A stretch of DNA of 64,000 nucleotides, taken from the NCBI GenBank assembly GCA_016187945.1, contig JACPIT010000005.1, positions 1,116,001-1,180,000 on the forward strand. Direction: 5' to 3'. The translations under genes and the position numbers were made by a program. Position 1 is the first letter of the stretch, and each line of letters starts with the position of its first letter. The notes beneath the pieces were generated by a model. The model worked only from the letters and a program-made list of their open reading frames with translations. It was not told where the DNA came from and made no database searches. This stretch comes from Opitutia bacterium (GTDB lineage Bacteria; Verrucomicrobiota; Verrucomicrobiia; Opitutales; Opitutaceae). Of this stretch, positions 1 to 64,000 are shown piece by piece.

Positions 1-1364
1 CCGCGCTTGCCCGGCATATCCTTGTGCCAGCGAGCCAACCATACTCGGCCATCGCGCAAGCAGATGGTTTCGCCGACCTGCAACTCGGCGAAGCGGGACG
101 GTGGCACGCGATAATCCCATTGCTCGTGCACGGAAGTGCTGGTTGTCCGTCCGCCGTCTCTTGAGTGATTCCTGCCGATCGTTTTCGTTTCGACCGTCAC
201 CTTGCGTTTGCCGATTTGCTCCGCCGCCCATTGTCGCGTTGCCGCGTGTCCCTGCGGGCCAAAAATCTTCAATCCGAGCAATCCACAAAAGCCTTCTCGC
301 GCAGTCTCGCCGATTCGATCGTCCAAGACTGCCAAATTTTGCGATAGCATGACTGACGTAACCTTGAACTCGCGCAAGACCGCCAGCTTTCGCATCAGTT
401 CACGGCTCACCGTTTCCTGACATTCATCGGAAATCAAAAACGAATAGTGCTTGCGCGCGCGCCGCGTTGCCGCCCGGCAGAAGCAAAACTGCATGATCGC
501 GTTGGCGATTCGACCTTCGGCCGAATTCAGCGTTGGCAAGCCGACCACGCAGATTTTCCCGTGCTCGAAAAGGTCGTCCATGGTGAACGTGGATTCGCCA
601 GCGAACAACTCCCGCAGTGGCGACCGGCGCAGGTGATCGAAGACGCTGGTAACCGTAGCGGCGAGGGAACCTTGCAGGCGGTCGCCGTGCGTCGGATACG
701 TCCGCGTAAAATACTCGACGGCCAGTCGAGCGTTCGAGTCGTTATCCCGCTTACGAGCCAGCGTCAGCGCGGCGGCAAGCGGGCTTCGTTGCCGCCATTG
801 AGGATCGTCGAGTTCCGCCATGCTATTGGCGCGGCCGTCGAACAATTCCGCCGCGAGCAACCAATCATGACGATCATAGGCAAGTCGGCAGAGCACGAAC
901 AGGTTTCGCAGGATGATGCTCAATTGTGCGCGCCAGAAGGCATCGTTTTCTCCGCCATCTCGCACACGTTCGGCGAGCACTTCGGCTAATTCCGAAACCA
1001 GCGCCGCTGCCTCGGCGCTGCTCGACTCGCGCAGCAACGGATTGAACGAATGGCGAGACCCCGGATTGAGAACGATCGAATCGCGGAGCCTTTCTTCACG
1101 TTCGCACACGGCGCGAAACTCCTCGATCTGAGACTCCTTGACGCAAAGGACCAATCCGCCTTGGCGATCGCGAAGTAGCGCGCGATACAGTGTTCGCCCC
1201 AACGTCGTTTTGCCCTTGTTGGTGCCGGCAAGAATAAGCACTGACTCGGTCAAATTGCGGCGGGTGAGATGCTGCCGATTGCCGAACTCCACGAGACGTT
1301 CATCTGCGGGGGCGGGCTGGGCGCCGATCGCGAGCCGTTCGATGAACTCGGCAACGGCGTTCAT
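1..1364 (-). CDS. VirD4/TraG/TraD-like coupling ATPase (partial, C-terminus cut by window edge)
   Basis: The frame stays open from an ATG at 1364 to the left edge, so at least 454 residues are encoded and the C-terminus is missing. A Walker A motif GTNKGKTT lies near residue 50. A Walker B-like FLISDECQ sits in the second half, followed by LREFKVTSVMLSQN, which matches the TraM-recognition/TraG-TraD C-terminal region. Such ATPases couple DNA substrates to type IV secretion in conjugation. The ATG overlaps the stop of the upstream gene by 4 bp (ATGA), so the two are translationally coupled in one operon with the ParA/TraL-like gene. A general AAA/HerA-like ATPase is the alternative, but the C-terminal motif favours a coupling protein. 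Confidence 0.7.
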   Translation of the reverse strand, partial: MNAVAEFIERLAIGAQPAPADERLVEFGNRQHLTRRNLTESVLILAGTNKGKTTLGRTLYRALLRDRQGGLVLCVKESQIEEFRAVCEREERLRDSIVLNPGSRHSFNPLLRESSSAEAAALVSELAEVLAERVRDGGENDAFWRAQLSIILRNLFVLCRLAYDRHDWLLAAELFDGRANSMAELDDPQWRQRSPLAAALTLARKRDNDSNARLAVEYFTRTYPTHGDRLQGSLAATVTSVFDHLRRSPLRELFAGESTFTMDDLFEHGKICVVGLPTLNSAEGRIANAIMQFCFCRAATRRARKHYSFLISDECQETVSRELMRKLAVLREFKVTSVMLSQNLAVLDDRIGETAREGFCGLLGLKIFGPQGHAATRQWAAEQIGKRKVTVETKTIGRNHSRDGGRTTSTSVHEQWDYRVPPSRFAELQVGETICLRDGRVWLARWHKDMPGKR

Positions 1365-2047
1365 CGGGAGCTTTCGGAGGGAAACAGAAAATCTGCGCCG
1401 ACGATGTAGCCTTGCGCATCCTTACGCCAAGCCGTGCCGCGCAATACGTGGGGCCCGGTAATGCTGAGTAGCTCCCCCTGATCGGTGCGCTTGATCGACG
1501 CGCCGATACCAGTCGCGTTTAGCTGATCGACGAACTCTTGCGCTTGTTGCGCCTCACGGTAACTCGACCAGAAAATCCCTGTGACCGCGCCGCAGCCGAG
1601 TAGGAAACCGAGGGCCATTAGCAGTGCCAGGCCGCCGACACGCGCTTGCCGGAGGCGCGCCAAACTGCGTTCGAATCGACCGAGTTCGGCGGTTTGCGCA
1701 ATCAGACCAGCTTCGACCTTATCGAGTGCGAGTGCTTTCCCCAAAGCGGGAATCTGCTGGCGCAGAAATTCCCGCAACATTTCGTCGCGTTGGTCGCTTT
1801 TCGCGGATGTTTGCGCGGCTAGGCGCTCAAGCCGCGTGTCAAATTCGCGCAACAGTTTTTCCCCGCTTACGACGATCGCTTGAGGGATCGTGTCGGCGTA
1901 AGCGGACGTAGCTTCAAACGCGACGAGCACCTTCGCGAAAATGCTATCGTTTCCGTTTTCGCTGATGGAATGAAGTGCTTCGCGCGCAGCCGGCCGCTTT
2001 TCTGGCGGGAGTGCCTGAATGCATTTTTCGAGATACGAGTCGGACAT
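1361..2047 (-). CDS. Membrane protein of the conjugation-like operon
   Basis: A 228-residue protein with a charged, probably helical N-terminal half (about residues 1-130), one clear membrane segment (LALLMALGFLLGCGAVTGIF, about 140-160) and a small C-terminal domain. No family recognised. It sits between the ParA/TraL-like ATPase (2-bp gap) and the coupling ATPase (4-bp overlap). This suggests it helps anchor or regulate a mobilization complex at the inner membrane, in the way MobB-type or relaxosome-accessory proteins do. That role rests on position and topology only. Confidence 0.6.
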   Translation of the reverse strand: MSDSYLEKCIQALPPEKRPAAREALHSISENGNDSIFAKVLVAFEATSAYADTIPQAIVVSGEKLLREFDTRLERLAAQTSAKSDQRDEMLREFLRQQIPALGKALALDKVEAGLIAQTAELGRFERSLARLRQARVGGLALLMALGFLLGCGAVTGIFWSSYREAQQAQEFVDQLNATGIGASIKRTDQGELLSITGPHVLRGTAWRKDAQGYIVGADFLFPSESSR

Positions 2048-2049
2048 GG

Positions 2050-2874
2050 TCAGAGGTTGTTCGAGTTGATTTTTGCTCCACGCTTAACCGGAGCCGCTGC
2101 AACAGTCGGTTTGTCAACCGGGGCGATCTTCGCGGCGAATTCGGTCGGCAGGAGTTGCCCGGCGATGCTGTCGAAACGTCGGAAAATGGTTCGCAACCAA
2201 TCCTCGACGACGAGTCGCACCATGCCATCGAGGGGTAGCGTTCGATTCGCGACCGCCTCGACGTGTGTGATCCCGCACCCCTGTTGTGCCTCCAATGCAG
2301 CGAGGTGATTGCGCGCCAAGGCGAGCAGCGGCGGGATTTCCAGCGATTCGGCTCCGAGGCGCAAGAGGTCCGCTTCGAGATCGGAACCGTCAAACATCCG
2401 TGTGCGCGGCTGGCGCGCAGGATTGCGGACGATGGCGTAATCAACGCCGGCGCCCAAGCGCGAAACCACCCCGTCGATGTCGGTCAATATCTCCAAATCG
2501 TCGCCGGGAAAGAGAAGGACGGTAATGCGTCCGCCTAACGTTGCGAACGTCTCCGGGAAGCGGATCATTTCCCACGCGCGCGCCGTTACGTCGCCCAAAT
2601 GTGCCCGCGGATCGGTCAGCGTAACCGACGTTTCTGAGGCGGTGCGCGCGAGTTTGATGATTTCGCTCTCGGGTTCAGGCCCCAACTCACGCATCGCTAC
2701 GGAGTCGGGAAACAGGCGCGAGAAATTGCGGTGGTCCGGGTCGAGGTCGTAGCCCCGCCATGGAACACCGCGTTGGTCGCAGTATTGGCCAAGCGCTGAA
2801 AAAAGCGTGCTTTTGCCGACCCCGCCGCGCGTCTGGAGGGATGTGATGTAGCGGTGCGCGATGGTGGTGCTCAT
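2050..2874 (-). CDS. ParA/MinD-type ATPase, TraL-like
   Basis: A 274-residue protein with a deviant Walker A motif TRGGVGKST near residue 15 and a switch-like GYDLDPDHRNFSRLF around residue 40, as in ParA/MinD/Soj ATPases. Plasmid TraL and StbB proteins with this fold occur in conjugation operons, and the neighbours here (membrane proteins and a coupling ATPase) fit that role better than chromosome partition. No ParB-like gene with a recognisable centromere is nearby, although the 228-residue DNA-binding candidate upstream could be a partner. The start overlaps the preceding small membrane protein gene by 4 bp. Confidence 0.75.
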   Translation of the reverse strand: MSTTIAHRYITSLQTRGGVGKSTLFSALGQYCDQRGVPWRGYDLDPDHRNFSRLFPDSVAMRELGPEPESEIIKLARTASETSVTLTDPRAHLGDVTARAWEMIRFPETFATLGGRITVLLFPGDDLEILTDIDGVVSRLGAGVDYAIVRNPARQPRTRMFDGSDLEADLLRLGAESLEIPPLLALARNHLAALEAQQGCGITHVEAVANRTLPLDGMVRLVVEDWLRTIFRRFDSIAGQLLPTEFAAKIAPVDKPTVAAAPVKRGAKINSNNL

Positions 2875-3143
2875 GCTTCACTCCCTTCCATCTTCTTTCG
2901 CGAACAATGTTGGGCGATTTCGACCAATCCGGTGCCGAGGCACGCGAGCCCAAGACCCACCACGAAAGGCCAGCTCGAATTCCATTCCAAGAAATTACGG
3001 GGGAAACGGAGACGCCCGAACCAATGCAGAGCATGGGGAACGGGGGCTCGGAACGCGTGGATCAGTAACGCGAGATAGTGGAGGCCCAGCACGAGCATCC
3101 AGAGAACGGCGGCGATTTGCGAGAGACGGCCAATGATTTTCAT
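2871..3143 (-). CDS. Small two-helix membrane protein
   Basis: 90 residues with two hydrophobic segments (about 7-28 and 60-78) and a basic, charged C-terminus. Family not recognised. Its stop overlaps the start of the ParA/TraL-like gene (ATGA), which places it firmly in the conjugation-like operon. It may be a membrane anchor or scaffold subunit; this is inference from context. Confidence 0.55.
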   Translation of the reverse strand: MKIIGRLSQIAAVLWMLVLGLHYLALLIHAFRAPVPHALHWFGRLRFPRNFLEWNSSWPFVVGLGLACLGTGLVEIAQHCSRKKMEGSEA

Positions 3144-3187
3144 AGGTAAGCGTCGGCGATTGTCAGCCGACGCTTACACGCATGGCG

Positions 3188-3874
3188 TCAACTGGCCCGT
3201 GAGGAATGCGAATAAGATGCGCGTTCCCGCACCTGATCGATGAAGCGACCTAGCCCTTCGATTTCGCCCATGGCGTGCCGACACACGTCCGGAGACCACG
3301 CGTGCCACGCTGGCTGCTCGCGCTGCAACAATCGCTCGACGGCACGCAACTCTCTCAACAACGCGAACGGGGCGGCTTCCGCAGCAGAGCGAACGGACCC
3401 TTGCACGGTCTTCTTCGAGGCACTGATGCGTCGACGCAGTTCGGCGCGGGAGAGATTTTCACTTTCGGCGAGCAGCAACCAGCGTTCAATTTCGTCCGGA
3501 TCGCTGAAAGACTTTCCTACTTCGCAGTGATGAGACCACGTCAGAGTATCGCGCCGGCGCGACAGAGGAATTCGGGCGCAAACTAGCTTTGCGTTGCGCA
3601 GAGTCGTCGCGTGGAGCCCGGCGGCGTGGGCATAATCGGCGATTCGCCCGCGGTATTTACCACCACCATAGGCGAGGGCGTCGCCGAGCCAAGCCACCAA
3701 TGTATCAGCGCCCTGTGTGACGCCACGAGTTGCTTGGGTGAGATGGCCGACCAATTGAGCCCAAGCCACGCGGTCAACGGAAGGGCGTAACTCGAGGCCA
3801 AGTTTACCAGCGAAAACAACGTGCTGCTCCGGCAGGCCCGCGCGAATGCTTTCCAGATCACACCGCATAGTCAC
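3188..3874 (-). CDS. Putative plasmid/phage-type DNA-binding protein
   Basis: 228 residues. The middle contains a pattern seen in small mobile-element proteins: WLGDALAYGGGKYRGRIADY, then a helix-turn-helix-like stretch with TLRNAKLVCARIP and LTWSHHCEVGKS. This is a layout I associate with plasmid or phage regulatory and partition proteins, but I cannot name a family with certainty. The gene starts inside the end of the upstream 137-residue gene (4-bp overlap) and is followed after 44 bp by the membrane protein gene. A role in regulating or marking the transfer region is plausible and unproven. Confidence 0.5.
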   Translation of the reverse strand: MTMRCDLESIRAGLPEQHVVFAGKLGLELRPSVDRVAWAQLVGHLTQATRGVTQGADTLVAWLGDALAYGGGKYRGRIADYAHAAGLHATTLRNAKLVCARIPLSRRRDTLTWSHHCEVGKSFSDPDEIERWLLLAESENLSRAELRRRISASKKTVQGSVRSAAEAAPFALLRELRAVERLLQREQPAWHAWSPDVCRHAMGEIEGLGRFIDQVRERASYSHSSRAS

Positions 3875-4284
3875 AATTCATTTCGTGGCTTTTGTGGAGG
3901 GAGATTTAGCCGCGTCCGCATCGCCTCCACCTCCTGACGAAACCATTCGTGACTCACACCGTGACGGCTCGCGTAGTCCCGGAGACTCCCTATCTCATAT
4001 TCCGCGATTCCGGTCGCGTGAATGAACACATCGACTGCGCGACTGCGATCTTTCGCCCCGGCCAATTCGTAGGCGATGTCCTTGGCGACTCGCAGCGATT
4101 CCCGCTCTGAAGGCGGGGCATTGCCGCACAGAAGCTCGCGCAGTCTCTCTAGAATTCCCCACCTTGCAGCATCGCGGATGATTTCCTCGGCGGTGTCGAA
4201 CGAGGAATAGTCGGCTTCTACATGTGGGATGTGCTTCCTTCCGGCTTCGCCAGAGTCAGCGTCTGCACGATACGTCTTGGTCAT
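3871..4284 (-). CDS. Hypothetical protein with C-terminal HTH-like segment
   Basis: 137 residues, mainly helical and charged. Near the C-terminus the stretch YASRHGVSHEWFRQEVEAMR resembles a helix-turn-helix. No family recognised. It overlaps the next gene by 4 bp (ATGA) and is the first gene of the tightly coupled part of the minus-strand operon, so an autoregulatory role is possible. Confidence 0.5.
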   Translation of the reverse strand: MTKTYRADADSGEAGRKHIPHVEADYSSFDTAEEIIRDAARWGILERLRELLCGNAPPSERESLRVAKDIAYELAGAKDRSRAVDVFIHATGIAEYEIGSLRDYASRHGVSHEWFRQEVEAMRTRLNLPPQKPRNEL

Positions 4285-4352
4285 GCCGGCAAAATCGGCA
4301 CGCCGGGTCGCGCTTCAACACCGCGAAAGTTATTTTGGAGACCGCGCCCGCG

Positions 4353-5603
4353 TTACCTTGGCCTCGCGGCGTCTTTCGCACGCTCAACGTTTGCCCACCA
4401 GTCCTTCCGATGCCGTTCCCAATCCTCTCGTGAATACCGTTCGTGTGTCATCGGTTTGAAATCGAGGCGCACCTGATCTCTTTGCGCAAGGCACCAACAG
4501 AGATCGTTGATCGCGGCATCGAATTCGCGCGGATCTCTTCCGATTCCGGGACCATGTTTCTTGCTTCGCCGGGACGGGCTAAATGCTTCTCGACGATCCC
4601 AGTTCGTGCGCCAGGGGTTGCAAGGATGGTCGACTCCTCCATGTCGAACTACCCACTTCTCGACGCCACGATCTTCGGCTCGCAGCCGCGCGCGCATTTG
4701 CTTTATTGCCTTTGCCTTGATCCCGCCGGGGACAGCCCAATCGTTTGCTGACTCGCCAAACAGCTCCTCCGCAACGGCGTCCCATTTCTTTTTCGACTCA
4801 GACTTGCGACGTTTGATTTCACCAACTACATTGGGATCGCGTAACGCGATTCGGTGTATTCCCCGGTCAATTGTCTGTCGGACAGACGCTGTGACGACTT
4901 TCGCAAATGATTCCCACCAATCGAAATGGAGGTTCTTCAGAAAAAATGTAGCGCCGCTTACTTGGAGCATTGACCCGGAGCCGAGGCTGAACAGCGACTC
5001 TCGTTTTTGCATTTCTGCTAGCTTCAATTTATAACGCGAGCTCTCGAAGAATCGCTCCCTCTCGATTGACGTTCGTTTGCGTGAAGCCTCCATTGCAGAT
5101 TGAACCGCAATGTAATGTTTTACTAATTTGGCATGTTGCTTTTTAAACAACTTTAATTCCGACGTCCTCCACGGATATTCTTTCCACCATCCGAAATGCT
5201 CGTTTACCGGGCTCCGTGGCAAGGGTCGATATGCTTCAACTAGTTGGGTTACCGCTCGGCCGCTGTAGTATTCTGTTCTTTCAAACTGCAAAAGCGCATC
5301 ATAAGCGGACTGTTCTTCGCGCACGCGCTTATCATGCTGAAGGGATGCCGCGTGATAACGTCGGTCTATTGATAGTTCAGTCGCAGCTATATGATTCTTT
5401 CGTTCGATGTTATTCTGGCGCATCTCATATACTGCCGCTTTAACCACCACGCTCAGTTCGTGCGCCAACGAGACTCGAAGATCACCTAGATATGGCTCGG
5501 GAATTTGTGCTAGCGCGGGCGGCATGCCAATCTGGTCAATCGTCTTTGCGACGAGCGGGAAGGTGTAGCCGGTCAAATTGACGTGATGGAACTGGACGCT
5601 CAT
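4353..5603 (-). CDS. Hypothetical island protein, 416 residues
   Basis: A large basic protein with long helical, coiled-coil-prone stretches (about residues 55-200) and a tryptophan- and arginine-rich C-terminus (CNPWRTNWDRREAF, EDWERHRKDWWANVERAKDA). No signal peptide, membrane segment or nucleotide-binding motif is visible. It lies 68 bp upstream of the conjugation-like cluster on the same strand. I do not recognise it. A nucleic-acid-binding mobilization accessory protein would fit its charge and place, but there is no direct evidence. Confidence 0.5.
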   Translation of the reverse strand: MSVQFHHVNLTGYTFPLVAKTIDQIGMPPALAQIPEPYLGDLRVSLAHELSVVVKAAVYEMRQNNIERKNHIAATELSIDRRYHAASLQHDKRVREEQSAYDALLQFERTEYYSGRAVTQLVEAYRPLPRSPVNEHFGWWKEYPWRTSELKLFKKQHAKLVKHYIAVQSAMEASRKRTSIERERFFESSRYKLKLAEMQKRESLFSLGSGSMLQVSGATFFLKNLHFDWWESFAKVVTASVRQTIDRGIHRIALRDPNVVGEIKRRKSESKKKWDAVAEELFGESANDWAVPGGIKAKAIKQMRARLRAEDRGVEKWVVRHGGVDHPCNPWRTNWDRREAFSPSRRSKKHGPGIGRDPREFDAAINDLCWCLAQRDQVRLDFKPMTHERYSREDWERHRKDWWANVERAKDAARPR

Positions 5604-5697
5604 GCTCTTTCACAAATCGGCTAAACCCTCGCAAACTCAAGGCCTAGAACACTCGTTCGCCAGATGGATGTCCCGCGGAGAGGTGAAAGGCGGCGTG

Positions 5698-5940
5698 CTA
5701 CCGCATTCGACGGGCTGTTCGCTCCACATCCGCCATGAACTTGGCCACCGATACCTTGAGCGCCTGACAGAGCAGGAAGATCGTTTGCAGGCTCGGGTTA
5801 CGTCGACCGCGTTCGAGATTGCCCAAGGCGTTCAAATGCATGCCTGCTTCCATCGCCAATTTCATTTGGCTCCAATCCTTGCGCAGGCGGTATCTGCGCA
5901 GCACGCGACCGAATACGTCAGGAAGGTGGACCTTGGACAC
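5698..5940 (-). CDS. XRE-family (Cro/CI-type) transcriptional regulator
   Basis: 80 residues that are almost entirely one HTH-XRE domain: FGRVLRRYRLRKDWSQMKLA, then GMHLNALGNLERGRRNPSL, then IFLLCQALKVSVAKFM. These small regulators usually bind an operator by their own promoter and control excision, transfer or cargo genes of mobile elements. It is the first gene of the minus-strand block and divergent from the exported-protein operon starting at 6153, so the 212-bp gap between them is the likely operator region. The target is unknown. Confidence 0.85.
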   Translation of the reverse strand: MSKVHLPDVFGRVLRRYRLRKDWSQMKLAMEAGMHLNALGNLERGRRNPSLQTIFLLCQALKVSVAKFMADVERTARRMR

Positions 5941-6152
5941 GCGCCAAGATTACCAATTGGCTCCGCTAAAAAGATACACCTCTTAGGCGGCACCAAAATA
6001 GTGTGCAATGCCCGAGCCGATGGCAGCCAGTTGCACTATCCTGTTCACTGGCCTAGGTGACGCGAAACGTTTTCGGGTTGCATCCTTCGTGGGACGTTAA
6101 TCAACCTTGGCGTGCCGTGCCAAGGGCCATTGGTGCGGTTTAATTTCCTCTC

Positions 6153-6887
6153 ATGAAAATATCCCTCGGGACGGGGTGGCCCCTTTGCGCGTGTGCATCT
6201 CTGCTGCTGGCGTTACCAGCAGCGGCACAGGTAAGCGTGGCAGGTTCCAAGCCCAAATTCGATGTGCTCGCACGCAAGGTAGAAAAGCACGGCGATCACA
6301 CGGTTACCTTGGTGCGTGTGAAGCCGCCGATTCTCCCGAAGACACCCGCACCTGCGCCACAGCCTGAACCAACGGCGGAAGAGCAAGCGATCGCGGTCCG
6401 ACGGGCGGGCAAATCCTACGAATCGATCGCCCTCACTGCCGATGTCTACGTCGGAACGCACACGGTGACGGAATTGTCATGGATGGAGGAAGGCGTGACT
6501 TATCGTGCGCTCTCGAACGTCGATTTTCGGCTGCTCACCCAACTCGCCGACGTTGAGACCAAAGATTCGGTGTATCTCTGGTTTCCGTTCGTGTGTGCCG
6601 CCGAGGGCGAAATGCCAGACGGTATCGGGACGGACGATTTGAAGAAGCTCAATCCGAACCACGCCGACTACGTTTTCCTCGGTTCGGCGAAAGAACAGAA
6701 ATCGGCTGCGAAGGGCCTCGACTTGCTCGACTACATGCACGCCTACGCGCAACTCAACAGAGAGAAACTGAAAGGCGACTTAGCGAAGCGTGAAGCTGAC
6801 GAGTTGGCGGCAGAGGAGAAGCGCAAGAACTCGCCACCGCCGAGTCCGGTAATCACTTTCTGGTTGGAAACGGGGGCGAAGCGATGA
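6153..6887 (+). CDS. Exported hypothetical protein upstream of Rhs
   Basis: 244 residues starting with a Sec signal peptide (WPLCACASLLLALPAAAQ, cleavage probably after AAAQ). A proline-rich linker (about 50-75) and a charged helical C-terminus rich in Lys and Glu follow. Family not recognised. Its stop overlaps the start of the next exported protein (ATGA). The two, with the Rhs gene behind them, form one run of secreted products, so an accessory function for surface display or maturation of the Rhs protein is a reasonable guess. Confidence 0.6.
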   Translation: MKISLGTGWPLCACASLLLALPAAAQVSVAGSKPKFDVLARKVEKHGDHTVTLVRVKPPILPKTPAPAPQPEPTAEEQAIAVRRAGKSYESIALTADVYVGTHTVTELSWMEEGVTYRALSNVDFRLLTQLADVETKDSVYLWFPFVCAAEGEMPDGIGTDDLKKLNPNHADYVFLGSAKEQKSAAKGLDLLDYMHAYAQLNREKLKGDLAKREADELAAEEKRKNSPPPSPVITFWLETGAKR

Positions 6888-7450
6888 ACGCCGCGCGTAT
6901 TCGATGCATGGCTTTTCTGGCGACGTTCGCGTTGATCGCGCTCCCTCATGCTTCGTCACAAATGGCGACCGACCTCAACATGGGGGCAACGATGTCGGTC
7001 GGCGATACCGACCCACCGACATGGCGTTTCAGTTGGTGGGGGCGCTCCGGTCGCCACTACCTCGTGCAGGTCTCGCTCGATCTGCAGACGTGGAGTTTCC
7101 TGCCGGCAACAAATCCGAGCGGCTCGGATGCGCCCATTACGGCCGTGGCGGCGGTCGACTACGATCCAACGGGAATGAACAGCAACGCCGATGCTCCGAA
7201 ATTGTTCTTCCGCGCAATCGAATTTGATCCGAGCAGTCCGTCGACTGCGGCGAGTGACGCAGATAGTAACGGCATCCCCGACGAGTGGGAGCGTTATTAC
7301 TTTGGCGCGACAGGCGTTAGCCCGAATGTCGCTCCGGATAGCGACGGTGTGCCTGCGCTGGTCAAATTCCGTCTCGGACTCAAGTCGGGTGCCTCAGCCG
7401 TCAGCACGTCGGCGGCCACGACCGAGTTGAAAGTGCATTTCCCCAACTGA
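6884..7450 (+). CDS. Exported protein with thrombospondin-3-like calcium motif
   Basis: 188 residues with a signal peptide (CMAFLATFALIALPHASSQ). The middle (RFSWWGRSGRHYLVQVSLDL) resembles the small beta-domain common in Verrucomicrobia that precedes 'DADSNGIPDEWERYYFG', a thrombospondin type-3-like calcium-binding motif present here around residues 125-145. The protein probably sits outside the membrane, perhaps as an adhesive or structural partner. It is coupled to the gene upstream (4-bp overlap) and lies 38 bp before the Rhs gene. Confidence 0.6.
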   Translation: MNAARIRCMAFLATFALIALPHASSQMATDLNMGATMSVGDTDPPTWRFSWWGRSGRHYLVQVSLDLQTWSFLPATNPSGSDAPITAVAAVDYDPTGMNSNADAPKLFFRAIEFDPSSPSTAASDADSNGIPDEWERYYFGATGVSPNVAPDSDGVPALVKFRLGLKSGASAVSTSAATTELKVHFPN

Positions 7451-7488
7451 ACGGGCGCCTCGCATCTACGGCGTTCCTTTTCTACTTC

Positions 7489-10400
7489 ATGAAAATGCTT
7501 CGTTTTATCGTGCCTTTCCTCGCGCTCGCGGTGTTTCTGCGTGGACAGCAGTTCGACAATCCCGTTTCGATCCCCATTTCCTATTACGGCGAGACGTTCA
7601 AAACGCTATTTGGGACGAGTTCGTTTTCTTTCGGATCAGAAATTGGCGAGACTACCACCGCGAGCGCCGGCGGTGCCGCCGGGTTCGCCTTCTATTCACC
7701 GCTGAAACAAGCCACCCTCGTGCCCGGAAAAGAATATGTGGTCAAGGTGCTGTTCAGTAACCTCAATTTCGTAAACATCCATTTCAACACTCCGGCGAAC
7801 ACGACCCTATATGTTAACGGTTTCAAAAGCCGGACAATTTGGGGAGGTGGTAACGGCACGACCACGACGTTCCGTCTTCGCCTGGAGGCGGGGGCCGACA
7901 TCGTGAACAGCCTAGCGGGCCATCGCAGCGGTGACTGCACGTCAATCGTCGAAGATAAGCCTATTTGGTATCTTGGCCTCGGATCATTGCGAAACGGGCA
8001 ACTTGCCGGAGCGCTCGGCATTCGGGCGGCGGACATCTCGGACGACCTATTCACGACATCCGCGTTGCTTTGCGATTCCGTCGCCGATGACGAAGTCACG
8101 ACCGAGCGCACCAACGGCTACATCACCAAGGTGACTTCTCCCGAAGCGGTCGTGACTGTCGACGCGTATGATGCGAGCAGCAGCTCTTACGGTATCCGAG
8201 TATTCACGAAGAATGATCTGGTTACTCCCTATGTCACCTACACGATCCGTAAGCAGACCGTTCTCGACGCCAATGGTGCGACAATAGGAACGGGAGTCCG
8301 CATTGACCGAGCCGAAGACTCAAAAACATGGTCAACGCTCCTCAAAAAGGTTGGAGGAACCTGGACCCTGTATGACTGGCGCGTAACCAGCCCCACTGCC
8401 GATCTCGATACTGCGAATCCAATTGTGACGGTGGTGGCGGGAACGACGTCCACAGTGAACTACGGCGCGGCAACGGGACTCACGATTAAGCAGAAGACTT
8501 ACACGACCGTTAATTCGCAAACGGAGCTTGGCGAAGTCGTGTTAGGCACCGGCGTTATCTACGCACCTAAGACGAGCTATAGCTATTACACTGATTCGAC
8601 GGGTGACAATTGGTCGGGAGCGCTGAAGACGCTCGATGATCCAGCAGGTGGTTGGACGAAATACGACTACTACAACACCGCGAATAACTCCATCGCCGGA
8701 CAAGTGAAGCGAGTTTACCGCCCCTGGCTCGATGAGGTTGCTGATGCCGCGAGCGCGACCACGAGCAACTGCGAGGTCGATACCTACACCTACACGGCGA
8801 ACTATGATGGCACAACGAGCGCAGTGGCGTCGCGAGAAACTACCATTAAGGGAACGACCGTTGCGAAGAGCACGTGGGATTACAATTGGGGGTTCTCTGC
8901 CGACACGAACGGGCACAAGATCGCGCAGATCGTCGAACATGCACACACACAAAGCTCCGTCACGAATTCGCTGACGACAACGACGCTGGCGTATCGGGAA
9001 GACGACAGCGCTTCCTTTTTCTGGGGCAAGCTTCACGCGGTCACACGACCGAACGGCAGCAAGGACGCTTACGGGTATTTCGCGGGAACATGGGACGCTG
9101 CCAGTAAATCGTTCACCGCCTCCGCTAGCGGAAATGACCGGCTGATTCTGAGCTTCCATGGCCAAACGACGGCTGGCCCAGGTGCTCAAGGTATCTCGCT
9201 CAGTTCGTGGAGCGTGTCGAATATCTCGTGGGCGATCGACAGCGTCTACATGCTGCCGAACCGTTCGACGGTCTCTGAGACTGTAATCGATGCCGCGGGG
9301 CACGCTGTTTTTGCCGCCGAAAACGTCTTCGTTCATTCGCCTCAAGGAGTTGATTCGCTCGAGCGAATCAGTGCTACGGCATTCACTTTCGACTCACACA
9401 ACCGCCTCTACCAAAAATCCGATGTGATTCGTTCGACAGTCGAAACCTACCTCTATGAGGGCGATCGACTCGATACGCTCACCGCGGCCGATGGCGTGGT
9501 GACGAAATACAAATACGACGACTTTCTTCGGCTTGAGACGACGACGATCGGGGATGGCGGCACGGCAGAGTATCCTGCCAAGATTCGCTCAACCGCTTAC
9601 GATGCGGCCAATCGCGCGCAAAGCACCTACACGTGCTCGTGCGGCACTGCGGCTGTTTCGTTCACGTATGACAACGCAGGTCGCGTCGAGCACAAGAAGG
9701 AGCGATCCCCGAATTCCGGCGAGGAACTCGACACAGCCTACGTTTACCCGAATGCCACAACGACCGAGGTCACTCTGCCGACGAAGGCAACTCGGAATGA
9801 GTCGCACTATCTGGACGGTAGGCCCAAAGCGGTGACCGGTTCGGCACAGCCGGCAACGAGCTACAGCTACACCGTAAATTCGACGGGGTTGAATGTCACC
9901 CGCATAGACGGCGACGCTACCGTGAACACCTGGACCACGACACAGTCCGATTGGCTCGGGCGAACCACGCAATCCACTCGCCCGACCTACGGGTGGAATT
10001 CGACAGATGCGAAGACGAAAACGGTAACGGTGGAATCTACCTACGACACCACGACCGGCGAATTGACGAAGCAGACGACGACCGACGACGCTGCGATTGC
10101 CAAGTTACTGCCGGACCATCTCTTCGTCTACGGCTATCCCGGGTTGATGACCGCAGAAGGTTCCGATCTCGATAGCAACGGTTCGCTGGAAACCACAACG
10201 AACGATCGTTTCCGGTCGCTCGATGCCTACTACAGCAAAGACGCGAGCGGCTGGACAGCAGTCGCCACAGCCACGGGCTACGCGATCCTCAACGACGAGA
10301 CTGCCACGCAGTTGAAGAAAACAACGGCGCGCTTGACCGGATTCAGCGGCGGGCAGACAGCCGAAACCGTTGCGACGGATGCGAACGGTCGTTCGACCAC

Positions 10401-13400
10401 AACGACCGAGTCTGTAGACTCGGCGCAGAAGACGCGCACCACAACTGTCTCCATCGATGGCGTGACCAACAGCAGCTCGGCCGTGACGACCAACGGTTAT
10501 CTCTCCGCGAAAACGCTGCCGACAGGCGAAAAAATCAAAAACACGTATGACGGCTACGGGCGGCTCTACACCGTGAGCAGCCGTTGGGATGGCACGGCAT
10601 TCGGTGCCGTCGACATCTACGCCTATTGGAGCCAAACTGATTTTCTCAAGAAAGCCGACGTTGGTGGCGTGGAGAACACCACAAGCTACTCTTGGGATAC
10701 GGCCGCGCACACGCGAACCGTCACCGTCACCGACCAAGCGGGCAACGCAAGCTACACCCTCTACAATGAAATGGATTTGCCCAAGCATGTGGGCGGTGCC
10801 GCCGCCCAAGCCATCGAATTTGGTTACGACTCGCTCGGGCGAAGAACGAGCCAGAAGACGTGGCGCTCCCGCTCCTACGACGAATCAAATTGGCCAGCGA
10901 CGGGAGCCGCGACGACCTCGTGGCAACCAGACCCCTCTACTGGACTGATCACGAAGAAAAAATACGCCGACGATAACCACGTCGATTTCACCTACACCCC
11001 TTTGGGAAGCATCAAGACCCGCAAATGGGCGCGGGGCGTGACCACGACCTACAGCTATTTCGACGGCGCGACAGGAAGCAACGCAGGCGTCAGCTACGGC
11101 ACTCAGGAACTGGCTGGCATCACCTACGACGATAATTCGACGCCCAGCGTGTCCTTCACCTACAAGCGTTCCGGAAATCTCGACACCGTGACTGACGCGG
11201 CAGGCACGCGAACGCTCGGCTACGCGACGGCGCAACCCTTTCGCTTGGCAAATGAGACGCTCGGCGACTTCTACAGCGGGAAAGTCCGCGCACTTGAAGT
11301 GGATTCCTACGGACGAGGCAAAGGCTTCAAACTCGGAACGACGAGCGTAGCCGCCGCCGACCTCTCGCAGATCGGAACCTTCGTCGCTGCGACCGGAGCG
11401 CTGAGCTCGATCACCACGGCCAGTCAAGGTGGGGCCGACCGTTCGTTCACCTACGAATATCGCGACTACTCGGGATTGGTGGACAACGTGCACGTGGGGA
11501 CGAACAAATCCGCGAATTTCGCCGCAGTTTTCGACTACGACTCGACGAGTGTTGCTCGGCGGGCGAAATCAGAGGGAACATGGATCGGTAACAGCGTCGC
11601 TCGCTTCGACCTCGCATACGACAACCGAGGGCTTCTCAAGACCGCGGCCCAGAGTGGCAGTGCCTTCTCGGACTACTATTCCGGCCTTTCCTACAGCTCG
11701 GTCTTCAACGCCCACGCCCATAATGCGCGGGGTGAGCTGACGACCAGCGCAATGTATCGCGGAGCGCCATCGGAGACCGATGCGCCTTCGGCTGCCGATG
11801 AGTTGCCCGGACGTCGTTTCGAATACCGCTACGACGGTGCCGGTAACCGCGCTTCTGCTGGTTTTTCGGGTGACGCAGCGACTGGCGACGACTCCTATGT
11901 GGCCAATGACCTGAACCAATACGATTCGAGGACGAACAAGTTTGTGCGTGTCCTCGGAAGCGCTGCAAAATCGGCGAACATTGCGACCCTCGATTTTCTC
12001 GTCTCGAAGGTTGACCGGAGTTTCGGGTTGTTCGTCACGCCGACGAATAGCAACGGGCCGGCGAGTGGCACCGTGAAGCTCTACGTCGGCCTTCCTGGTG
12101 CAGGAGCAAACGGTGGCGACCTTTTTACTACCCAAGATAAAACGTGGTTCGCTCCGGCACGGGGACAGTCGTTCAGTTACGACCAAGACGGAAACCTGAA
12201 GAATGACGGGCTCTGGGAATATACCTACGATGGGGAAAATCGACTGGTTAAGATGACGGCGTTAAGTGCCGCTCAAAGTGCAGGCTTCCAAAATCGCACG
12301 CTTGAGTTTCAATACGACTACATGGGCCGACGCATCCAAAAGCATGCAGTCAACGCAATGGCCGGGACTGACGTGACACTGCGGTTTGCTTACGACGGAT
12401 GGAACCTCGTCGCCGAGTATTCGGTAAGTGGCTCGACGCTAGCGCTGGCGCGCAGCTACACGTGGGGACTAGACGTCACGGGCTCGGCATCAGCAACCGG
12501 AGGTGTCGGGGCACTCTTGCAGGTGGTAGATCACGGCGCCGGTCAGTCTTTCGGTGTCTCCTATGACGGCAATGGAAATGTCGCTACGCTGGTTAATCTC
12601 GCTGACGGAACGCTCGGTGCGACCTACGAATACTCGCCGTATGGTGAGCTTTTACGGTCCGCTGGCGACTACGCTTCGACCAATCCATTTCGCTTTTCGA
12701 CGAAATTTACGGACGCTGAAACAAGCCTAGTTTACTACGGACATCGCTACTACATTCCAGTGCTTGGACGATTCATTAACCGTGATCCTATTCAGGAGGC
12801 AGGCGGGCTGAATTTGTATGGTTTTTGCGGCAATATGCCAATTGACCGTATCGATCTTCTTGGAAGAGATGATGAGACGATAAAACTACCTGATTACACA
12901 GTATTTACGGAAAAGGCTGCGTTTGGGCTAGCAGACTGGATGCAGCAGATGATGTTAGCTCGCCTTGCTCGCTATGCACTCGCGGGACCGATCTCTATGC
13001 CGATTTTTGAACGCATAACTGACGGAACGTTTACTGCGCCAATTGCTGCGGCAACGCCAACGGGCACGACGCGGTGTGCGGAACTTGCAGCAAAGTATCC
13101 TGATGCTTTCAAGAAAGCGGGCGAACCGATAAAAAGCCCTCTAAATGCGTTTGTTGCTGCTACGATTCACGCGGGCGCGGAAAGCGAGATTGGCTCCGAG
13201 TTTTTCTCAAACATCTTCAAGAATCAGGACGGAACCTATAGCTTTACTGACCCTATGCCGACTATCGGAATGGATATGGGCGGCGGAACAGTGAACATAG
13301 AAATCCCTAGCGGGACGAAACGAATCGGGATAACTCATGGACACAATGTTGGCCGTGCTGCCTATATTCAGCACAATTTGTATCAGAGCAGAGGTGCTAA

Positions 13401-13692
13401 ATCATTGGAGCAAGTCACGGCCGAAATACCGGAGTCGCTTTACTTGGATCTAGGTGAGTATTTCTCGGCGGCCGATATGGACATACCAAACTACCAAGCA
13501 TTTAGGAATACGCCTGTCGTTGTTGGGGTATTCACACCGTCAGGCGCGATCAGAGCTTTTTCAGCTACAAATACAAATATCGTTATGGAATCAAAAGGAA
13601 AAGCCGGAGTCCTAACAAAGGGCTATTCGATTGCCGGAGCGCCATCACCCCAAGAGGCCCTTGAAATAGTGAAATGCCTAAAAAACAAATGA
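7489..13692 (+). CDS. Sec-exported Rhs/YD-repeat polymorphic toxin with DUF4329/JAB-like tip
   Basis: 2067 residues. It begins with a signal peptide (IVPFLALAVFLRGQQ), continues with a large beta-rich and YD-repeat region (many YDxxGR-type repeats, about 500-1750), and reaches the Rhs core end RFINRDPIQEAGGLNLYGF near residue 1760. The remaining 270 residues are a variable tip of lower GC than the shell. That tip contains GITHGHN (about 1946-1952) and FSAADMDIPNYQ (about 1990), the metal-ligand layout of DUF4329/JAB-like domains found at Rhs C-termini. The shell forms a cocoon that encloses the toxin in known Rhs proteins. Export by Sec and the absence of a PAAR domain argue against type VI delivery. 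The next gene overlaps its stop and is the immunity candidate. Tip assignment is by motif only. Confidence 0.85.
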   Translation: MKMLRFIVPFLALAVFLRGQQFDNPVSIPISYYGETFKTLFGTSSFSFGSEIGETTTASAGGAAGFAFYSPLKQATLVPGKEYVVKVLFSNLNFVNIHFNTPANTTLYVNGFKSRTIWGGGNGTTTTFRLRLEAGADIVNSLAGHRSGDCTSIVEDKPIWYLGLGSLRNGQLAGALGIRAADISDDLFTTSALLCDSVADDEVTTERTNGYITKVTSPEAVVTVDAYDASSSSYGIRVFTKNDLVTPYVTYTIRKQTVLDANGATIGTGVRIDRAEDSKTWSTLLKKVGGTWTLYDWRVTSPTADLDTANPIVTVVAGTTSTVNYGAATGLTIKQKTYTTVNSQTELGEVVLGTGVIYAPKTSYSYYTDSTGDNWSGALKTLDDPAGGWTKYDYYNTANNSIAGQVKRVYRPWLDEVADAASATTSNCEVDTYTYTANYDGTTSAVASRETTIKGTTVAKSTWDYNWGFSADTNGHKIAQIVEHAHTQSSVTNSLTTTTLAYREDDSASFFWGKLHAVTRPNGSKDAYGYFAGTWDAASKSFTASASGNDRLILSFHGQTTAGPGAQGISLSSWSVSNISWAIDSVYMLPNRSTVSETVIDAAGHAVFAAENVFVHSPQGVDSLERISATAFTFDSHNRLYQKSDVIRSTVETYLYEGDRLDTLTAADGVVTKYKYDDFLRLETTTIGDGGTAEYPAKIRSTAYDAANRAQSTYTCSCGTAAVSFTYDNAGRVEHKKERSPNSGEELDTAYVYPNATTTEVTLPTKATRNESHYLDGRPKAVTGSAQPATSYSYTVNSTGLNVTRIDGDATVNTWTTTQSDWLGRTTQSTRPTYGWNSTDAKTKTVTVESTYDTTTGELTKQTTTDDAAIAKLLPDHLFVYGYPGLMTAEGSDLDSNGSLETTTNDRFRSLDAYYSKDASGWTAVATATGYAILNDETATQLKKTTARLTGFSGGQTAETVATDANGRSTTTTESVDSAQKTRTTTVSIDGVTNSSSAVTTNGYLSAKTLPTGEKIKNTYDGYGRLYTVSSRWDGTAFGAVDIYAYWSQTDFLKKADVGGVENTTSYSWDTAAHTRTVTVTDQAGNASYTLYNEMDLPKHVGGAAAQAIEFGYDSLGRRTSQKTWRSRSYDESNWPATGAATTSWQPDPSTGLITKKKYADDNHVDFTYTPLGSIKTRKWARGVTTTYSYFDGATGSNAGVSYGTQELAGITYDDNSTPSVSFTYKRSGNLDTVTDAAGTRTLGYATAQPFRLANETLGDFYSGKVRALEVDSYGRGKGFKLGTTSVAAADLSQIGTFVAATGALSSITTASQGGADRSFTYEYRDYSGLVDNVHVGTNKSANFAAVFDYDSTSVARRAKSEGTWIGNSVARFDLAYDNRGLLKTAAQSGSAFSDYYSGLSYSSVFNAHAHNARGELTTSAMYRGAPSETDAPSAADELPGRRFEYRYDGAGNRASAGFSGDAATGDDSYVANDLNQYDSRTNKFVRVLGSAAKSANIATLDFLVSKVDRSFGLFVTPTNSNGPASGTVKLYVGLPGAGANGGDLFTTQDKTWFAPARGQSFSYDQDGNLKNDGLWEYTYDGENRLVKMTALSAAQSAGFQNRTLEFQYDYMGRRIQKHAVNAMAGTDVTLRFAYDGWNLVAEYSVSGSTLALARSYTWGLDVTGSASATGGVGALLQVVDHGAGQSFGVSYDGNGNVATLVNLADGTLGATYEYSPYGELLRSAGDYASTNPFRFSTKFTDAETSLVYYGHRYYIPVLGRFINRDPIQEAGGLNLYGFCGNMPIDRIDLLGRDDETIKLPDYTVFTEKAAFGLADWMQQMMLARLARYALAGPISMPIFERITDGTFTAPIAAATPTGTTRCAELAAKYPDAFKKAGEPIKSPLNAFVAATIHAGAESEIGSEFFSNIFKNQDGTYSFTDPMPTIGMDMGGGTVNIEIPSGTKRIGITHGHNVGRAAYIQHNLYQSRGAKSLEQVTAEIPESLYLDLGEYFSAADMDIPNYQAFRNTPVVVGVFTPSGAIRAFSATNTNIVMESKGKAGVLTKGYSIAGAPSPQEALEIVKCLKNK

Positions 13693-14138
13693 ATACGTTC
13701 TTTCGAATAATTGTCGCTGCAGTCACTCTTACCACAGTTGCGCTCGGAACGCAGAGTGCCGAACCGCCAAAGGCCATTGGGGCGCTTTCGCGGCAAGGAG
13801 AAGTTTTACTCGTAAGCCCGATGGGCTTAATTGTGTCGCCAGAAAAATATGATGGGAAGAGGATACTTACTGATGCGTATCTTCAGCTAGCTGAAAATGG
13901 TTTTGATCGTGCGATGCTGCTCTACTGTTTCAGAGAAGATATGAACGAAGGCCGCCGCGCCCACGCTTTCGCTATTTTATTGAGCCCTGATCTCGCAAAA
14001 CAATCGTCTGAACTTGCTGAATTCGATAAAAAGCGGGTCAAACTGGTAGGGATTTTTCGTCGCAACACCGAGAAGATAATGTATGCAGCCCCTGGAGGTG
14101 CTGTTACGAGCGTGGAGTGGATCGCTGTGGCCCGTTGA
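13689..14138 (+). CDS. Exported small protein, candidate immunity protein of the first Rhs
   Basis: I choose the ATG at 13689 because it overlaps the Rhs stop (ATGA) and gives a clean signal peptide (FFRIIVAAVTLTTVALGTQSA); an earlier ATG 15 bp upstream is possible. The mature part (about 125 residues) contains IVSPEKYDGKRILTDAYLQL and KKRVKLVGIF, compatible with a small beta-barrel/OB-like fold. No family recognised. Position directly after a toxin tip, translational coupling and low GC like the tip make it the immunity candidate. Its export suggests that it protects the periplasm or envelope. Confidence 0.6.
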   Translation: MNTFFRIIVAAVTLTTVALGTQSAEPPKAIGALSRQGEVLLVSPMGLIVSPEKYDGKRILTDAYLQLAENGFDRAMLLYCFREDMNEGRRAHAFAILLSPDLAKQSSELAEFDKKRVKLVGIFRRNTEKIMYAAPGGAVTSVEWIAVAR

Positions 14139-14139
14139 T

Positions 14140-14397
14140 AAGTGAACCCACGAGCTAACCAAAGCACGGTGAGGACCAGCGTGCCAACGAATGAGAAATC
14201 GTCACTGAGCAGCTTCTCGGCGCACGAACCCTCCAGTGTTTCAGGAGACAAGCCCGCCTACGTCAGACTGAACATCCCAATGCCTTGCCCGCCTCGTGGC
14301 ACTTGTCCTTGGTCAACCGGAGCAACACCCGCAGCCGCTTTAATCCTCGATGCGTCGGTCCAGAACTGAAGTAGGGATGCGACTACCCAAGCTATGT
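14140..14397. repeat. 258-bp direct repeat, copy A
   Basis: Matches 29045-29302 in the same orientation with about 17 mismatches and no gaps seen. It starts within a few bases of the stop of the gene behind Rhs 1 and ends about 110 bp before the toxin-antitoxin operator. A 75-codon GTG frame (14142-14369) is open in both copies, but almost every difference between copies changes an amino acid, so it is probably not a gene. The first 95 bp and the block around 14260-14325 are nearly invariant. Function unknown. Confidence 0.8.
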
Positions 14398-14508
14398 TTC
14401 TCGACAAAAAGGCCGTGACGCATCTGAGGGAACCCGAAAGTGGCGGTGGCGAAGGGAGGTGCGCAGGGAATTTTTCGGAAGGTTGCCCTTCACCATCACA
14501 CCTGCGAC

Positions 14509-14543
14509 TTGACCTAATTATGGTCATGGAGTAGTCATATCGC
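14509..14543 (+). promoter_or_regulatory. Promoter/operator of toxin-antitoxin module A
   Basis: TTGACC at 14509-14514 is a good -35 hexamer. It overlaps the inverted repeat GACC-TAATTAT-GGTC (14511-14525), and TAGTCA about 17 bp further is a weak -10. The block is conserved at 29417-29451 before the second module while the DNA just upstream differs, which suggests an autoregulatory operator. Confidence 0.5.
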
Positions 14544-14762
14544 ATGACGACTCTCACCGTCTCCAAGGCGAAGGCTCAATTCAGCGGCGTGGCGCGCCGG
14601 GTAATCAAAACTAAGAAGCCGGTGCTTGTGCGCACGCCGCAGGGGTTCATTCAAATCGTGCCTTACGACTTGCCGGAGCCCGTGCCGTCTGCCGCCCGGG
14701 GCGAACTCAAACTCACCGCTCGCGAGTTGGAGCTGCACAACACCTTCGGCGAGTCCCTGTGA
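14544..14762 (+). CDS. Phd/YefM-like antitoxin (module A)
   Basis: 72 residues: TVSKAKAQFSGVARRVIKTK at the N-terminus is the pattern of Phd/YefM-type DNA-binding antitoxins ('eak..f..l...v'), followed by a strand with VLVRTPQGFIQIVPYDLP and a C-terminal tail that would bind the toxin. It overlaps the toxin gene by 4 bp (GTGA). It should neutralise the MazF-like toxin and repress its own promoter. The copy at 29452 differs at 3 residues but at about 29 silent codons, which shows purifying selection. Confidence 0.7.
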   Translation: MTTLTVSKAKAQFSGVARRVIKTKKPVLVRTPQGFIQIVPYDLPEPVPSAARGELKLTARELELHNTFGESL

Positions 14763-15097
14763 ACCTCCGCCGCTGGGACATCGTTTTTCTGCGGGTGGAC
14801 GAGAAAGATCCGACCGGACATCCGGCCGTGATTCTCTCCGGAGAGAATACCTTGGAGGATTCGCGGCAGCAGCGCTTCAACGCTCTGCTTGGCACCAAGA
14901 AGCCGCCAGCGGCTTCGACCGGTTCGCACCAAGTGCTCCTCAATGGCGCCGACGGTTTGGACCATTTAACTCAGGTGGACTGCTCGCTGGTTTACGTCGC
15001 TCGCCGTGCGTCGGTGATTCGCCTGGCCGGCACCGTGAGCTTGGAGCGCCGACGCGAAATTCAACGCAAGGTGCGGGCCTACTTGGGGCTCGGTTGA
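14759..15097 (+). CDS. MazF/PemK-like toxin (module A)
   Basis: 112 residues from a GTG that overlaps the antitoxin stop. RRWDIVFLRV, then GHPAVILSGENTLED, match the beta1-beta2 region of MazF/PemK/CcdB-like toxins ('GdI..v..d....g.RPavvls..'). The C-terminus (LAGTVSLERRREIQRKVRAY) matches their last strand and helix. Such toxins are usually sequence-specific endoribonucleases. The gene follows a Phd-like antitoxin, so the pair is a mixed TA module that could stabilise the island. The paralogue at 29667 differs at only 3 residues. Catalytic residues cannot be assigned safely. Confidence 0.7.
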   Translation: MNLRRWDIVFLRVDEKDPTGHPAVILSGENTLEDSRQQRFNALLGTKKPPAASTGSHQVLLNGADGLDHLTQVDCSLVYVARRASVIRLAGTVSLERRREIQRKVRAYLGLG

Positions 15098-15190
15098 GGT
15101 TGCCAGAAGGTTGTCTGAAAGTCTGTTTTTCGCTTCCGATCTCCGCACTTCGCTGCTCTTTTCTTCTCGTTCTAAATCACTCACCAAAAA

Positions 15191-15271
15191 CTAAGTCCGC
15201 GTTTTAGCAGCGACTTAGCTTCTTCCGTTCGAAGGGGTTCGAGTCCCCCCCTGAGCACCAACAGCGACTTA
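15191..15271 (+). other. tRNA 3'-end fragment, inferred att site between the two islands
   Basis: 15235-15260 reads as a tRNA T-arm and acceptor end: GGGTTCGAGTC, a run of C, then CTGAGCACCA. The matching 5' half (expected to begin GCTCAGG) is absent. The same 23 bp occur at 30143-30165. Upstream lies CTAAGTCCGCG with a facing CTTAG, also shared with the second site. A 10-bp direct repeat CAGCGACTTA flanks the core (15208-15217 and 15262-15271), as expected of integrase arm sites. The integrase gene begins right after it. Confidence 0.65.
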
Positions 15272-15329
15272 CGCGAGTAGCGCTGACCGGGATTTGACCC
15301 CGACCTATCCCGGAGACATATCCCGGTGC

Positions 15330-16466
15330 ATGGACATCGTAGGCACCGACACGCGGAACCTAATTCGAGATGCTGAAACAGGCATCTTCTACGCTCGGAT
15401 CAAGATACAGCAGCGGATCTACGTTCGGTCGCTGGAAACGACCAAGATAACGACCGCGCGCGTTCTCCTCCCCGACAAGCTCAAGGAGATTCGCGAAAGC
15501 GTGCCTACCGCCGGTGCAAAGGGCGGGGTTTTGGAGCGGAACGCCAAGTTCGCCGATGCCGCCGAAATCTACCGTGCACAAGTGCAGCAATCCTCGCGGC
15601 TGGCCCCGTCTTCGGTCGATGCGAAGCTGCGCCCTTTGAAGCTCGTCAAGCGCACTTGGCCGCAGTTGTTGGAGATGGAGATTCGCCGCGTTACACCCGA
15701 GGCGTTGGAGACCTACATGGCGGACTTCGAGCGTGGGAAATGGCCTTACAAGCCGCACAACGCGAAATCCAAGACCGTGCCCGGAAACTCGCCGTCGCAG
15801 ATTAACAAGCTCCGCGCATGCCTCCGAAATGTGTTTGGCGTCGCTGTTAAAGCTCACGTCATCGCGCAGAATCCTGCGCGCGAATTAGAGGCGGCATCGG
15901 TTGGTCGGAAGCTTCTCAATCTGCCCACGCGCGAGCAGTTCGCGCAGATTGTCGCGCACGTTCGCACGAAAGCCGGGAGAGGCCGCATTTGCGGAGACCT
16001 GATTGAGGGCCTCGCTTACTCCGGCATGCGCGTCGACGAAAGTCGGCGTGTGTGTTGGCAGCATCTGGATTTTGGTCGCAGCATGATGACGGTTTACGGC
16101 ACGAAGTCGCTCACGAGTGCGCGTCAAATCCCTATGTCCGATGCTTTCAAGACGCTCGTGCTTGGGATGCGGGAGCATCGAGTGGCGACGAAAGGCGGCG
16201 AACTGCAGCCAACGGATCGCGTTTTCGAAGCCAAGGAGGCGAGCATGAGTCTCGCGAAGGCATCGACTTCGGTGGGCATGCAGAAGATGACTCACCACGA
16301 TTTGCGCGACTTGTTCGCGACGACCTGCATCGAAGCAGGCGTGGACATCCCGACCGTCGCACTGTGGCTCGGTCACAACGATGGCGGTGTGCTCGCGATG
16401 AAGACCTACGGGCACGTCCGTCCGGCCCATTCTGCCGAGGCAATGGAGAAAGTGAAGTTCGCTTGA
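15330..16466 (+). CDS. Tyrosine recombinase (site-specific integrase)
   Basis: 379 residues from the ATG at 15330; a TTG at 15294 would add 12 residues but lies close to the att core. The C-terminal catalytic domain shows the family residues: Arg in LAYSGMRVDESRR, HHDLRDLF (H-x-x-R), WLGHNDGG (third His) and the nucleophile Tyr in MKTYGHV. The N-terminal part (about residues 50-190) fits a SAM-like core-binding domain. It lies immediately right of the tRNA 3' fragment, as expected for an integrase that recombines that site, and should integrate and excise island 2. Confidence 0.92.
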   Translation: MDIVGTDTRNLIRDAETGIFYARIKIQQRIYVRSLETTKITTARVLLPDKLKEIRESVPTAGAKGGVLERNAKFADAAEIYRAQVQQSSRLAPSSVDAKLRPLKLVKRTWPQLLEMEIRRVTPEALETYMADFERGKWPYKPHNAKSKTVPGNSPSQINKLRACLRNVFGVAVKAHVIAQNPARELEAASVGRKLLNLPTREQFAQIVAHVRTKAGRGRICGDLIEGLAYSGMRVDESRRVCWQHLDFGRSMMTVYGTKSLTSARQIPMSDAFKTLVLGMREHRVATKGGELQPTDRVFEAKEASMSLAKASTSVGMQKMTHHDLRDLFATTCIEAGVDIPTVALWLGHNDGGVLAMKTYGHVRPAHSAEAMEKVKFA

Positions 16467-16589
16467 GTCCATTTGAGTTCACTTGAGAGCAAATGAGATA
16501 TGTAGAGAGCGCAGGAGTAATATAGAGAGCTTTAATAGAGTGTAAGTCGGTGAACCTGCTGGGTTTTTTGTTAAGCCCGCAGAAAGGTT

Positions 16590-16618
16590 AATCTTTTCTC
16601 GAACCTTTGTGGTATAAT
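16590..16618 (+). promoter_or_regulatory. Extended -10 promoter
   Basis: A perfect TATAAT (16613-16618) preceded by TGG gives an extended -10 (TGnTATAAT). The -35 region about 17 bp upstream is poor. It points to the primase-helicase gene, with a leader of about 350 nt that contains the folded segment below. Confidence 0.6.
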
Positions 16619-16653
16619 ACGCGTCTAGGCAGTTGTTCTTTCGCAGTTTTCTT

Positions 16654-16705
16654 CGACGTGAAGCGACCGGGCTTCACTGAGGGTTCAAGTCCCCGCACGT
16701 CGCCA
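16654..16705 (+). ncRNA. tRNA-like structured leader segment
   Basis: CGACGTG (16654-16660) can pair with CACGTCG (16696-16702) and encloses a T-arm-like GGGTTCAAGTCCCC; the segment ends CGCCA like a tRNA acceptor. A competing hairpin GTGAAGC-GACCGG-GCTTCAC uses part of the same bases. It could be a tRNA remnant from an earlier integration, a tRNA mimic or a switching leader. Only the pairing is seen; function is unknown. Confidence 0.3.
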
Positions 16706-16978
16706 GGCCAAAGGGCGCGAATGAATCGCGACCCCCGGCTCAAAACATAAAAAACTCCTCCCTCAAAACTGCGACCCGCTCGGCTCGGCCACGGGTTCTC
16801 TCCAACTGCGGAGCGCGCGACATCCACATCCCGCGCTCCATTTCGCTCGCCACCTCGATGTGGCTGCGACTCGACACCGAGGCCATCGCCCGGCGTGTCT
16901 CCGTTTCAGCCTTCGTTGCGTCCGCCGTTGCTCGTCAACTGCGCCACGCCAAAACCGCGAAGGGGGGCGCCTAAGGGT

Positions 16979-18592
16979 ATGAGCACTACGCTTACCAACT
17001 CCATCTCCGCCGAAGTTAACGCCGCCGTCGCTGGCATCACTGTCATCGACCGCGCCCAACCCGTCGCCACGCAGGACACCTCGGACACCCCGAAGGTCAC
17101 TTCCGTCGGTGCGACCTCCAACCCGAAGGCTGACCGCTTCTGCACGCGCTACGCGCACCTCATCGCCGAATACGGCGACCCGATTTCGTTCAACGACAAC
17201 GATACGATGTCGCTCAACGAAATGCTCTTCGCGGCCAAGTTCGCCGAGGACCAGGACGTGATTTTCTCGCCCGAGGAGAACCGGTTCTATGCCTACGACC
17301 CGAAGACCGGTCTGTGGTCCACGCTCACCGAGGGCGGCCTGCGCCTCAAAATCCACCGCGACGTGTTCGCCGTCGCCAAGGCCGAGGGCATCGCCATCGA
17401 AATGGGTTTCAAGCTCACGAACCGCCAGCTCACGGCGCTGACGAACCTGCTCAAAGGTTTCTGCGAGCGCCGCGACGCCTTCAGCACCGCGCACAACCTG
17501 ATTCACCTGCGCAACGGCATGCTCGACCTCAGCACCGGCACGCCGACGCTGCTGCCCTTTGCGCCGGACTACTACTCGCGGAATCAAATCCCGTTCGTCT
17601 ACAACCCCACGGCTGCTTGCCCGCGCTTCATCGGCGACCTGCTCAAGCCGGCGCTCCCCGACGACGACATTGACCTGCTGCAACGCTGGGCCGGTTCGGT
17701 CCTCCTCGGTGGCGACCGTGCGCAACGCTTCCTCATCATGCACGGCCTCGCCGGTGGCGGTAAGAGCACCCTCATCTCGGTCATCGAGTCCCTCATCGGT
17801 GAGCACAACATCGCCACGCTTCGCCCGAGCCTGCTCGCCGAGTCGCGCTTCGAAACCTCCCGCTTCATCAGCAAGACGCTGCTCGTGGGCAAAGACGTGC
17901 GCAGCGACTTCCTCAGCGACAAAGCCATCAGCTACCTCAAGAGCCTCACCGGAGGCGACCGCATGACGGCCGAGCTGAAGGGCTCGAATGAGGTGGTTCA
18001 GATCCGTGGCAACTTCGCCCTGGTCATCACCGCCAACGCGCTGCCGAAACTGACCCTCGACAACGATGCCGACGCGTGGCGCCGTCGCCTGCTCGTCGTG
18101 CCCTTCACCGGCAAGAAGCCCGCCACGCCCGTCCCGGACTTCGCTGGCGTGCTCGCACGCGAAGAGGGTGAGGGTATTCTCGCTTGGATGGTGGAGGGCG
18201 CGATGAAGCACCTCGCCGAACTCAAATCCCGCGGCAGCTTCATCCTCACCCCGACCCAACAGGCCCGCATCGACGGGATGCTCGCCGAATCGAACTCGGT
18301 CGAGGAGTTCGTCAAAGCCAACGTCATCACCTCGAAAATTCACGACCTCAGCGGCGACGAGATGCTCAGCGCCTACGAGAAGCACTGCCAGAAACTCGAC
18401 TGGGCTCCCGTCTCGGCCCAAGCATTCCGCACCAAGGTCAAACAGGTCATGCTCGAAAAGTTCGGCCTCACCCAGAGCCACGACCTCATCCGGTATGAGC
18501 AAACCGTGCGCGGATTCCGCGGGGTGACCCTCAAGTTCGTCCCCTCGACCACGCCGACGGCGACCTCGTCGATAGACGACCTGCCGTTCTGA
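16979..18592 (+). CDS. D5/SF3-type primase-helicase (DUF5906/VapE-like)
   Basis: 537 residues from the ATG at 16979; an upstream extension in frame is unlikely to be coding. The N-terminal half includes a D5_N-like stretch (LIHLRNGMLDLSTGTPTLLP, YYSRNQIPFVYNP). A superfamily-3 helicase core follows: Walker A GLAGGGKSTLISVIE (about residue 260), LLVGKDVRSDFL, ALVITANALPKL and an arginine-finger WRRRLLVVPF. Such proteins start and drive replication of phages, phage satellites and plasmids. Directly downstream come a terminator and a dense repeat array that could be its origin. One copy of the same repeat (17073-17088) lies in the start of this gene, coding QDTSDTPKV. Confidence 0.85.
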   Translation: MSTTLTNSISAEVNAAVAGITVIDRAQPVATQDTSDTPKVTSVGATSNPKADRFCTRYAHLIAEYGDPISFNDNDTMSLNEMLFAAKFAEDQDVIFSPEENRFYAYDPKTGLWSTLTEGGLRLKIHRDVFAVAKAEGIAIEMGFKLTNRQLTALTNLLKGFCERRDAFSTAHNLIHLRNGMLDLSTGTPTLLPFAPDYYSRNQIPFVYNPTAACPRFIGDLLKPALPDDDIDLLQRWAGSVLLGGDRAQRFLIMHGLAGGGKSTLISVIESLIGEHNIATLRPSLLAESRFETSRFISKTLLVGKDVRSDFLSDKAISYLKSLTGGDRMTAELKGSNEVVQIRGNFALVITANALPKLTLDNDADAWRRRLLVVPFTGKKPATPVPDFAGVLAREEGEGILAWMVEGAMKHLAELKSRGSFILTPTQQARIDGMLAESNSVEEFVKANVITSKIHDLSGDEMLSAYEKHCQKLDWAPVSAQAFRTKVKQVMLEKFGLTQSHDLIRYEQTVRGFRGVTLKFVPSTTPTATSSIDDLPF

Positions 18593-18616
18593 GCGTAGCC
18601 CACGGCACGACGAAAT

Positions 18617-18651
18617 GGGTGAGAGGAGGCGACTCCTACTCACCCTTTTTT
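18617..18651 (+). terminator. Rho-independent terminator of the primase-helicase gene
   Basis: GGGTGAG and AGGAG pair with CTCCT and CTCACCC around a GCGA tetraloop, with one bulged A, followed by TTTTTT. It lies 24 bp after the stop codon. One of the clearest intrinsic terminators in the window. Confidence 0.9.
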
Positions 18652-18662
18652 GTGCCCGGTTA

Positions 18663-20740
18663 CGGACACCTCGGACGGCTGTATGAGCACACCCGTTCGT
18701 GCGCATAGGGACGGCTTCGCGAACGCCTGCACTCGCCAATCCGCATTGGGAAATCGGAACGACCTTGTCACGCGAGCTTCATTCTTTTGCGCAGCGTGCG
18801 CGGCTTTGGACGACCCATGACGTGATGCACAGTGCCATCTGCGCCGGTAACCGAGTTAATATGAACGAAACCGGCGGCGAGAAGCTTGGATGCGTGGTCG
18901 TCGCATCGTGCAGTGATGATTTGAATATATCGCGGCGAAGTCATGATGACAGCACCTCGCCGAATTTGCGACTTTGCAATCTCCGACTGCGGAAAATTGC
19001 CGACAAGTCATTTTTACAAATCGTCGGAGAGGGCGTGGGCAGAGCAAAGGCGCCGTGCCACGTAATCACAGGCATCTGCGCACGTGGGCGCCCCGTTGTC
19101 TTGAAGCTCCCGCACGTCGGACACCTCGGACACCCTTTCGGGCACTCCCAACCGTGCGCGGTGGAGGTTGGCAAATCCACGGACACCTCGGACGCCCGTT
19201 CGCCCACATCCGTTCACGCGAGGTGCGGCACGAAGTCACCGCGTCGCGTGAGAAGTCAGAAAACCCCGTCCGAGGTGTCCGAAGTCGGACGAAATTCAAT
19301 CTACGGACACCTCGGACGGCTGTTTGACCACGCTCGTTCGTGCGGAGTGAGAATCTGGGTTTGGTTACGGACGGCTCGGACGCCCTTTGGGGCACTCCCA
19401 ACCATACAGAGTGAATTGGATTTTCACCGCGTCGCGTGAGGACTCAGGAAAAGGCGTCCGGGGTGTCCGAGAAATCGCGCTTCGCGCTACTCAAACGGCA
19501 CCTCGTCGCGTAAGAACTCAGAAAAGGGTATCCGAGGTGTCCGAAAAAATTCACCCGCCGGAAATGTCGGACACCTCGGACGGGTTATCATGCACTCCCG
19601 TTTGCACCGGCGGTGTGCCGGAGATGCAGCGCCCAGAACAACTGACGGGTCAAATCTTCGAGGACCAACATCGTCGCGGGCACCTCTGCGGTCCCCGGTA
19701 TCACTGAGGTAATCATCGCCGGCCCGGTTGGCACAGTCAGCTCGGGATGGGTTTGCAGGAACGGTGCGAGTGCGCGGCCATCAACCGAAGCGCAGAGCCC
19801 AGTCACGAAACTAGCGTTGAGGGCATGTGCCGCATTCCACGCCTGCACCCCACCTGTCGCATCAAGCCCCGCGTGCATGACGGCGACGCCATCGCCCTTG
19901 TGACGAAGCACGGCGCATTGGTAAGGACCGACCGCAGGCCGGACTTCGAGGGTGACCTTTTGCCCGAGCATCCAATTGGACACGTCATGCGTTCCCGGAT
20001 TGGCCCAGAGGCGGACGGCGTTTCGCATCAACGGCAGCGGGATAAAGTCAGTGTAGTTACAGCGCTGACCGAGTTGGAGGATGTAGTTCGAAACGGTGAC
20101 CTTGTGGCCACCGGTGGTTTGCGGAGCGGATTTTTTGCTCATAGTTTTTTTGTTACGAGCAAACGGGCACCTGTTTCGCGGTCGGCTACGGACACCCCGG
20201 ACACCCTTTCGGCCACTCCCAACCATGCAGGGTGTCCGGTTTCCACCGCGTCGCGTAAGAAGTCAGAAAAGCCCGTCCGAGGTGTCCGGAAATTGGTGGC
20301 CGGCCTCCACGTTTACCTCTGGTTCACCAGGAAGTCAGAAACAGCCGTCCGGGGTGTCCGAACGCTCCACCCATCCATTCTACCTCGTCACGTAAGAACT
20401 AGGGAAAGGGTGTCCGAGGTGTCCGAGATTTCAGGCCAGACCAACTGCACGTTTACCTTGGTGAACCAAGAGGTCAGAAAAGCCCGTCCGGGGTGTCCGA
20501 AGTCGGAGGACCCAACCCACAGGCAGCTCGGACACCTTGCAGGGCACTCCTATTCTTGCGGAGTATATTGTCGAATCCAGTAAGCCGGGCAGCACGTCTC
20601 GGAATATCAAAACCAGTGCGAAAAGTATGAATGGCAAGATATGTGGAAGGTAAACTTCCACTCTTGCCCACCTCCGTCCTCCTTTTAGAGGACTGGTGGG
20701 GTATGCCGGCCATTTAACCTGACAGCTCGGACGGGTGCTT
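18663..20740. repeat. CGGACACCTCGGAC repeat array (candidate iteron origin)
   Basis: At least 15 copies or close variants of the 14-mer CGGACACC(T/C)CGGAC lie on both strands, for example + at 18663, 19118, 19180, 19303, 19368, 19568, 20189 and - ending at 19280, 19469, 19543, 20288, 20360, 20425, 20499. The core is two 9-bp half-sites (CGGACACCT). Each copy heads a degenerate unit of about 45 bp; plus-strand units run on to a CACTCCCAACC-type motif, minus-strand units to TTCTGACTTCTTACGCGACG. Several + and - units face each other at 100-102 bp (19180/19280, 19368/19469, 20189/20288), giving imperfect palindromes. Apart from the copy inside the primase-helicase gene I see it nowhere else in the window. 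Between 18680 and 19110 there is no other supported feature. Confidence 0.85.
19588..20142 (-). CDS. Hypothetical protein embedded in the repeat array
   Basis: 184 residues from the ATG at 20142 (a longer frame upstream only translates repeat DNA). Sequence begins SKKSAPQTTGGHKVTVSNYI and has an even mix of hydrophobic and polar residues (LRHKGDGVAVMHAGLDATGG; LVLEDLTRQLFWALHLRH) without signal peptide or membrane segment. No family recognised. Repeat units lie close on both sides (19568 and 20189), so the array may control it or it may bind the array. The opposite strand is also open here, but its translation looks unnatural. Confidence 0.5.
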   Translation of the reverse strand: MSKKSAPQTTGGHKVTVSNYILQLGQRCNYTDFIPLPLMRNAVRLWANPGTHDVSNWMLGQKVTLEVRPAVGPYQCAVLRHKGDGVAVMHAGLDATGGVQAWNAAHALNASFVTGLCASVDGRALAPFLQTHPELTVPTGPAMITSVIPGTAEVPATMLVLEDLTRQLFWALHLRHTAGANGSA

Positions 20741-20937
20741 GGTCACACGTGCGCGCACGGTGGGGAGACGGAAAACGTCTGGCGCCCCTCGGGACAGCCT
20801 CCCGGAAACATCCCACTCAGCCCGGGATTGATTCACGGGGTGGCATGGCATGAGAAGCTTGGGCGTTACCGGCTGAGTCGGTCGAGGCCCTGGCGCTCTC
20901 ATGCTAAATGCGTTCATCGGTAGCGAAGGCGGCTCCG

Positions 20938-21000
20938 TATAAAAATATAGGGTAATATAACTATTTAGACTACTCTAGCGTAAATTTCCTTGCGCAAAAA
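20938..21000. other. AT-rich segment next to the repeat array
   Basis: A roughly 60-bp A/T-rich stretch (TATAAAAATATAGGGTAATA and following) in otherwise GC-rich DNA, about 440 bp past the last full repeat. It could be the duplex-unwinding element of an origin or simply the promoter region of the following operon. The rest of 20740-21238 shows no supported gene. Confidence 0.35.
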
Positions 21001-21238
21001 AGCTTACGCCGCTTTCAACCCATCGTCTCGCGGGCATTGGGGCCAATGTTTGCGGGCGTTTTATACGTCCGATGTGTATTCATGGCCCAGTCGAAAGCCC
21101 GTCGCGCCTTTTCGCAGGCACATCGATTGCGCGTCTGCATCGGCCGGCGCTAATGCCCTCTCCACGATGCGCGGACCTTCTGCGCTTGGTGCACTCGCTT
21201 TCGGATAGCGATGCACTCCGCCTTACGTGACCTATTTT

Positions 21239-22246
21239 ATGAAATCGCGCTCACTATGTTTTATGCTGCTGAATTTCCTCAGCAGTTGTGCAATCGTCCT
21301 CGCGCAGTCGAGCAACACGACGCCGACGACGGTGACGGGGAACGACGATGCAGCGGCGCGAGCCGCTGCGCGGGGAGCGAAGATCGAAGCCCTCAATAAG
21401 GCGGCAGATGATGCCTCAAGGTCGCACGGCAAAGCGAAAACTGGCGCCGAGCTATCGGAGTTAAAGAGGTCAGAGGTGAAGAATCGACTCCTCGCTCATA
21501 TGCTCGAAAAACGGGCCGTCACGCCCGCGCTCCAGAAGCAAATTGATAACGTCCGTGCCGACGAAAACCTCAGCACCGGAAAACGTTTCGAAATCGCTCA
21601 ACTGGCCGACATGGCACAGCGGCATGAGAAAAAATTTGCGAGCCGCGTTGAGTGGCTGGCCGAACGAGAAGCGGGGGCCCAGGAGTTGGTGAAAGAATTT
21701 CCAAATGAGGCGCGGGCTTACTCGAACTTGCTCGGGGTTGCGCTCCAAAGTTCACCCGAGCGCGCGCTGCCGCTCGCCCGCCAGATTTTGGACTCGTCCG
21801 CCGATACCGAAACAAAAGACCGCGCCCGAGCGCTTGCTACGCGCCTCACCATCGATGGCAAATACCTGACAGACGCTTTGGAGGGCACGCCTGGATACTC
21901 GGCCTTTGTGGCGCCAAGCCGCGAGCAGATGGTGGTGTTCTATACGTGGCAGCCTGAAGATCCGGCTAGCGTTAAGCGCGCGCAGGAACTGGGAGCGGCG
22001 TTGCCGGCGAAGGTGAGGAGCTATGGCGTCAACCTTAGTCGTTCGATTTCCACCGCACTGAAAGCAGCGAACGAGAGCAAGCTCCCCGGCGTGCAACTGG
22101 CGAACGGTCGTGGTTACGACCATCCGATTGCGGTTCGGTTAGGACTGACCCTGCCCGGTTCACTATACGCGATTACGAGGGACGGTCACATCCATAACCT
22201 TGGCGCGGTTAGCGACCTCAACGCGGCCTTCGCTAAACTCAACTAA
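21239..22246 (+). CDS. Exported thioredoxin-like-fold protein
   Basis: 335 residues from the ATG at 21239, with signal peptide (SRSLCFMLLNFLSSCAIVLAQ). A charged helical region (about 30-180, TPR-like) is followed by a C-terminal domain with MVVFYTWQPEDPASVKRAQEL and LGLTLPGSLYAITRDGHIHN. That spacing resembles TlpA/AhpC-type thioredoxin folds (strand, helix, then 'P..f.id..G.i'). The CxxC active site is absent, so redox activity is unlikely. It lies 7 bp before the second Rhs gene, probably in one operon, and may help fold or present the exported toxin. Confidence 0.65.
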   Translation: MKSRSLCFMLLNFLSSCAIVLAQSSNTTPTTVTGNDDAAARAAARGAKIEALNKAADDASRSHGKAKTGAELSELKRSEVKNRLLAHMLEKRAVTPALQKQIDNVRADENLSTGKRFEIAQLADMAQRHEKKFASRVEWLAEREAGAQELVKEFPNEARAYSNLLGVALQSSPERALPLARQILDSSADTETKDRARALATRLTIDGKYLTDALEGTPGYSAFVAPSREQMVVFYTWQPEDPASVKRAQELGAALPAKVRSYGVNLSRSISTALKAANESKLPGVQLANGRGYDHPIAVRLGLTLPGSLYAITRDGHIHNLGAVSDLNAAFAKLN

Positions 22247-22253
22247 CCGACCC

Positions 22254-25200
22254 ATGAAAGCATTTATCCGCCTTTTCCGGACTGTGTCAGTGGTCGCGTT
22301 GCTCGCGGCACACCCATTGCAGGCCTACGTTGATGTTTGGTTCTCATCAGCTCCCGGAAGTGCAGTTCCGAGCAGCCAAAGCTATTATGTCGAGGGGCGC
22401 TCTTGGGCTGGGAATCTGGCCTATTCGAGTGTGGACCTTTGGAAGAACGGTGGTTACTTTGTCGGGAACTATGGGCGTGGCACCGTCATCACTGGCGGCA
22501 CGACGGCGGATACCGGTCCGCAGACAGTCGAGTATGTCTTAGAGGGTAGTGACTGGACGGAGGGAGCGACTGATTTCGATTGGGCCTACGTGACCGTTGA
22601 CGCGCCTGTGCAGACGAATCAGCCGCCCATCGCGTCGGTGACAGTTGACGGATACGGCTCAGGAGCAACGGTGACGCGTCCTTTTGGCGGCGGCGTGACC
22701 GTGACCGTGCGCTACCACGCGACAGATGCAGACGGCAATCTGACCGGTATTCGTCCGCAGGTTTGGCGGCCCGATGGGAGCCTCGACAACAATGGCGGCA
22801 ATTTCGTCGGACAGAGTGGTGGCAGCGGTGAGGTGGTTTGGACCGTTACGCTCAACCAAAACGGCAACTGGTATTTCTGGACCGATGCGCAGGACGCCGT
22901 CATCAGCCCGAACTACGTGGACTCCGGTTCATGGAGCAGCGGGTTTCGGATAAACGTTGTGGAGGCCGTGCCACCTCCGCAGGCCCCCAGCGTTTCTCAG
23001 TTTCAGCCAAGTGCCGATACGACGGTCACGATTGGCACAAACCTGACGTTGCAGAGCTATGCCGACGACCCGTATCGCGCGATTACGGTTCACAACTTGG
23101 AAATTCAGCGGCCGGATGGTGTGTGGAACACGAGCGGGGCCTTTGCGAACAGCTCGGCCTACATAGGCGGCCCCGTTGGTCCGGACGCGCCAATGGCATC
23201 ACTCCGAACCGCAGGCTTCACATTCGACCAAGTCGGCGTCTGGCACGTCCGCTCCCGTGCGGCAAACAATGTCGCTAGCGCGTATTCGGAAACGCGGACC
23301 ATCACCGTAGCCGCGCAGACGCAAAGTGCGGTTTCGATTTCGCCGACGAGCAGCTCCGTCACCGTTGGTCAGAGCGTCACGTTCACGGCAAGTGGTGGAA
23401 ACGGCACCGGCGCCTACACGTGGGGAGGGGCCGCATCGGGAACAGGCACGAGCAATACGGTGACGTTCACTTCTGCGGGCACGTATACTGTGACAGTTTA
23501 CCGTGCGGGGGATAGCACCTATTCCAGCTCAAACACGGCCAGCGCCTCGATTTCCGTGAACCTCAATCCGCAGTCGGGAAGCGTCTCGATTTCTCCTACA
23601 CAAGCTTATCCGACAGTCGGTGACAGTATCACGTTTACTGCAACCGGCGGCAGTGGCACCGGTGCCTACACATGGGGTGGTGACGCTTCGGGCACGGGAA
23701 CCTCAAAGTCGGTTACCTTTAGCACGCAAGGTGCACGCTCAGTGACCGTCTATCGCGCAGGGGACGCTACATACGGCGCGTCGAATACAGCCACGGCGTC
23801 GGTCACCGTCGGACCGCCGGTGGTCAATGTCATCTCTACGCATCCGCAGAGTCAGACTGCGTTGATTGGTGGCTCGGTGACCTTCTCGGTCACGGCAGCC
23901 GGGACCGGCCCGTTCAGCTACCAGTGGAAGAAGGACGGCGTCGATATGGCCGGAAAAACCAGTTCGACCCTCTCACTATCGAATTTAGTCGATACAGACG
24001 CGGCAGGCTATTCCGTGGTAGTGACCAACAGCGCCGGCACTGCCCTCAGTAAAACGGCTTGGCTACCCATTTCGCAAAGACAGGGTGGAGGAACGGCTAA
24101 ACAGCCGCTCGGGGCCGACATCTCGCCTGTCCCGCCAGGCTTGATTTCAACGATGGTCGGTGACGGCGGATACAATATCCAATCGGGCTCCTATGTTCGC
24201 GTCGCACGCGATTTCCAGGTCGCCGGTTCCGTGGGAGCATATCCGCTCGAAATGACACACACGTTTACGACCAAGGGTGTCGGCTATAGCTTTGTTTGGT
24301 GGGGAGAGGAGCTGGTCAATGACCTTTTCCTCAATAACCCCACGGGGCAGTCGAAAGACTATCAGCAGTCGCTGAACATCACTTTCCCGGACGGGCAATA
24401 CCTGCATTACGAGGCCAATCGGGACAATTTTCCGAAGGAGTATTTCACATCTATGAATGCCGCACGCGTTGCCATTACACGCGACAGCCGGAACCGCGTG
24501 ACGGCGCTGGCGCTGCACTTCGCGGACGGCGGGTATCTAATGACCGAAGCGGTCGATGTCTCGACCTATCGGCGCATTTTCCGTCCGCTCATCTTGGTCG
24601 ATGGTTTCGGCCTCACTACGATCTACACCTACAGCAGCGCAACATCTGCTGTCCCTTATCAAGTTACCGATGCGAGCGGTAGATACCTGCGGTTTACTAC
24701 CGAGGGCTCAGGCGCAGTTTCGCGGGTGGAGAGCAGCGACAATAAATGGATTCAGTGGAATGCAGCTCTGACGGAGTTGACATATTGGGATAATCCCAAC
24801 CGCAAAGCCACGATTTCCACCACCCTCGTCGATACCAACAACAAGTATGTCCGGTTTTCCGATGTGCGTGCGACGTCGCCTATGCGCAACGTGGAATACA
24901 AGATGCAGCGGTTCGCCTACGGACAAACAGGCAATTTCAGCATCAACCCCCAAGAGCCGGGCGTCTGGGAAGTAATGGAAGAGCGGACCTTTACCGCGAA
25001 CGACGCGGTGGGCGCTGGCACCTTGGTCTCCACGCGCACGGTCGCGACCCGTAAGCAAGTGATTGAAGAAGTCGGAACAGTGCTAACCGGTCCGGCCATA
25101 GATGTGACGGAAACAAGAGGCGACGGCGCGAGCCGCCGCTTTACCTTCGATACTGGCGGCTCGCCACTCCTGACTGCGACAGATTTCAGAAATAATGTCT

Positions 25201-28200
25201 CCACATACTTAAATTGGCAATATGACATACCTGGCACTATCAGGGATGCGCTCGGCCACGAAACGAAACTGGAGAGCAATGGCTGGGGCCAAATCACAAA
25301 AATCACGCTTGCACCAGTCGAGGGACAAACGGTGGGCGACTTTAGGCAATATACCTGGCAAGACAGCCGCTACTTTAATGGAAGCCAAGATGAGCGAGGA
25401 TTTTGGACCTACTACGACCGCGATAGTCAGAATCGGATTTGGAAAATTCGCTATCCTTCGTCAGGGACACCCGGTCAGCCTGGCTACCTGCCGCCCAGCG
25501 AAGAAATCTTTTACTACAATACCCTCAATCAGATCGACCAGCACAAGCTCCGCAATGGGGCCTTTGAATACTGGACCTACAACGCATCCAATCTTCCGGA
25601 GAAATTCTGGCCAGCGACCTTCAATGCGAAGACAGACGCAGAGCCGCATTTCGAATATACATACTACTCCACTGGTCCACAAAAAAATCTGCTATACACA
25701 GCGAAAGATCCGCGCGGAAACGTCACAACCTACGAGTATTTCGACAGCGGACGGCTCAAGAAGGAGACGTTCCACGACCTCACATACCGCAGCTACACCT
25801 ATGACGATTGGGGCAACCGACTCACCGTGACGAACGAGCGCCTCAAAGTCACAACCACAACCTACGACGACTACAATCGCACCAAGACGGTTACTGACCC
25901 GCTGCTTAATACCACCACCTACGACTACACCCCGAGTCGCGATGCGACGAAGTCGCCCTACGCCCATGTTTCGTCAGCGCTTAGGCGCACTACCTTCCCC
26001 TCGACCCGCAAGAATGCGACGAAATACGACGACGACTACCACGTTACCGAGGACATTCGCGCGGAGAGCACTTCGGAGGAAGCCAAGGTTGTGATGACCT
26101 ACGACGAGGTAGGAAATCTCAAGACACGCACCGAGCAGGTAGAGTCCGGCGTGGCTGATCGCGTCACGAGCTTCCGCTACGACGCCAGAAATCGCCGCCG
26201 CTATCAGGATGCTCCACTCAGTCGCACGACCGAGTGGCAATACGACGCCGCCAGCAACGTGCTCAAGGTCATCAACCCTGACACGACTTTCACGACGAAG
26301 ACCTATAACGCCATGAACCAGGTGGCGTCAGCCACCGACGAGCGCAATCACACCACGAGCTACACCTATCACGCTTCTGGACTCCTCGATGCGCTCACCG
26401 ACCCCCGTAACAATGTTTATTCGCACACCTACGACGCGGGCGGACGCATCTCCACTCGTGCTTATCCGGGTTCGCCTGCGACCTCCGAGCAGTGGAGCTA
26501 TGACGCTGCGGGAAACCTTTGGCACTATACCAATCGTTCCGGCAACATTCAAACCTTTGCTTACGACAGCCGCAATCGCGAGCAAACCCGCACTTGGAAC
26601 GACGGTGTCACTCCCGCGGTTTCCACCGATTATTACGACGACGGTCTCGTCTGGCACCGAAACAATTCCGCTGCGAACCTCACCTTCACTTACGATGACG
26701 CTGGGCGGCTCCAGACTCAGACGCAGGCTCCTGCCGGCGGTAGCGCGGTCACTATCACGCTGAACTATGATGCCGACGGACGCCGCAAGACCTTCGACGC
26801 CGGAGCCTCGGCCCAACTCGCCTACCACTACAACAATCGCGGCGAGCTCGACGTTGTCCGTCTCGGCGCGAATCCCGACGCCGGCACCGCACTTGCGACC
26901 TTCGGCTACAATCTCGCTGGCCAACGACGCAGTCGGAGCGCCGGCAACATCAGCACGGATTACAACTATGACGGCGCCGGCCGCCTGAACTACCTCAACG
27001 CCGCTGGTGTGATGCGGCAAGACTTCGGTCACGATTTGCGCGACCGTCGCAAGTGGACGCTGCGCGACCAGAACCTTGGGGACACCTACACGTGGTTCGA
27101 CGACGGGCAGCTCAACGTCTATCGCCATTCCGTCTCCCGCCCGGACGTGAATTTCAACAACCCAGCCGCTTTCACGGATACCTTCACTTACGACGAGGCT
27201 GGTAACCGCCTGACATGGGACGAGAACGGCACAGCCACGACTTATGCCGCCGCGAACGCCCTCAATCAATACACCACCATCAGCGGTCAAAGCGGCGGTG
27301 CCATCGGGCACGACACCCGCGGCAACGTTTCCACCTGGGGTAGCCAATCCTTCACCTACGACGCCGAGAACCGGCTTATCGCCTCGTCGCGATCTGGCAA
27401 TCAGTTCACCTTCGCTCATGATGCCGATGGGCGTTTGGTGAAACTGACGAAGAACGGCACGACTGAATTCCGTTACTACGATGGTGCGCAGTGCTTCCGC
27501 CGCGCCGACGCAAGCGGCACCGCTCTGGATTGGACTGTCTGGGGCCCGAATCCGGACGAAGTTATCACCCGCCAGACTGGCGGTGCGTGGCAGTATTACC
27601 ATCAGGACCAAATCAACAGTGTTTACGCCGTCACTGATGCCGCTGGGCTAGTGCTTGAGCGTTACCTTTACGACCCCTTTGGTTTGCCGGACGTGCGCGA
27701 CTCAAACTGGAACATCCGAACCACGACCGCGATTGGCACCCTATGGCTATTCACCGGTCAGGAATGGCGCGACGACCTTCAACTTTCGAATTACAAGGCC
27801 CGCTGGTATCAACCGACACTCGGGCGTTTCCTCCAAATCGACCCTGTTCGCTTCGACGCAGGTGACGCCAATCTTTATCGTTATTGCTTTAATGATCCAC
27901 TCAACCGGTTGGACCCGACCGGCTTATTAACGGAGACGGAGAAAACGATGATAATGAATAGCGCAATCGCAGGCGGAACGTTGGCTGGAGGCGCGATTGG
28001 AGGCGCAGCTGGTGGGGCAGGGGGAACACTTCTCGGAGCGCCAACCGGCCCGGGTGCGATATTAACCGGCGGAGCCGGAGCAGTGGCGGGCGCAGCGGAA
28101 GGGGCGGCGCTTGGCGCGGTTGCGGGTGCTGCGGTTGGCAAAATTGCTATCGCTGCGACTGAGGTGGCGGAATCGCTGGTAAGCCACATGGCAACTAAAA

Positions 28201-28493
28201 AGGAGCATGGCAGCTATACCAACACGCATCAATCGGGCAAAAGGTATCACGGGAAAGGGCCGCGCTCTAGAGCTGAGAAATCTGGACAACGTATTGAAAA
28301 TAAGACAGGCGATAAGCACACTTCGACCGAATGGAATTCCTCTTCGGGTGAGTCTCAGGCATTTAAAGATGAAGCGACGCGTATAAGAAATGACGGTGGG
28401 GTGGAAAATGCGAATAACTATAATCAGATAAATTCGCCCGGTGAAAAAATGCTTCGCGCGGAAGAGGCAGTAAAGGATCTTCCATCAAAATGA
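22254..28493 (+). CDS. Sec-exported Rhs/YD-repeat polymorphic toxin with Ig-like domains and nuclease-like tip
   Basis: 2079 residues from the ATG at 22254. Signal peptide (LFRTVSVVALLAAHPLQA), beta-rich N-terminus, two similar Ig-like units (about 355-440 and 440-520, each with VTFTASGG/VTFTATGG and AYTWGG), a third Ig domain (about 520-615, YQWKKDGVDMAGKTSSTLSL), then YD repeats to the Rhs core end LGRFLQIDPVRFDAGDANLY near 1860. A glycine/alanine-rich linker (about 1900-1965) leads to a 100-residue tip with SGKRYHGKGPRSRAEKSGQR, KHTSTEWN and FKDEATRI. The tip has lower GC than the shell and looks like a small nuclease, family not certain. The RraB-like gene behind it is the immunity candidate. 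Confidence 0.85.
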   Translation: MKAFIRLFRTVSVVALLAAHPLQAYVDVWFSSAPGSAVPSSQSYYVEGRSWAGNLAYSSVDLWKNGGYFVGNYGRGTVITGGTTADTGPQTVEYVLEGSDWTEGATDFDWAYVTVDAPVQTNQPPIASVTVDGYGSGATVTRPFGGGVTVTVRYHATDADGNLTGIRPQVWRPDGSLDNNGGNFVGQSGGSGEVVWTVTLNQNGNWYFWTDAQDAVISPNYVDSGSWSSGFRINVVEAVPPPQAPSVSQFQPSADTTVTIGTNLTLQSYADDPYRAITVHNLEIQRPDGVWNTSGAFANSSAYIGGPVGPDAPMASLRTAGFTFDQVGVWHVRSRAANNVASAYSETRTITVAAQTQSAVSISPTSSSVTVGQSVTFTASGGNGTGAYTWGGAASGTGTSNTVTFTSAGTYTVTVYRAGDSTYSSSNTASASISVNLNPQSGSVSISPTQAYPTVGDSITFTATGGSGTGAYTWGGDASGTGTSKSVTFSTQGARSVTVYRAGDATYGASNTATASVTVGPPVVNVISTHPQSQTALIGGSVTFSVTAAGTGPFSYQWKKDGVDMAGKTSSTLSLSNLVDTDAAGYSVVVTNSAGTALSKTAWLPISQRQGGGTAKQPLGADISPVPPGLISTMVGDGGYNIQSGSYVRVARDFQVAGSVGAYPLEMTHTFTTKGVGYSFVWWGEELVNDLFLNNPTGQSKDYQQSLNITFPDGQYLHYEANRDNFPKEYFTSMNAARVAITRDSRNRVTALALHFADGGYLMTEAVDVSTYRRIFRPLILVDGFGLTTIYTYSSATSAVPYQVTDASGRYLRFTTEGSGAVSRVESSDNKWIQWNAALTELTYWDNPNRKATISTTLVDTNNKYVRFSDVRATSPMRNVEYKMQRFAYGQTGNFSINPQEPGVWEVMEERTFTANDAVGAGTLVSTRTVATRKQVIEEVGTVLTGPAIDVTETRGDGASRRFTFDTGGSPLLTATDFRNNVSTYLNWQYDIPGTIRDALGHETKLESNGWGQITKITLAPVEGQTVGDFRQYTWQDSRYFNGSQDERGFWTYYDRDSQNRIWKIRYPSSGTPGQPGYLPPSEEIFYYNTLNQIDQHKLRNGAFEYWTYNASNLPEKFWPATFNAKTDAEPHFEYTYYSTGPQKNLLYTAKDPRGNVTTYEYFDSGRLKKETFHDLTYRSYTYDDWGNRLTVTNERLKVTTTTYDDYNRTKTVTDPLLNTTTYDYTPSRDATKSPYAHVSSALRRTTFPSTRKNATKYDDDYHVTEDIRAESTSEEAKVVMTYDEVGNLKTRTEQVESGVADRVTSFRYDARNRRRYQDAPLSRTTEWQYDAASNVLKVINPDTTFTTKTYNAMNQVASATDERNHTTSYTYHASGLLDALTDPRNNVYSHTYDAGGRISTRAYPGSPATSEQWSYDAAGNLWHYTNRSGNIQTFAYDSRNREQTRTWNDGVTPAVSTDYYDDGLVWHRNNSAANLTFTYDDAGRLQTQTQAPAGGSAVTITLNYDADGRRKTFDAGASAQLAYHYNNRGELDVVRLGANPDAGTALATFGYNLAGQRRSRSAGNISTDYNYDGAGRLNYLNAAGVMRQDFGHDLRDRRKWTLRDQNLGDTYTWFDDGQLNVYRHSVSRPDVNFNNPAAFTDTFTYDEAGNRLTWDENGTATTYAAANALNQYTTISGQSGGAIGHDTRGNVSTWGSQSFTYDAENRLIASSRSGNQFTFAHDADGRLVKLTKNGTTEFRYYDGAQCFRRADASGTALDWTVWGPNPDEVITRQTGGAWQYYHQDQINSVYAVTDAAGLVLERYLYDPFGLPDVRDSNWNIRTTTAIGTLWLFTGQEWRDDLQLSNYKARWYQPTLGRFLQIDPVRFDAGDANLYRYCFNDPLNRLDPTGLLTETEKTMIMNSAIAGGTLAGGAIGGAAGGAGGTLLGAPTGPGAILTGGAGAVAGAAEGAALGAVAGAAVGKIAIAATEVAESLVSHMATKKEHGSYTNTHQSGKRYHGKGPRSRAEKSGQRIENKTGDKHTSTEWNSSSGESQAFKDEATRIRNDGGVENANNYNQINSPGEKMLRAEEAVKDLPSK

Positions 28494-28526
28494 GTTGCTT
28501 CTATAGGTATTTCTGATTATCATCGA

Positions 28527-28868
28527 ATGATGCTAAATATAAGCGATATTCCGGATGACGAAAACGGCGCGGTTCTTAGACGGATGCTCGAAAACGGGGA
28601 TGATCTTACGAAGCCGCGAATGGTAGATTTTAATCATGTTTTTAAAGACGAGAAAGACGCTAGGCTTTTTTCCGATGCCGTAAAGGAAATGAGAATTGGC
28701 GAACCGGAGGTCGCATGGGAAGAGGAAGATCATCAATGGAATGTTATAGTTTGTATCTTTATGAAACCTGAGCATGCGCCTATCACATCTATCGAAAAGC
28801 GACTGGATACAATCGCGAGCGATTTCCATGGACATGCGGATGGATGGGGCTGTATGGAAGTTCAATAA
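28527..28868 (+). CDS. RraB-like protein, candidate immunity protein of the second Rhs
   Basis: 113 residues, cytoplasmic. DDENGAVLRRMLENGDDLTK, then VDFNHVFKDEKDARLF, WNVIVCIFMKPEHAPITSIE and the ending GHADGWG follow the RraB (ribonuclease activity regulator B) pattern closely. RraB of Escherichia coli binds and inhibits RNase E, and RraB-like domains occur as partners of toxins. Here the gene lies 33 bp after an Rhs tip and shares its low GC, so it probably blocks the tip, which would fit a ribonuclease. Two ATGs in a row (28527, 28530) are possible starts. Confidence 0.75.
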   Translation: MMLNISDIPDDENGAVLRRMLENGDDLTKPRMVDFNHVFKDEKDARLFSDAVKEMRIGEPEVAWEEEDHQWNVIVCIFMKPEHAPITSIEKRLDTIASDFHGHADGWGCMEVQ

Positions 28869-29044
28869 GGCCCACAGGCCAGGTGTGTCGGGCCTAATTC
28901 GCATAGTGGGACGAGACGTGATTAGTGTGTGGAATTCTCGGGTGTTTTGCCACGATAGCGTCGGGAAAGTTGGCCACGGGCGGGCGTCGTAAAATCGAGC
29001 GAGGCTGCTCGCAAGCTCAACGAGGCTTATGTAGCGCGATTACC

Positions 29045-29302
29045 AAGTGAACCCACGAGCCAACCAAAGCACGGTGAGGACCAGCGTGCCAACGAATGAG
29101 AAATCGTCACTGAGCAGCTTCTCGGCGCACGAACCCTCCATGATTGCAGGAGCCAAGCTCGCCTACGTCAGACTGAACACCCCAATGCCTTGCCCGCCTC
29201 GTGGCACTTGTCCTTGGTCAACCGGAGCGAAACCAGCGGTCGCTTTAATCCGCGATGTGTCGGTCCAGAACTGAAGTAGGGATGCGACTGTCCAAGCTAT
29301 GT
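29045..29302. repeat. 258-bp direct repeat, copy B
   Basis: Second copy of the repeat at 14140-14397, same orientation, about 93 % identical by eye. The flanking sequences on both sides differ between the copies, so the block is a unit of its own. It is more alike between the islands than the toxin-antitoxin coding DNA that follows. Confidence 0.8.
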
Positions 29303-29416
29303 CTCACAACTGAGAGACTTCAACGCACCGAAAGGAACTCCAAAGTCGGTGACAAAGAGCACGGGGGAATTACTGGATTACCCTTTGTTCGCGCAGATCG
29401 CCGGAGCAAACACCAC

Positions 29417-29451
29417 TTGACCTAATTATGGTCATCGAGTAGTCATGATTC
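29417..29451 (+). promoter_or_regulatory. Promoter/operator of toxin-antitoxin module B
   Basis: TTGACC with the inverted repeat GACC-TAATTAT-GGTC (29419-29433) and a following GTCAT...GTCAT, identical to module A apart from single bases, while the sequence before it differs. Probably bound by the antitoxin. Confidence 0.5.
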
Positions 29452-29670
29452 ATGACGACTCTCACCGTCTCCAAGGCCAAAGCGCAATTCAGTGGTGTCG
29501 CGCGCCGCGTGATCAAAACGAAAAAGCCCGTGCTCGTCCGGACGCCGCAGGGGTTCATCCAAATTATCCCCTATGACTTGCCGGAGCCCGTTCCGCCAGC
29601 GGCGCGGGGCGAGTTGAAACTGACCACCCGCGAATTGGAACTGCACAACACGTTCGGCGAATCTCTGTGA
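29452..29670 (+). CDS. Phd/YefM-like antitoxin (module B)
   Basis: 72 residues, 69 of them identical to the antitoxin at 14544, with the differences Val/Ile, Ser/Pro and Ala/Thr. Same N-terminal Phd-like pattern and the same 4-bp overlap with its toxin. Because the two toxins are also nearly identical in protein, cross-neutralisation between modules is likely, so each island could protect the cell from loss of the other. Confidence 0.7.
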   Translation: MTTLTVSKAKAQFSGVARRVIKTKKPVLVRTPQGFIQIIPYDLPEPVPPAARGELKLTTRELELHNTFGESL

Positions 29671-30005
29671 ACCTGCGTCGCTGGGATATCGTCTTTTTGC
29701 GGGTAGATGACAAAGACCCGACCGGGCATCCGGCCGTGATCCTCTCTGGCGAGAACACCTTGGAGGATGCGCGGCAACAGCGCTTCAATGTCTTGCTTGG
29801 GACGAAAAAACCTCCGGCGGCATCAACCGGTTCACACCAAGTGCTCCTCAATGGCGCTGACGGATTGGATCATCTCACGCAAGTGGACTGCTCTCTCGTT
29901 TACGTCGCTCGCCGTGCGTCCGTTATTCGTCTAGCGGGGACCGTGAGCTTGGAGCGCCGTCGCGAAATTCAACGAAAAGTGCGGGCCTATCTCGGCCTCG
30001 GTTGA
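29667..30005 (+). CDS. MazF/PemK-like toxin (module B)
   Basis: 112 residues from a GTG overlapping the antitoxin stop. It differs from the toxin at 14759 at 3 positions (Glu/Asp, Ser/Ala, Ala/Val) but at many silent sites. It carries the same MazF-like features: RRWDIVFLRV, GHPAVILSGENTLED and a C-terminal strand-helix. It lies about 140 bp before the tRNA fragment that ends island 2, mirroring module A. Confidence 0.7.
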   Translation: MNLRRWDIVFLRVDDKDPTGHPAVILSGENTLEDARQQRFNVLLGTKKPPAASTGSHQVLLNGADGLDHLTQVDCSLVYVARRASVIRLAGTVSLERRREIQRKVRAYLGLG

Positions 30006-30107
30006 GGTTGCCAGAATGTTGTCACCGCGGATGATTTTTGCTTCCGCTCGTTTTCACCGGCTGCTTTTCTCTTCTTCTTAATAAGCTATTAACCAGAAAC
30101 TAAGTCC

Positions 30108-30165
30108 GCGATTTTCCAGCAGCTTAGCTATTTCCGCCAGCAGGGTTCGAGTCCCCCCCTGAGCA
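30108..30165 (+). other. tRNA 3'-end fragment, right att site of island 2
   Basis: GGGTTCGAGTC, seven C in total, then CTGAGCA (30143-30165) is identical to 15235-15257 and reads as a tRNA T-arm plus acceptor strand without its 5' half. The CCA is changed to TCA. AACTAAGTCCGCG and a facing CTTAG upstream are shared with the other site. Chromosomal genes begin right after it. Confidence 0.65.
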
Positions 30166-30168
30166 TCA

Positions 30169-30195
30169 AATTTCTTCCGCGAGGCGGAAGAAATT
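30169..30195. terminator. Perfect 12-bp hairpin at the island/chromosome border
   Basis: AATTTCTTCCGC and GCGGAAGAAATT pair perfectly around GAG. It lies between the tRNA fragment and the convergent DUF5329 gene. There is no long T-run, but the A/T ends of the stem would work as a two-way terminator. It may belong to the original tRNA gene context. Confidence 0.5.
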
Positions 30196-30260
30196 CGCCG
30201 GTCAAAGCCTCGGCGAAGGCCGGCCGGAATCTCCGCCGCGAGTTCAGAACGCGGGCGCAC

Positions 30261-30614
30261 TCAACGTCCCGCCTGCCGCAACTCCGCCAGCCGCTCGCGC
30301 AGCACTTCCGCGGAGTCGCGCACCGCACCATCTTTCATCCGGATGCGGTAGCGATCGCTGCTCAGCGACGACTTCGTGGCGCACAGCTCGATGAAATCTT
30401 CCGCCGTCTTGATCTTCGCCGCCTGCTTTTCCCATTTCATCCGCAAGTGCGCCTCGGCCGCGACGGGCGTGTGCTCGCTGCCGTTACGAATGAACGCCGC
30501 GCCCTCGAGCTGCTTTACATGGGCGAGCAACGCTTCGATCTCGGTCGTCGCCGCCGCGGCGGCGTGAGCGATCGACACGAGCGATAGGCAGACGGCGATC
30601 CAGAGCCATTTCAT
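30261..30614 (-). CDS. DUF5329 family exported protein
   Basis: 117 residues with signal peptide (WIAVCLSLVSIAHAAAAA). Core motifs FIRNGSEHTPVAAEAHLRMK, then IKTAEDFIELCATKSS and YRIRMKDG fit the DUF5329 pattern ('RNG..h....A..HL..K......aEdFI...as.ss'). Function of the family is not known. It is the first chromosomal gene right of the islands, transcribed toward them, and divergent from the trehalase gene with a 92-bp gap. Confidence 0.75.
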   Translation of the reverse strand: MKWLWIAVCLSLVSIAHAAAAATTEIEALLAHVKQLEGAAFIRNGSEHTPVAAEAHLRMKWEKQAAKIKTAEDFIELCATKSSLSSDRYRIRMKDGAVRDSAEVLRERLAELRQAGR

Positions 30615-30706
30615 GCCGCGAGTGTTCGCGCTCCGACGGCGGAATCCAGCTTTTCTCCGTCACGTTTGCGGAGGACAACGAGCCGGGAAACACCCAACCT
30701 GAGCGC

Positions 30707-32257
30707 ATGTTCAGCGTCGGCAGGCGAATTCAGTTCGGTCTTCTCGCGATGTTGGTCGCGACGCTGCGCGTCGTCGCGCTGCCGCCGTCGCCGGACGTGG
30801 TTTACGGCGAATTATTCGCCGACGTGCAGCGCACGCATGTGTTCGCGGATCAGAAGACGTTCCCCGATTGCGTGGCGCGGCGCTCGGCCGCTGAAGTGAA
30901 CGCGGCCTACGCCGCCGAGCGCGACCGGCCGGGCTTCGACCTGGCGAGGTTTGTCGCCCAGAATTTTCTCGTTCCGGCTGAATCCAGGGTCGCGACGCGG
31001 CCGGGCGCCGAGTTGCGCGCGCATCTCGACGAGCTGTGGCCCAAGCTCACGCGGCCGGCAGATGCGCCGCGCGCGGAATCGTCGCTCCTGCCGTTGCCCC
31101 ATGCCTACGTCGTCCCTGGCGGGCGGTTTCGCGAGGTCTATTACTGGGACTCGTATTTCACGATGCTCGGCCTGCGCGAGAGCGGGCGCGAGGACTTGAT
31201 CGAATCGATGGTCGCCAACTTCGCGCACGAACTCGCCACCTACGGCCTGATCCCGAACGGCAACCGCTCCTACTATCTCACGCGTTCGCAGCCGCCGTTT
31301 TTTGCGCTGATGGTCGAGCTGCTCGCGGATAAAAACGGTGACGCGGTCCTCCGCCGCCACCGCGCCGCGCTCGAGGCGGAGCACGCCTACTGGATGGACG
31401 AAAGGGCGCCGACGCGGCACGTCGTGCGGCTCGCCGATGGCACCGTGCTCAACCGCTACTGGGATCGCGGCACGACGCCACGCCCGGAATCGTTCGCGAT
31501 CGACGAAGACGCGGCGCCCGCGAGCGCGCGGCCCGCGGCGGAATTTTTCCGCGACGTGCGCTCGGCCGCCGAGAGCGGCTGGGATTTCAGCTCGCGCTGG
31601 TTCGCCGACGGGAAGTCGCCCGCCACGATCGAGACGACTCAAGTCGTGCCGGTGGACTTGAACTGCCTGCTCTACCAACTCGAGCGCACGCTCGCGCACG
31701 CCCGCGAACTCTCGGGCGACGCCGCGGGCGCCGCTGAGCTGCGCGCGCTCGCCGAACGGCGCAAGGCCGCGATCGCCACGCACTGCTGGTCGGCGCGCGA
31801 CGGATTCTTCGTCGATCTCGACGCGCGCACCGGTGCACGCCGCGAGGCGCTCACGCTCGCAGGCGTCGCACCGCTGTTCCTGGGTGTAGCGACGCCAGAG
31901 CAAGCCGCCGCGGTCGCGCGAACGTTGCGCGAGCATTTCCTGCGCCCCGGCGGGCTCGTCACGACGCTCGCGCGCACCGGCCAGCAGTGGGACGCGCCGA
32001 ACGGCTGGGCGCCGCTCCAGTGGATGGCGATCGCGGGCCTCCGCCGCTACGGCCACGACGCGCTCGCGGCGGAAATCGCGCGCCGTTGGATCGCGTTGAA
32101 CCGCGACGTCTACGCGCGCACCGGGCGGATGATGGAGAAATACGACGTCGAGGATCTTTCGCTCGCGGCTGGCGGCGGCGAATATCCGACGCAGGACGGT
32201 TTCGGTTGGACGAACGGAGTGTTGCTGAAACTGCAAGCACTCTACCCGCCGCGATAG
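30707..32257 (+). CDS. treA: Exported alpha,alpha-trehalase (GH37)
   Basis: 516 residues, the usual length of periplasmic trehalases, with an N-terminal signal (FGLLAMLVATLRVVA). Both family signatures are present: PGGRFREVYYWDSYFTMLGL (about residue 136) and QWDAPNGWAPLQW (about 427), plus NGNRSYYLTRSQPP and the C-terminal GEYPTQDGFGWTNGVLL. It hydrolyses trehalose to two glucose outside the cytoplasm, for osmolyte recycling or carbon use. The gene stands alone, with no sugar transporter beside it. Confidence 0.92.
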   Translation: MFSVGRRIQFGLLAMLVATLRVVALPPSPDVVYGELFADVQRTHVFADQKTFPDCVARRSAAEVNAAYAAERDRPGFDLARFVAQNFLVPAESRVATRPGAELRAHLDELWPKLTRPADAPRAESSLLPLPHAYVVPGGRFREVYYWDSYFTMLGLRESGREDLIESMVANFAHELATYGLIPNGNRSYYLTRSQPPFFALMVELLADKNGDAVLRRHRAALEAEHAYWMDERAPTRHVVRLADGTVLNRYWDRGTTPRPESFAIDEDAAPASARPAAEFFRDVRSAAESGWDFSSRWFADGKSPATIETTQVVPVDLNCLLYQLERTLAHARELSGDAAGAAELRALAERRKAAIATHCWSARDGFFVDLDARTGARREALTLAGVAPLFLGVATPEQAAAVARTLREHFLRPGGLVTTLARTGQQWDAPNGWAPLQWMAIAGLRRYGHDALAAEIARRWIALNRDVYARTGRMMEKYDVEDLSLAAGGGEYPTQDGFGWTNGVLLKLQALYPPR

Positions 32258-32357
32258 CTCGCTGGCGGTTAGCCGAAAGGCCCCCGGTAAGAAATTGGTT
32301 TATTGCCGCGCGCTGGCCCGATTCGGACGCGGATTCCGTTGGGTGTGGTTAGCCAAC

Positions 32358-35300
32358 ATGAAACTAACGTCACGCCTGCGAACTTTCCTGTCCTTCGCGT
32401 TCCTCGCTCTCGCCTCCGCGCTCTTCGCTGCTCCCGCGGCGCGCGCCGCCAAGCCGACGATCTACGCCTTCAACCAGTCCGGCAGCGGCACGATCAATCT
32501 CGGCGAGAGCGTCTCGCTGAACTGGTCCGTCTCGCACGGCGCGAGCGTCTCGCTCTCGCCCGGCATCGGCGCGGTCAGTGGCACCGAGATCGTCGTCACT
32601 CCGACGCAAACCACCACCTACACGCTCACCGCCACGAACGCGTCGGGCAGCGTTTCCAAATCCCGGAAAATCACCGTCGTCATGCCGCCCACGATCGCTT
32701 CGCTCACGGCCACGCCCGGCACCGTCCTGCCCGCCGGAGCCTCGACGCTCGCCTGGACCGGCACCGGCGCGAATTATTACACCGTGACGACCGATGCCGG
32801 CGCGAACCTCGGCAACGTCTTCGGCACGCGCCTCAAGGTCTACCCGCAAACCACCACGAACTACACCGTCACGGCCGTGAACACTGCGGGCACCGGCTCG
32901 CGCTCGATCGTCGTCACCGTCGTGCCGCCTGGCCCGAAGCCGGGCATCGCGTCGTTCACCGCGACGCCGGCGACGATCGTTGCCGGCCAGAGCACGGCGC
33001 TCGAGTGGTCTGCCAGCAACGCGAACTCGCTCTCGATTTCTCCCGGCATCGGCGCCGTCACGGGCAACCGCGTCAGCGTCTCTCCCGCAGCGACGACGAC
33101 CTACACGCTCACCGCGAAAAATCTCAACGGCACCACGACGAAAAAAACCACCGTCACGGTCACCGTCGCTCCGCCGAGCATCGCGAGCTTCACCGCCATG
33201 CCGGACGCCATTGTCGCGGGCCAATCGAGCACGCTCGCCTGGTCCGTGTCCGGCGCCGACGCGCTCTCGATCTCGCCCGATGTCGGCGCCGTCACCGGCA
33301 CGAGCGTCAGCGTGAGCCCGGCCGCGAGCACCACCTACACGCTCTCCGCCACGAACGCCGGCGGCACCGTCACGAAAACCGTGTCGCTCGCCGTCGCGCC
33401 GCCCACGCCGCCGCCGGCGATCGCGGCGTTCACTGCGTCGTCCGCCTCGATCGTGCAAGGCGACTCGCTCACCCTCAACTGGTCCGTCACGGGCGCCGAC
33501 ACCCTTTCGCTTTCGCCGCTCATCGGAGCAGTCAGCGGCACCAGCGTCGCAGTCGCTCCCGGCGTGGGCACGACCTACGTGCTGACGGCGAGCAACGCCG
33601 CCGGCACGGTGACGGCATCCGTGTCCGTCGCTGTGACCGCACCGGTGCCGCCGCCGGCGATTCACGCATTCACCGCGACGCCCGACACGCTCGCCGGCAC
33701 CGGCAACGCCACGCTCACCTGGTCTGTCGATGGCGCCACCGAACTCACGATCCTCGCCGATGCCGGCGCCAATCCGGGCAACGTGCTCGGCTTGCCGTCG
33801 TTCACGGTAAGCCCGGGCGCCACGACGATCTACACGCTCTACGCGAAGAACGCGACGGCCACGGTCACGCAGGACGTGACGGTCACCGTCGCCGATCCGA
33901 CGCCCACGGCCTCGATCGATACCTTCGTGGCGTCGTCCGACAACGTAACGGCTGGCGAGCCAGTCACGCTCAGTTGGACGACTACGAATTTGGGCAGCCT
34001 CTGGCTGTCGGCTGATGCTGGCGGCGATCCCGGTGCGGTGAGCGGCATGTCGAGCATCGTGGTGCACCCGCAGACGACCACGCGTTACGTGCTCAGCGGT
34101 TGGGCCGGTCCGGCCGGCACGATATGGAAGGCGCTCGTGGTGAACGTCGGCCCGCCGCCCGCGCCGGTCGTGAATTCCTTCGCCGCTTCGCCCGACTCGA
34201 TCGCCGTCGGCGCGTCCACCACGCTCGACTGGTCCGTCGCGAACGCCGACAGCGTCAGCATCGCCGCCGATGTCGGCGCGAGCCCCGGCGTCGTTACGGG
34301 CAACAGCGTCGTCGTGTCTCCGGCCGCCACCACGACCTACACGCTCACCGCCGCGCTCGGCAGCGCGAGCGCCACGCGCACCGCGACAGTCACCGTCACC
34401 GGTCCCACCGCGCCCAATGTCGCTGCGTTCTACGCTCAGCCCGCGTTCATCCAGTCCGGCGCGAGCACCACGCTGACGTGGAACGTCTCCGGCGCCGACA
34501 CGCTCTCGATTTCGCCGGGCATCGGCGCCGTCACCGGCAACAGCGTCGCCGTCACGCCGACCGCGAGCACGACCTACACGCTCACGGCACAAAACCAGAT
34601 CGGCGCCACGACGCGCACCGCGTCGGTTACGATCTACACGCCCGGCAGCGGCAGCGTGCAGCACCCGCGCCTCTGGCTCACGCCGCCCTCGCTCGCTGCG
34701 CTCCAGCAACGGGCCGCCGCCAACGACCCCGCCTGGCTCCGGCTCCGTGCCGATTGCGACGCCTACGCCGCTCTGCCCGTCGCGTTCCCCGACGCCGGCA
34801 ACTCCAGCGGCACGATCAGCGGCGGCTACCAATACTACGACTACATGCGGCCGTCGTTCGAGCTCGCGCTCGGCTACCTGGTCGCGCGCACGGTCGATCC
34901 GGTTCGCGCCGCGCGCTACGCGGCGAAGGAGCGCGAGCTGCTTCTCGCGCTCTCCGATCCGGTGCACCACGGTTTCTCGCTGATCGATTCCGGCTGGGCC
35001 ATCCGCGCCTACGTGCCCGCGCTCGCCATCGGCTACGATTGGATTTTCGAGACGCTCAGCGACTCCGATCGCGCGCAGATCTACACCGAGATCAATCGCT
35101 GGGTCGCCGACTACGAAGCGGGCGGCTTCGGCCGGAGTTTTCCGCAGGGAAATTATTTCGCGGGTTATTATGCGGCCAAAGCGCTCGGTGCGCTCGCGAC
35201 CGAAGGCGAAAACCCGGCCGCGCCCGCGATGTGGGACGATTGGCTGAACCGCGTCCACTACGGCCTGGTGCAGCCCTACCACCAGCAGTGGCTCAGCGGC

Positions 35301-36863
35301 GGCGCCGCGCCCGACGGTTGGAATTACGGCGCGTTCGAGACCATCAACATGGTGCGCCCCCTCGCCGCCGCCTTCACCGCCAAGGGCCTCGACCTCATCC
35401 ACGACGCCGCGCACCCGCACGCGTATCCGGACGGCAACGTCAAATGGGTCGCGCAATTCACCTGGCCCGACCTGAACACCGTCAGCGACCGCGGGCTCAT
35501 CTACGACGGCGATAATCCCACCGGCACCGACGCCGGTTGGGCCACGCAATACACCGGCTTCCTCCGCCTCGCCAACGGCGACAACGCGCCGATCGCGCAA
35601 CGCTACACGTTCGACCTCCGCAGCGCGCAAGGCACGAGCGGCATCGAGCCCTGGGCCGATTTTCTTCTCTTCGATGCGGTGGCGCCGACCGCCGCGTATC
35701 GCACCGCCGTCAGCTACGCCACCGCCGGCGCCGGCGAAGTCGCCATGCGCAGCTCGTGGGCGAGCGACGCCGTCTGGGCCTCGTTCCAAGCCGGCCCTTA
35801 CACCGGCTACGACCAATCCGCCGAAGAGCACTTCGACCAAGGCGGCCTCGCCATCCAGCGCGGCGGCGTGCAATTCCTCGTCAACACCTGGGGCGCGCTT
35901 CTGCGCAACACGCCCGGCACGGGCGACGGCGGCGGCTCGGTCTTCACCCGGCTCTACACCGAGCTCTACGATCAAGGCGCCGACGGCGTGAACGGCGCGC
36001 GCCGCATCTTCAACACGTTCTACGCCGCGCGCCCCGGCGGCTACTGGGGCCAGATCGGCAACGGCCCCGACGGCGCCAACACCACGACGCTCTCGCGTTT
36101 CGAGGAAGGCACCGACTACGTCCTCGCCCGCGGCACGAAGCTCGAGTCGCAATACTTCAGCGACCATCCGATCCAAGCATGGGCGCGCACCGTCGTCTTC
36201 CTGCGTCCGCAGCTCTTCGTCGTGCACGACCGCACAACCGTAAGCAGCGCGATCGTCGACAACTGGATGGCGTGGCACGTCGCCGCCGCGCCGAGCGCGC
36301 AGGCCGCCGCGCCCGGCACGCATCGCTTCGACGTCGTCGACACGCGCGCCGCCTTCGGCGGCAATCTCTTTCGCGGCCGCGTCACGACCGTGTTGCCCGC
36401 GGGTCACACCGTCACCGACGTCGACGTGTTCGGCCTCGGCAAAGTTCACCGTCTCGAAGTGCGCCCTGGCACGCCCGCCGCCGACAACACCTGGCTCGCC
36501 GTCCTCGACGCCTCCGCATCCGCCGCGCAAGCCGGCAACGTTGCCGCGCTCACGAACGCCGCCGGCAATCTCTCGACGAATGCCGCCGAGGGCGCGCTGA
36601 TCCGCAACGCCGCGGGCAACTACGCCGTGCTCTTCAGCAAAACCGCCAGCGCGATCGCCGGCAGCTTCACGGTGAAAGTCCCCGCCGACGACACCTACCT
36701 GCTCATCGCCGATCTCGTGCCGAGCGCCGGCTACAGCGTCACCGCCACGCTGGCGAACGGCGAACTCACCCTCGCCATCGCGTCCGGCGGCAACGCCACC
36801 ACGACGCCGCAAGGCACGCTCAAAATCGACATCACCGCCGCCGGCGTCGTCACGCCGCTGTGA
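32358..36863 (+). CDS. Exported heparinase II/III-like protein with nine Ig-like repeats
   Basis: 1501 residues from the ATG at 32358 (signal LRTFLSFAFLALASALFAAP). Residues 30-760 are nine tandem units of about 80 residues, each with 'I.sFtA.P..I..GqS.tLsWsVsgAd', 'LSISPGIGAVTG' and 'TTTYTLTA.N'. From HPRLWLTPPSL (about 769) follows an alpha/alpha-toroid domain with YDWIFETLSDSDRAQIY and NYGAFETINMVRPLA, then a beta-rich part with GEVAMRSSWASDAVWASFQA and DQSAEEHFDQGGLAIQRGG. That is the layout of heparinase II/III-like polysaccharide lyases. Substrate unknown; the repeats probably act as stalk or adhesion modules. Confidence 0.8.
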   Translation: MKLTSRLRTFLSFAFLALASALFAAPAARAAKPTIYAFNQSGSGTINLGESVSLNWSVSHGASVSLSPGIGAVSGTEIVVTPTQTTTYTLTATNASGSVSKSRKITVVMPPTIASLTATPGTVLPAGASTLAWTGTGANYYTVTTDAGANLGNVFGTRLKVYPQTTTNYTVTAVNTAGTGSRSIVVTVVPPGPKPGIASFTATPATIVAGQSTALEWSASNANSLSISPGIGAVTGNRVSVSPAATTTYTLTAKNLNGTTTKKTTVTVTVAPPSIASFTAMPDAIVAGQSSTLAWSVSGADALSISPDVGAVTGTSVSVSPAASTTYTLSATNAGGTVTKTVSLAVAPPTPPPAIAAFTASSASIVQGDSLTLNWSVTGADTLSLSPLIGAVSGTSVAVAPGVGTTYVLTASNAAGTVTASVSVAVTAPVPPPAIHAFTATPDTLAGTGNATLTWSVDGATELTILADAGANPGNVLGLPSFTVSPGATTIYTLYAKNATATVTQDVTVTVADPTPTASIDTFVASSDNVTAGEPVTLSWTTTNLGSLWLSADAGGDPGAVSGMSSIVVHPQTTTRYVLSGWAGPAGTIWKALVVNVGPPPAPVVNSFAASPDSIAVGASTTLDWSVANADSVSIAADVGASPGVVTGNSVVVSPAATTTYTLTAALGSASATRTATVTVTGPTAPNVAAFYAQPAFIQSGASTTLTWNVSGADTLSISPGIGAVTGNSVAVTPTASTTYTLTAQNQIGATTRTASVTIYTPGSGSVQHPRLWLTPPSLAALQQRAAANDPAWLRLRADCDAYAALPVAFPDAGNSSGTISGGYQYYDYMRPSFELALGYLVARTVDPVRAARYAAKERELLLALSDPVHHGFSLIDSGWAIRAYVPALAIGYDWIFETLSDSDRAQIYTEINRWVADYEAGGFGRSFPQGNYFAGYYAAKALGALATEGENPAAPAMWDDWLNRVHYGLVQPYHQQWLSGGAAPDGWNYGAFETINMVRPLAAAFTAKGLDLIHDAAHPHAYPDGNVKWVAQFTWPDLNTVSDRGLIYDGDNPTGTDAGWATQYTGFLRLANGDNAPIAQRYTFDLRSAQGTSGIEPWADFLLFDAVAPTAAYRTAVSYATAGAGEVAMRSSWASDAVWASFQAGPYTGYDQSAEEHFDQGGLAIQRGGVQFLVNTWGALLRNTPGTGDGGGSVFTRLYTELYDQGADGVNGARRIFNTFYAARPGGYWGQIGNGPDGANTTTLSRFEEGTDYVLARGTKLESQYFSDHPIQAWARTVVFLRPQLFVVHDRTTVSSAIVDNWMAWHVAAAPSAQAAAPGTHRFDVVDTRAAFGGNLFRGRVTTVLPAGHTVTDVDVFGLGKVHRLEVRPGTPAADNTWLAVLDASASAAQAGNVAALTNAAGNLSTNAAEGALIRNAAGNYAVLFSKTASAIAGSFTVKVPADDTYLLIADLVPSAGYSVTATLANGELTLAIASGGNATTTPQGTLKIDITAAGVVTPL

Positions 36864-36915
36864 CCGGGACATTTCGCGCCCCGCCGGACCGACATGCTCT
36901 AGGCATTTACTGACC

Positions 36916-36997
36916 TGTCATTGCGAGGAGCGCAGCGACGAAGCGATCCAGCGCGCGCTGGATCGCCACGCCCGACTACGTCGGGCTCGCGATGACA
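36916..36997. repeat. TGTCATTGCGAG...CTCGCGATGACA palindromic repeat
   Basis: Ends TGTCATTGCGAG (36916-36927) and CTCGCGATGACA (36986-36997) are inverted with one mismatch. The interior contains GCGACGAAGCGATCCAG and an inner inverted CAGCGCGCGCTG. This is the type of intergenic repeat found scattered in many unrelated bacterial genomes. It lies between the heparinase-like and methyltransferase genes. Confidence 0.8.
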
Positions 36998-37042
36998 AAG
37001 TAGCCCGGAAACAGCCCCCACCTCCACGTCCTCCACGAAACC

Positions 37043-37900
37043 ATGAAACACGAAACCGAACCCTCCATCCCCGCGGCTCCGGCCGCCAATCCCAACCAGG
37101 CCCTCTGGGAAAAAGGCGACTTCACCGCGATCGCCTCCTTCATGCGCGAGTCCGGCGACGCGCTCGTCGAGTCGCTCGGCGTCCGCCCGCCCCTGCACGT
37201 GCTCGATCTCGGCTGCGGCGATGGCACGACGGCGCTGCCGCTCGCTCTGCGCGGCGCGCAAGTCCGCGGCGTCGACATCGCGCGCAATCTCGTCGCCGCG
37301 GGCCGGCGCCGCGCGGCCGCCGCCGACCTCGCCGATCGCCTCGGCTTCGAATACGGCGACGCGTGCTGTCTCGCGCAGTTGCCCGACCAGACCTTCGATC
37401 TGACGCTCTCGATTTTCGGCGCGATGTTCGCGCCGCGCCCGCTCGACGTGGCGCGCGAGATGGTGCGCGTCACCAAGCGCGGCGGGCGCATCGTCATGGG
37501 CAACTGGATTCCGAACGACACGGATTCGTTCGTCTCCCAACTGCTCCGCATCAGCTCCGCCTACACGCCGCCGCCGCCCGCGGGTTTCGTCAGCCCGATG
37601 GGCTGGGGCGACGAGCGGCTCGTGGCGGATCGCTTCGCGGCCGCCGGCGTGCCGCGCGAGCAAATCGCGTTTCATCGCGATCGCTTCACGTTCCACTGTC
37701 CCGGCGACGTCGGCCATTTCGTCGACGCCTTCCGCCGGTTCTACGGCCCGACGATGAACGCCTACGCTGCCGCCGAAAAAGACGGTCGCGCGGAGGAATT
37801 GCACCGCGAGCTGCTGGCGCTCGCCGCCAGCCAGGCGCGCCAGACCGGGAGCGGCATCGCCGTATCCGCCACGTTCCTCCGCGTGATCGTGGATTGCTGA
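37043..37900 (+). CDS. Class I SAM-dependent methyltransferase
   Basis: 285 residues. Motif I VLDLGCGDGTTALPLALRG (about residue 54), the acidic strand VRGVDIARNLVAAG and the post-motif FDLTLSIFGAMFAPRPLDVA are those of class I methyltransferases. KRGGRIVMGNWIP is the usual strand after motif III. The substrate cannot be deduced: the C-terminal half (FAAAGVPREQIAFHRDRFTF) resembles methyltransferases acting on small molecules. It stands alone between repeats. Confidence 0.85.
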   Translation: MKHETEPSIPAAPAANPNQALWEKGDFTAIASFMRESGDALVESLGVRPPLHVLDLGCGDGTTALPLALRGAQVRGVDIARNLVAAGRRRAAAADLADRLGFEYGDACCLAQLPDQTFDLTLSIFGAMFAPRPLDVAREMVRVTKRGGRIVMGNWIPNDTDSFVSQLLRISSAYTPPPPAGFVSPMGWGDERLVADRFAAAGVPREQIAFHRDRFTFHCPGDVGHFVDAFRRFYGPTMNAYAAAEKDGRAEELHRELLALAASQARQTGSGIAVSATFLRVIVDC

Positions 37901-37909
37901 GCGGGCCGG

Positions 37910-37974
37910 GTAGGGCGGCGAGTCCCTTCGCCGCCGCGATGCGCCGCAGGTAGGGCGAGTCGTCCCGACGAGCC
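37910..37974. repeat. Two GTAGGGC half-elements
   Basis: GTAGGGCGGCGAGTCCCTTC and GTAGGGCGAGTCGTCCCGAC (from 37950) lie in the same orientation behind the methyltransferase gene. The second continues to AGCC like the left arm of the full palindromes at 51482 and 52592. The mirror arms are missing, so these are partial copies. The gap up to 38123 holds nothing else I can support. Confidence 0.6.
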
Positions 37975-38123
37975 GAAGCGGAGCGGCGTCCGAGCGCGCG
38001 GTGGTCGTTGAGGCGGAAGCTCTACGCCCCGACGTTGAACTCGCCGCCGCGCCGCGCACCGGTCTTTCGGCTAACTCCGGCTGTCTTGCACGATGCCCGG
38101 TGCTTTGACTTGTTCCGGGGCTC

Positions 38124-38693
38124 ATGACGGACCTCACGCCAGTCCTGCGCGCCGCCGAAGCCCGCGATCCGCAGGGCGCCGCGCAACTCCTGCCGTTGAT
38201 GTATGAGGAGCTCCGTCGCTCCGCCGCGCAGAAACTCGCGCACCAGCCCGCGGGTCAGACGCTGCAGCCCACCGCGCTCGTGCACGAAGCGTTTCTCAAA
38301 CTGCTCGCCAACCCAGCGCGCACGTGGGAATCGCGCCGCCATTTCTTCGCCGCGGCGTCCGAGACGATGCGGCACATCCTCGTCGATCGCGCCCGCAGCA
38401 AGGCCGCGGTGCGGCACGGCGGCGCGCTGCTGCGCGTCGATCTCGCCGACATCAACCTCGCCGCGGACTCCGCCGGGGAGAGCGTGCTGGCGTTGAGCGA
38501 CGCGCTCGAGCGTCTCGCCGCGCACGATGCGGAGGCGGCGGAACTCGTGCGGCTGCGGTTCTTCGGCGGTTTCACCTTCGCGCAAGCCGCCGAGTTGCTC
38601 GGCGTGTCCGAGCGCACCGCGAAGCGCACCTGGGCCTACGCGCGCGCGTGGCTTTACGAACACCTGCGCGCCGGCGGGTGCCCGGCGGCGTGA
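38124..38693 (+). CDS. ECF-type RNA polymerase sigma factor (HOOF/TIGR02999 type)
   Basis: 189 residues. Region 2 contains LMYEELRRSAAQKLAHQPAG and LQPTALVHEAFLKLL, followed by RHFFAAASETMRHILVDRAR, which marks the HOOF ECF group. Region 4 has RLRFFGGFTFAQAAELLGVS and ERTAKRTWAYARAWLYEHLR. Its stop is 3 bp before the kinase gene, the usual arrangement in Verrucomicrobia and Planctomycetes, where the kinase is thought to control the sigma factor in place of an anti-sigma. Regulon unknown. Confidence 0.92.
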   Translation: MTDLTPVLRAAEARDPQGAAQLLPLMYEELRRSAAQKLAHQPAGQTLQPTALVHEAFLKLLANPARTWESRRHFFAAASETMRHILVDRARSKAAVRHGGALLRVDLADINLAADSAGESVLALSDALERLAAHDAEAAELVRLRFFGGFTFAQAAELLGVSERTAKRTWAYARAWLYEHLRAGGCPAA

Positions 38694-38696
38694 GCC

Positions 38697-41126
38697 ATGC
38701 CTCCGCGCGAGCGTGAGATTTTCGAGCGGGCCGAGGAACTGCCCGTCGCACAACGCGAGGCGCTGCTTGCGTCGGCCTGCGGCGCCGATGCGGCCTTGCG
38801 CGCGCGGGTCGAGGCGCTGCTTGCCGCTGCGGACGAGGCGGACGGTTTTCTCGACACCGACGATCGCGACCCCGTCGAAGCGCCCGGCACGCGCATCGGG
38901 GCCTATCGACTCGCGGAAAAAATCGGCGAGGGCGGTTTCGGCGTCGTCTATCGCGCCGAACAGGAGCGGCCGGTGCGGCGCGAGGTCGCGCTGAAGATCA
39001 TCAAACTCGGCATGGACACGCGTGCGGTCGTCGCGCGTTTCGAGGCGGAGCGGCAGGCGCTGGCGTTGATGGAGCATCCGCACATCGCGCGCGTGTTCGA
39101 CGGCGGCGCCACCGCGACGGGCCGGCCGTATTTCGTGATGGAGCTGGTGAGCGGGCGCTCGATCGCGGCGTTCTGCCGCGAGGAGCGTCTGAGCGTGCGC
39201 GCGCGCGTCGAACTGTTCCTCCAAGTCTGTCGCGCGGTCCAGCACGCGCACCAGAAGGGCGTGATTCACCGCGACCTGAAACCTTCCAACATGCTGGTCA
39301 CGCTCGCGGAAGGCCGGCCGTTCGCAAAGGTGATCGACTTCGGCGTCGCGAAGGCGATGCGCGAGCCGCTCGCCGGGCACACGGTTGCGTCGCGACTGCA
39401 TCTTTTCGTCGGCACGCCCGCCTACATGAGTCCGGAGCAAATCGCCGCCGGCGGCCTCGACACGCGCAGCGACGTGTTCTCGCTCGGCGCCGTGCTCTAC
39501 GAATTGCTCGCGGGCCGCCCGCCGCTCGCCGTCGGCGCGTTCGCCGGTCTCGGTTATCTGGAACTCGTCCGGCGCGTGCGCGAGGAGGCGGCCCCGCCGC
39601 CGTCGCGTCACGCGACCATCGATGCGGCGGAAGCGCGCGGCGATCTCGATCAGATCGTGCTCAAGGCGATCGCGAAGGATCGCGCGCTGCGCTACGAAAG
39701 CGCCGGGGATCTCGCCCGCGATCTCGAGCGCTGGCTGCGCCGCGAGCCCGTGCAGGCGCGTCCGGCGACGTTCGGCTACCACGCGCGGATGTTTGTCCGG
39801 CGTCACACGCGCGCAGTGGCGGCGGCGCTCGCGATGCTGGCGGCGTTCGCCGCCGTCTCCGTCTACTACGCGCACCGCATCGCCGCCGAACGCGACCGCG
39901 CGCGCATGTCGGCGCAACGCGCGGCGCGCGTCAGCGAATTGCTCACGGAGTTGCTGACCGCGCCCGATCCGTTTCGCACGCCGGCGCAGGGCGATCCGAT
40001 GGCCGGCCTCTTCGCCACCACGATCGCGCAGGCGAAACGCGAACTCGCGGACGAGCCGGCCTTGCGCGCGCAAATTCTCACGGCAGTCGGCCGCGTCTAC
40101 CTGCGCCTCGGCCAGCACGAACCGGCGCGCGCCTCGCTCACGGAAGCCGTCGCGGCGATGCGCGCGAGCGGCCAGCGCGACGCCGGTCTCGCGCAGGCGC
40201 TCAGCCAACTCGGCGTGCTCGCGCGCGAGCAGGGCGATTTCCGCGCGGCGCAGCGCGAGCTCCACGACGCTCTCGCCGTCCAGCGCGCGCTGCCGGGCGT
40301 CGCGCCCAACGACGTGGCGATCGCGCTGGTCGAACTCGGCCGCACGCACCTCGCGCTCGACGAGTTTGTCACCGCGGAGCGTCTTTTTCGCGAAGCGCTC
40401 GAGCTGCGCCGGCGCGCGCTCGGCGAGGCGCATCGCGAGACCGCGGTGAGTTACGGCGATCTCGGTCAGGCTCTCTGGTATCAGGGGCGATTGGAGGAGG
40501 CGCGACCGCTGCTCGTGAAATGCGTCGAGCTGCACCGCCGCACCATCGGCGGGGAGCATCCCAACATCGGCCTGTCGATGGGCAACCTCGCGCTGCTCGA
40601 GCGCGATCGCGGCGACTTCGCCTCGGCCGACGCGCTCTATCGCGACGCGTTGCCGATGGTGCAACGCACGCTCGGCGCCCGCCACTGGCGCGTCGCGCGC
40701 GTGATGGGCAACGTCGCCTACTTGCGCGTGCTCGAGGGACGCCTCGGCGAAGCGGAGCCGCTGTTGCGCGAGGCGAGCGCGATCGCGCAGGAAAACACCG
40801 GTGGCGACCGGAGCCTCGCCGCGGGATTGAAGACGGAATGGGCGCGGCTGCACCTCGCGCGACGCGAAGCGGCGCAGGCCGAGCCGTTGCTGCGCGAGGC
40901 GCTGACGACCCTGCGGCGCTCGTATGCCGAGGACGGCTGGCGCATCTCGGCAGTGAAAAGCCTGCTCGGCGCCGCGTTGCTCGACCTCGGGCGCACCGAC
41001 GAAGCCGAGCCGCTCCTGCGCGACGCGGCGACGCACCTGCCGGCCCGTGCCGGCCCGTGCGGCCGCGAGACGCAACCCAACCGCGAGCGGCTCGAGCGGC
41101 TGCAAGCGATGCGTATGCACGAGTAG
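38697..41126 (+). CDS. Membrane-anchored Ser/Thr protein kinase with TPR sensor region
   Basis: 809 residues. The kinase domain (about 66-330) shows the glycine loop IGEGGFGVVYRA, catalytic lysine in VALKIIKLGM, VIHRDLKPSN and VIDFGVAKA, and AYMSPEQ. One membrane segment follows (about 375-395, VAAALAMLAAFAAVSVYYA). The rest is a TPR array (about 440-790; repeats such as AERLFREALELRRRALGEAH, ALYRDALPMVQRTLG) on the outer side. It follows the ECF sigma gene and is probably co-transcribed. Its TAG stop (41124-41126) is part of a GTAGGGC palindromic element. Confidence 0.93.
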   Translation: MPPREREIFERAEELPVAQREALLASACGADAALRARVEALLAAADEADGFLDTDDRDPVEAPGTRIGAYRLAEKIGEGGFGVVYRAEQERPVRREVALKIIKLGMDTRAVVARFEAERQALALMEHPHIARVFDGGATATGRPYFVMELVSGRSIAAFCREERLSVRARVELFLQVCRAVQHAHQKGVIHRDLKPSNMLVTLAEGRPFAKVIDFGVAKAMREPLAGHTVASRLHLFVGTPAYMSPEQIAAGGLDTRSDVFSLGAVLYELLAGRPPLAVGAFAGLGYLELVRRVREEAAPPPSRHATIDAAEARGDLDQIVLKAIAKDRALRYESAGDLARDLERWLRREPVQARPATFGYHARMFVRRHTRAVAAALAMLAAFAAVSVYYAHRIAAERDRARMSAQRAARVSELLTELLTAPDPFRTPAQGDPMAGLFATTIAQAKRELADEPALRAQILTAVGRVYLRLGQHEPARASLTEAVAAMRASGQRDAGLAQALSQLGVLAREQGDFRAAQRELHDALAVQRALPGVAPNDVAIALVELGRTHLALDEFVTAERLFREALELRRRALGEAHRETAVSYGDLGQALWYQGRLEEARPLLVKCVELHRRTIGGEHPNIGLSMGNLALLERDRGDFASADALYRDALPMVQRTLGARHWRVARVMGNVAYLRVLEGRLGEAEPLLREASAIAQENTGGDRSLAAGLKTEWARLHLARREAAQAEPLLREALTTLRRSYAEDGWRISAVKSLLGAALLDLGRTDEAEPLLRDAATHLPARAGPCGRETQPNRERLERLQAMRMHE

Positions 41127-41178
41127 GGCGTGGAAGCCGCTCCACGCCGCATTGGCTCGTCGGGACGACTCGCCCTAC
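41123..41178. repeat. GTAGGGC palindromic element supplying the kinase stop codon
   Basis: GTAGGGCGTGG at the left and CGACTCGCCCTAC at the right end; its TAG is the stop codon of the kinase gene. The right arm (GGCTCGTCGGGACGACTCGC) is identical to that of the element inside hrpA at 51482-51560. Confidence 0.7.
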
Positions 41179-41434
41179 CAATGAAGCTTCGCATATCCGG
41201 CGGCCGGGCCGGGTGCGCCGCCGAGGCATCGCACTCGTCGCTGGCCCGGTGCGCCGGGAACGTGGCATCGCCCTCGCGGCGGAGCGGGCCGCTCCGCCCT
41301 ACCTTCCGCTGCGTGAGCGCCAGCCTATTGCGCGAGCCTCGCTAGTGCACCGCGGCGGCGATGCGACTCGCCGCCCAAACCTTGAGCACCGCTCGACATC
41401 GCGGCGTCGAACTGGCAGATGGGCCGCCGTGCGA
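41127..41434. other. Repeat-rich gap before the TMTC-like gene
   Basis: Besides the palindrome above, GGCGGAGCGGGCCGCTCCGC followed by CCTACC (41277-41301) is another hairpin with the same CCTAC end. No gene or clear promoter is visible. The reading frame of the downstream gene stays open here only because of high GC. Confidence 0.5.
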
Positions 41435-43138
41435 GTGACAGCCCTCATCGGCGAAGATCGAGCGACGCAGTTGCGCCGCATCGGCGGATTGCCGCTGATC
41501 GCGTTTGCCGTGGCGCTCTACGCGCCGGCGCTGCGCGCGCCGTTCATTTTCGACGATCAATCGGCGATCCTGAACAACGCGACGATCCGTTCGTGGTGGC
41601 CGCTGTGGACGCCGCTCGCGCCTCCGGCAGGCGCTTCGGGCGTCGCGGGCCGGCCGCTCGTGAACCTCTCGCTCGCGGTGAACTACGCGATGCGCGGCGA
41701 AGCCACCTGGACCTATCACCTCACGAACGCGCTGCTGCACGGTGCGGCAGCCTGGCTGCTGTTCGGCCTCGTGCGGCGCACGCTTGCGCGCCTGCGACCG
41801 GACGAACCGGCGGCGTTTTTCGCGTGGAGCGTCGCGGTCCTGTGGATGGCGCACCCGTTGCAAACGGAGTCGGTTGCCTGCGTCGTGCAACGCACCGAGG
41901 TGCTCGCGAGTTTGTTTTATCTCGCGACCTTGCTCGCGTTCGCACGCGCGATGGAGACGGGCGCATGGCGCGGCTGGAAAATCGCGAGCGTCGCGGCGTG
42001 CGCCGCGGGCATGGCCAGCAAGGAAATCGTCGTCACCGCGCCGCTCGCTGTGCTGCTCTACGACCGGGCGTTCGCCGCGGGATCGTTTGCGGCGGCGTGG
42101 CGCGCGCGGCGCGGCTACTACGGCGCGCTCGCGGCAACGTGGTTGCTGCTCGGGGCGCTCGTCGTCAGCCACGGCGGCTCGCGCGGCGGGACGTCGGGCT
42201 TCGAGGCGGGCGTGAGCGTGAGTGCGTATGTGCTGACGCAGGCGAAAGCACTCGGGCTCTACCTGAAACTCGCGTTCTGGCCGCGGCCGCTCGTGCTCGA
42301 CTACGGCACGGCGACGATCGGCTGGCGCGACGCGGTCGCGCCGGGATTGCTCGTGCTGGCGCTGCTGGGCGGCGCGGCGGTCGCGCTCGTGCGTCGGCCG
42401 CGAATCGGTTTTGTCGCGGCGCTGTTCTTCGTGTTGCTCGCGCCGAGTTCGAGTTTCGTGCCGCTGGCGACGCAGACGATGGCGGAGCACCGGATGTATC
42501 TGCCGCTCGCGTGCGTGGTCGTGTTGGCGGCGCTGGCATTGCGGCGGCTGACGCGGCACGCGGCCTGGATTTTGTGCGCGCTCGCGGTGCCGCTGGCGGC
42601 GGCGACCGTCGCGCGCAACGCGCTCTACCGCGATCCGCTCGCGCTGTGGCGGCAGACGGCGGTGGCCGCGCCGGAGAATCCGCGGGCGCGCATCCATCTC
42701 GGCAACGCACTGCTCGCGGCGGGAAAGATCGCGGACGCCACGGCGGAGTTCCGCCGCGCGCTCGAGTTGCAGCCGGGCTACGCGGTGGCGCAGCTCAACC
42801 TTGGCAGCATTCTGTTGCTGCAACATCGCGCGCGGGAGGCGCTGCCGTTTTTCGAGGCGGCGCTGGCGGGACAGCCGAAGAGCGCGCCGATCCGCGTGAG
42901 CTATGCGGAGACGCTGGCCGCGCTCGGGCGGACCGCGGACGCCGCGGAGCAATACCGCGTCGCGCTCGAACTCGAGCCGAACTTGCCGGAGGCGAACTAT
43001 TTCGTCGCGGTGACGCTGCTCGAGCAGCGGCGCGTGGCCGAGGCGGTCGCGCATCTGGAGCGCGCGGCGCGCGGACGGCCCGGTTACGCGGAGCCGCGGC
43101 GGTTGCTGGAGCGGCTCGGGCGCGTGCCGCCGCCGTGA
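41435..43138 (+). CDS. TMTC-like multi-pass membrane glycosyltransferase with C-terminal TPRs
   Basis: About 567 residues from a GTG at 41435 (start uncertain: no strong RBS). Many hydrophobic segments in the first 400 residues. FIFDDQSAILNNATIRSWWP, YHLTNALLHGAAAWLLFGL, MAHPLQTESVACVVQRTEVL and ASKEIVVTAPLAVLLYDRAF are typical of TMTC/DUF1736 proteins related to O-mannosyltransferases, with the acidic DD pair in the first loop. The last 150 residues are TPRs (LGNALLAAGKIADATAEFRR and two more). It probably transfers sugar from a lipid carrier to exported proteins; substrate unknown. Confidence 0.75.
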   Translation: MTALIGEDRATQLRRIGGLPLIAFAVALYAPALRAPFIFDDQSAILNNATIRSWWPLWTPLAPPAGASGVAGRPLVNLSLAVNYAMRGEATWTYHLTNALLHGAAAWLLFGLVRRTLARLRPDEPAAFFAWSVAVLWMAHPLQTESVACVVQRTEVLASLFYLATLLAFARAMETGAWRGWKIASVAACAAGMASKEIVVTAPLAVLLYDRAFAAGSFAAAWRARRGYYGALAATWLLLGALVVSHGGSRGGTSGFEAGVSVSAYVLTQAKALGLYLKLAFWPRPLVLDYGTATIGWRDAVAPGLLVLALLGGAAVALVRRPRIGFVAALFFVLLAPSSSFVPLATQTMAEHRMYLPLACVVVLAALALRRLTRHAAWILCALAVPLAAATVARNALYRDPLALWRQTAVAAPENPRARIHLGNALLAAGKIADATAEFRRALELQPGYAVAQLNLGSILLLQHRAREALPFFEAALAGQPKSAPIRVSYAETLAALGRTADAAEQYRVALELEPNLPEANYFVAVTLLEQRRVAEAVAHLERAARGRPGYAEPRRLLERLGRVPPP

Positions 43139-43139
43139 G

Positions 43140-43164
43140 GAATATGGCGTATTACGCCATATTC
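43140..43164. repeat. Perfect 11-bp stem palindrome GAATATGGCGT
   Basis: GAATATGGCGT, loop ATT, ACGCCATATTC, directly after the stop of the TMTC-like gene. It has no T-run but could act as a transcript 3' end. Confidence 0.7.
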
Positions 43165-43212
43165 GTGGGAGAGGGACGGAGGCCTTCGGAGCGCGAGGTG
43201 AAGCGCCGGAAA

Positions 43213-43296
43213 TTGTAGGAGCGGCTTTACGCCGCGATACGGACGCGGCGCAATGCTCGCAACGCGACAGATCGCGGCGTAAAGCCGCTCCTACAA
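43213..43296. repeat. Long palindrome with 26-bp perfect arms (TTGTAGGAGCGGC type)
   Basis: TTGTAGGAGCGGCTTTACGC and six more bases match the complement of 43271-43296 exactly. A second member of the family lies at 53381-53454. Sits between the convergent TMTC-like and deoA genes. Confidence 0.85.
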
Positions 43297-43318
43297 CTCA
43301 CGGGAGCGTGGGGTTGGG

Positions 43319-43379
43319 GTAGCGCGGTGCTTTAGCCCGCGCAGGATGATTTTCAGCGCGGGCCGAAGCACCGCGCTAC
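43319..43379. repeat. GTAGCGCGGTGC palindrome
   Basis: GTAGCGCGGTGCTTTAGCCC at the left mirrors GGGCCGAAGCACCGCGCTAC at the right with two mismatches. A third palindrome family in the same 250-bp gap, ending 7 bp before the deoA stop codon. Confidence 0.8.
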
Positions 43380-43386
43380 TTTTCGC

Positions 43387-44712
43387 TCAGGCGATCAGGT
43401 CCTGGATCAGCGGTTCCTGCTGCGGTGCGGTGGCGGAGAACTTGATCGCTTCGCGGATGAGCGCTTCGGCGCGGGCTGCTTTGGCGTCGTCGTTGACGTG
43501 TAGTGTGCAGAGGCGCGTGCCGGGAGCGACGGGTTCGCCGATCTTGATCAGGTCGGCAATGCCGACGGCGTGGTCGACCTTGTCGGTCACCGCCGCGCGG
43601 CCGCCGCCGAGCGCCATGATCGCGTGGCCGCATTTGAGCGCGTCGACTTCGGCGACGAAACCGTTCGCGCCGGCCGGCGCCGCGACGGCGTAGATGCGTT
43701 TCGCGGTCGGGAGGATCGTGTAGTCGTCCACCACGCGCGCGTCGCCGCCCTGGGCGACGCACATCTCGCGGAATTTCTGGAGCGCGCTGCCGTCGGCGAT
43801 GGCAGCTTCCATTTTCTTTTGCGCGTCGGTTTCGTCCTTCGCGGCGCCGGCGAGGATGAGCATGTGGCCGGTGAGCGCGTAGGTGACTTCCATGAGGTCG
43901 GCGGGGCCGCGGCCCTTCAGGCATTCGATGGACTCGATGACTTCGGTCGTGTGGCCGGCGCAGCGGCCGAGCGGCTGGTTCATCGCGGTGAGGAGCGCGC
44001 GCACGGGTTTGCCGCCGGCCTTGCCGACGGCGACCATCGCGCGGGCGAGAGCGAGCGCGTCGTCCTTGCGTTTCATGAACGCGCCTTTGCCGAACTTCAC
44101 GTCGAGCACGAGCGAGTCGATGCCCTCGGCGAGTTTCTTGGACATGATGCTGGCGCAAATGAGCGGGATGCACTCGACGGTGCCGGTGACGTCGCGCAGC
44201 GAGTAGAGCTTGCGGTCGGCGGGCACGACTTTCGGCGTCTGGCCGATCATGGCCATGCCGACTTTTTGGAGGATCGCGCGGAATTCCGGCACGTCGAGCT
44301 GCACGCGGAAGCCGGGGATCGCTTCGAGTTTGTCGAGCGTGCCGCCGGTGTGGCCGAGGCCGCGGCCGGACATCATCGGGACTTTCACGCCGCACGCGGC
44401 GGCGAGCGGGGCGAGGATGAGCGAGACTTTGTCGCCGACGCCGCCGGTGGAGTGCTTGTCGACTTTCGCGCCGGCGAGATCGCGCAGGTCGATGACGTCG
44501 CCGGAGCGCATCATCGCGTCGGTGAGCCACGCGGTTTCCTGCGGCGTCATGCCGCGCCAGAAAATCGCCATGAGCAGCGCGGTCGCCTGGTAGTCGGCGA
44601 ACTGGCCGTTGACGACGCCGGCGGCGAAGAACTCGATCTCGTCCTTGGTCAGCGCGCCGCCGTCGCGCTTTTTGATGATGATGTCTTGGGGGAAGAACGC
44701 AGGGGTGCTCAT
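43387..44712 (-). CDS. deoA: Thymidine phosphorylase
   Basis: 441 residues, the family length, from the ATG at 44712. Signature SGRGLGHTGGTLDKLE and the substrate-binding KVDKHSTGGVGDKVSLILAP are intact, as are SLRDVTGTVECIPLICASIM and DVKFGKGAFM. The enzyme splits thymidine with phosphate to thymine and deoxyribose 1-phosphate in pyrimidine salvage. DeoA and pyrimidine-nucleoside phosphorylase (Pdp) are hard to separate by eye. It stands alone, without deoC or deoD nearby. Confidence 0.9.
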   Translation of the reverse strand: MSTPAFFPQDIIIKKRDGGALTKDEIEFFAAGVVNGQFADYQATALLMAIFWRGMTPQETAWLTDAMMRSGDVIDLRDLAGAKVDKHSTGGVGDKVSLILAPLAAACGVKVPMMSGRGLGHTGGTLDKLEAIPGFRVQLDVPEFRAILQKVGMAMIGQTPKVVPADRKLYSLRDVTGTVECIPLICASIMSKKLAEGIDSLVLDVKFGKGAFMKRKDDALALARAMVAVGKAGGKPVRALLTAMNQPLGRCAGHTTEVIESIECLKGRGPADLMEVTYALTGHMLILAGAAKDETDAQKKMEAAIADGSALQKFREMCVAQGGDARVVDDYTILPTAKRIYAVAAPAGANGFVAEVDALKCGHAIMALGGGRAAVTDKVDHAVGIADLIKIGEPVAPGTRLCTLHVNDDAKAARAEALIREAIKFSATAPQQEPLIQDLIA

Positions 44713-45064
44713 GGGCGTGTCATACAACGGAGCCGGACGCGCGGCGTCGAGGGGCTTTTCGCGGCGAGGCGCGAGCGCCGTTTTGGGAAACCAAGTTGAA
44801 ACGCGCAGAGCGCGGAGGGCGTGGGCGAGTTCGATCCGCAGAACTTCTGGCCACAAAAGGCACGGGAAGGCGCAAAAAAGGAGTCGGCTCTTTTCGTGGA
44901 TTTTCGTGCCTCTTCGTGGCCGATGAAATTCCCCGGGGCCGACCACGGAACACACAGAATACACGGAAGGGATTCGGTGTGTGCGGTGGTTTCGCAGTGA
45001 ACGCGGCGCAAAGGACGCGGCAAGGCTGCGCCCCGGCCATTTTTGCCGCACTCAGGCGGCGGGA
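44713..45064. other. Intergenic repeat region between deoA and a hybrid kinase
   Basis: A 352-bp gap containing GTGGATTTTCGTGCCTCTTC and CACGGAACACACAGAATACA, an A/C-rich repeat type related to the CCACAGATG element at 61719. CCGAACGGGC-like T-arm sequences are absent. No gene seen. Confidence 0.45.
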
Positions 45065-48000
45065 TCACACGCCGGCGCGGTCGAGGCGCTCTTGCAGCGA
45101 TTCGTAGGTGAAGGGCTTCGGCAGGAAGCCCTGGGCCTGACCGCCTTGGAGGCGGTGCGCACTCTCCTGCTCGTCGTAGCCGCTCATGACGATCACCGGG
45201 AGATCGGCGCGCAGTCCGCGCAGCGCGACGAGCACCTCGCGACCGTCGAGGCCGGGCATCGTGAGATCGAGCAGCACGAATTTGAACTCGCCCGGTCGCG
45301 CGCGGAATTTCTCCACGGCTTTCTCGCCGCTGTCGACGGTGACGGTGCGGTAGCCGAGCCGCTCGAGCATGATCGTGGCGGTGTCGCGCACTTGCGCTTC
45401 GTCGTCGACGATCAGCACGAGGCCGGTGCGGCGGATCGGTGCGGCGGGCGCGCTCGGTGCGGGCATCGGCGCGGCCGATGGGCTGCTCGGCGCCAGCGGC
45501 AACAGGACGCGGAAGACGGAGCCGGCGCCGAGCTGGGTCGTGACGTGCAGGGCGCCGCGGTGGCCTTGCACGATGCCGAGCACGGCGGCGAGACCGAGGC
45601 CGCGGCCGGTGAATTTCGTGGTGAAGAACGGATCGAAGATGCGCGCGAGCGTCTCCGGCGACATGCCGGCGCCGGTGTCGGCGACTTCGATGTAGCAAAA
45701 CTCGCCGGGCGCGACGTCGCCGGCGGACCGGCAGGCGGCGAGGTAGGCCGCATCGGCGCGCATCAGACCGGTGCCGAGCGTGACTTGTCCGCCGTGCGGA
45801 CCCATCGCCTCGGCCGCGTTGATGATGAGGTTCATCAAGACCTGGCGGATTTGCGTGGCGTCGACGAGCGCGGGGAGCGGTTGGTCGGTGAGGTCGAGAT
45901 CGAGGCGGGCGCGCTGGCTGAGGGAAAGCTGGAGCAGCGCGGCGGTGTCGCGCACGAGTTGAGAGAGATCGGCGCGTTCGATCACCAATGGGCCGCGGCC
46001 GGCGTAGGCGAGCATTTGCCGGCAGAGGTCGGCGGCGCGGAGCGAGGCGGACTCGACTTGCCGGAGCATCGGATCGACTTCGTTGCCGGTGGGCAACATG
46101 AGGCGGACGAGACTGACGTTGCCGAGGATGGCGGTGAGGAGATTGTTGAAATCGTGCGCGATGCCGCCCGCGAGCACGCCGAGGCTTTCCAGGCGCTGGG
46201 TTTCGCGGAGCTTTTCCTCCATGCGGGCGCGGTGGGCCGCGGATTGGCGATGCTCGGTGACGTCGCGGACGATGCAGAGAAATTTGCCGCCCTCGGCTTG
46301 CACGATGCGGCGTTCGTAGTGCCGGGGCGCGCCGGTCGGGGCCGTGAGCGTGTAGTCGACGACCACGGCTTCGCCGGTGGCGGCGACTTGTTTGAAGCCA
46401 TCGCGGATGCGCGCCGCGATCTCGGCGGGGAACGCGTGTTCGAGCGGCAGCGGCGGCGCTTTTTCCGGTGCGGACGCGGCGTAGACGCGATCGTTGGTGT
46501 GGAAATCGAGGATGGTGCCGTTCTGGTCGTGCAGGATGTAGGCGTCGGGCAGCGCGCTCTGCAGGGCGCGGTAACGCGTGACGCTGTCGGCGAGTTCGCG
46601 GCGCAATTCGTCGCGCCGGACGGCGATGCCGAGGTTGGTGGCGACGGTCTGAGCGATCGCGCGTTCCTCGGCGGTCCACGGGCGCGGCGTGCGGCAGTCG
46701 GACAAGCCGAGGAATCCCCAGCAGCGTCCGTCGATCATGATCGGTGCGACGATCACCGAGCGGATGCCGAAGCGCGCGAGCAGCGCGGCGCCCGCGGTCG
46801 GCGCGTCGTCGGCGAGGGCGACGACCGTGCGCCCGGCGCGAAACTCCTCGCTCCATTGCCGCGTGCCGGGCAGATCGTAGCCGAGTTCGCGCGGCAGCGG
46901 TTTGCCGGTCGGCGGCAGGCCGGCCGCGTCCCAGCGGTGGAGATTCAGCGCGACGGCGCGGTCACCGCCGAGGTTGACGTTTTGATAAAGTGCGGCGCGG
47001 TCGAGATGGAGCGCGCGGCCGAGCGTGGCGAGGACGGGCGGCACGGCCTCGGTCCAGGTGGTGCTCGCGAGCAGCAGTTGATTGGCTTCGGCGAGGCCTT
47101 GGAACATCGTTTCGTGACGCCGGAGCTCGTCGGTGTGGCGGCGTTGGTCGCTCGTGGTGGCGCCGACGAACAGCGTCGTGAGCACCAGCATGCCCTCGAA
47201 CAACATCAGCGTCGCCGTCGCGGTGTGCCGGTCGCCGGTGGCAAAGACGCCGTGGCCGAGCGCCGTGCTGACGATGGCGATGCCGCAAACCAGCAGAGTG
47301 GCCAGGGTGCCGCCGCGCACGCCGAAACGCATGCCCGCGGCGACGACGACGGACACCGTGAGGAATGCGAGCGGCATCGCGGCGGAACTGGCGTCGCGGA
47401 AAAACACGAGCGCGCCCACGGCCGCCAGAGCCGCCGCCGCCAGCGCGATCTCGACGATGCGCCGCGCGCTCAGCCGCTGGACGCCCGGCACGCTCCACAC
47501 CAGCAAGGGCGGAGCCACGAGCAGCACCCCGAGGAAATTGCCGAAGACCCACGTCGTGCCCTTGAGCAACCGTTCGTTGGCGTGGATCGTGCCGATGTTG
47601 CCGAGCAGCGCGATGCCGACCAACGCCGAGACGAGGCAGAACAGCACGGAGACGATTGCGAGCCGGACGACTTCGCGCGGACGCGCGAGCGACGGATCGA
47701 AGTTCAGCCGCCGCAGCACCCACGCGGCGCCCGCCGCCTCGAAGGCGTTGGTGAACGCGAGCGGCACGTAGACGATCGGCGTCACGCGACTCGAGACGCT
47801 GATGAAGATCGACCCGAGAGCGATGGCCGGCCAATACCGCGGCCCCCACAAGACGAGCAACGCGATGCCGATGCCGCTGGCCGGCCACGCCGGCGTCGTG
47901 CCGCCGAAGTATTCGTAGCCCAGCATGCCGAGCAGGGCAAACAACGTCCAGGCGGTGAGCAGCAAGGTGCTTTTCAGCAGGTGGTCGAGAAATGCGGAGC

Positions 48001-48085
48001 GTGGCGACACGGGGACGGGGAGGAGGCGCAGAGTCGGCGAGCCTTCCGTGGCGGGTGACCTGCCGCTACGCTGACGCGCTCGCAT
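45065..48085 (-). CDS. MASE1 hybrid histidine kinase with GAF, PAS and receiver domains
   Basis: 1006 residues. An N-terminal MASE1-type membrane sensor (about 35-310; WPASGIGIALLVLWGPRYWP, FGNFLGVLLVAPPLLVW), a GAF domain (about 360-510), a PAS domain (about 520-640), then HisKA with LAGGIAHDFNNLLTAILGN, HATPase with LMNLIINAAEAM and VADTGAGMSPETL, and a receiver with FVLLDLTMPGLDG. A full phosphorelay apart from an Hpt domain. The initial 30 residues are basic and unrelated to MASE1, so the start may be further in. Input unknown; no response regulator gene adjacent. Confidence 0.9.
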   Translation of the reverse strand: MRARQRSGRSPATEGSPTLRLLPVPVSPRSAFLDHLLKSTLLLTAWTLFALLGMLGYEYFGGTTPAWPASGIGIALLVLWGPRYWPAIALGSIFISVSSRVTPIVYVPLAFTNAFEAAGAAWVLRRLNFDPSLARPREVVRLAIVSVLFCLVSALVGIALLGNIGTIHANERLLKGTTWVFGNFLGVLLVAPPLLVWSVPGVQRLSARRIVEIALAAAALAAVGALVFFRDASSAAMPLAFLTVSVVVAAGMRFGVRGGTLATLLVCGIAIVSTALGHGVFATGDRHTATATLMLFEGMLVLTTLFVGATTSDQRRHTDELRRHETMFQGLAEANQLLLASTTWTEAVPPVLATLGRALHLDRAALYQNVNLGGDRAVALNLHRWDAAGLPPTGKPLPRELGYDLPGTRQWSEEFRAGRTVVALADDAPTAGAALLARFGIRSVIVAPIMIDGRCWGFLGLSDCRTPRPWTAEERAIAQTVATNLGIAVRRDELRRELADSVTRYRALQSALPDAYILHDQNGTILDFHTNDRVYAASAPEKAPPLPLEHAFPAEIAARIRDGFKQVAATGEAVVVDYTLTAPTGAPRHYERRIVQAEGGKFLCIVRDVTEHRQSAAHRARMEEKLRETQRLESLGVLAGGIAHDFNNLLTAILGNVSLVRLMLPTGNEVDPMLRQVESASLRAADLCRQMLAYAGRGPLVIERADLSQLVRDTAALLQLSLSQRARLDLDLTDQPLPALVDATQIRQVLMNLIINAAEAMGPHGGQVTLGTGLMRADAAYLAACRSAGDVAPGEFCYIEVADTGAGMSPETLARIFDPFFTTKFTGRGLGLAAVLGIVQGHRGALHVTTQLGAGSVFRVLLPLAPSSPSAAPMPAPSAPAAPIRRTGLVLIVDDEAQVRDTATIMLERLGYRTVTVDSGEKAVEKFRARPGEFKFVLLDLTMPGLDGREVLVALRGLRADLPVIVMSGYDEQESAHRLQGGQAQGFLPKPFTYESLQERLDRAGV

Positions 48086-48119
48086 GCCGCGGGCAAGCCC
48101 GACTTGGACGTGGCCGATC

Positions 48120-48650
48120 TCAGTCGGCGTGGAGCGCCTTGGCGATCGCCGCGCGACTGCGGCGATACCACCAGGCGAGCCCGCCCTGATAGAGCGTGCT
48201 CGCGAGGACGAGCGCGGCGCAGATGAGCGAATTCATGGCGCGGAGAAACACGTCGCGATCGGACTCGGGGACGTTTGCCTGCCGGAGTTGCTCCATGAAA
48301 CGCGTGCGCGCGTCGTCGGGCAGCTCGGCCCAGAGCGCGGCCGGATCGAAATGTTTCAGCCGCCACATCACGTAACCGGCGATGACGGTGTAGAGGCAGC
48401 CCTGGGCGCCAAGCAGCCAGTGGAGGCCGCCGAAATCGCCGTCGCGCAAGCGGGTTTGTCCGTGCCACTCCATCGCGCCCGCGACGACGGCCAGCGCTGC
48501 GAAACCGCTCATGATCCAGTCCTGCGCGAGGAGATTGAGCAACAGGCTCGCGCCCGCGCACGCGAGCACGCCGATGGAGTTGGCTCGCGAAACGCCGAGC
48601 ACCTTTTCGAGGCGGCGTTGCGGGAGTTCGGGCGGCGTGTGGCGAGGCAT
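48120..48650 (-). CDS. Hypothetical membrane protein
   Basis: 176 residues from the ATG at 48650 (another ATG at 48662). Hydrophobic segments around SIGVLACAGASLLLNLLA, MSGFAALAVVAGAMEW, LLGAQGCLYTVIAGYVM and LICAALVLASTLYQGGLAWW suggest three or four membrane helices, with a charged stretch (PDDARTRFMEQLRQANVPES) between. No family recognised. It lies 34 bp upstream of the hybrid kinase gene on the same strand and may be co-transcribed with it. Confidence 0.6.
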   Translation of the reverse strand: MPRHTPPELPQRRLEKVLGVSRANSIGVLACAGASLLLNLLAQDWIMSGFAALAVVAGAMEWHGQTRLRDGDFGGLHWLLGAQGCLYTVIAGYVMWRLKHFDPAALWAELPDDARTRFMEQLRQANVPESDRDVFLRAMNSLICAALVLASTLYQGGLAWWYRRSRAAIAKALHAD

Positions 48651-48722
48651 GGGGAAGAACATGAATGGGTGCCGCCGAGGCGCGCGCCAAGCGCGATATT
48701 GGCGCCGGGCGCGCGCCGGTGG

Positions 48723-48863
48723 GTAGCGCCGGTCTCCGACCGGCGGAGCGAACTTCGAGCGGCGAACGAGCGGGCGAGGGTGGGCCGGCCGGCGGCGGGG
48801 GCGATATGGTTCGCGGCGGCGGGAGGCGGCGTTGGTTTTTCGCCGGTCGGAGACCGGCGCGAC
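48723..48863. repeat. GTAGCGCCGGTCTCCGACCGGCG inverted pair
   Basis: GTAGCGCCGGTCTCCGACCG (48723 on) and CGGTCGGAGACCGGCGCGAC (ending 48863) mirror each other with one mismatch, 95 bp apart. They occupy most of the gap between the divergent membrane protein and hrpA genes, so the promoters of both must lie in or beside the element. Confidence 0.75.
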
Positions 48864-48919
48864 GGGGTTTTCGTGCCTCGACGCGGCGGCGTTCGCGCTT
48901 TCACTCTGTCTGTTCGCGC

Positions 48920-51900
48920 ATGCCGCCGCCACGCCCACAACCGAGTTTCCGCATCGAGTTCCCGCCGGAACTGCCGATCAGCGCGCGTGCGGACGAAATT
49001 ATCGGCCTGTTGCTGAAACACCAAGTGATCGTGCTCGCGGGCGAAACCGGTTCGGGCAAGACGACGCAGATTCCGAAAATGGTCCTCGCCGCCGGCGGCG
49101 GCACGCGCGGCAAGATTGCCTGCACGCAACCGCGCCGCGTCGCGGCGGCCTCGGTGTCGCGCCGCGTCGCGGAGGAGCTGAACGTCGAGTGGGGCCGCGA
49201 GGTCGGCTGCAAGATCCGCTTTGCCGACCAGACGTCGCGCGACACGCTGATCAAGTTCATGACCGACGGCATGCTGCTCGCCGAGTTGCAGGGCGACCCG
49301 GAGCTGCGCGACTACGACACGATCATCGTCGACGAGGCGCACGAACGCTCGCTCAACATCGATTTCATCCTCGGTCACCTGCGCCGCCTGCGCCTGCGCC
49401 GGCCGGACCTGAAAATCGTCATCACGTCCGCGACGATCGACACGCAGGCGTTTTCCGATGCGTTCGACGGCGCGCCGATCGTCGAGGTGTCCGGCCGCAC
49501 GTATCCGGTCGAGGTGATCTGGTCGCCGTTGGAGGAGATGGGCGACGAGGAGGGTCGGGCGGGCGGTCCCTTGCCCGCCGAGAGTTCGCGGCGCGGAGCG
49601 GAGTCCGCGCCCCACCAAAATCGCGACCGCGACGAGTTCACCTACATCGACGGCGCCGTCGAAGCGGTCGAGCGTGTGCTGCGCGAGAGCGCCGAGGGCG
49701 ACATTCTCGTTTTTCTCCCCACCGAGCGCGACATCCGCGAAGTCACCGACCAGCTCGAAGGCCGGCGTGCGCGCGCCGTGGAAATCGTGCCGCTCTTCGG
49801 CCGGTTGACCAACGCCGAGCAACAGCGCGTGTTCGCGCCGACGCAGAAACGGAAAATCGTCGTCGCGACGAACATCGCGGAGACGTCGCTCACGATCCCC
49901 GGCATCCGCTTCGTGATCGACACCGGCCTCGCGCGCATCAGTCGCTACGTGCCGCAAAGCCGCACGCGCCGCCTGCCGGTCGAGCCGGTGGCGCAGAGCA
50001 GCGCCGACCAGCGCAAGGGCCGCTGCGGCCGCGTGAGCAACGGCGTATGCATCCGCCTCTACTCGGAGCAGGATTTCAACGAGCGCCCGCGTTTCGCGCA
50101 GCCGGAAATCCAGCGCAGCAATCTCGCCGACGTCATCCTGCGCATGAAGGCGTTCGGCCTCGGAGACATCGAGGACTTCCCGTTCCTGAACGCCCCGCCG
50201 GCGAAAGGCATCCGCGCCGGCTACGCGCTGCTCGAGGAACTGGGGGCGATTCAGAAATGTAGGGCGGGGTCGCCTCACCCCGCCGCGGACGGTGGTGCAG
50301 CGGACGAACGGCGGGGTCAGGAGACTCCGCCCTACAACGATCACGACTACGTCCTCACCGACCTCGGCCGCGATCTCGCGCACTTGCCGGTCGACCCGAC
50401 GGTCGGCCGCATGATCCTGCAGGCGCGAAACGAAAAATGCGTGCGCGAGGCGCTCGTGATTGCGGCGGCGTTGAGCATCCAGGATCCGCGCGAGCGTCCG
50501 CTCGACGCGCAGCAGAAGGCCGACGCCGCGCACCGGCGCTTCACGCATCCCGACTCGGATTTTCTCACGCTGCTCGCGATCTGGGAGGCGTATCACGACG
50601 ACTTCGAGACGATGACGCTCGGCAAGCTGCGGAAGTTCTGCACGGCGCATTTTCTCTCGTTCATGCGCATGCGCGAGTGGCGCGACGTGCACGCGCAGCT
50701 CATCGACACGATCGAGGGCGGCGAGGGCTTCGAGGATACGTCGGTGTTCGACGGCGTGGGTAGGGCCGGCTTCAGCCGGCCCCCGAGCGCGGCGGACAGA
50801 CAGGGGCCGGCTAAAGCCGGCCCTACTGAAGTCCGCGATCTGACGATGGGCACGCCGGGCTACCGCGCGATCCACCGCTCCATCCTCGCCGGCTTGCTCG
50901 GCAACATCGCCACGCGGCTGGACGACGGCACTTATCACGCCGCGCACGATCGCAAGGTTGCCGTGTTTCCCGGCTCGGCGTTGTTCGAGCGGCCGCAGCG
51001 CGAGAAAGTCGTCGCGCCGCGCAAGGAAGGGCCGCCGAAGCCGAAGCTCGCGCGCTGGCTCATGGCGTCCGAGATCATGGAGACGGGCCGCATCTACGCG
51101 CGCACGTGCGCGCGCATCGATCCGCATTGGGCGCTCGACCTCGGCGCGCACATCCTGCGCGTGTCGCATAGCGAGCCGTTCTGGAGTCCGGAAGCGGGCC
51201 GCGTGCTCGTGAAGGAGCGCCGCCGCCTCTACAATCTCGAGCTCGAGACGCGCTCGGTCGGCTACGGCAAAATCAACCCGCGCGAGGCGACAGAGATTTT
51301 CATCCGCGAGGGCCTCGTCGGCGACACGGTGACGTTCCCGCTCGATTTCATCGCGCACAACCGCCGCATCCGCGAAAAAGCCGAGAACGTCCTCACGCGC
51401 CTGCGCGCGGCGGGTTACATGAATCTCGACGAGGCGGTGTATCGCTTCTACGCGCGGCGGCTGATGCCGGAGGTGCCTGTGGGTAGGGCGAATCCTCCGG
51501 ATGAGCCGTCTCCCGTAGCGGGCGCGGTGCCTGCGGCTCGTCGGGACGACTCGCCCTACCTGGGCATCAGCAGCGTGCCGGAACTCGTCGACCTCGTGCG
51601 GCACCGGCAGACGACCGAGCCGAAATTTTTGTTCATGGGCGAGGACGACCTGAAGCCGCAGGTCGAGGAGACGCCCGATCATGCCGCATTTCCCGAGCAA
51701 TTGCCGCTCGAGAACCGCGCGCTGCCGCTGAACTACGCCTACAAGCCCGGCCAGGAGGACGACGGCGTCACGTTGCGCGTGAGCCTCGACGAGGCGGCCG
51801 AACTCGCGCCTGCGACGCTCGACTGGGCGGTGCCGGGGCATTTGCGCGAAAAGGTCGAGCTGATGCTGAAGGCGCTGCCGAAAGAGCAACGTCGCACGCT

Positions 51901-53296
51901 CATCCCGCTCGCTGAGACGGCGCAGAAACTCACCAGCGACATCCAGCTCATCGCCGCGCGCGAGCCGCAGCCGACGCTCGCGGCCGCGCTTGCCGAGGTG
52001 CTCACGCAGCGGCTCGGCGTGCGCATCGATCCGCGCGTCTGGGACGGCAAGACGTTGCCCGATCACCTGCGCGTGCGCGTCGAGGTGTTGGACAACAAGG
52101 GCGCCGTGCTCGGCGCGAGCCGCGAGCTGGCGGAGTTGCAGCAGCAGCTCGGCACGAAGCAGCGCGAGGTCAGTCAGCGCGCGGCGAAGACCGACAGCGC
52201 CGCCTGGCGCGCCGCACGGCAGAAATGGGAGACGCCGCCGGCGAACGACTGGAAGTTCGGCGACTTGCCGGGCTCGGTCGTCGTCACCGAGCAGGCCGGC
52301 GTGCCGGTGCGGGCGTTCCCGGGTTTGCTGGCGAGCGACGCGGGCGTGGCCGTGCGGCTGTTCGCGACGCCCGAGGAGGCGCGAGCCGCCACGCGCGTGG
52401 GCGCGCATCGCCTGCTCGAGGCGGCGTTGCGCTACGAACTCGGCTGGCTGGAGAAAGACCTGCGCGACCTGCGCGCGATCGGCACGCTGACGGTCACGCT
52501 CGCGCCGCTGGAGAAATTGCAGGCCGAGGCGCTCGAATCGATTCGGCGCTGGGTGACGGACGGGGCGCGCGTGGGCGGAGCGCGGCTGGCGGGTAGGGCG
52601 AGTTCTCCGAACGAGCCGTCCGGCGCTGCGGGTCCGATGGCGGCTCGTCCGGAGGACTCGCCCTACCTGACGCAGGCGATTTTCGAGCGCGCCGTCGGCG
52701 ACGCGAAGGCCGACCTGCGCGGACTCGTGCCGCGGCTCGTCGACTGGCTGCGCGAGACGCTGACGCTGCGGCTCGCGTTGCAGACGCACAAGACGCCGTA
52801 TCCGGGCATGGAGAACGATCTCGGCGCGCTGCTGCCGCCGGATTTCCTGCGGCGCACGCCGTTCGCGCGCGTGAAGGAGCTGCCGCGTTACCTGCGCGGC
52901 ATGCAGGCGCGCGCGGAGCGTTGGAAGCGCGATCCGGCGAAGGACGCGTCGCGCGCGCGCGAGTTGCAGCCGTTCGTGCAGGCGATCGCGCGGCTCGCGA
53001 CGTCGCGCGAGAGCGTCGGCGGGAATCGACCGCCGCTACAGCAGGCGGCGATCGACGAGTTTCGCTGGCTGGTGGAGGAGTTTCGCGTGAGCCTGTTCGC
53101 GCAGGAGCTGGGCACGGCCGAGCCGGTCTCCGCGGTGCGGTTGGAAAAGGCGCTGCGCGACCTCGCGGCGAACAAGGACAGCGCCGCCAGCGCCGCGCCG
53201 ACCGCGATGGAGAAACCGAAGGTCGCCGTGCCGTTGCCGACGAAGGGCAAGACGGTGTTCAAGAGCCTCGACGCGCTGGGGAATTTGCCGAGGTAG
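48920..53296 (+). CDS. hrpA: HrpA-type DEAH-box ATP-dependent RNA helicase
   Basis: 1458 residues from the ATG at 48920, longer than the roughly 1300 residues of Escherichia coli HrpA. Helicase motifs: GETGSGKTTQ (about 42), TQPRRVAAASVSRRVAEE, DEAHER (about 137), TSATID, FLPTERDIRE, ATNIAETSLTIPGIRFVIDT, QRKGRCGR. The HA2/OB and long C-terminal DUF3418-type region follow. HrpA remodels RNA and ribosomes. Five palindromic repeats lie in frame inside the gene and add peptides such as GRASSPNEPSGAAGP; without them the length would approach the usual one. All lie outside the motifs, so the protein is probably active. Confidence 0.92.
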   Translation: MPPPRPQPSFRIEFPPELPISARADEIIGLLLKHQVIVLAGETGSGKTTQIPKMVLAAGGGTRGKIACTQPRRVAAASVSRRVAEELNVEWGREVGCKIRFADQTSRDTLIKFMTDGMLLAELQGDPELRDYDTIIVDEAHERSLNIDFILGHLRRLRLRRPDLKIVITSATIDTQAFSDAFDGAPIVEVSGRTYPVEVIWSPLEEMGDEEGRAGGPLPAESSRRGAESAPHQNRDRDEFTYIDGAVEAVERVLRESAEGDILVFLPTERDIREVTDQLEGRRARAVEIVPLFGRLTNAEQQRVFAPTQKRKIVVATNIAETSLTIPGIRFVIDTGLARISRYVPQSRTRRLPVEPVAQSSADQRKGRCGRVSNGVCIRLYSEQDFNERPRFAQPEIQRSNLADVILRMKAFGLGDIEDFPFLNAPPAKGIRAGYALLEELGAIQKCRAGSPHPAADGGAADERRGQETPPYNDHDYVLTDLGRDLAHLPVDPTVGRMILQARNEKCVREALVIAAALSIQDPRERPLDAQQKADAAHRRFTHPDSDFLTLLAIWEAYHDDFETMTLGKLRKFCTAHFLSFMRMREWRDVHAQLIDTIEGGEGFEDTSVFDGVGRAGFSRPPSAADRQGPAKAGPTEVRDLTMGTPGYRAIHRSILAGLLGNIATRLDDGTYHAAHDRKVAVFPGSALFERPQREKVVAPRKEGPPKPKLARWLMASEIMETGRIYARTCARIDPHWALDLGAHILRVSHSEPFWSPEAGRVLVKERRRLYNLELETRSVGYGKINPREATEIFIREGLVGDTVTFPLDFIAHNRRIREKAENVLTRLRAAGYMNLDEAVYRFYARRLMPEVPVGRANPPDEPSPVAGAVPAARRDDSPYLGISSVPELVDLVRHRQTTEPKFLFMGEDDLKPQVEETPDHAAFPEQLPLENRALPLNYAYKPGQEDDGVTLRVSLDEAAELAPATLDWAVPGHLREKVELMLKALPKEQRRTLIPLAETAQKLTSDIQLIAAREPQPTLAAALAEVLTQRLGVRIDPRVWDGKTLPDHLRVRVEVLDNKGAVLGASRELAELQQQLGTKQREVSQRAAKTDSAAWRAARQKWETPPANDWKFGDLPGSVVVTEQAGVPVRAFPGLLASDAGVAVRLFATPEEARAATRVGAHRLLEAALRYELGWLEKDLRDLRAIGTLTVTLAPLEKLQAEALESIRRWVTDGARVGGARLAGRASSPNEPSGAAGPMAARPEDSPYLTQAIFERAVGDAKADLRGLVPRLVDWLRETLTLRLALQTHKTPYPGMENDLGALLPPDFLRRTPFARVKELPRYLRGMQARAERWKRDPAKDASRARELQPFVQAIARLATSRESVGGNRPPLQQAAIDEFRWLVEEFRVSLFAQELGTAEPVSAVRLEKALRDLAANKDSAASAAPTAMEKPKVAVPLPTKGKTVFKSLDALGNLPR
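49554..49616. repeat. In-frame repeat 1 in hrpA
   Basis: GCGGGCGGTCCCTTGCCCGC hairpin followed by GGCGCGGAGCGGAGTCCGCG and CCCCACC. It adds about 21 residues (GRAGGPLPAESSRRGAESAP) between the two helicase lobes after the RecA1 domain. Confidence 0.7.
50258..50336. repeat. In-frame palindromic repeat 2 in hrpA
   Basis: TGTAGGGCGGGGTCGCCTCA at the left mirrors TCAGGAGACTCCGCCCTACA at the right with a few mismatches. Encodes CRAGSPHPAADGGAADERRG and QETPPYN between AIQK and DHDYVLTDLG. Confidence 0.85.
50759..50827. repeat. In-frame palindromic repeat 3 in hrpA
   Basis: 24-bp arms GTAGGGCCGGCTTCAGCCGG(CCCC) and its complement with one mismatch. Encodes GRAGFSRPPSAADRQGPAKA followed by GP. Confidence 0.85.
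51482..51560. repeat. In-frame palindromic repeat 4 in hrpA
   Basis: GGTAGGGCGAATCCTCCGGA at the left, TCGGGACGACTCGCCCTACC at the right. Encodes GRANPPDEPSPVAGAVPAAR and RDDSPYL. Confidence 0.85.
52592..52667. repeat. In-frame palindromic repeat 5 in hrpA
   Basis: GGTAGGGCGAGTTCTCCGAA at the left, TCCGGAGGACTCGCCCTACC at the right; sister of repeat 4 and read in the same frame (GRASSPNEPSGAAGPMAARP, then EDSPYL). Confidence 0.85.
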
Positions 53297-53319
53297 CCGC
53301 GCCGCTGAGGTGGCGCGGC
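53296..53319 (+). terminator. Hairpin overlapping the hrpA stop codon
   Basis: GCCGCGCC (53296-53303) pairs with GGCGCGGC (53312-53319) around GCTGAGGT; the first G is the last base of the TAG stop. No T-run, so a weak terminator or mRNA-stabilising hairpin. Confidence 0.4.
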
Positions 53320-53329
53320 AAATCTCAAA

Positions 53330-53454
53330 GGCCAAACGGCCAAACGGCCAAACGCCAAAATGCGCGGGCGGGCGTTTTTTGCAGGAGCGGCTTTACGCCG
53401 CGATACAAACGCGGCGCGCGCAGCGGAGCAGTCGCGGCGTAAAGCCGCTCCGAC
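53330..53454. repeat. GGCCAAAC tandem repeat and TAGGAGCGGC-type palindrome
   Basis: Three exact GGCCAAAC units (about 53330-53354) are followed by GCAGGAGCGGCTTTACGCCG (53381 on), whose mirror ends at 53454; this is the same family as 43213-43296. Further right GCGTTTGGCCGCTTGG and TTTGGCCTTTTGCCG mirror the first repeat. The 301-bp gap before the CBS gene holds nothing else. Confidence 0.75.
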
Positions 53455-53597
53455 AGTCACACCGGCGGACCTCGCGCCTCTTCCGCTTTGGCGTTTGGCC
53501 GCTTGGAAATTTGGCCTTTTGCCGCGCTCGCCGCGGCTTTGAGGTTGCCGGGTGTGTGGGCGCGCGTAGCTTCGCCGCGTCAACCCCACCCCAACGC

Positions 53598-54041
53598 ATG
53601 AATACCTCGATTGCGACGTTGCTGGAGCATAAGGGCGCGGCGGTCCGCTCGGTGGCCAGCACGGTTTCGGTTTCGGATGCAGTGAAGGAAATGAACCGCC
53701 ACAAAATCGGCTGCGTGCTCATCATGGATGGCGCGCGCCTTGCCGGAGTCTTCACCGAACGCGACGTGCTCACACGCGTCGTCGCGGCCGACCTCGATCC
53801 GAAAGCCACGCCGATCACGCGCGTGATGACGGCCAACGTGCTCACCGTCGCGCCCGAGACGACCGTGCAGCAGATGATGGACATCTTTGCCGAGAAGCGC
53901 TGCCGCCACCTGCCCGTGGTGAAGGACGGAGCCATTCTCGGTTTGATCTCGATCGGCGACGTGTCGCGCTGGGTCGCGAACACGCATCGCGCGGAAGCGG
54001 AATCGCTCCGCAATTATATCAGCGGCGGGCTCTCGGCGTGA
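53598..54041 (+). CDS. CBS-domain protein
   Basis: 147 residues from the ATG at 53598, consisting of two CBS domains: first about 10-70 (TVSVSDAVKEMNRHKIGCVL, LAGVFTERDVLTRVV), second about 75-135 (VMTANVLTVAPETTVQQMMD, HLPVVKDGAILGLISIGDVS). Stand-alone pairs of this type bind adenine nucleotides and regulate partner enzymes or sense energy state; partner unknown. Its stop overlaps the GTG start of the lipoprotein gene, so the two are coupled. Confidence 0.9.
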   Translation: MNTSIATLLEHKGAAVRSVASTVSVSDAVKEMNRHKIGCVLIMDGARLAGVFTERDVLTRVVAADLDPKATPITRVMTANVLTVAPETTVQQMMDIFAEKRCRHLPVVKDGAILGLISIGDVSRWVANTHRAEAESLRNYISGGLSA

Positions 54042-54514
54042 GGCGGGCGGCGGTCGGAGCGATTTTCCTCTCGCTGGCGGTGCTCGCGCTGAGCGGTTGC
54101 GCGATCGTCGTCGCGACCGGCGCCGCCGTCACGACCGTGACGGTTGCGACCGTGAAGACGGCGGGCAAAGTCACCGCGGCCACGGTGACGACGACAGGCA
54201 AGGTCGTCTCGTCGGCGATGACGTCGTCCGGCGACGTCGCATCGATGTCGATGGAGTCGGCGACGAAGCTCGCACGCGCGGGCATGGTGGTCGCGGTGGA
54301 CTCGAGTTCGGGTCTGGTCACGGAGTTGCCGTGGGAACAGGGCATGCGGCTCTACACCGCGACGCAGAGCGGAAAACTCGGCGCGGCTTACGACGCGGCG
54401 ACGATTTTTCGCAGCGGCAAACGCATCGGCGCCGATCTGCGCCGGGTGCGCGCGGGACAGGAAGACCACGAGCTGAAGTCCGGCGACGTGCTCGAGCTGC
54501 GCCGGCGTGCGTGA
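54038..54514 (+). CDS. Predicted lipoprotein
   Basis: 158 residues from a GTG that overlaps the CBS stop (GTGA). Lipobox LALSGCA gives Cys near residue 21. After it comes an unusual Thr/Val/Ala-rich stretch (about 25-70; TTVTVATVKTAGKVTAATVT) that may form a repetitive beta or amyloid-like segment, then a small basic domain (WEQGMRLYTATQSGKLGAAY, LKSGDVLELRRR). Family not recognised. Confidence 0.65.
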   Translation: MRRAAVGAIFLSLAVLALSGCAIVVATGAAVTTVTVATVKTAGKVTAATVTTTGKVVSSAMTSSGDVASMSMESATKLARAGMVVAVDSSSGLVTELPWEQGMRLYTATQSGKLGAAYDAATIFRSGKRIGADLRRVRAGQEDHELKSGDVLELRRRA

Positions 54515-54806
54515 GGCGCGGATGCCCGCCGTCCGGCGCGACGCGGCGATCTAGAAATGCACGCGCCGCGGTGGCGTGGCGGGGCGATATAATATCGCCC
54601 TTCCGAAGGACGGGCGCGCGGGTGAAAAGAGGACGGATGCGCGGGTGAAAAGAGCCAGAAGGCGGGCGAGGGACACACATCGGGCGCCGCAACCCGGCCG
54701 GTTGCGGCTGCGACGGCGTAGGATTTGGTCCGAGCCCGAGTAGGGAATAGAGCTTAGGCATATTCCCTTGCGGGCGCTTCGGGCCGAAAAAGACTCTCGG
54801 AGTCGT
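54515..54806. other. Gap with palindrome GGGCGATAT and a 16-bp direct repeat
   Basis: GGGCGATAT-A-ATATCGCCC (54582-54600) is a perfect palindrome similar in style to 43140-43164. GCGCGGGTGAAAAGAG occurs twice (54616-54631, 54639-54654). Further down, ATTCCCTTGCGG lies 40 bp before the kinase start. No gene seen. Confidence 0.6.
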
Positions 54807-56609
54807 ATGTCCGGAGAAAACGATACCCGCTTCCCCACCAGCGAAGCTGCGCGCGTGATCGACTTCCGCGTCGAGGCCGAGCTCACGCGCATGCTGTATC
54901 GCTCGGCGGGGTTCGGGTTGTTTTCCAATTTCGTGCTCGCGACGATTCTCGTGGTCGGCGTGTGGGATTTTTTTCCGCACGACATCGCGCTCGGCTGGCT
55001 GGCGGTGATCCTCGGACTGTCGTGCGTGCGGCTGGCGACGAATCTCGCGTTCGCGCGGATGGCGCGGGCGGACGGCGAACTCGGTTGGTGGCGCCGCACC
55101 TTCCTCGTCGAAGTGGTGCTCGCCGGCATCGTGTGGGGCGCAGGCGGATGGATTTTCGTCATGGCGGACGGGCTCGTGCCGCGCTGCCTGACGGCGTTCA
55201 TCATCGCCGGCATGAACGCGGGCGCCGCGCGCTCGCTGGCGCCGGTGCGTCCGGCTTACTGGCTCTACGTGCTGGCGACGCTCGGGCCCGCGGTGGTGCG
55301 CTTCGCGACGGCGGACGAGTCGGGGGCGTGGCTGCTCGCGGCGATCACGTTCACTTACGCGCTGTTTCTCATCAACACCGCGCAACTGCACCACGCCGAC
55401 CTCAAGAAACTTTACCGCCTCATCTACGAAAACGACGAATTGGTGAACACGCTCAGCGTCGCCAAACGACGCGCCGAAGCCGCGAACCAGGCGAAGAGCG
55501 AGTTCCTCGCGACGATGAGCCACGAGATCCGCACGCCGATGAACGGCGTCATCGGCATGCTCCAGTTGCTCGGCGATTCGCCGCTCACGGCCGAGCAGCG
55601 TCTGCACGTCGGCGTCGCGAGCAAGTCGGCCGACACGCTGTTGCATCTGCTCAACGACATCCTCGACCTCTCGAAGATCGAGAGCGGCAAGATCGAGTTC
55701 GAGGAAATCGAATTCGCGCCGGGCGAGGTCGCCGAGGAAGTTGTGGCGCTGTTCAGCACGCGCGCCGCGGCGAAGAGCATCGCGATCGCGTTGGAGACCG
55801 ATCCGCGTGTGCCGCCGTTCGTGCGCGGCGACCCGATGCGGCTGCGGCAGGTGTTGCTGAACCTGATCGGCAACGCGGTGAAATTCACCGAACGCGGTCG
55901 CGTGGATGTGGCCGTGGAGGCGCCGCGCGTCGAGCGTGGTTTCGCCACGGTGCGTTTCCGCGTGCGCGACACCGGCATCGGCATCGCGCCGGCGCTCCTG
56001 CCGCGGCTGTTCGAGAAATTCACCCAGGGTGACAGCTCGACCACGCGCCGCTACGGCGGCTCGGGACTCGGCCTCGCGATCTCGCAGAGCCTCGTGCGCG
56101 GCATGGGCGGGGAGATTCAGGTGCAGAGCGCGCCGGGCCGCGGGAGCGAGTTCGCGTTCGAGATCACGTGGAGCGTGGTCGAACGGAGTGCACCGCGCGC
56201 ACCCGACACCGCGCCCGCGGATTGGCCCGAGCGTTTTTCCGGGCGCGTGCTGGTCGTCGAAGACGATTGGGGCAATCAGCGCGTGATCGACCTGCTGTTG
56301 CAGCGGCTCGGCGTGGAGGCGCAGATCGTCGACAATGGTGCCGAAGCGGTCGCGCGCGCGACGGACGGAGATTGGCAACTCGTCCTGATGGACGTGCACA
56401 TGCCGGGCATGGACGGCACCGAGGCGACGCGCCTGATCCGCGAGCGTCTCGCCGGCCGGCCGCTGCCGATCGTGGCGCTGACGGCGAGCGTGCGCCGCGA
56501 GGACCGCGAACGCTGCGTGGCGGCGGGCATGGACGATTTCCTGACGAAGCCGGTGCGACAGGACGACCTGCGCGCGTGCTTCGCGAAATGGCTGCGGCCG
56601 GCGGAGTAG
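54807..56609 (+). CDS. Hybrid histidine kinase with membrane sensor and receiver
   Basis: 600 residues from the ATG at 54807. Six hydrophobic segments (about 30-195) form the membrane part. HisKA with [20 protein letters not shown] (phospho-His about 240), HATPase with [39 protein letters not shown] and [14 protein letters not shown], and a C-terminal receiver with [19 protein letters not shown], phospho-Asp in [13 protein letters not shown] (about 528) and the Lys in FLTKPV. A complete hybrid kinase; the signal and final regulator are unknown. Its TAG stop is part of the palindromic element at 56606. Confidence 0.92.
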
Positions 56610-56698
56610 GGCCGGTCTGCGACCGGCCGGATCGAACGCAGCTCGCCGGTTGAAATCGCGAGCGTGAATCCGCCCGGCCGGTCGGAGACCGGCCCTAC
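56606..56698. repeat. GTAGGGCCGGTC palindromic element supplying a stop codon
   Basis: GTAGGGCCGGTCTGCGACCG at the left mirrors CGGTCGGAGACCGGCCCTAC at the right with one mismatch. Its TAG (56607-56609) ends the hybrid kinase gene. A half copy lies at 60474-60496. Confidence 0.85.
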
Positions 56699-56733
56699 CT
56701 TGCGCTTCGAGCGAGCGTCGCTACGGTGCGCGC

Positions 56734-57522
56734 ATGAACTTCCGCACTCTCCTCGCCACGGCGGCTGTGTTCGCCGCGTCCACGTTCATGAACGCCAAAG
56801 TCGTCACGCAGCCCGTCGCCTACGAACACGACGGCGTGAAGCTCGAAGGCTTCCTCGCCTACGACGACGCCGTGACCACGCCGCGCCCGGGCGTGCTCGT
56901 GGTGCACGAGTGGTGGGGGCTGAACGATTACGTGAAGGGCCGCGCGCAGCAGCTCGCGGCGCTGGGCTACGTGGCCTTCGCGCTCGACATGTATGGCGCC
57001 GCCGTCGTCACGACCGACGCGAAAAAAGCCGGCGAACTCGCCGGACAATTCTACAACAACCCGAAGGCCTGGGCCGCGCGCGCTCGCGCGGGGCTCGATC
57101 AGCTCCTCGCCAGCGGCAAGGTCGCGCCGGGCAAGGTGGCGTCGATCGGTTTCTGCTTCGGCGGTTCGACGAGCCTCGTGCTCGCTTACAGCGGCGCCCC
57201 GCTGGCCGGCGTCGTGAGTTTCCACGGCACGCCGGTCGCGGCGTGGCCCGAGGCAAGCAACCGCGCGAAGATCCTCATGCTGCATGGCGCGGCCGATCCG
57301 TTCATCAAGCCGGAGGAGATCGCGGCGTTCGAGAAGTCGCTCGATGCGGGCAAATTCGACTGGCAGTGGATCGCGTATGCGGGCGCCGTGCACGCGTTCA
57401 GCAATCCCGGCGCGGACGAACTCGGCGCGAAAAACCACATCCCGATCCGCTACGACGCCGTCGCCGCCCGCCGCTCGTGGGAGCACATGAAACTGTTTTT
57501 CGGCGAGCTGTTCGGGAAGTAA
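56734..57522 (+). CDS. Exported dienelactone-hydrolase-family protein
   Basis: 262 residues with a probable signal peptide (FRTLLATAAVFAASTFMNA). The alpha/beta-hydrolase core has VLVVHEWWGLNDYVKGRAQQ, the nucleophile Cys in IGFCFGGSTS, Asp in LHGAADPF and His in AVHAFSNPGA, the Cys-Asp-His triad of dienelactone hydrolases. The family opens lactones and similar esters; most exported members have unknown substrates. Stands alone between a palindromic element and a membrane protein gene. Confidence 0.88.
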   Translation: MNFRTLLATAAVFAASTFMNAKVVTQPVAYEHDGVKLEGFLAYDDAVTTPRPGVLVVHEWWGLNDYVKGRAQQLAALGYVAFALDMYGAAVVTTDAKKAGELAGQFYNNPKAWAARARAGLDQLLASGKVAPGKVASIGFCFGGSTSLVLAYSGAPLAGVVSFHGTPVAAWPEASNRAKILMLHGAADPFIKPEEIAAFEKSLDAGKFDWQWIAYAGAVHAFSNPGADELGAKNHIPIRYDAVAARRSWEHMKLFFGELFGK

Positions 57523-57592
57523 CCGCGCCGAGACGTGCCCGCGCCCCTCGCGGACGTTGCCCTCGCGCGTCGCGCCGGCGTAATCTCGAGGC

Positions 57593-58120
57593 ATGAACCC
57601 CGCCCGCATCGAAGTCCGTCTGCGCGAGCTGGCGCAGTTGTTCAACTCGCTCGACCCTTCGCCGTTCATCGACCGCGATCTCGATGCGGACGCGGAGGAG
57701 TTCATCGTGAGCTGGGCGCGCGAACTGCCGCACCACGGCGAACTCGAGTTGCACATCCACGTGGCCGAGGCGCCCGACGCCGAGCGCGCGGGCGGCGTGC
57801 AGGACGCGGTGCGGCACTACTTCGCCAGCCGCGCGGCGATCAAGGAGCGCGAATTGCGACAACTCCTCCGCCGCGGTCGCGCGAGCCTGCTGATCGGGTT
57901 CGCGTTTCTCGCGGGGTGTTTCGGCGCCGGCGCATTGCTGCGGCCGATGTTTCCGGCCCGCTGGGGCGAGTTCGTCGAGCTCGGCCTGCACATCGTCGGC
58001 TGGGTCGCGATGTGGCGGCCGTTGGAGATATACCTCTACGATTGGTGGCCGCTGCGCAACGACCTGCGCCTGCTGCGCCGGCTCGCGCGCATGCAGGTGC
58101 GGCTCGATGTGCGGGGTTGA
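57593..58120 (+). CDS. Hypothetical membrane protein
   Basis: 175 residues: a soluble N-terminal part (about 1-95; FNSLDPSPFIDRDLDADAEE, ELELHIHVAEAP), two membrane segments (about 100-120, SLLIGFAFLAGCFGAGALL, and 130-150, VELGLHIVGWVAMWRPLEIY) and a basic tail. The spacing PF.DRDLD.DAEEFI...A.E and WR.LE..LY.WWP is shared by a conserved bacterial family without known function (family recognised by pattern, number not recalled). It lies 55 bp before the DUF4097 gene. Confidence 0.65.
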   Translation: MNPARIEVRLRELAQLFNSLDPSPFIDRDLDADAEEFIVSWARELPHHGELELHIHVAEAPDAERAGGVQDAVRHYFASRAAIKERELRQLLRRGRASLLIGFAFLAGCFGAGALLRPMFPARWGEFVELGLHIVGWVAMWRPLEIYLYDWWPLRNDLRLLRRLARMQVRLDVRG

Positions 58121-58175
58121 CCGAAATTTCCTGTAACTTGTCCGACGAGGGCGGGTTCTTTTCGTCACAACGCCT

Positions 58176-59117
58176 ATGAAATCCCTGTTCTGCCTGCTCA
58201 CCGTCGGCGCGCTGCTCGCTGTCCCCGCGGCCGCCGAGGCCAAGATCGTTCGCACCGTCGAGAAAACGTTCACCGTCCAGCCGGGCGGGAAGTTCACCGG
58301 CACCACCCAGGGCGGCGACATCAAGGTGATGACCGCCGACGTCGCCGAAGTGCGTGTGATCGCGCGCCAGACGATCCGCGCCGATTCGGACAAGGAGGCC
58401 GACGCGCTCCTGCAGGATCTGCATTTCCGCCTCGAGCAGCAGGGCAACGACGTTGTCGCCGAGGCGAAATACGAGCGCAGCAACAGCGGTTTCCACTGGA
58501 AGAACTGGCCGCCGGTCACGGTCGACTATACGGTCACCGTGCCGCGCACCTACGATCTCGATCTCGGCACCTCCGGCGGCGACGTCGAGGTCGGCAGCGT
58601 CAAGGGCACCGTCAAAGCGCGCACGAGCGGCGGCGACCTGAAGTTCGCCAAGATCGACGGCGATCTCGATGGCCGCACCTCCGGCGGCAACATCCGACTC
58701 GATGAAGGCACCGCCAAGGCGCATCTCCACACGTCGGGCGGCGACATCGTCGTAAACCGCGCCGGCGGACCGACCACCGTCTCGACTTCCGGCGGCAACA
58801 TCGAGCTGCGCTCCGTCGAGGAACTCCTCGGCGCCAACACCTCCGGCGGCGACATCCGCGCCTATATCACCGGCCCGATCAAACAGGACACCGAGCTCGG
58901 CACGTCCGGCGGGCAGGTGGTCGTGCACGTGAAAAAGGACGTTGGCTTCAAACTCGACGCCAGCACTTCGGGCGGCGACGTCGACGCCGAGGGCCTGACG
59001 ATCACGATCGAAAAAGGCGGCATGGGCAAAAGCAAACTGGTCGGCTCCGTCAACGGCGGCGGCCCGCGGCTCAAGCTCCGCTCGAGCGGCGGCGACATCA
59101 AGGTGCGCGCCGAATAA
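58176..59117 (+). CDS. DUF4097 family exported beta-repeat protein
   Basis: 313 residues with signal peptide (FCLLTVGALLAVPAAAEA). From about residue 120 on there are eight or more 'TSGGDI/TSGGNI' repeats spaced about 20 residues apart (GTSGGDVEVGSVKGTVKART and so on), the pattern of DUF4097 right-handed beta-helix proteins, which are thought to be surface or adhesin-like. The repeats in DNA are conserved as protein, not as exact sequence. Function unknown. Confidence 0.88.
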   Translation: MKSLFCLLTVGALLAVPAAAEAKIVRTVEKTFTVQPGGKFTGTTQGGDIKVMTADVAEVRVIARQTIRADSDKEADALLQDLHFRLEQQGNDVVAEAKYERSNSGFHWKNWPPVTVDYTVTVPRTYDLDLGTSGGDVEVGSVKGTVKARTSGGDLKFAKIDGDLDGRTSGGNIRLDEGTAKAHLHTSGGDIVVNRAGGPTTVSTSGGNIELRSVEELLGANTSGGDIRAYITGPIKQDTELGTSGGQVVVHVKKDVGFKLDASTSGGDVDAEGLTITIEKGGMGKSKLVGSVNGGGPRLKLRSSGGDIKVRAE

Positions 59118-59153
59118 TTTTCACCGGCAAACCGCCAGGTGTGTGTGCAAGGG

Positions 59154-59175
59154 GGCCAGCGCGAAAGCGCTGGCC
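59154..59175 (+). terminator. GNRA-loop hairpin after the DUF4097 gene
   Basis: GGCCAGCGC and GCGCTGGCC pair perfectly around a GAAA tetraloop, 37 bp after the stop codon. No T-run. Possibly a Rho-independent-like end or an mRNA-protecting hairpin. Confidence 0.45.
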
Positions 59176-59200
59176 TCTCGCTTTGGCGGGCACGGTGGGT

Positions 59201-59263
59201 TGTAGCGGAATTCGTCAGAATTTCGCCGACCGCCACGCGCGAAAGCCTCACGGCTTCCGCTAC
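59201..59263. repeat. GTAGCGGAA palindrome, copy 1
   Basis: TGTAGCGGAATTCGTCAGAA...GGCTTCCGCTAC. The ends mirror each other, and the sequence is related to the complement of 60358-60420, so the tatD gene is flanked by inverted copies of one element. Confidence 0.7.
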
Positions 59264-59341
59264 TCCGCGAGCTACGCGATACGCGCCAGACGCGATATTC
59301 GGGTGGATTTGTGCCCGTTCGTGGTTGGACTGGGGTGAACC

Positions 59342-60190
59342 ATGGGCTTGATCGATTCGCACACCCACCTCGAAAGCTTCGCTCGCCGCGGCGAACTCGC
59401 GCCGACGCTTGAACGCGCGCGCGCGGCCGGCCTGGAGGCGATGATCACGATCGGGACGGACGCGGACGACTGGGGACTTTACCGCGACCTCGCGGCGGCG
59501 CACCCGGGCTTCGTGCACTACACCGCGGGCATTCACCCGTGCAGCGTCGACGAGCGCTGGGCCGAGCGGTTTGCGACGCTGGAATCGTTCTGGCGCGTGG
59601 CGCAGGCGTCCCGCCTGCCCGAAACCGAAGCAGGCGGGACGCCTGCGCTACGCGCGCCCGTCGCGCTCGGCGAGATCGGCCTCGATCGGTTTCACCTGCC
59701 GAAGGACGACGCTGCGGCCGTCGAGCGCATCTTCGGCTGGCAACAGGACGCGTTTCGCGCCGGCCTGACGCTGGCGAAGAAACTCGGTTGCCCGATCGTG
59801 GTGCATTCGCGCGGCGCGTTTCGCGAGAGCGTCGAGATGATCGACGCGAGCGGCGTCGACTGGACGAAGGTGGTCTTCCACTGCTTCACCGAGGGGCCGG
59901 CTGAGATCGCCGAGCTGAACCGCCGTGGCGGCGTCGGGTCGTTCACCGGCATCATCACCTACAAAACGGCCGAAAACATCCGCGCCGCTGCGCTGGCGCA
60001 GGGAATCGAGCGTCTGATGCTGGAAACGGACGCGCCATATCTCACGCCCGTGCCGCATCGCGGGAAGCCGAACGAGCCCGCCTACCTGCGCCACACGGCC
60101 GAGTTTTGCGCGACGCTGTTCGGCCTCAGCTACGACGAACTGGCCGCGCGCACGACCGCGAACGCGAAGCGGTTTTTCGGGATTGGTTGA
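59342..60190 (+). CDS. tatD: TatD-family metal-dependent hydrolase
   Basis: 282 residues. Metal-binding motifs: DSHTHL at the N-terminus, GEIGLDRF (Glu about 115), VVHSRGAFRE, HCFTEGPAE and LETDAPYLTPVPHRG. TatD enzymes are cytoplasmic DNases/exonucleases with roles in DNA repair and quality control. Between TLESFWR and ALGEIGLD lies a palindromic repeat read in frame as AQASRLPETEAGGTPALR, in a surface loop before a metal ligand. All ligands remain. Confidence 0.92.
   Translation: MGLIDSHTHLESFARRGELAPTLERARAAGLEAMITIGTDADDWGLYRDLAAAHPGFVHYTAGIHPCSVDERWAERFATLESFWRVAQASRLPETEAGGTPALRAPVALGEIGLDRFHLPKDDAAAVERIFGWQQDAFRAGLTLAKKLGCPIVVHSRGAFRESVEMIDASGVDWTKVVFHCFTEGPAEIAELNRRGGVGSFTGIITYKTAENIRAAALAQGIERLMLETDAPYLTPVPHRGKPNEPAYLRHTAEFCATLFGLSYDELAARTTANAKRFFGIG
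59600..59648. repeat. In-frame palindrome in tatD
   Basis: GCGCAGGCGTCCCGCCTGC and its exact complement GCAGGCGGGACGCCTGCGC, 19-bp arms around 11 bp. A different family from those in hrpA. Confidence 0.85.
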
Positions 60191-60551
60191 TACTTCGCTC
60201 AATCCGCTGACGGATCGAGGTGGAGCGCGTTGACCCCAACGCGCTCGGGCGGTCGTTCCCGCGGCGAAGTTCGAGAACGCTTTGAGGTCCACGCGTTCCA
60301 CCCGCGGTCGAATGGCGCGCGAAACGCGCCGACACCCGGTTCCGGATATTTCACCGCGTAGCGGAAACCGTAAGGTTTTCGCACCTCAGCAGCGGCGAAA
60401 TTCTCACGCATTCCGCTACCACGCTGCGTCGCGTGCTTCGCTCTGCGGGTGAAACATCCGGGCAAATAGAAAAGGCCGGTCGCAGACCGGCCCTACTTGG
60501 CACTTGTTACTCGCCCCTTGGCACTCGGCTGGCAGCGTGGCGGCGAGCCGC
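60191..60551. other. Repeat-filled gap between tatD and ptsH
   Basis: Contains GTAGCGGAAACCGTAAGGTT...GCATTCCGCTACC (60358-60420, inverted relative of 59201-59263) and the half element GGCCGGTCGCAGACCGGCCC with TAC (60474-60496). No gene seen. Confidence 0.6.
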
Positions 60552-60848
60552 TCACGCCTCGTCGAACTTCCTCGTGAAGAGCGCCGCGAGCTCGTTGAGC
60601 ATCGTCTCAGCGTCCTCGCCGGTGGCCACGAACTTGATTTTCGAGCCCTTCGCCGCGGCGAGCATCATGAGGCCCATGATGCTCTTGCCGTTCACCTGCT
60701 CGTCGTCCTTTTCCACGAAGACGTCCGACTTGAACTTGTTGGTGACCCGCACGATCATCGCTGCCGGACGTGCGTGGATGCCCATCTTGTTTTCGACAAG
60801 AAGTTCCCGGACGTGGGTGGCTGCGGTGTTGGTGTCACTCTTTTCCAT
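60552..60848 (-). CDS. ptsH: HPr family phosphocarrier protein
   Basis: 98 residues from the ATG at 60848. The phosphorylated His lies in NKMGIHARPAAMIVRV and the regulatory Ser in VNGKSIMGLMMLAAAKGSKI, the two HPr signatures. Either a PTS phosphocarrier or an NPr/Crh-like regulator; the presence of both sites allows both. No enzyme I or EII gene is near. Divergent from kdsB with a 76-bp gap. Confidence 0.93.
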   Translation of the reverse strand: MEKSDTNTAATHVRELLVENKMGIHARPAAMIVRVTNKFKSDVFVEKDDEQVNGKSIMGLMMLAAAKGSKIKFVATGEDAETMLNELAALFTRKFDEA

Positions 60849-60924
60849 TGAGGTGATTATCGGCTCAAAATAAAGGGTTCCGAAAAAGCCGCTCTGTCCC
60901 CGGCTTGCAACCAGATTCCCCGAT

Positions 60925-61674
60925 ATGCCCGCTTTCGCCCTGATCGTGCCCTGCCGTTTGGAGTCCACGCGCTTCCCGCGGAAGCTCCTGCATCCCATTC
61001 GAGGCAAGCCGCTTGTGCTCTGGGTCGCCGAGCGCATCGCCGCCGAAGCGCCCGATCTCCCGCTCTGGTTTGCCGTCGATCATCCCTTGCTCGCCGAATG
61101 CATAGAAGGTGCCGGGTTCCGGGCGATTTTGACCGACGCACGCCACCCGAGCGGCACCGACCGTCTCGCCGAGGCTAACCGCACTGTCCGCGCCAGCTAC
61201 GTCATCAACGTCCAAGCCGACGAGCCCCTCGTGTCCGGCGGCCAGATCCGCGCGCTCCAAAAACTCATCCAAGGCGACGCTCCGATGGCGACGCTCTGCA
61301 CGCCTTTCCGGCGCGCCGAGGACTTCTACAACCCCAACCAGGTGAAAGTCGTCCGCGCCCCGGGTGCGGCGCGCGCCCTCTATTTCTCCCGCTCGCCGAT
61401 GCCCTACGCCCGCGACCTTGCCGGCAAGGTCGACGATGCCTGGCTCGCCGCGAACGGCTGCTACAAGCACCTCGGCCTTTACGCCTATCACGGCGACTTT
61501 CTCGAAAAATTCGTCCGCATGGCGCCGGGCAAACTCGAGCAGATCGAGAAGCTCGAACAGCTCCGCGTCCTCGAAAACGGATACCCGATCGCGATCGACG
61601 TCACCGACGACCCGACCATCGGCGTCGACACCGCGGAAGACGCCGCGAAGTTCGAGGCACATTTGGGCGGGTGA
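60925..61674 (+). CDS. kdsB: 3-deoxy-manno-octulosonate cytidylyltransferase
   Basis: 249 residues, family length. The nucleotide-binding loop [37 protein letters not shown] and [15 protein letters not shown] identify CMP-Kdo synthetase, which activates Kdo for lipopolysaccharide synthesis. Its presence supports a Gram-negative type envelope. Alone here, without kdsA or kdsD. Confidence 0.94.
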
Positions 61675-61718
61675 AGAGGCCGCGGAGCAGCGCAGAGTGT
61701 TTTGAGGCAGAAGGAAAA

Positions 61719-61802
61719 CCACAGATGAACACAGATGGACACAGATAGAAAAAACCGGGAGTCGCTGATGCGGTATCTGTGTGAATCTGTATCCATCTGT
61801 GG
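61719..61802. repeat. CCACAGATG...CATCTGTGG palindromic repeat spanning a start codon
   Basis: CCACAGATGAACACAGATGG at the left and ATCTGTATCCATCTGTGG at the right are inverted with some mismatches. The ATG at 61768 of the next gene, and its first 11 codons, lie inside the element. Confidence 0.8.
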
Positions 61803-62868
61803 TTCGCTCGGTGTCTCTTTCGGCTGCCGTTCCGCTACGCTCGCACTCCTCGCCGCTGCGACGCTGGCGTTGAGTGGCTGCGTAACCCGCGACACTCTCG
61901 CCAAGCGCCTAGTGGAGGCTCCTAATCATCACACTCCCGCGTCGATGGTGCGGGCGATGAGCGAGGGCGAACCACAGATTCGGGCCATGAGGGAGAAGCG
62001 ATTGCTGCGGGTTCTGCAGGTGCCAACAGCACCGCCCCGTGCGCAAATCGAAGTGATGGTCCTCGAGCCGGCGAACTACGGCTTTCGCTGCGAAATCGAG
62101 CACAAGCTCGCGCAGAATGACGAGCTGGCAACTTTCCGCATTCGTGCCAATTGGACGGTTCCAAAAGTTCACGTCCCTCTCGCGCCCCGGGGGACGATCG
62201 TGCTCTTGCACGGCATCATGATGGGCAAGGAGACGATGCTGGCGCCGTGGGGGCTCGCTCTGGCGGAGGCGGGTTATCGTGTCATCTTGGTCGATTTGCG
62301 CGGACACGGACGTTCGACCGGCGAATGGATTGGCTACGGGGCATGGGAAGCGGACGATCTGCGCGTTGTGCTTGATGAGCTCGACCGCCAAGGCCTGATT
62401 GCTGGACGCATCGGCGTGCTCGGTCTGTCCTACGGTGCCGCGGTAGCGCTCCAATGGGCGGCCGTCGATTCGCGGGTAGCCGCGGTCGTGGCCTTGGCGC
62501 CCTTTAGTGACGCTCGACGGGCGATCCGGGAATTCACGCGAGCCGCCGCACCGGAGTTGTTGCGCTATCTTTCCGACGCGGACTTCCATGCGGCCGAGGA
62601 GCGCGCGGCCCACCTGGCCGGATTTGATTGGAGTGCCGTCGACGTGCTCGCGGCGACACGCCGCTTGCACGTGCCGGTGCTATTCTTCCACGGGGGGCGC
62701 GACACGATGATCGTTCCGGAGCACAGCGAGGCGCTCTTCCGCGTCGCTCCGGCTGGTAGTCGTCGTGAAGTGCTCGCCGACGACAACCACTTCACCATCG
62801 GACTACGTTTCGACGAAATCGGATCGCTAGTCACGGCTTGGTTTCGAGAGCGGCTCCAGTCACCCTGA
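61768..62868 (+). CDS. Alpha/beta-hydrolase lipoprotein (copy 1 of a tandem pair)
   Basis: 366 residues from the ATG at 61768; an ATG at 61735 is in frame but deeper in repeat DNA. The lipobox LALSGC follows an alanine-rich signal, whose first residues come from the repeat. The hydrolase core has IVLLHGIMMGKETM (oxyanion region), VDLRGHGRSTG, nucleophile Ser in GLSYGAAVAL, Asp in FHGGRDTMI and His in DDNHFTIG. Related to the next gene along its whole length. Probably an envelope esterase or peptidase-like hydrolase; substrate unknown. Confidence 0.85.
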   Translation: MRYLCESVSICGSLGVSFGCRSATLALLAAATLALSGCVTRDTLAKRLVEAPNHHTPASMVRAMSEGEPQIRAMREKRLLRVLQVPTAPPRAQIEVMVLEPANYGFRCEIEHKLAQNDELATFRIRANWTVPKVHVPLAPRGTIVLLHGIMMGKETMLAPWGLALAEAGYRVILVDLRGHGRSTGEWIGYGAWEADDLRVVLDELDRQGLIAGRIGVLGLSYGAAVALQWAAVDSRVAAVVALAPFSDARRAIREFTRAAAPELLRYLSDADFHAAEERAAHLAGFDWSAVDVLAATRRLHVPVLFFHGGRDTMIVPEHSEALFRVAPAGSRREVLADDNHFTIGLRFDEIGSLVTAWFRERLQSP

Positions 62869-62872
62869 TCCG

Positions 62873-63934
62873 GTGAACTACTCTCGACTCAGCTTGACGT
62901 CAGTGTGCGCTCTCTTCGCTGTCGCGGCGCTGATGCTGAGCGGTTGCGTGAGTGGGATACTGGCGACGATGGCCGTCGCCGCGCCGAACAAAGATCACCC
63001 GCCGCGCGTGGTGCGCGACGAGGCCTTCGCCAAACGCGTCGACGCGCTCTACTCGCAAGCATGGCGCGTGAAGGTCGGCCCGCCCGCCGCCGAGCTGGCG
63101 GTCGCTGTTCTCGAGCCAGGTAACTACCAGTTTCGCTACGACATCGAGGTGAAGCAGAACGACAAGGGCCGGAAGTGGCTCGAACCGAAGTTCGATTGGA
63201 CGCTCCCGCTGCAACCGATCGGCGCGCCGAAAGGCACGATCCTCGTCCTCCACGGCTACCGCGATGCCAAGGAAAACATGCTCCACTGGGCGGTCGTGCT
63301 CGCGGAGTTCGGCTACCGCGTCGTCCTCGTCGACCTGCGCGGACACGGCCGCTCCACGGGCGACGGGATCGCCTACGGCGCGTTCGAGGCGAAGGATCTC
63401 GGTCAAGTCGTCGACGACCTCGCCCGCCGCGGCCTGCTCGCCGGAAAACTTGGCGTGATCGGCGTCTCCTACGGAGCGAGCACGGGCCTGCTGCTTGCCG
63501 CGCGCGATGCTCGCGTGGCGGCGGTGGTGGCGCTGGAGCCGTTCAGCAACGCGCGGGACGCCGTCGTGGAATTCGCCCACGGCGTCGCACCGAAAGAAGC
63601 CGCGAAGATCAGCGACGCGACGTTCGCCGCCGCCGTCGCGCGGGCGGAGAAGCAGGGCAAATTTTCCTGGTCCGACGGCGACGTGCTCGCCGCGATGTCG
63701 CGGGTGAAAGCACCGGTGTTGTTCTACCACGGTGCGAAAGACCGCTGGCTCTCGCCCGAAAACAGCCGCCGCCTGCTCGCGAAGGCGCCGCACGGCAGCA
63801 ATCTAGGCATTCTCGAGAACGACGACCACCTCGTGCTCTCGTTCCGCCTCGTGCCAATCGTCTACGACGTGCGGAAGTGGTTCGATCGCCACCTGGCCGG
63901 CGAAGGCGATGCGAGCGCGGCGAAGACGGACTGA
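62873..63934 (+). CDS. Alpha/beta-hydrolase lipoprotein (copy 2 of a tandem pair)
   Basis: 353 residues from a GTG 4 bp after the preceding stop. Lipobox LMLSGC, then ILVLHGYRDAKENM, VDLRGHGRSTGDGIAYGAFE, Ser in GVSYGASTGL, Asp in YHGAKDRW and His in NDDHLVLS. Clear paralogue of the upstream gene: VLEPGNYQFRYDIE matches VLEPANYGFRCEIE, and the region around the active site is nearly the same. A tandem duplication that has diverged in the N-terminal and lid regions. Confidence 0.88.
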   Translation: MNYSRLSLTSVCALFAVAALMLSGCVSGILATMAVAAPNKDHPPRVVRDEAFAKRVDALYSQAWRVKVGPPAAELAVAVLEPGNYQFRYDIEVKQNDKGRKWLEPKFDWTLPLQPIGAPKGTILVLHGYRDAKENMLHWAVVLAEFGYRVVLVDLRGHGRSTGDGIAYGAFEAKDLGQVVDDLARRGLLAGKLGVIGVSYGASTGLLLAARDARVAAVVALEPFSNARDAVVEFAHGVAPKEAAKISDATFAAAVARAEKQGKFSWSDGDVLAAMSRVKAPVLFYHGAKDRWLSPENSRRLLAKAPHGSNLGILENDDHLVLSFRLVPIVYDVRKWFDRHLAGEGDASAAKTD

Positions 63935-63949
63935 TCGAGTCGCGCGTGT

Positions 63950-64000
63950 CTCAGGCGGACGGTGGGACGCGTCCTCCGCGGTGAGCCGCGGCTCGTCGGG
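63950..64000. repeat. Start of a palindromic element cut by the window edge
   Basis: GGTGAGCCGCGGCTCGTCGG at the end matches the GGCTCGTCGGGACGACTCGC arm of the elements at 41123 and 51482; the rest lies outside the window. Confidence 0.5.

Follow-up and report, generated by a model that had tools for sequence, protein, structure and literature searches.

Five GTAG-type REP doublets lie in frame within one hrpA helicase gene of an Opitutaceae bacterium

The hrpA gene found in a 64,000-nucleotide stretch of an Opitutaceae genome (hereafter the window, meaning the whole of the DNA that was analysed) carries five inserts, each of which is a GTAG-type REP doublet comprising two inverted hairpins with GTAG (worn in one insert) at their foot. 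This doublet form is also named REPIN or BIME. The inserts are a known kind of element at an unusual density for a single gene, and we consider it very probable that they are REPINs moved by RAYT transposases, which inserted repeatedly into five variable and re-used loops of the HrpA protein.

Five in-frame inserts in hrpA

A Pfam domain search of the hrpA product identified DEAD, Helicase_C, HA2_C, OB_NTP_bind and DUF3418 domains, and its best solved structural match is HrpA from E. coli (9ggr/9gft, E about 1e-233). The gene and its inserts, named E1 to E5, are as follows.

48920..53296, plus strand: hrpA-type gene for a DEAH RNA helicase of 1458 aa, carrying all five inserts (Pfam and structure matches)
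49554..49615, plus strand: E1, family B REP doublet with worn tags, GTCG ... CCAC; peptide GRAGGPLPAESSRRGAESAPHQ
50259..50335, plus strand: E2, family G REP doublet; peptide CRAGSPHPAADGGAADERRGQETPPY
50760..50826, plus strand: E3, family E REP doublet, before the OB domain; peptide GRAGFSRPPSAADRQGPAKAGPT
51483..51559, plus strand: E4, family A REP doublet, before DUF3418; peptide GRANPPDEPSPVAGAVPAARRDDSPY
52593..52666, plus strand: E5, family A REP doublet with a GTTC-subtype left arm, inside DUF3418; peptide GRASSPNEPSGAAGPMAARPEDSPY

The hrpA open reading frame is uninterrupted across all five inserts, as a preliminary description of this DNA had claimed for five palindromic elements. 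E1 lies between the two RecA-like domains. GTAGGGC occurs at 50259, 50760, 51483 and 52593, and GCCCTAC ends at 50335, 50826, 51559 and 52666; the preliminary description had placed the start of the first element correctly at 49554 and those of the other four one base early (50258, 50759, 51482 and 52592). It had also stated that most of the elements share one phase, and all five tags are in fact in phase xGT, that of E1 being taken from its coordinate. From E1 to E5, the families run B, G, E, A, A.

We obtained a structure model of residues 1-900, which covers E1 to E4, from 26 sequences (mean pLDDT 69.7, pTM 0.56). E1 to E4 fall in, or largely in, stretches with a pLDDT below 50, namely residues 209-239 (E1), 451-474 (E2), 614-638 (E3) and 852-900 (E4), the last of which coincides with the cut end of the modelled piece; residues 345-400, which hold no insert, are also modelled poorly. 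Each insert can be read as a hydrophilic peptide of 22-26 residues that is probably unstructured.

The inserts belong to REP families found throughout the genome

When the genome to which the window belongs (G000; 5.47 Mb in 16 contigs) was searched for exact GTAGGGC...GCCCTAC pairs, we identified 28 whose tags are 20-50 bases apart and 97 with a spacing of 51-80, compared with 0 and 1 match for a reversed-pattern control at the same two spacings. This high copy number, together with the 73 units of family A described below, is that of REP doublets, and the two units of the inserts likewise stand in inverted orientation. GTAG is exact at the hairpin foot in four of the five elements. In the fifth, E1, it is worn to GTCG/CCAC (the ends read GTCGGGC and GCCCCAC), and the preliminary description had classed this element as another type. 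However, doublets with intact GTAG/CTAC ends elsewhere in the genome share its right hairpin exactly and have a similar left hairpin. Because its hairpins match family B doublets with intact tags, and because an orthologue is present in the homologue L043, E1 is a GTAG-class doublet with mutated tags.

Several REP families coexist in this genome. The family labels A to H were coined in this analysis, and the sequences of A to E are as follows.

Family A: unit GGCGANNNNTCCNNNNGAGCC
Family B: GGCGGCGAGTCCCTTCGCCGCC with GGCGCGGAGCGGAGTCCGCGCC
Family C: GGGGCCGTTGCCC.CAACGG
Family D: GGCGGGACCGCTGGGCCCGCC
Family E: GGGCCGGCTTCAGCCGGCCC

The stem of family A, as read from the sequence, contains GA/AG mismatches. 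The most common A subtype was genic in 13 of 50 units, compared with 13 of 24 units of the other subtypes (Fisher p = 0.022), a contrast that was picked post hoc and is not relied on here.

RAYT genes with REP flanks and the junctions of the doublets

A profile search with PF01797 (Y1_Tnp) identified eight places in the window's genome at E <= 0.001, of which only two were found on inspection to have inverted REP flanks. The RAYT gene at one of these (L010; contig C11, 5612-6058) is flanked by inverted A-family units, while the other (L008; contig C15, about 188 kb) is flanked by GTAGGAGCGGCTTTACGCCGCG units. Relatives of the L010-type RAYT, 73% identical in genome G001 and 64% identical in G005, are both flanked by inverted A units, which in G005 are of the GTTC subtype, and D-type REPs flank another RAYT in G001. 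Amongst 12 RAYT loci that were inspected in a separate set, eight (L234-L236 and L241-L245) have inverted REP-like flanks of some type and four (L237-L240) have no REP flanks. For E4 and E5, which belong to family A, the window's genome contains a RAYT flanked by the same REPs. Families B, E and G (E1, E3 and E2, respectively), three of the four present in hrpA, were not linked to any RAYT.

The genomes with an A-type RAYT at 100, 73 and 64% identity (G000, G001 and G005) hold 73, 22 and 65 A units, and no A units were found in G007 or G008 (79% complete), whose best RAYTs are 46-47% identical to the A-type. G003 and G012 (86% complete) do not fit this simple rule linking RAYT and REP, as they hold 33 and 29 A units, yet their closest RAYTs are only 42 and 39% identical.

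At L010:1309-1881, the RAYT open frame extends at each end into the adjacent REPs (VGRVVPTSRR close to the start and GSSGTTRPT at the end), and the transposase may therefore have REP-coded tails, depending on where it really starts.

TnpA-REP (RAYT) cleaves at CT, or at CT and CA, beside the hairpin, and E. coli REP stems contain a bulge (PMC8266576). Target-site duplications, which the preliminary description had expected, are absent: none of 88 doublets classified in this genome has a duplicated flank of at least four bases (0.29 expected from shuffled partners), and a classical MITE was rejected on this ground. CT follows CTAC at 48 of 176 doublet ends (27%) versus 7% of 4030 background CTAC sites, and CA follows at 22 of the 176, giving 70 ends with either. 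The bases that follow the inserts in hrpA are CT for E4 and E5, CA for E1, AA for E2 and TG for E3. Both the lack of target-site duplication and the excess of CT match RAYT chemistry, as expected.

Doublets within other genes

To relate doublets to genes, we used a coding sample of 464 kb comprising 20 evenly spaced 20-kb stretches on contig C9 along with the window, 81% of which was coding according to a codon-usage gene finder written for this analysis. The sample held 16 exact doublets, and as only six of these were genic (four of them in HrpA), genes contain fewer doublets than their share of the sequence would predict. With 60 more stretches added around doublets among the matches listed, 88 doublets were classified altogether: 54 are intergenic, 15 overlap a gene end, and 19 lie within the open frames of 14 genes. 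Genic copies, which the preliminary description had proposed to count genome-wide, are thus present in HrpA and 13 further open frames. The genes include HrpA, UvrA, Mfd (two), PurL, an FMN dehydrogenase, an SNF2 helicase, MnmA, and AcrB-type pumps with two doublets in one and one in another. A further gene with a doublet, L172, has no Pfam match, and the flanks of the doublet in L195 score near zero for coding.

UvrA usually has about half of the 2053 residues predicted at L189:772-6930, where the gene contains one exact REP doublet.

Fifteen of the 19 genic doublets are in phase xGT AGG and four in GTA GGG. The third phase does not occur; it is excluded because the tag would put TAG in frame, and its absence is no evidence of bias. 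For the phase bias that had been suspected in the preliminary description, the split between the two other phases is suggestive when elements are counted (15:4, p = 0.019) but not significant over genes (10:4, p = 0.18), which amounts to a hint of bias beyond the stop codon. The commoner phase yields charged, proline-rich peptides. Six of the 19 doublets have a length divisible by three, so in the other 13 flanking bases helped to keep the frame.

REP families differ at the same HrpA loops amongst relatives

The window's HrpA was aligned with 72 homologues, giving 73 sequences; the duplicate loci L014, L015, L020, L026 and L041 and homologues with a summed score <= 1000 were left out, while the duplicate pairs L035/L043 and L038/L070 were kept, and related sequences are not independent events. 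E. coli HrpA is without the five stretches, with breaks or gaps in the alignment at 212-238, about 446-470, 598-647, 852-930 and 1183-1298. Most of the distant homologues have short loops at E2 to E5, and at E1 many have a different loop of 17-18 residues or one that was not measurable. Some near relatives also have short loops; in many relatives, REP-like or long loops are retained. The expectation of clean insertions in such an alignment was therefore borne out in part: E. coli and many outgroup HrpA proteins are short, but near relatives often hold other REP-derived peptides. As no exactly clean empty site was found among HrpA E2, two Mfd sites, PurL and the FMN dehydrogenase, clean insertion is not claimed here; relatives of the same genus have a short E2 loop and no insert, but their flanking codons differ too.

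A scan of the 73 HrpA coding sequences identified 19 near-intact doublets in 12 genes, and all 19 are at the five loops (E1 5, E2 4, E3 1, E4 4, E5 5), 16 in phase xGT and three in phase GTA. Six permuted control tags gave no matches in the same scan. An earlier hairpin rule, blind to the bulged A family, had given seven doublets and its control GGTAGG, the true tag offset by a single base, had given two before replacement. The families found at each loop in the relatives are as follows.

E1 loop: A, B, C, D, H
E2 loop: A, D, G
E3 loop: E, F
E4 loop: A, B, C, and the tandems A+B (L043) and D+B (L045)
E5 loop: A, B, C, D, G and one more

In HrpA from the near relative G001 (L016), for example, E1 is of family H, E2 is short, E3 is an unrecognised loop of 26 residues, E4 is a family A doublet with the same arms as E4 of the window, and E5 is of family C. 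On a tree of 36 of the 73 HrpA rows, built with the insert columns removed and with loop labels set partly by hand, a minimum of 21 changes between named families is required (E1 7, E2 3, E3 1, E4 3, E5 7), or 35 if short loops are treated as a state and long unrecognised loops as unknown.

Similar differences are found in other proteins. In Mfd, A and D types occupy one loop in different relatives, and the PurL loop near residue 830 (window genome numbering) is occupied by a B doublet in that genome and by family H, of the GTAGCCGGGGTCGC.GACCCCGG type, in G001 and G015 (L216 and L221). The FMN dehydrogenase loop holds subtypes of family A across relatives.

The two elements that stand in tandem at E4 of L043 (A+B) and L045 (D+B) look like swap intermediates, and the repeated right-hand ends in the FMN dehydrogenases L230 and L233 are possible replacement intermediates. 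Different families have equal right-hand spacing, but we do not take this to prove that they were swapped in place, since it is trivial where the short loop is two residues (E4).

Proposed origin of the inserts and alternative explanations

We propose that the inserts are non-autonomous elements that would be moved as single strands by a RAYT (TnpA-REP, Y1 HUH) encoded elsewhere. Members of several REP families, some or all of which have a RAYT of their own, would have repeatedly entered five variable loops that separate or adjoin the folded regions of HrpA. Survival would be limited to insertions that preserve the frame and do not bring the TAG within the tag into it, leaving each insert readable as a peptide; the inserts are presumably translated and neutral for the HrpA protein. 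A loop would be re-used when another family takes over from a resident element that has decayed or disappeared.

Exchange of whole hrpA alleles, elements included, between relatives by homologous recombination could also produce a patchwork of families, which would then reflect gene exchange and not insertion at the same loop. Consistent with this, the flank of E2 in the window (residues 429-452) is nearest L045 (92%, versus 71-83% for L016 and L017), while further out (381-404 and 541-564) L016/L017 reach 90-98%. Moreover, the GTTC subtype seen in the left arm of E5 is rare in the window's genome (one of the 73 A units listed), and is present in several G005 units among the matches listed and, in G003 and G012, within loops of HrpA, Mfd or the FMN dehydrogenase. 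However, the E2 doublets differ in family, being G in the window and D in L045, so the E2 insert was not copied from an L045-like allele. In addition, across seven genomes, families A and C were found in HrpA only where the genome holds that family elsewhere. Family C, with the HrpA copies counted in, has 15 copies in G001, 6 in G005 and 10 in G008, and these are the genomes with C in HrpA; it is not in HrpA of G007 (one copy) or of G000, G003 and G012 (no copies). Family A is in HrpA of G000, G001, G003 and G012, all of which hold A units, and not in that of G007 or G008, which have none; G005, with its 65 A units, has none in its HrpA. We regard allele exchange as an unlikely, though credible, source of the pattern.

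It is considerably less probable that the peptides were domesticated as flexible linkers selected for a function in HrpA. The filling of all five loops in the window, the REP-like or long loops of many relatives, and the charged, proline-rich character of the peptides from the commoner phase would all suit such a role, but short loops are found in many outgroups and some near relatives, E. coli HrpA has no inserts, the family and sequence at a given loop change often, and REPs are also found in UvrA, Mfd, AcrB-type pumps, PurL and others.

The peptide could instead be the by-product of hairpins that act in mRNA or DNA, through pausing, stability or protein binding, which we consider very improbable. 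Four of the five elements do fold strongly as single-stranded DNA relative to shuffled sequence (z of -6.45 for E2, -7.08 for E3, -3.03 for E4 and -7.09 for E5), and these fold end to end. E1, however, folds as two separate hairpins and is no longer clearly better at folding than shuffled versions of itself (z -1.69; 11 of 200 shuffles fold equally well), and this weak fold, along with the worn copies kept in relatives, argues against a kept hairpin function in hrpA. Chance palindromes in GC-rich coding sequence (the window has a G+C content of 63%) are refuted by the genome-wide counts of family repeats and the near-empty controls.

Beyond repeated insertion of RAYT-moved REPINs into HrpA, we tentatively suggest that loops of Opitutaceae core proteins may be shared, long-lived docking sites where REP families, each with its own RAYT, replace one another, an idea that we hold to be plausible without yet favouring it. 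It is based on HrpA, Mfd and PurL, and on the FMN dehydrogenase with subtypes of one family. A new element would probably insert beside a resident that offers a CT/CA cleavage site, and the old one would then be lost. If this is true, core proteins would have in mobile DNA a lasting supply of new unstructured loops, and loop sequence would follow the REP family active in the genome.

Relation to known systems

GTAG REP families have been described previously, with O. terrae as the species with the most intragenic GTAG repeats, RNA helicases among its intragenic targets, and recB genes of two Xanthomonas species carrying distinct REPs at roughly one position (PMC3733652, 2013). The elements described here share with those of O. 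terrae the tag, the hairpin, inverted dimers, several families per genome, and inserts within open frames that include RNA helicases and DNA-repair genes, but differ in that five doublets lie in one gene, whereas that article mentions ORFs that are hit twice (PMC3733652). The window's nearest named relatives are also Opitutus-like. Compared with REPINs and their RAYT/TnpA-REP, the inverted REP pairs, the Y1 HUH transposase gene flanked by the same REPs, and the CT/CA cleavage site are the same (PMC8266576), while the many families per genome and the in-frame genic copies are different.

The preliminary description had likened the inserts to Rickettsia palindromic elements, a comparison with GTAG REPs that had already been made for the RPEs of R. 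conorii (PMC3733652). The likeness holds in effect, as both are palindromic inserts kept in frame within genes and readable as peptides, but not as membership or as a parallel that is itself unplaced: the R. conorii elements are CGTC-tagged and without dedicated transposase genes (PMC3733652), whereas the GTAG tag, the hairpins, the inverted doublets and the REP-flanked RAYT genes place the elements described here with the GTAG-REP/RAYT systems. The five-insert gene is thereby assigned to a known class and the Rickettsia comparison is corrected.

The sequence comparisons suggest that the new part is the turnover of REP families at shared loops. The term hrpA is absent from the main text of PMC3733652, and the available portions of that article describe different families at one loop in relatives only in the recB remark; amongst the open-licence PMC papers listed, none addresses REP-family swapping at shared protein loops in its title or opening lines. 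One loop with differing mobile families across many species would constitute a natural series in which to study by what route mobile DNA turns into protein sequence and how much a core enzyme can tolerate.

Other repeats lie next to the gene. Just 3' of hrpA, the inverted pair GCAGGAGCGGCTTTACGCCGCG ... CGCGGCGTAAAGCCGCTCCGAC (53381-53454) is a worn doublet of another REP family; GTAGGAGCGGCTTTACGCCGCG is the unit found on both sides of the L008 RAYT. Upstream of hrpA (48723-48865), GTAGCGCCGGTCTCCGACCGGCG is followed by an inverted CGCCGGTCGGAGACCGGCG, and this pair resembles the hairpins of GTAGGGCCGGTC... doublets elsewhere in the genome.
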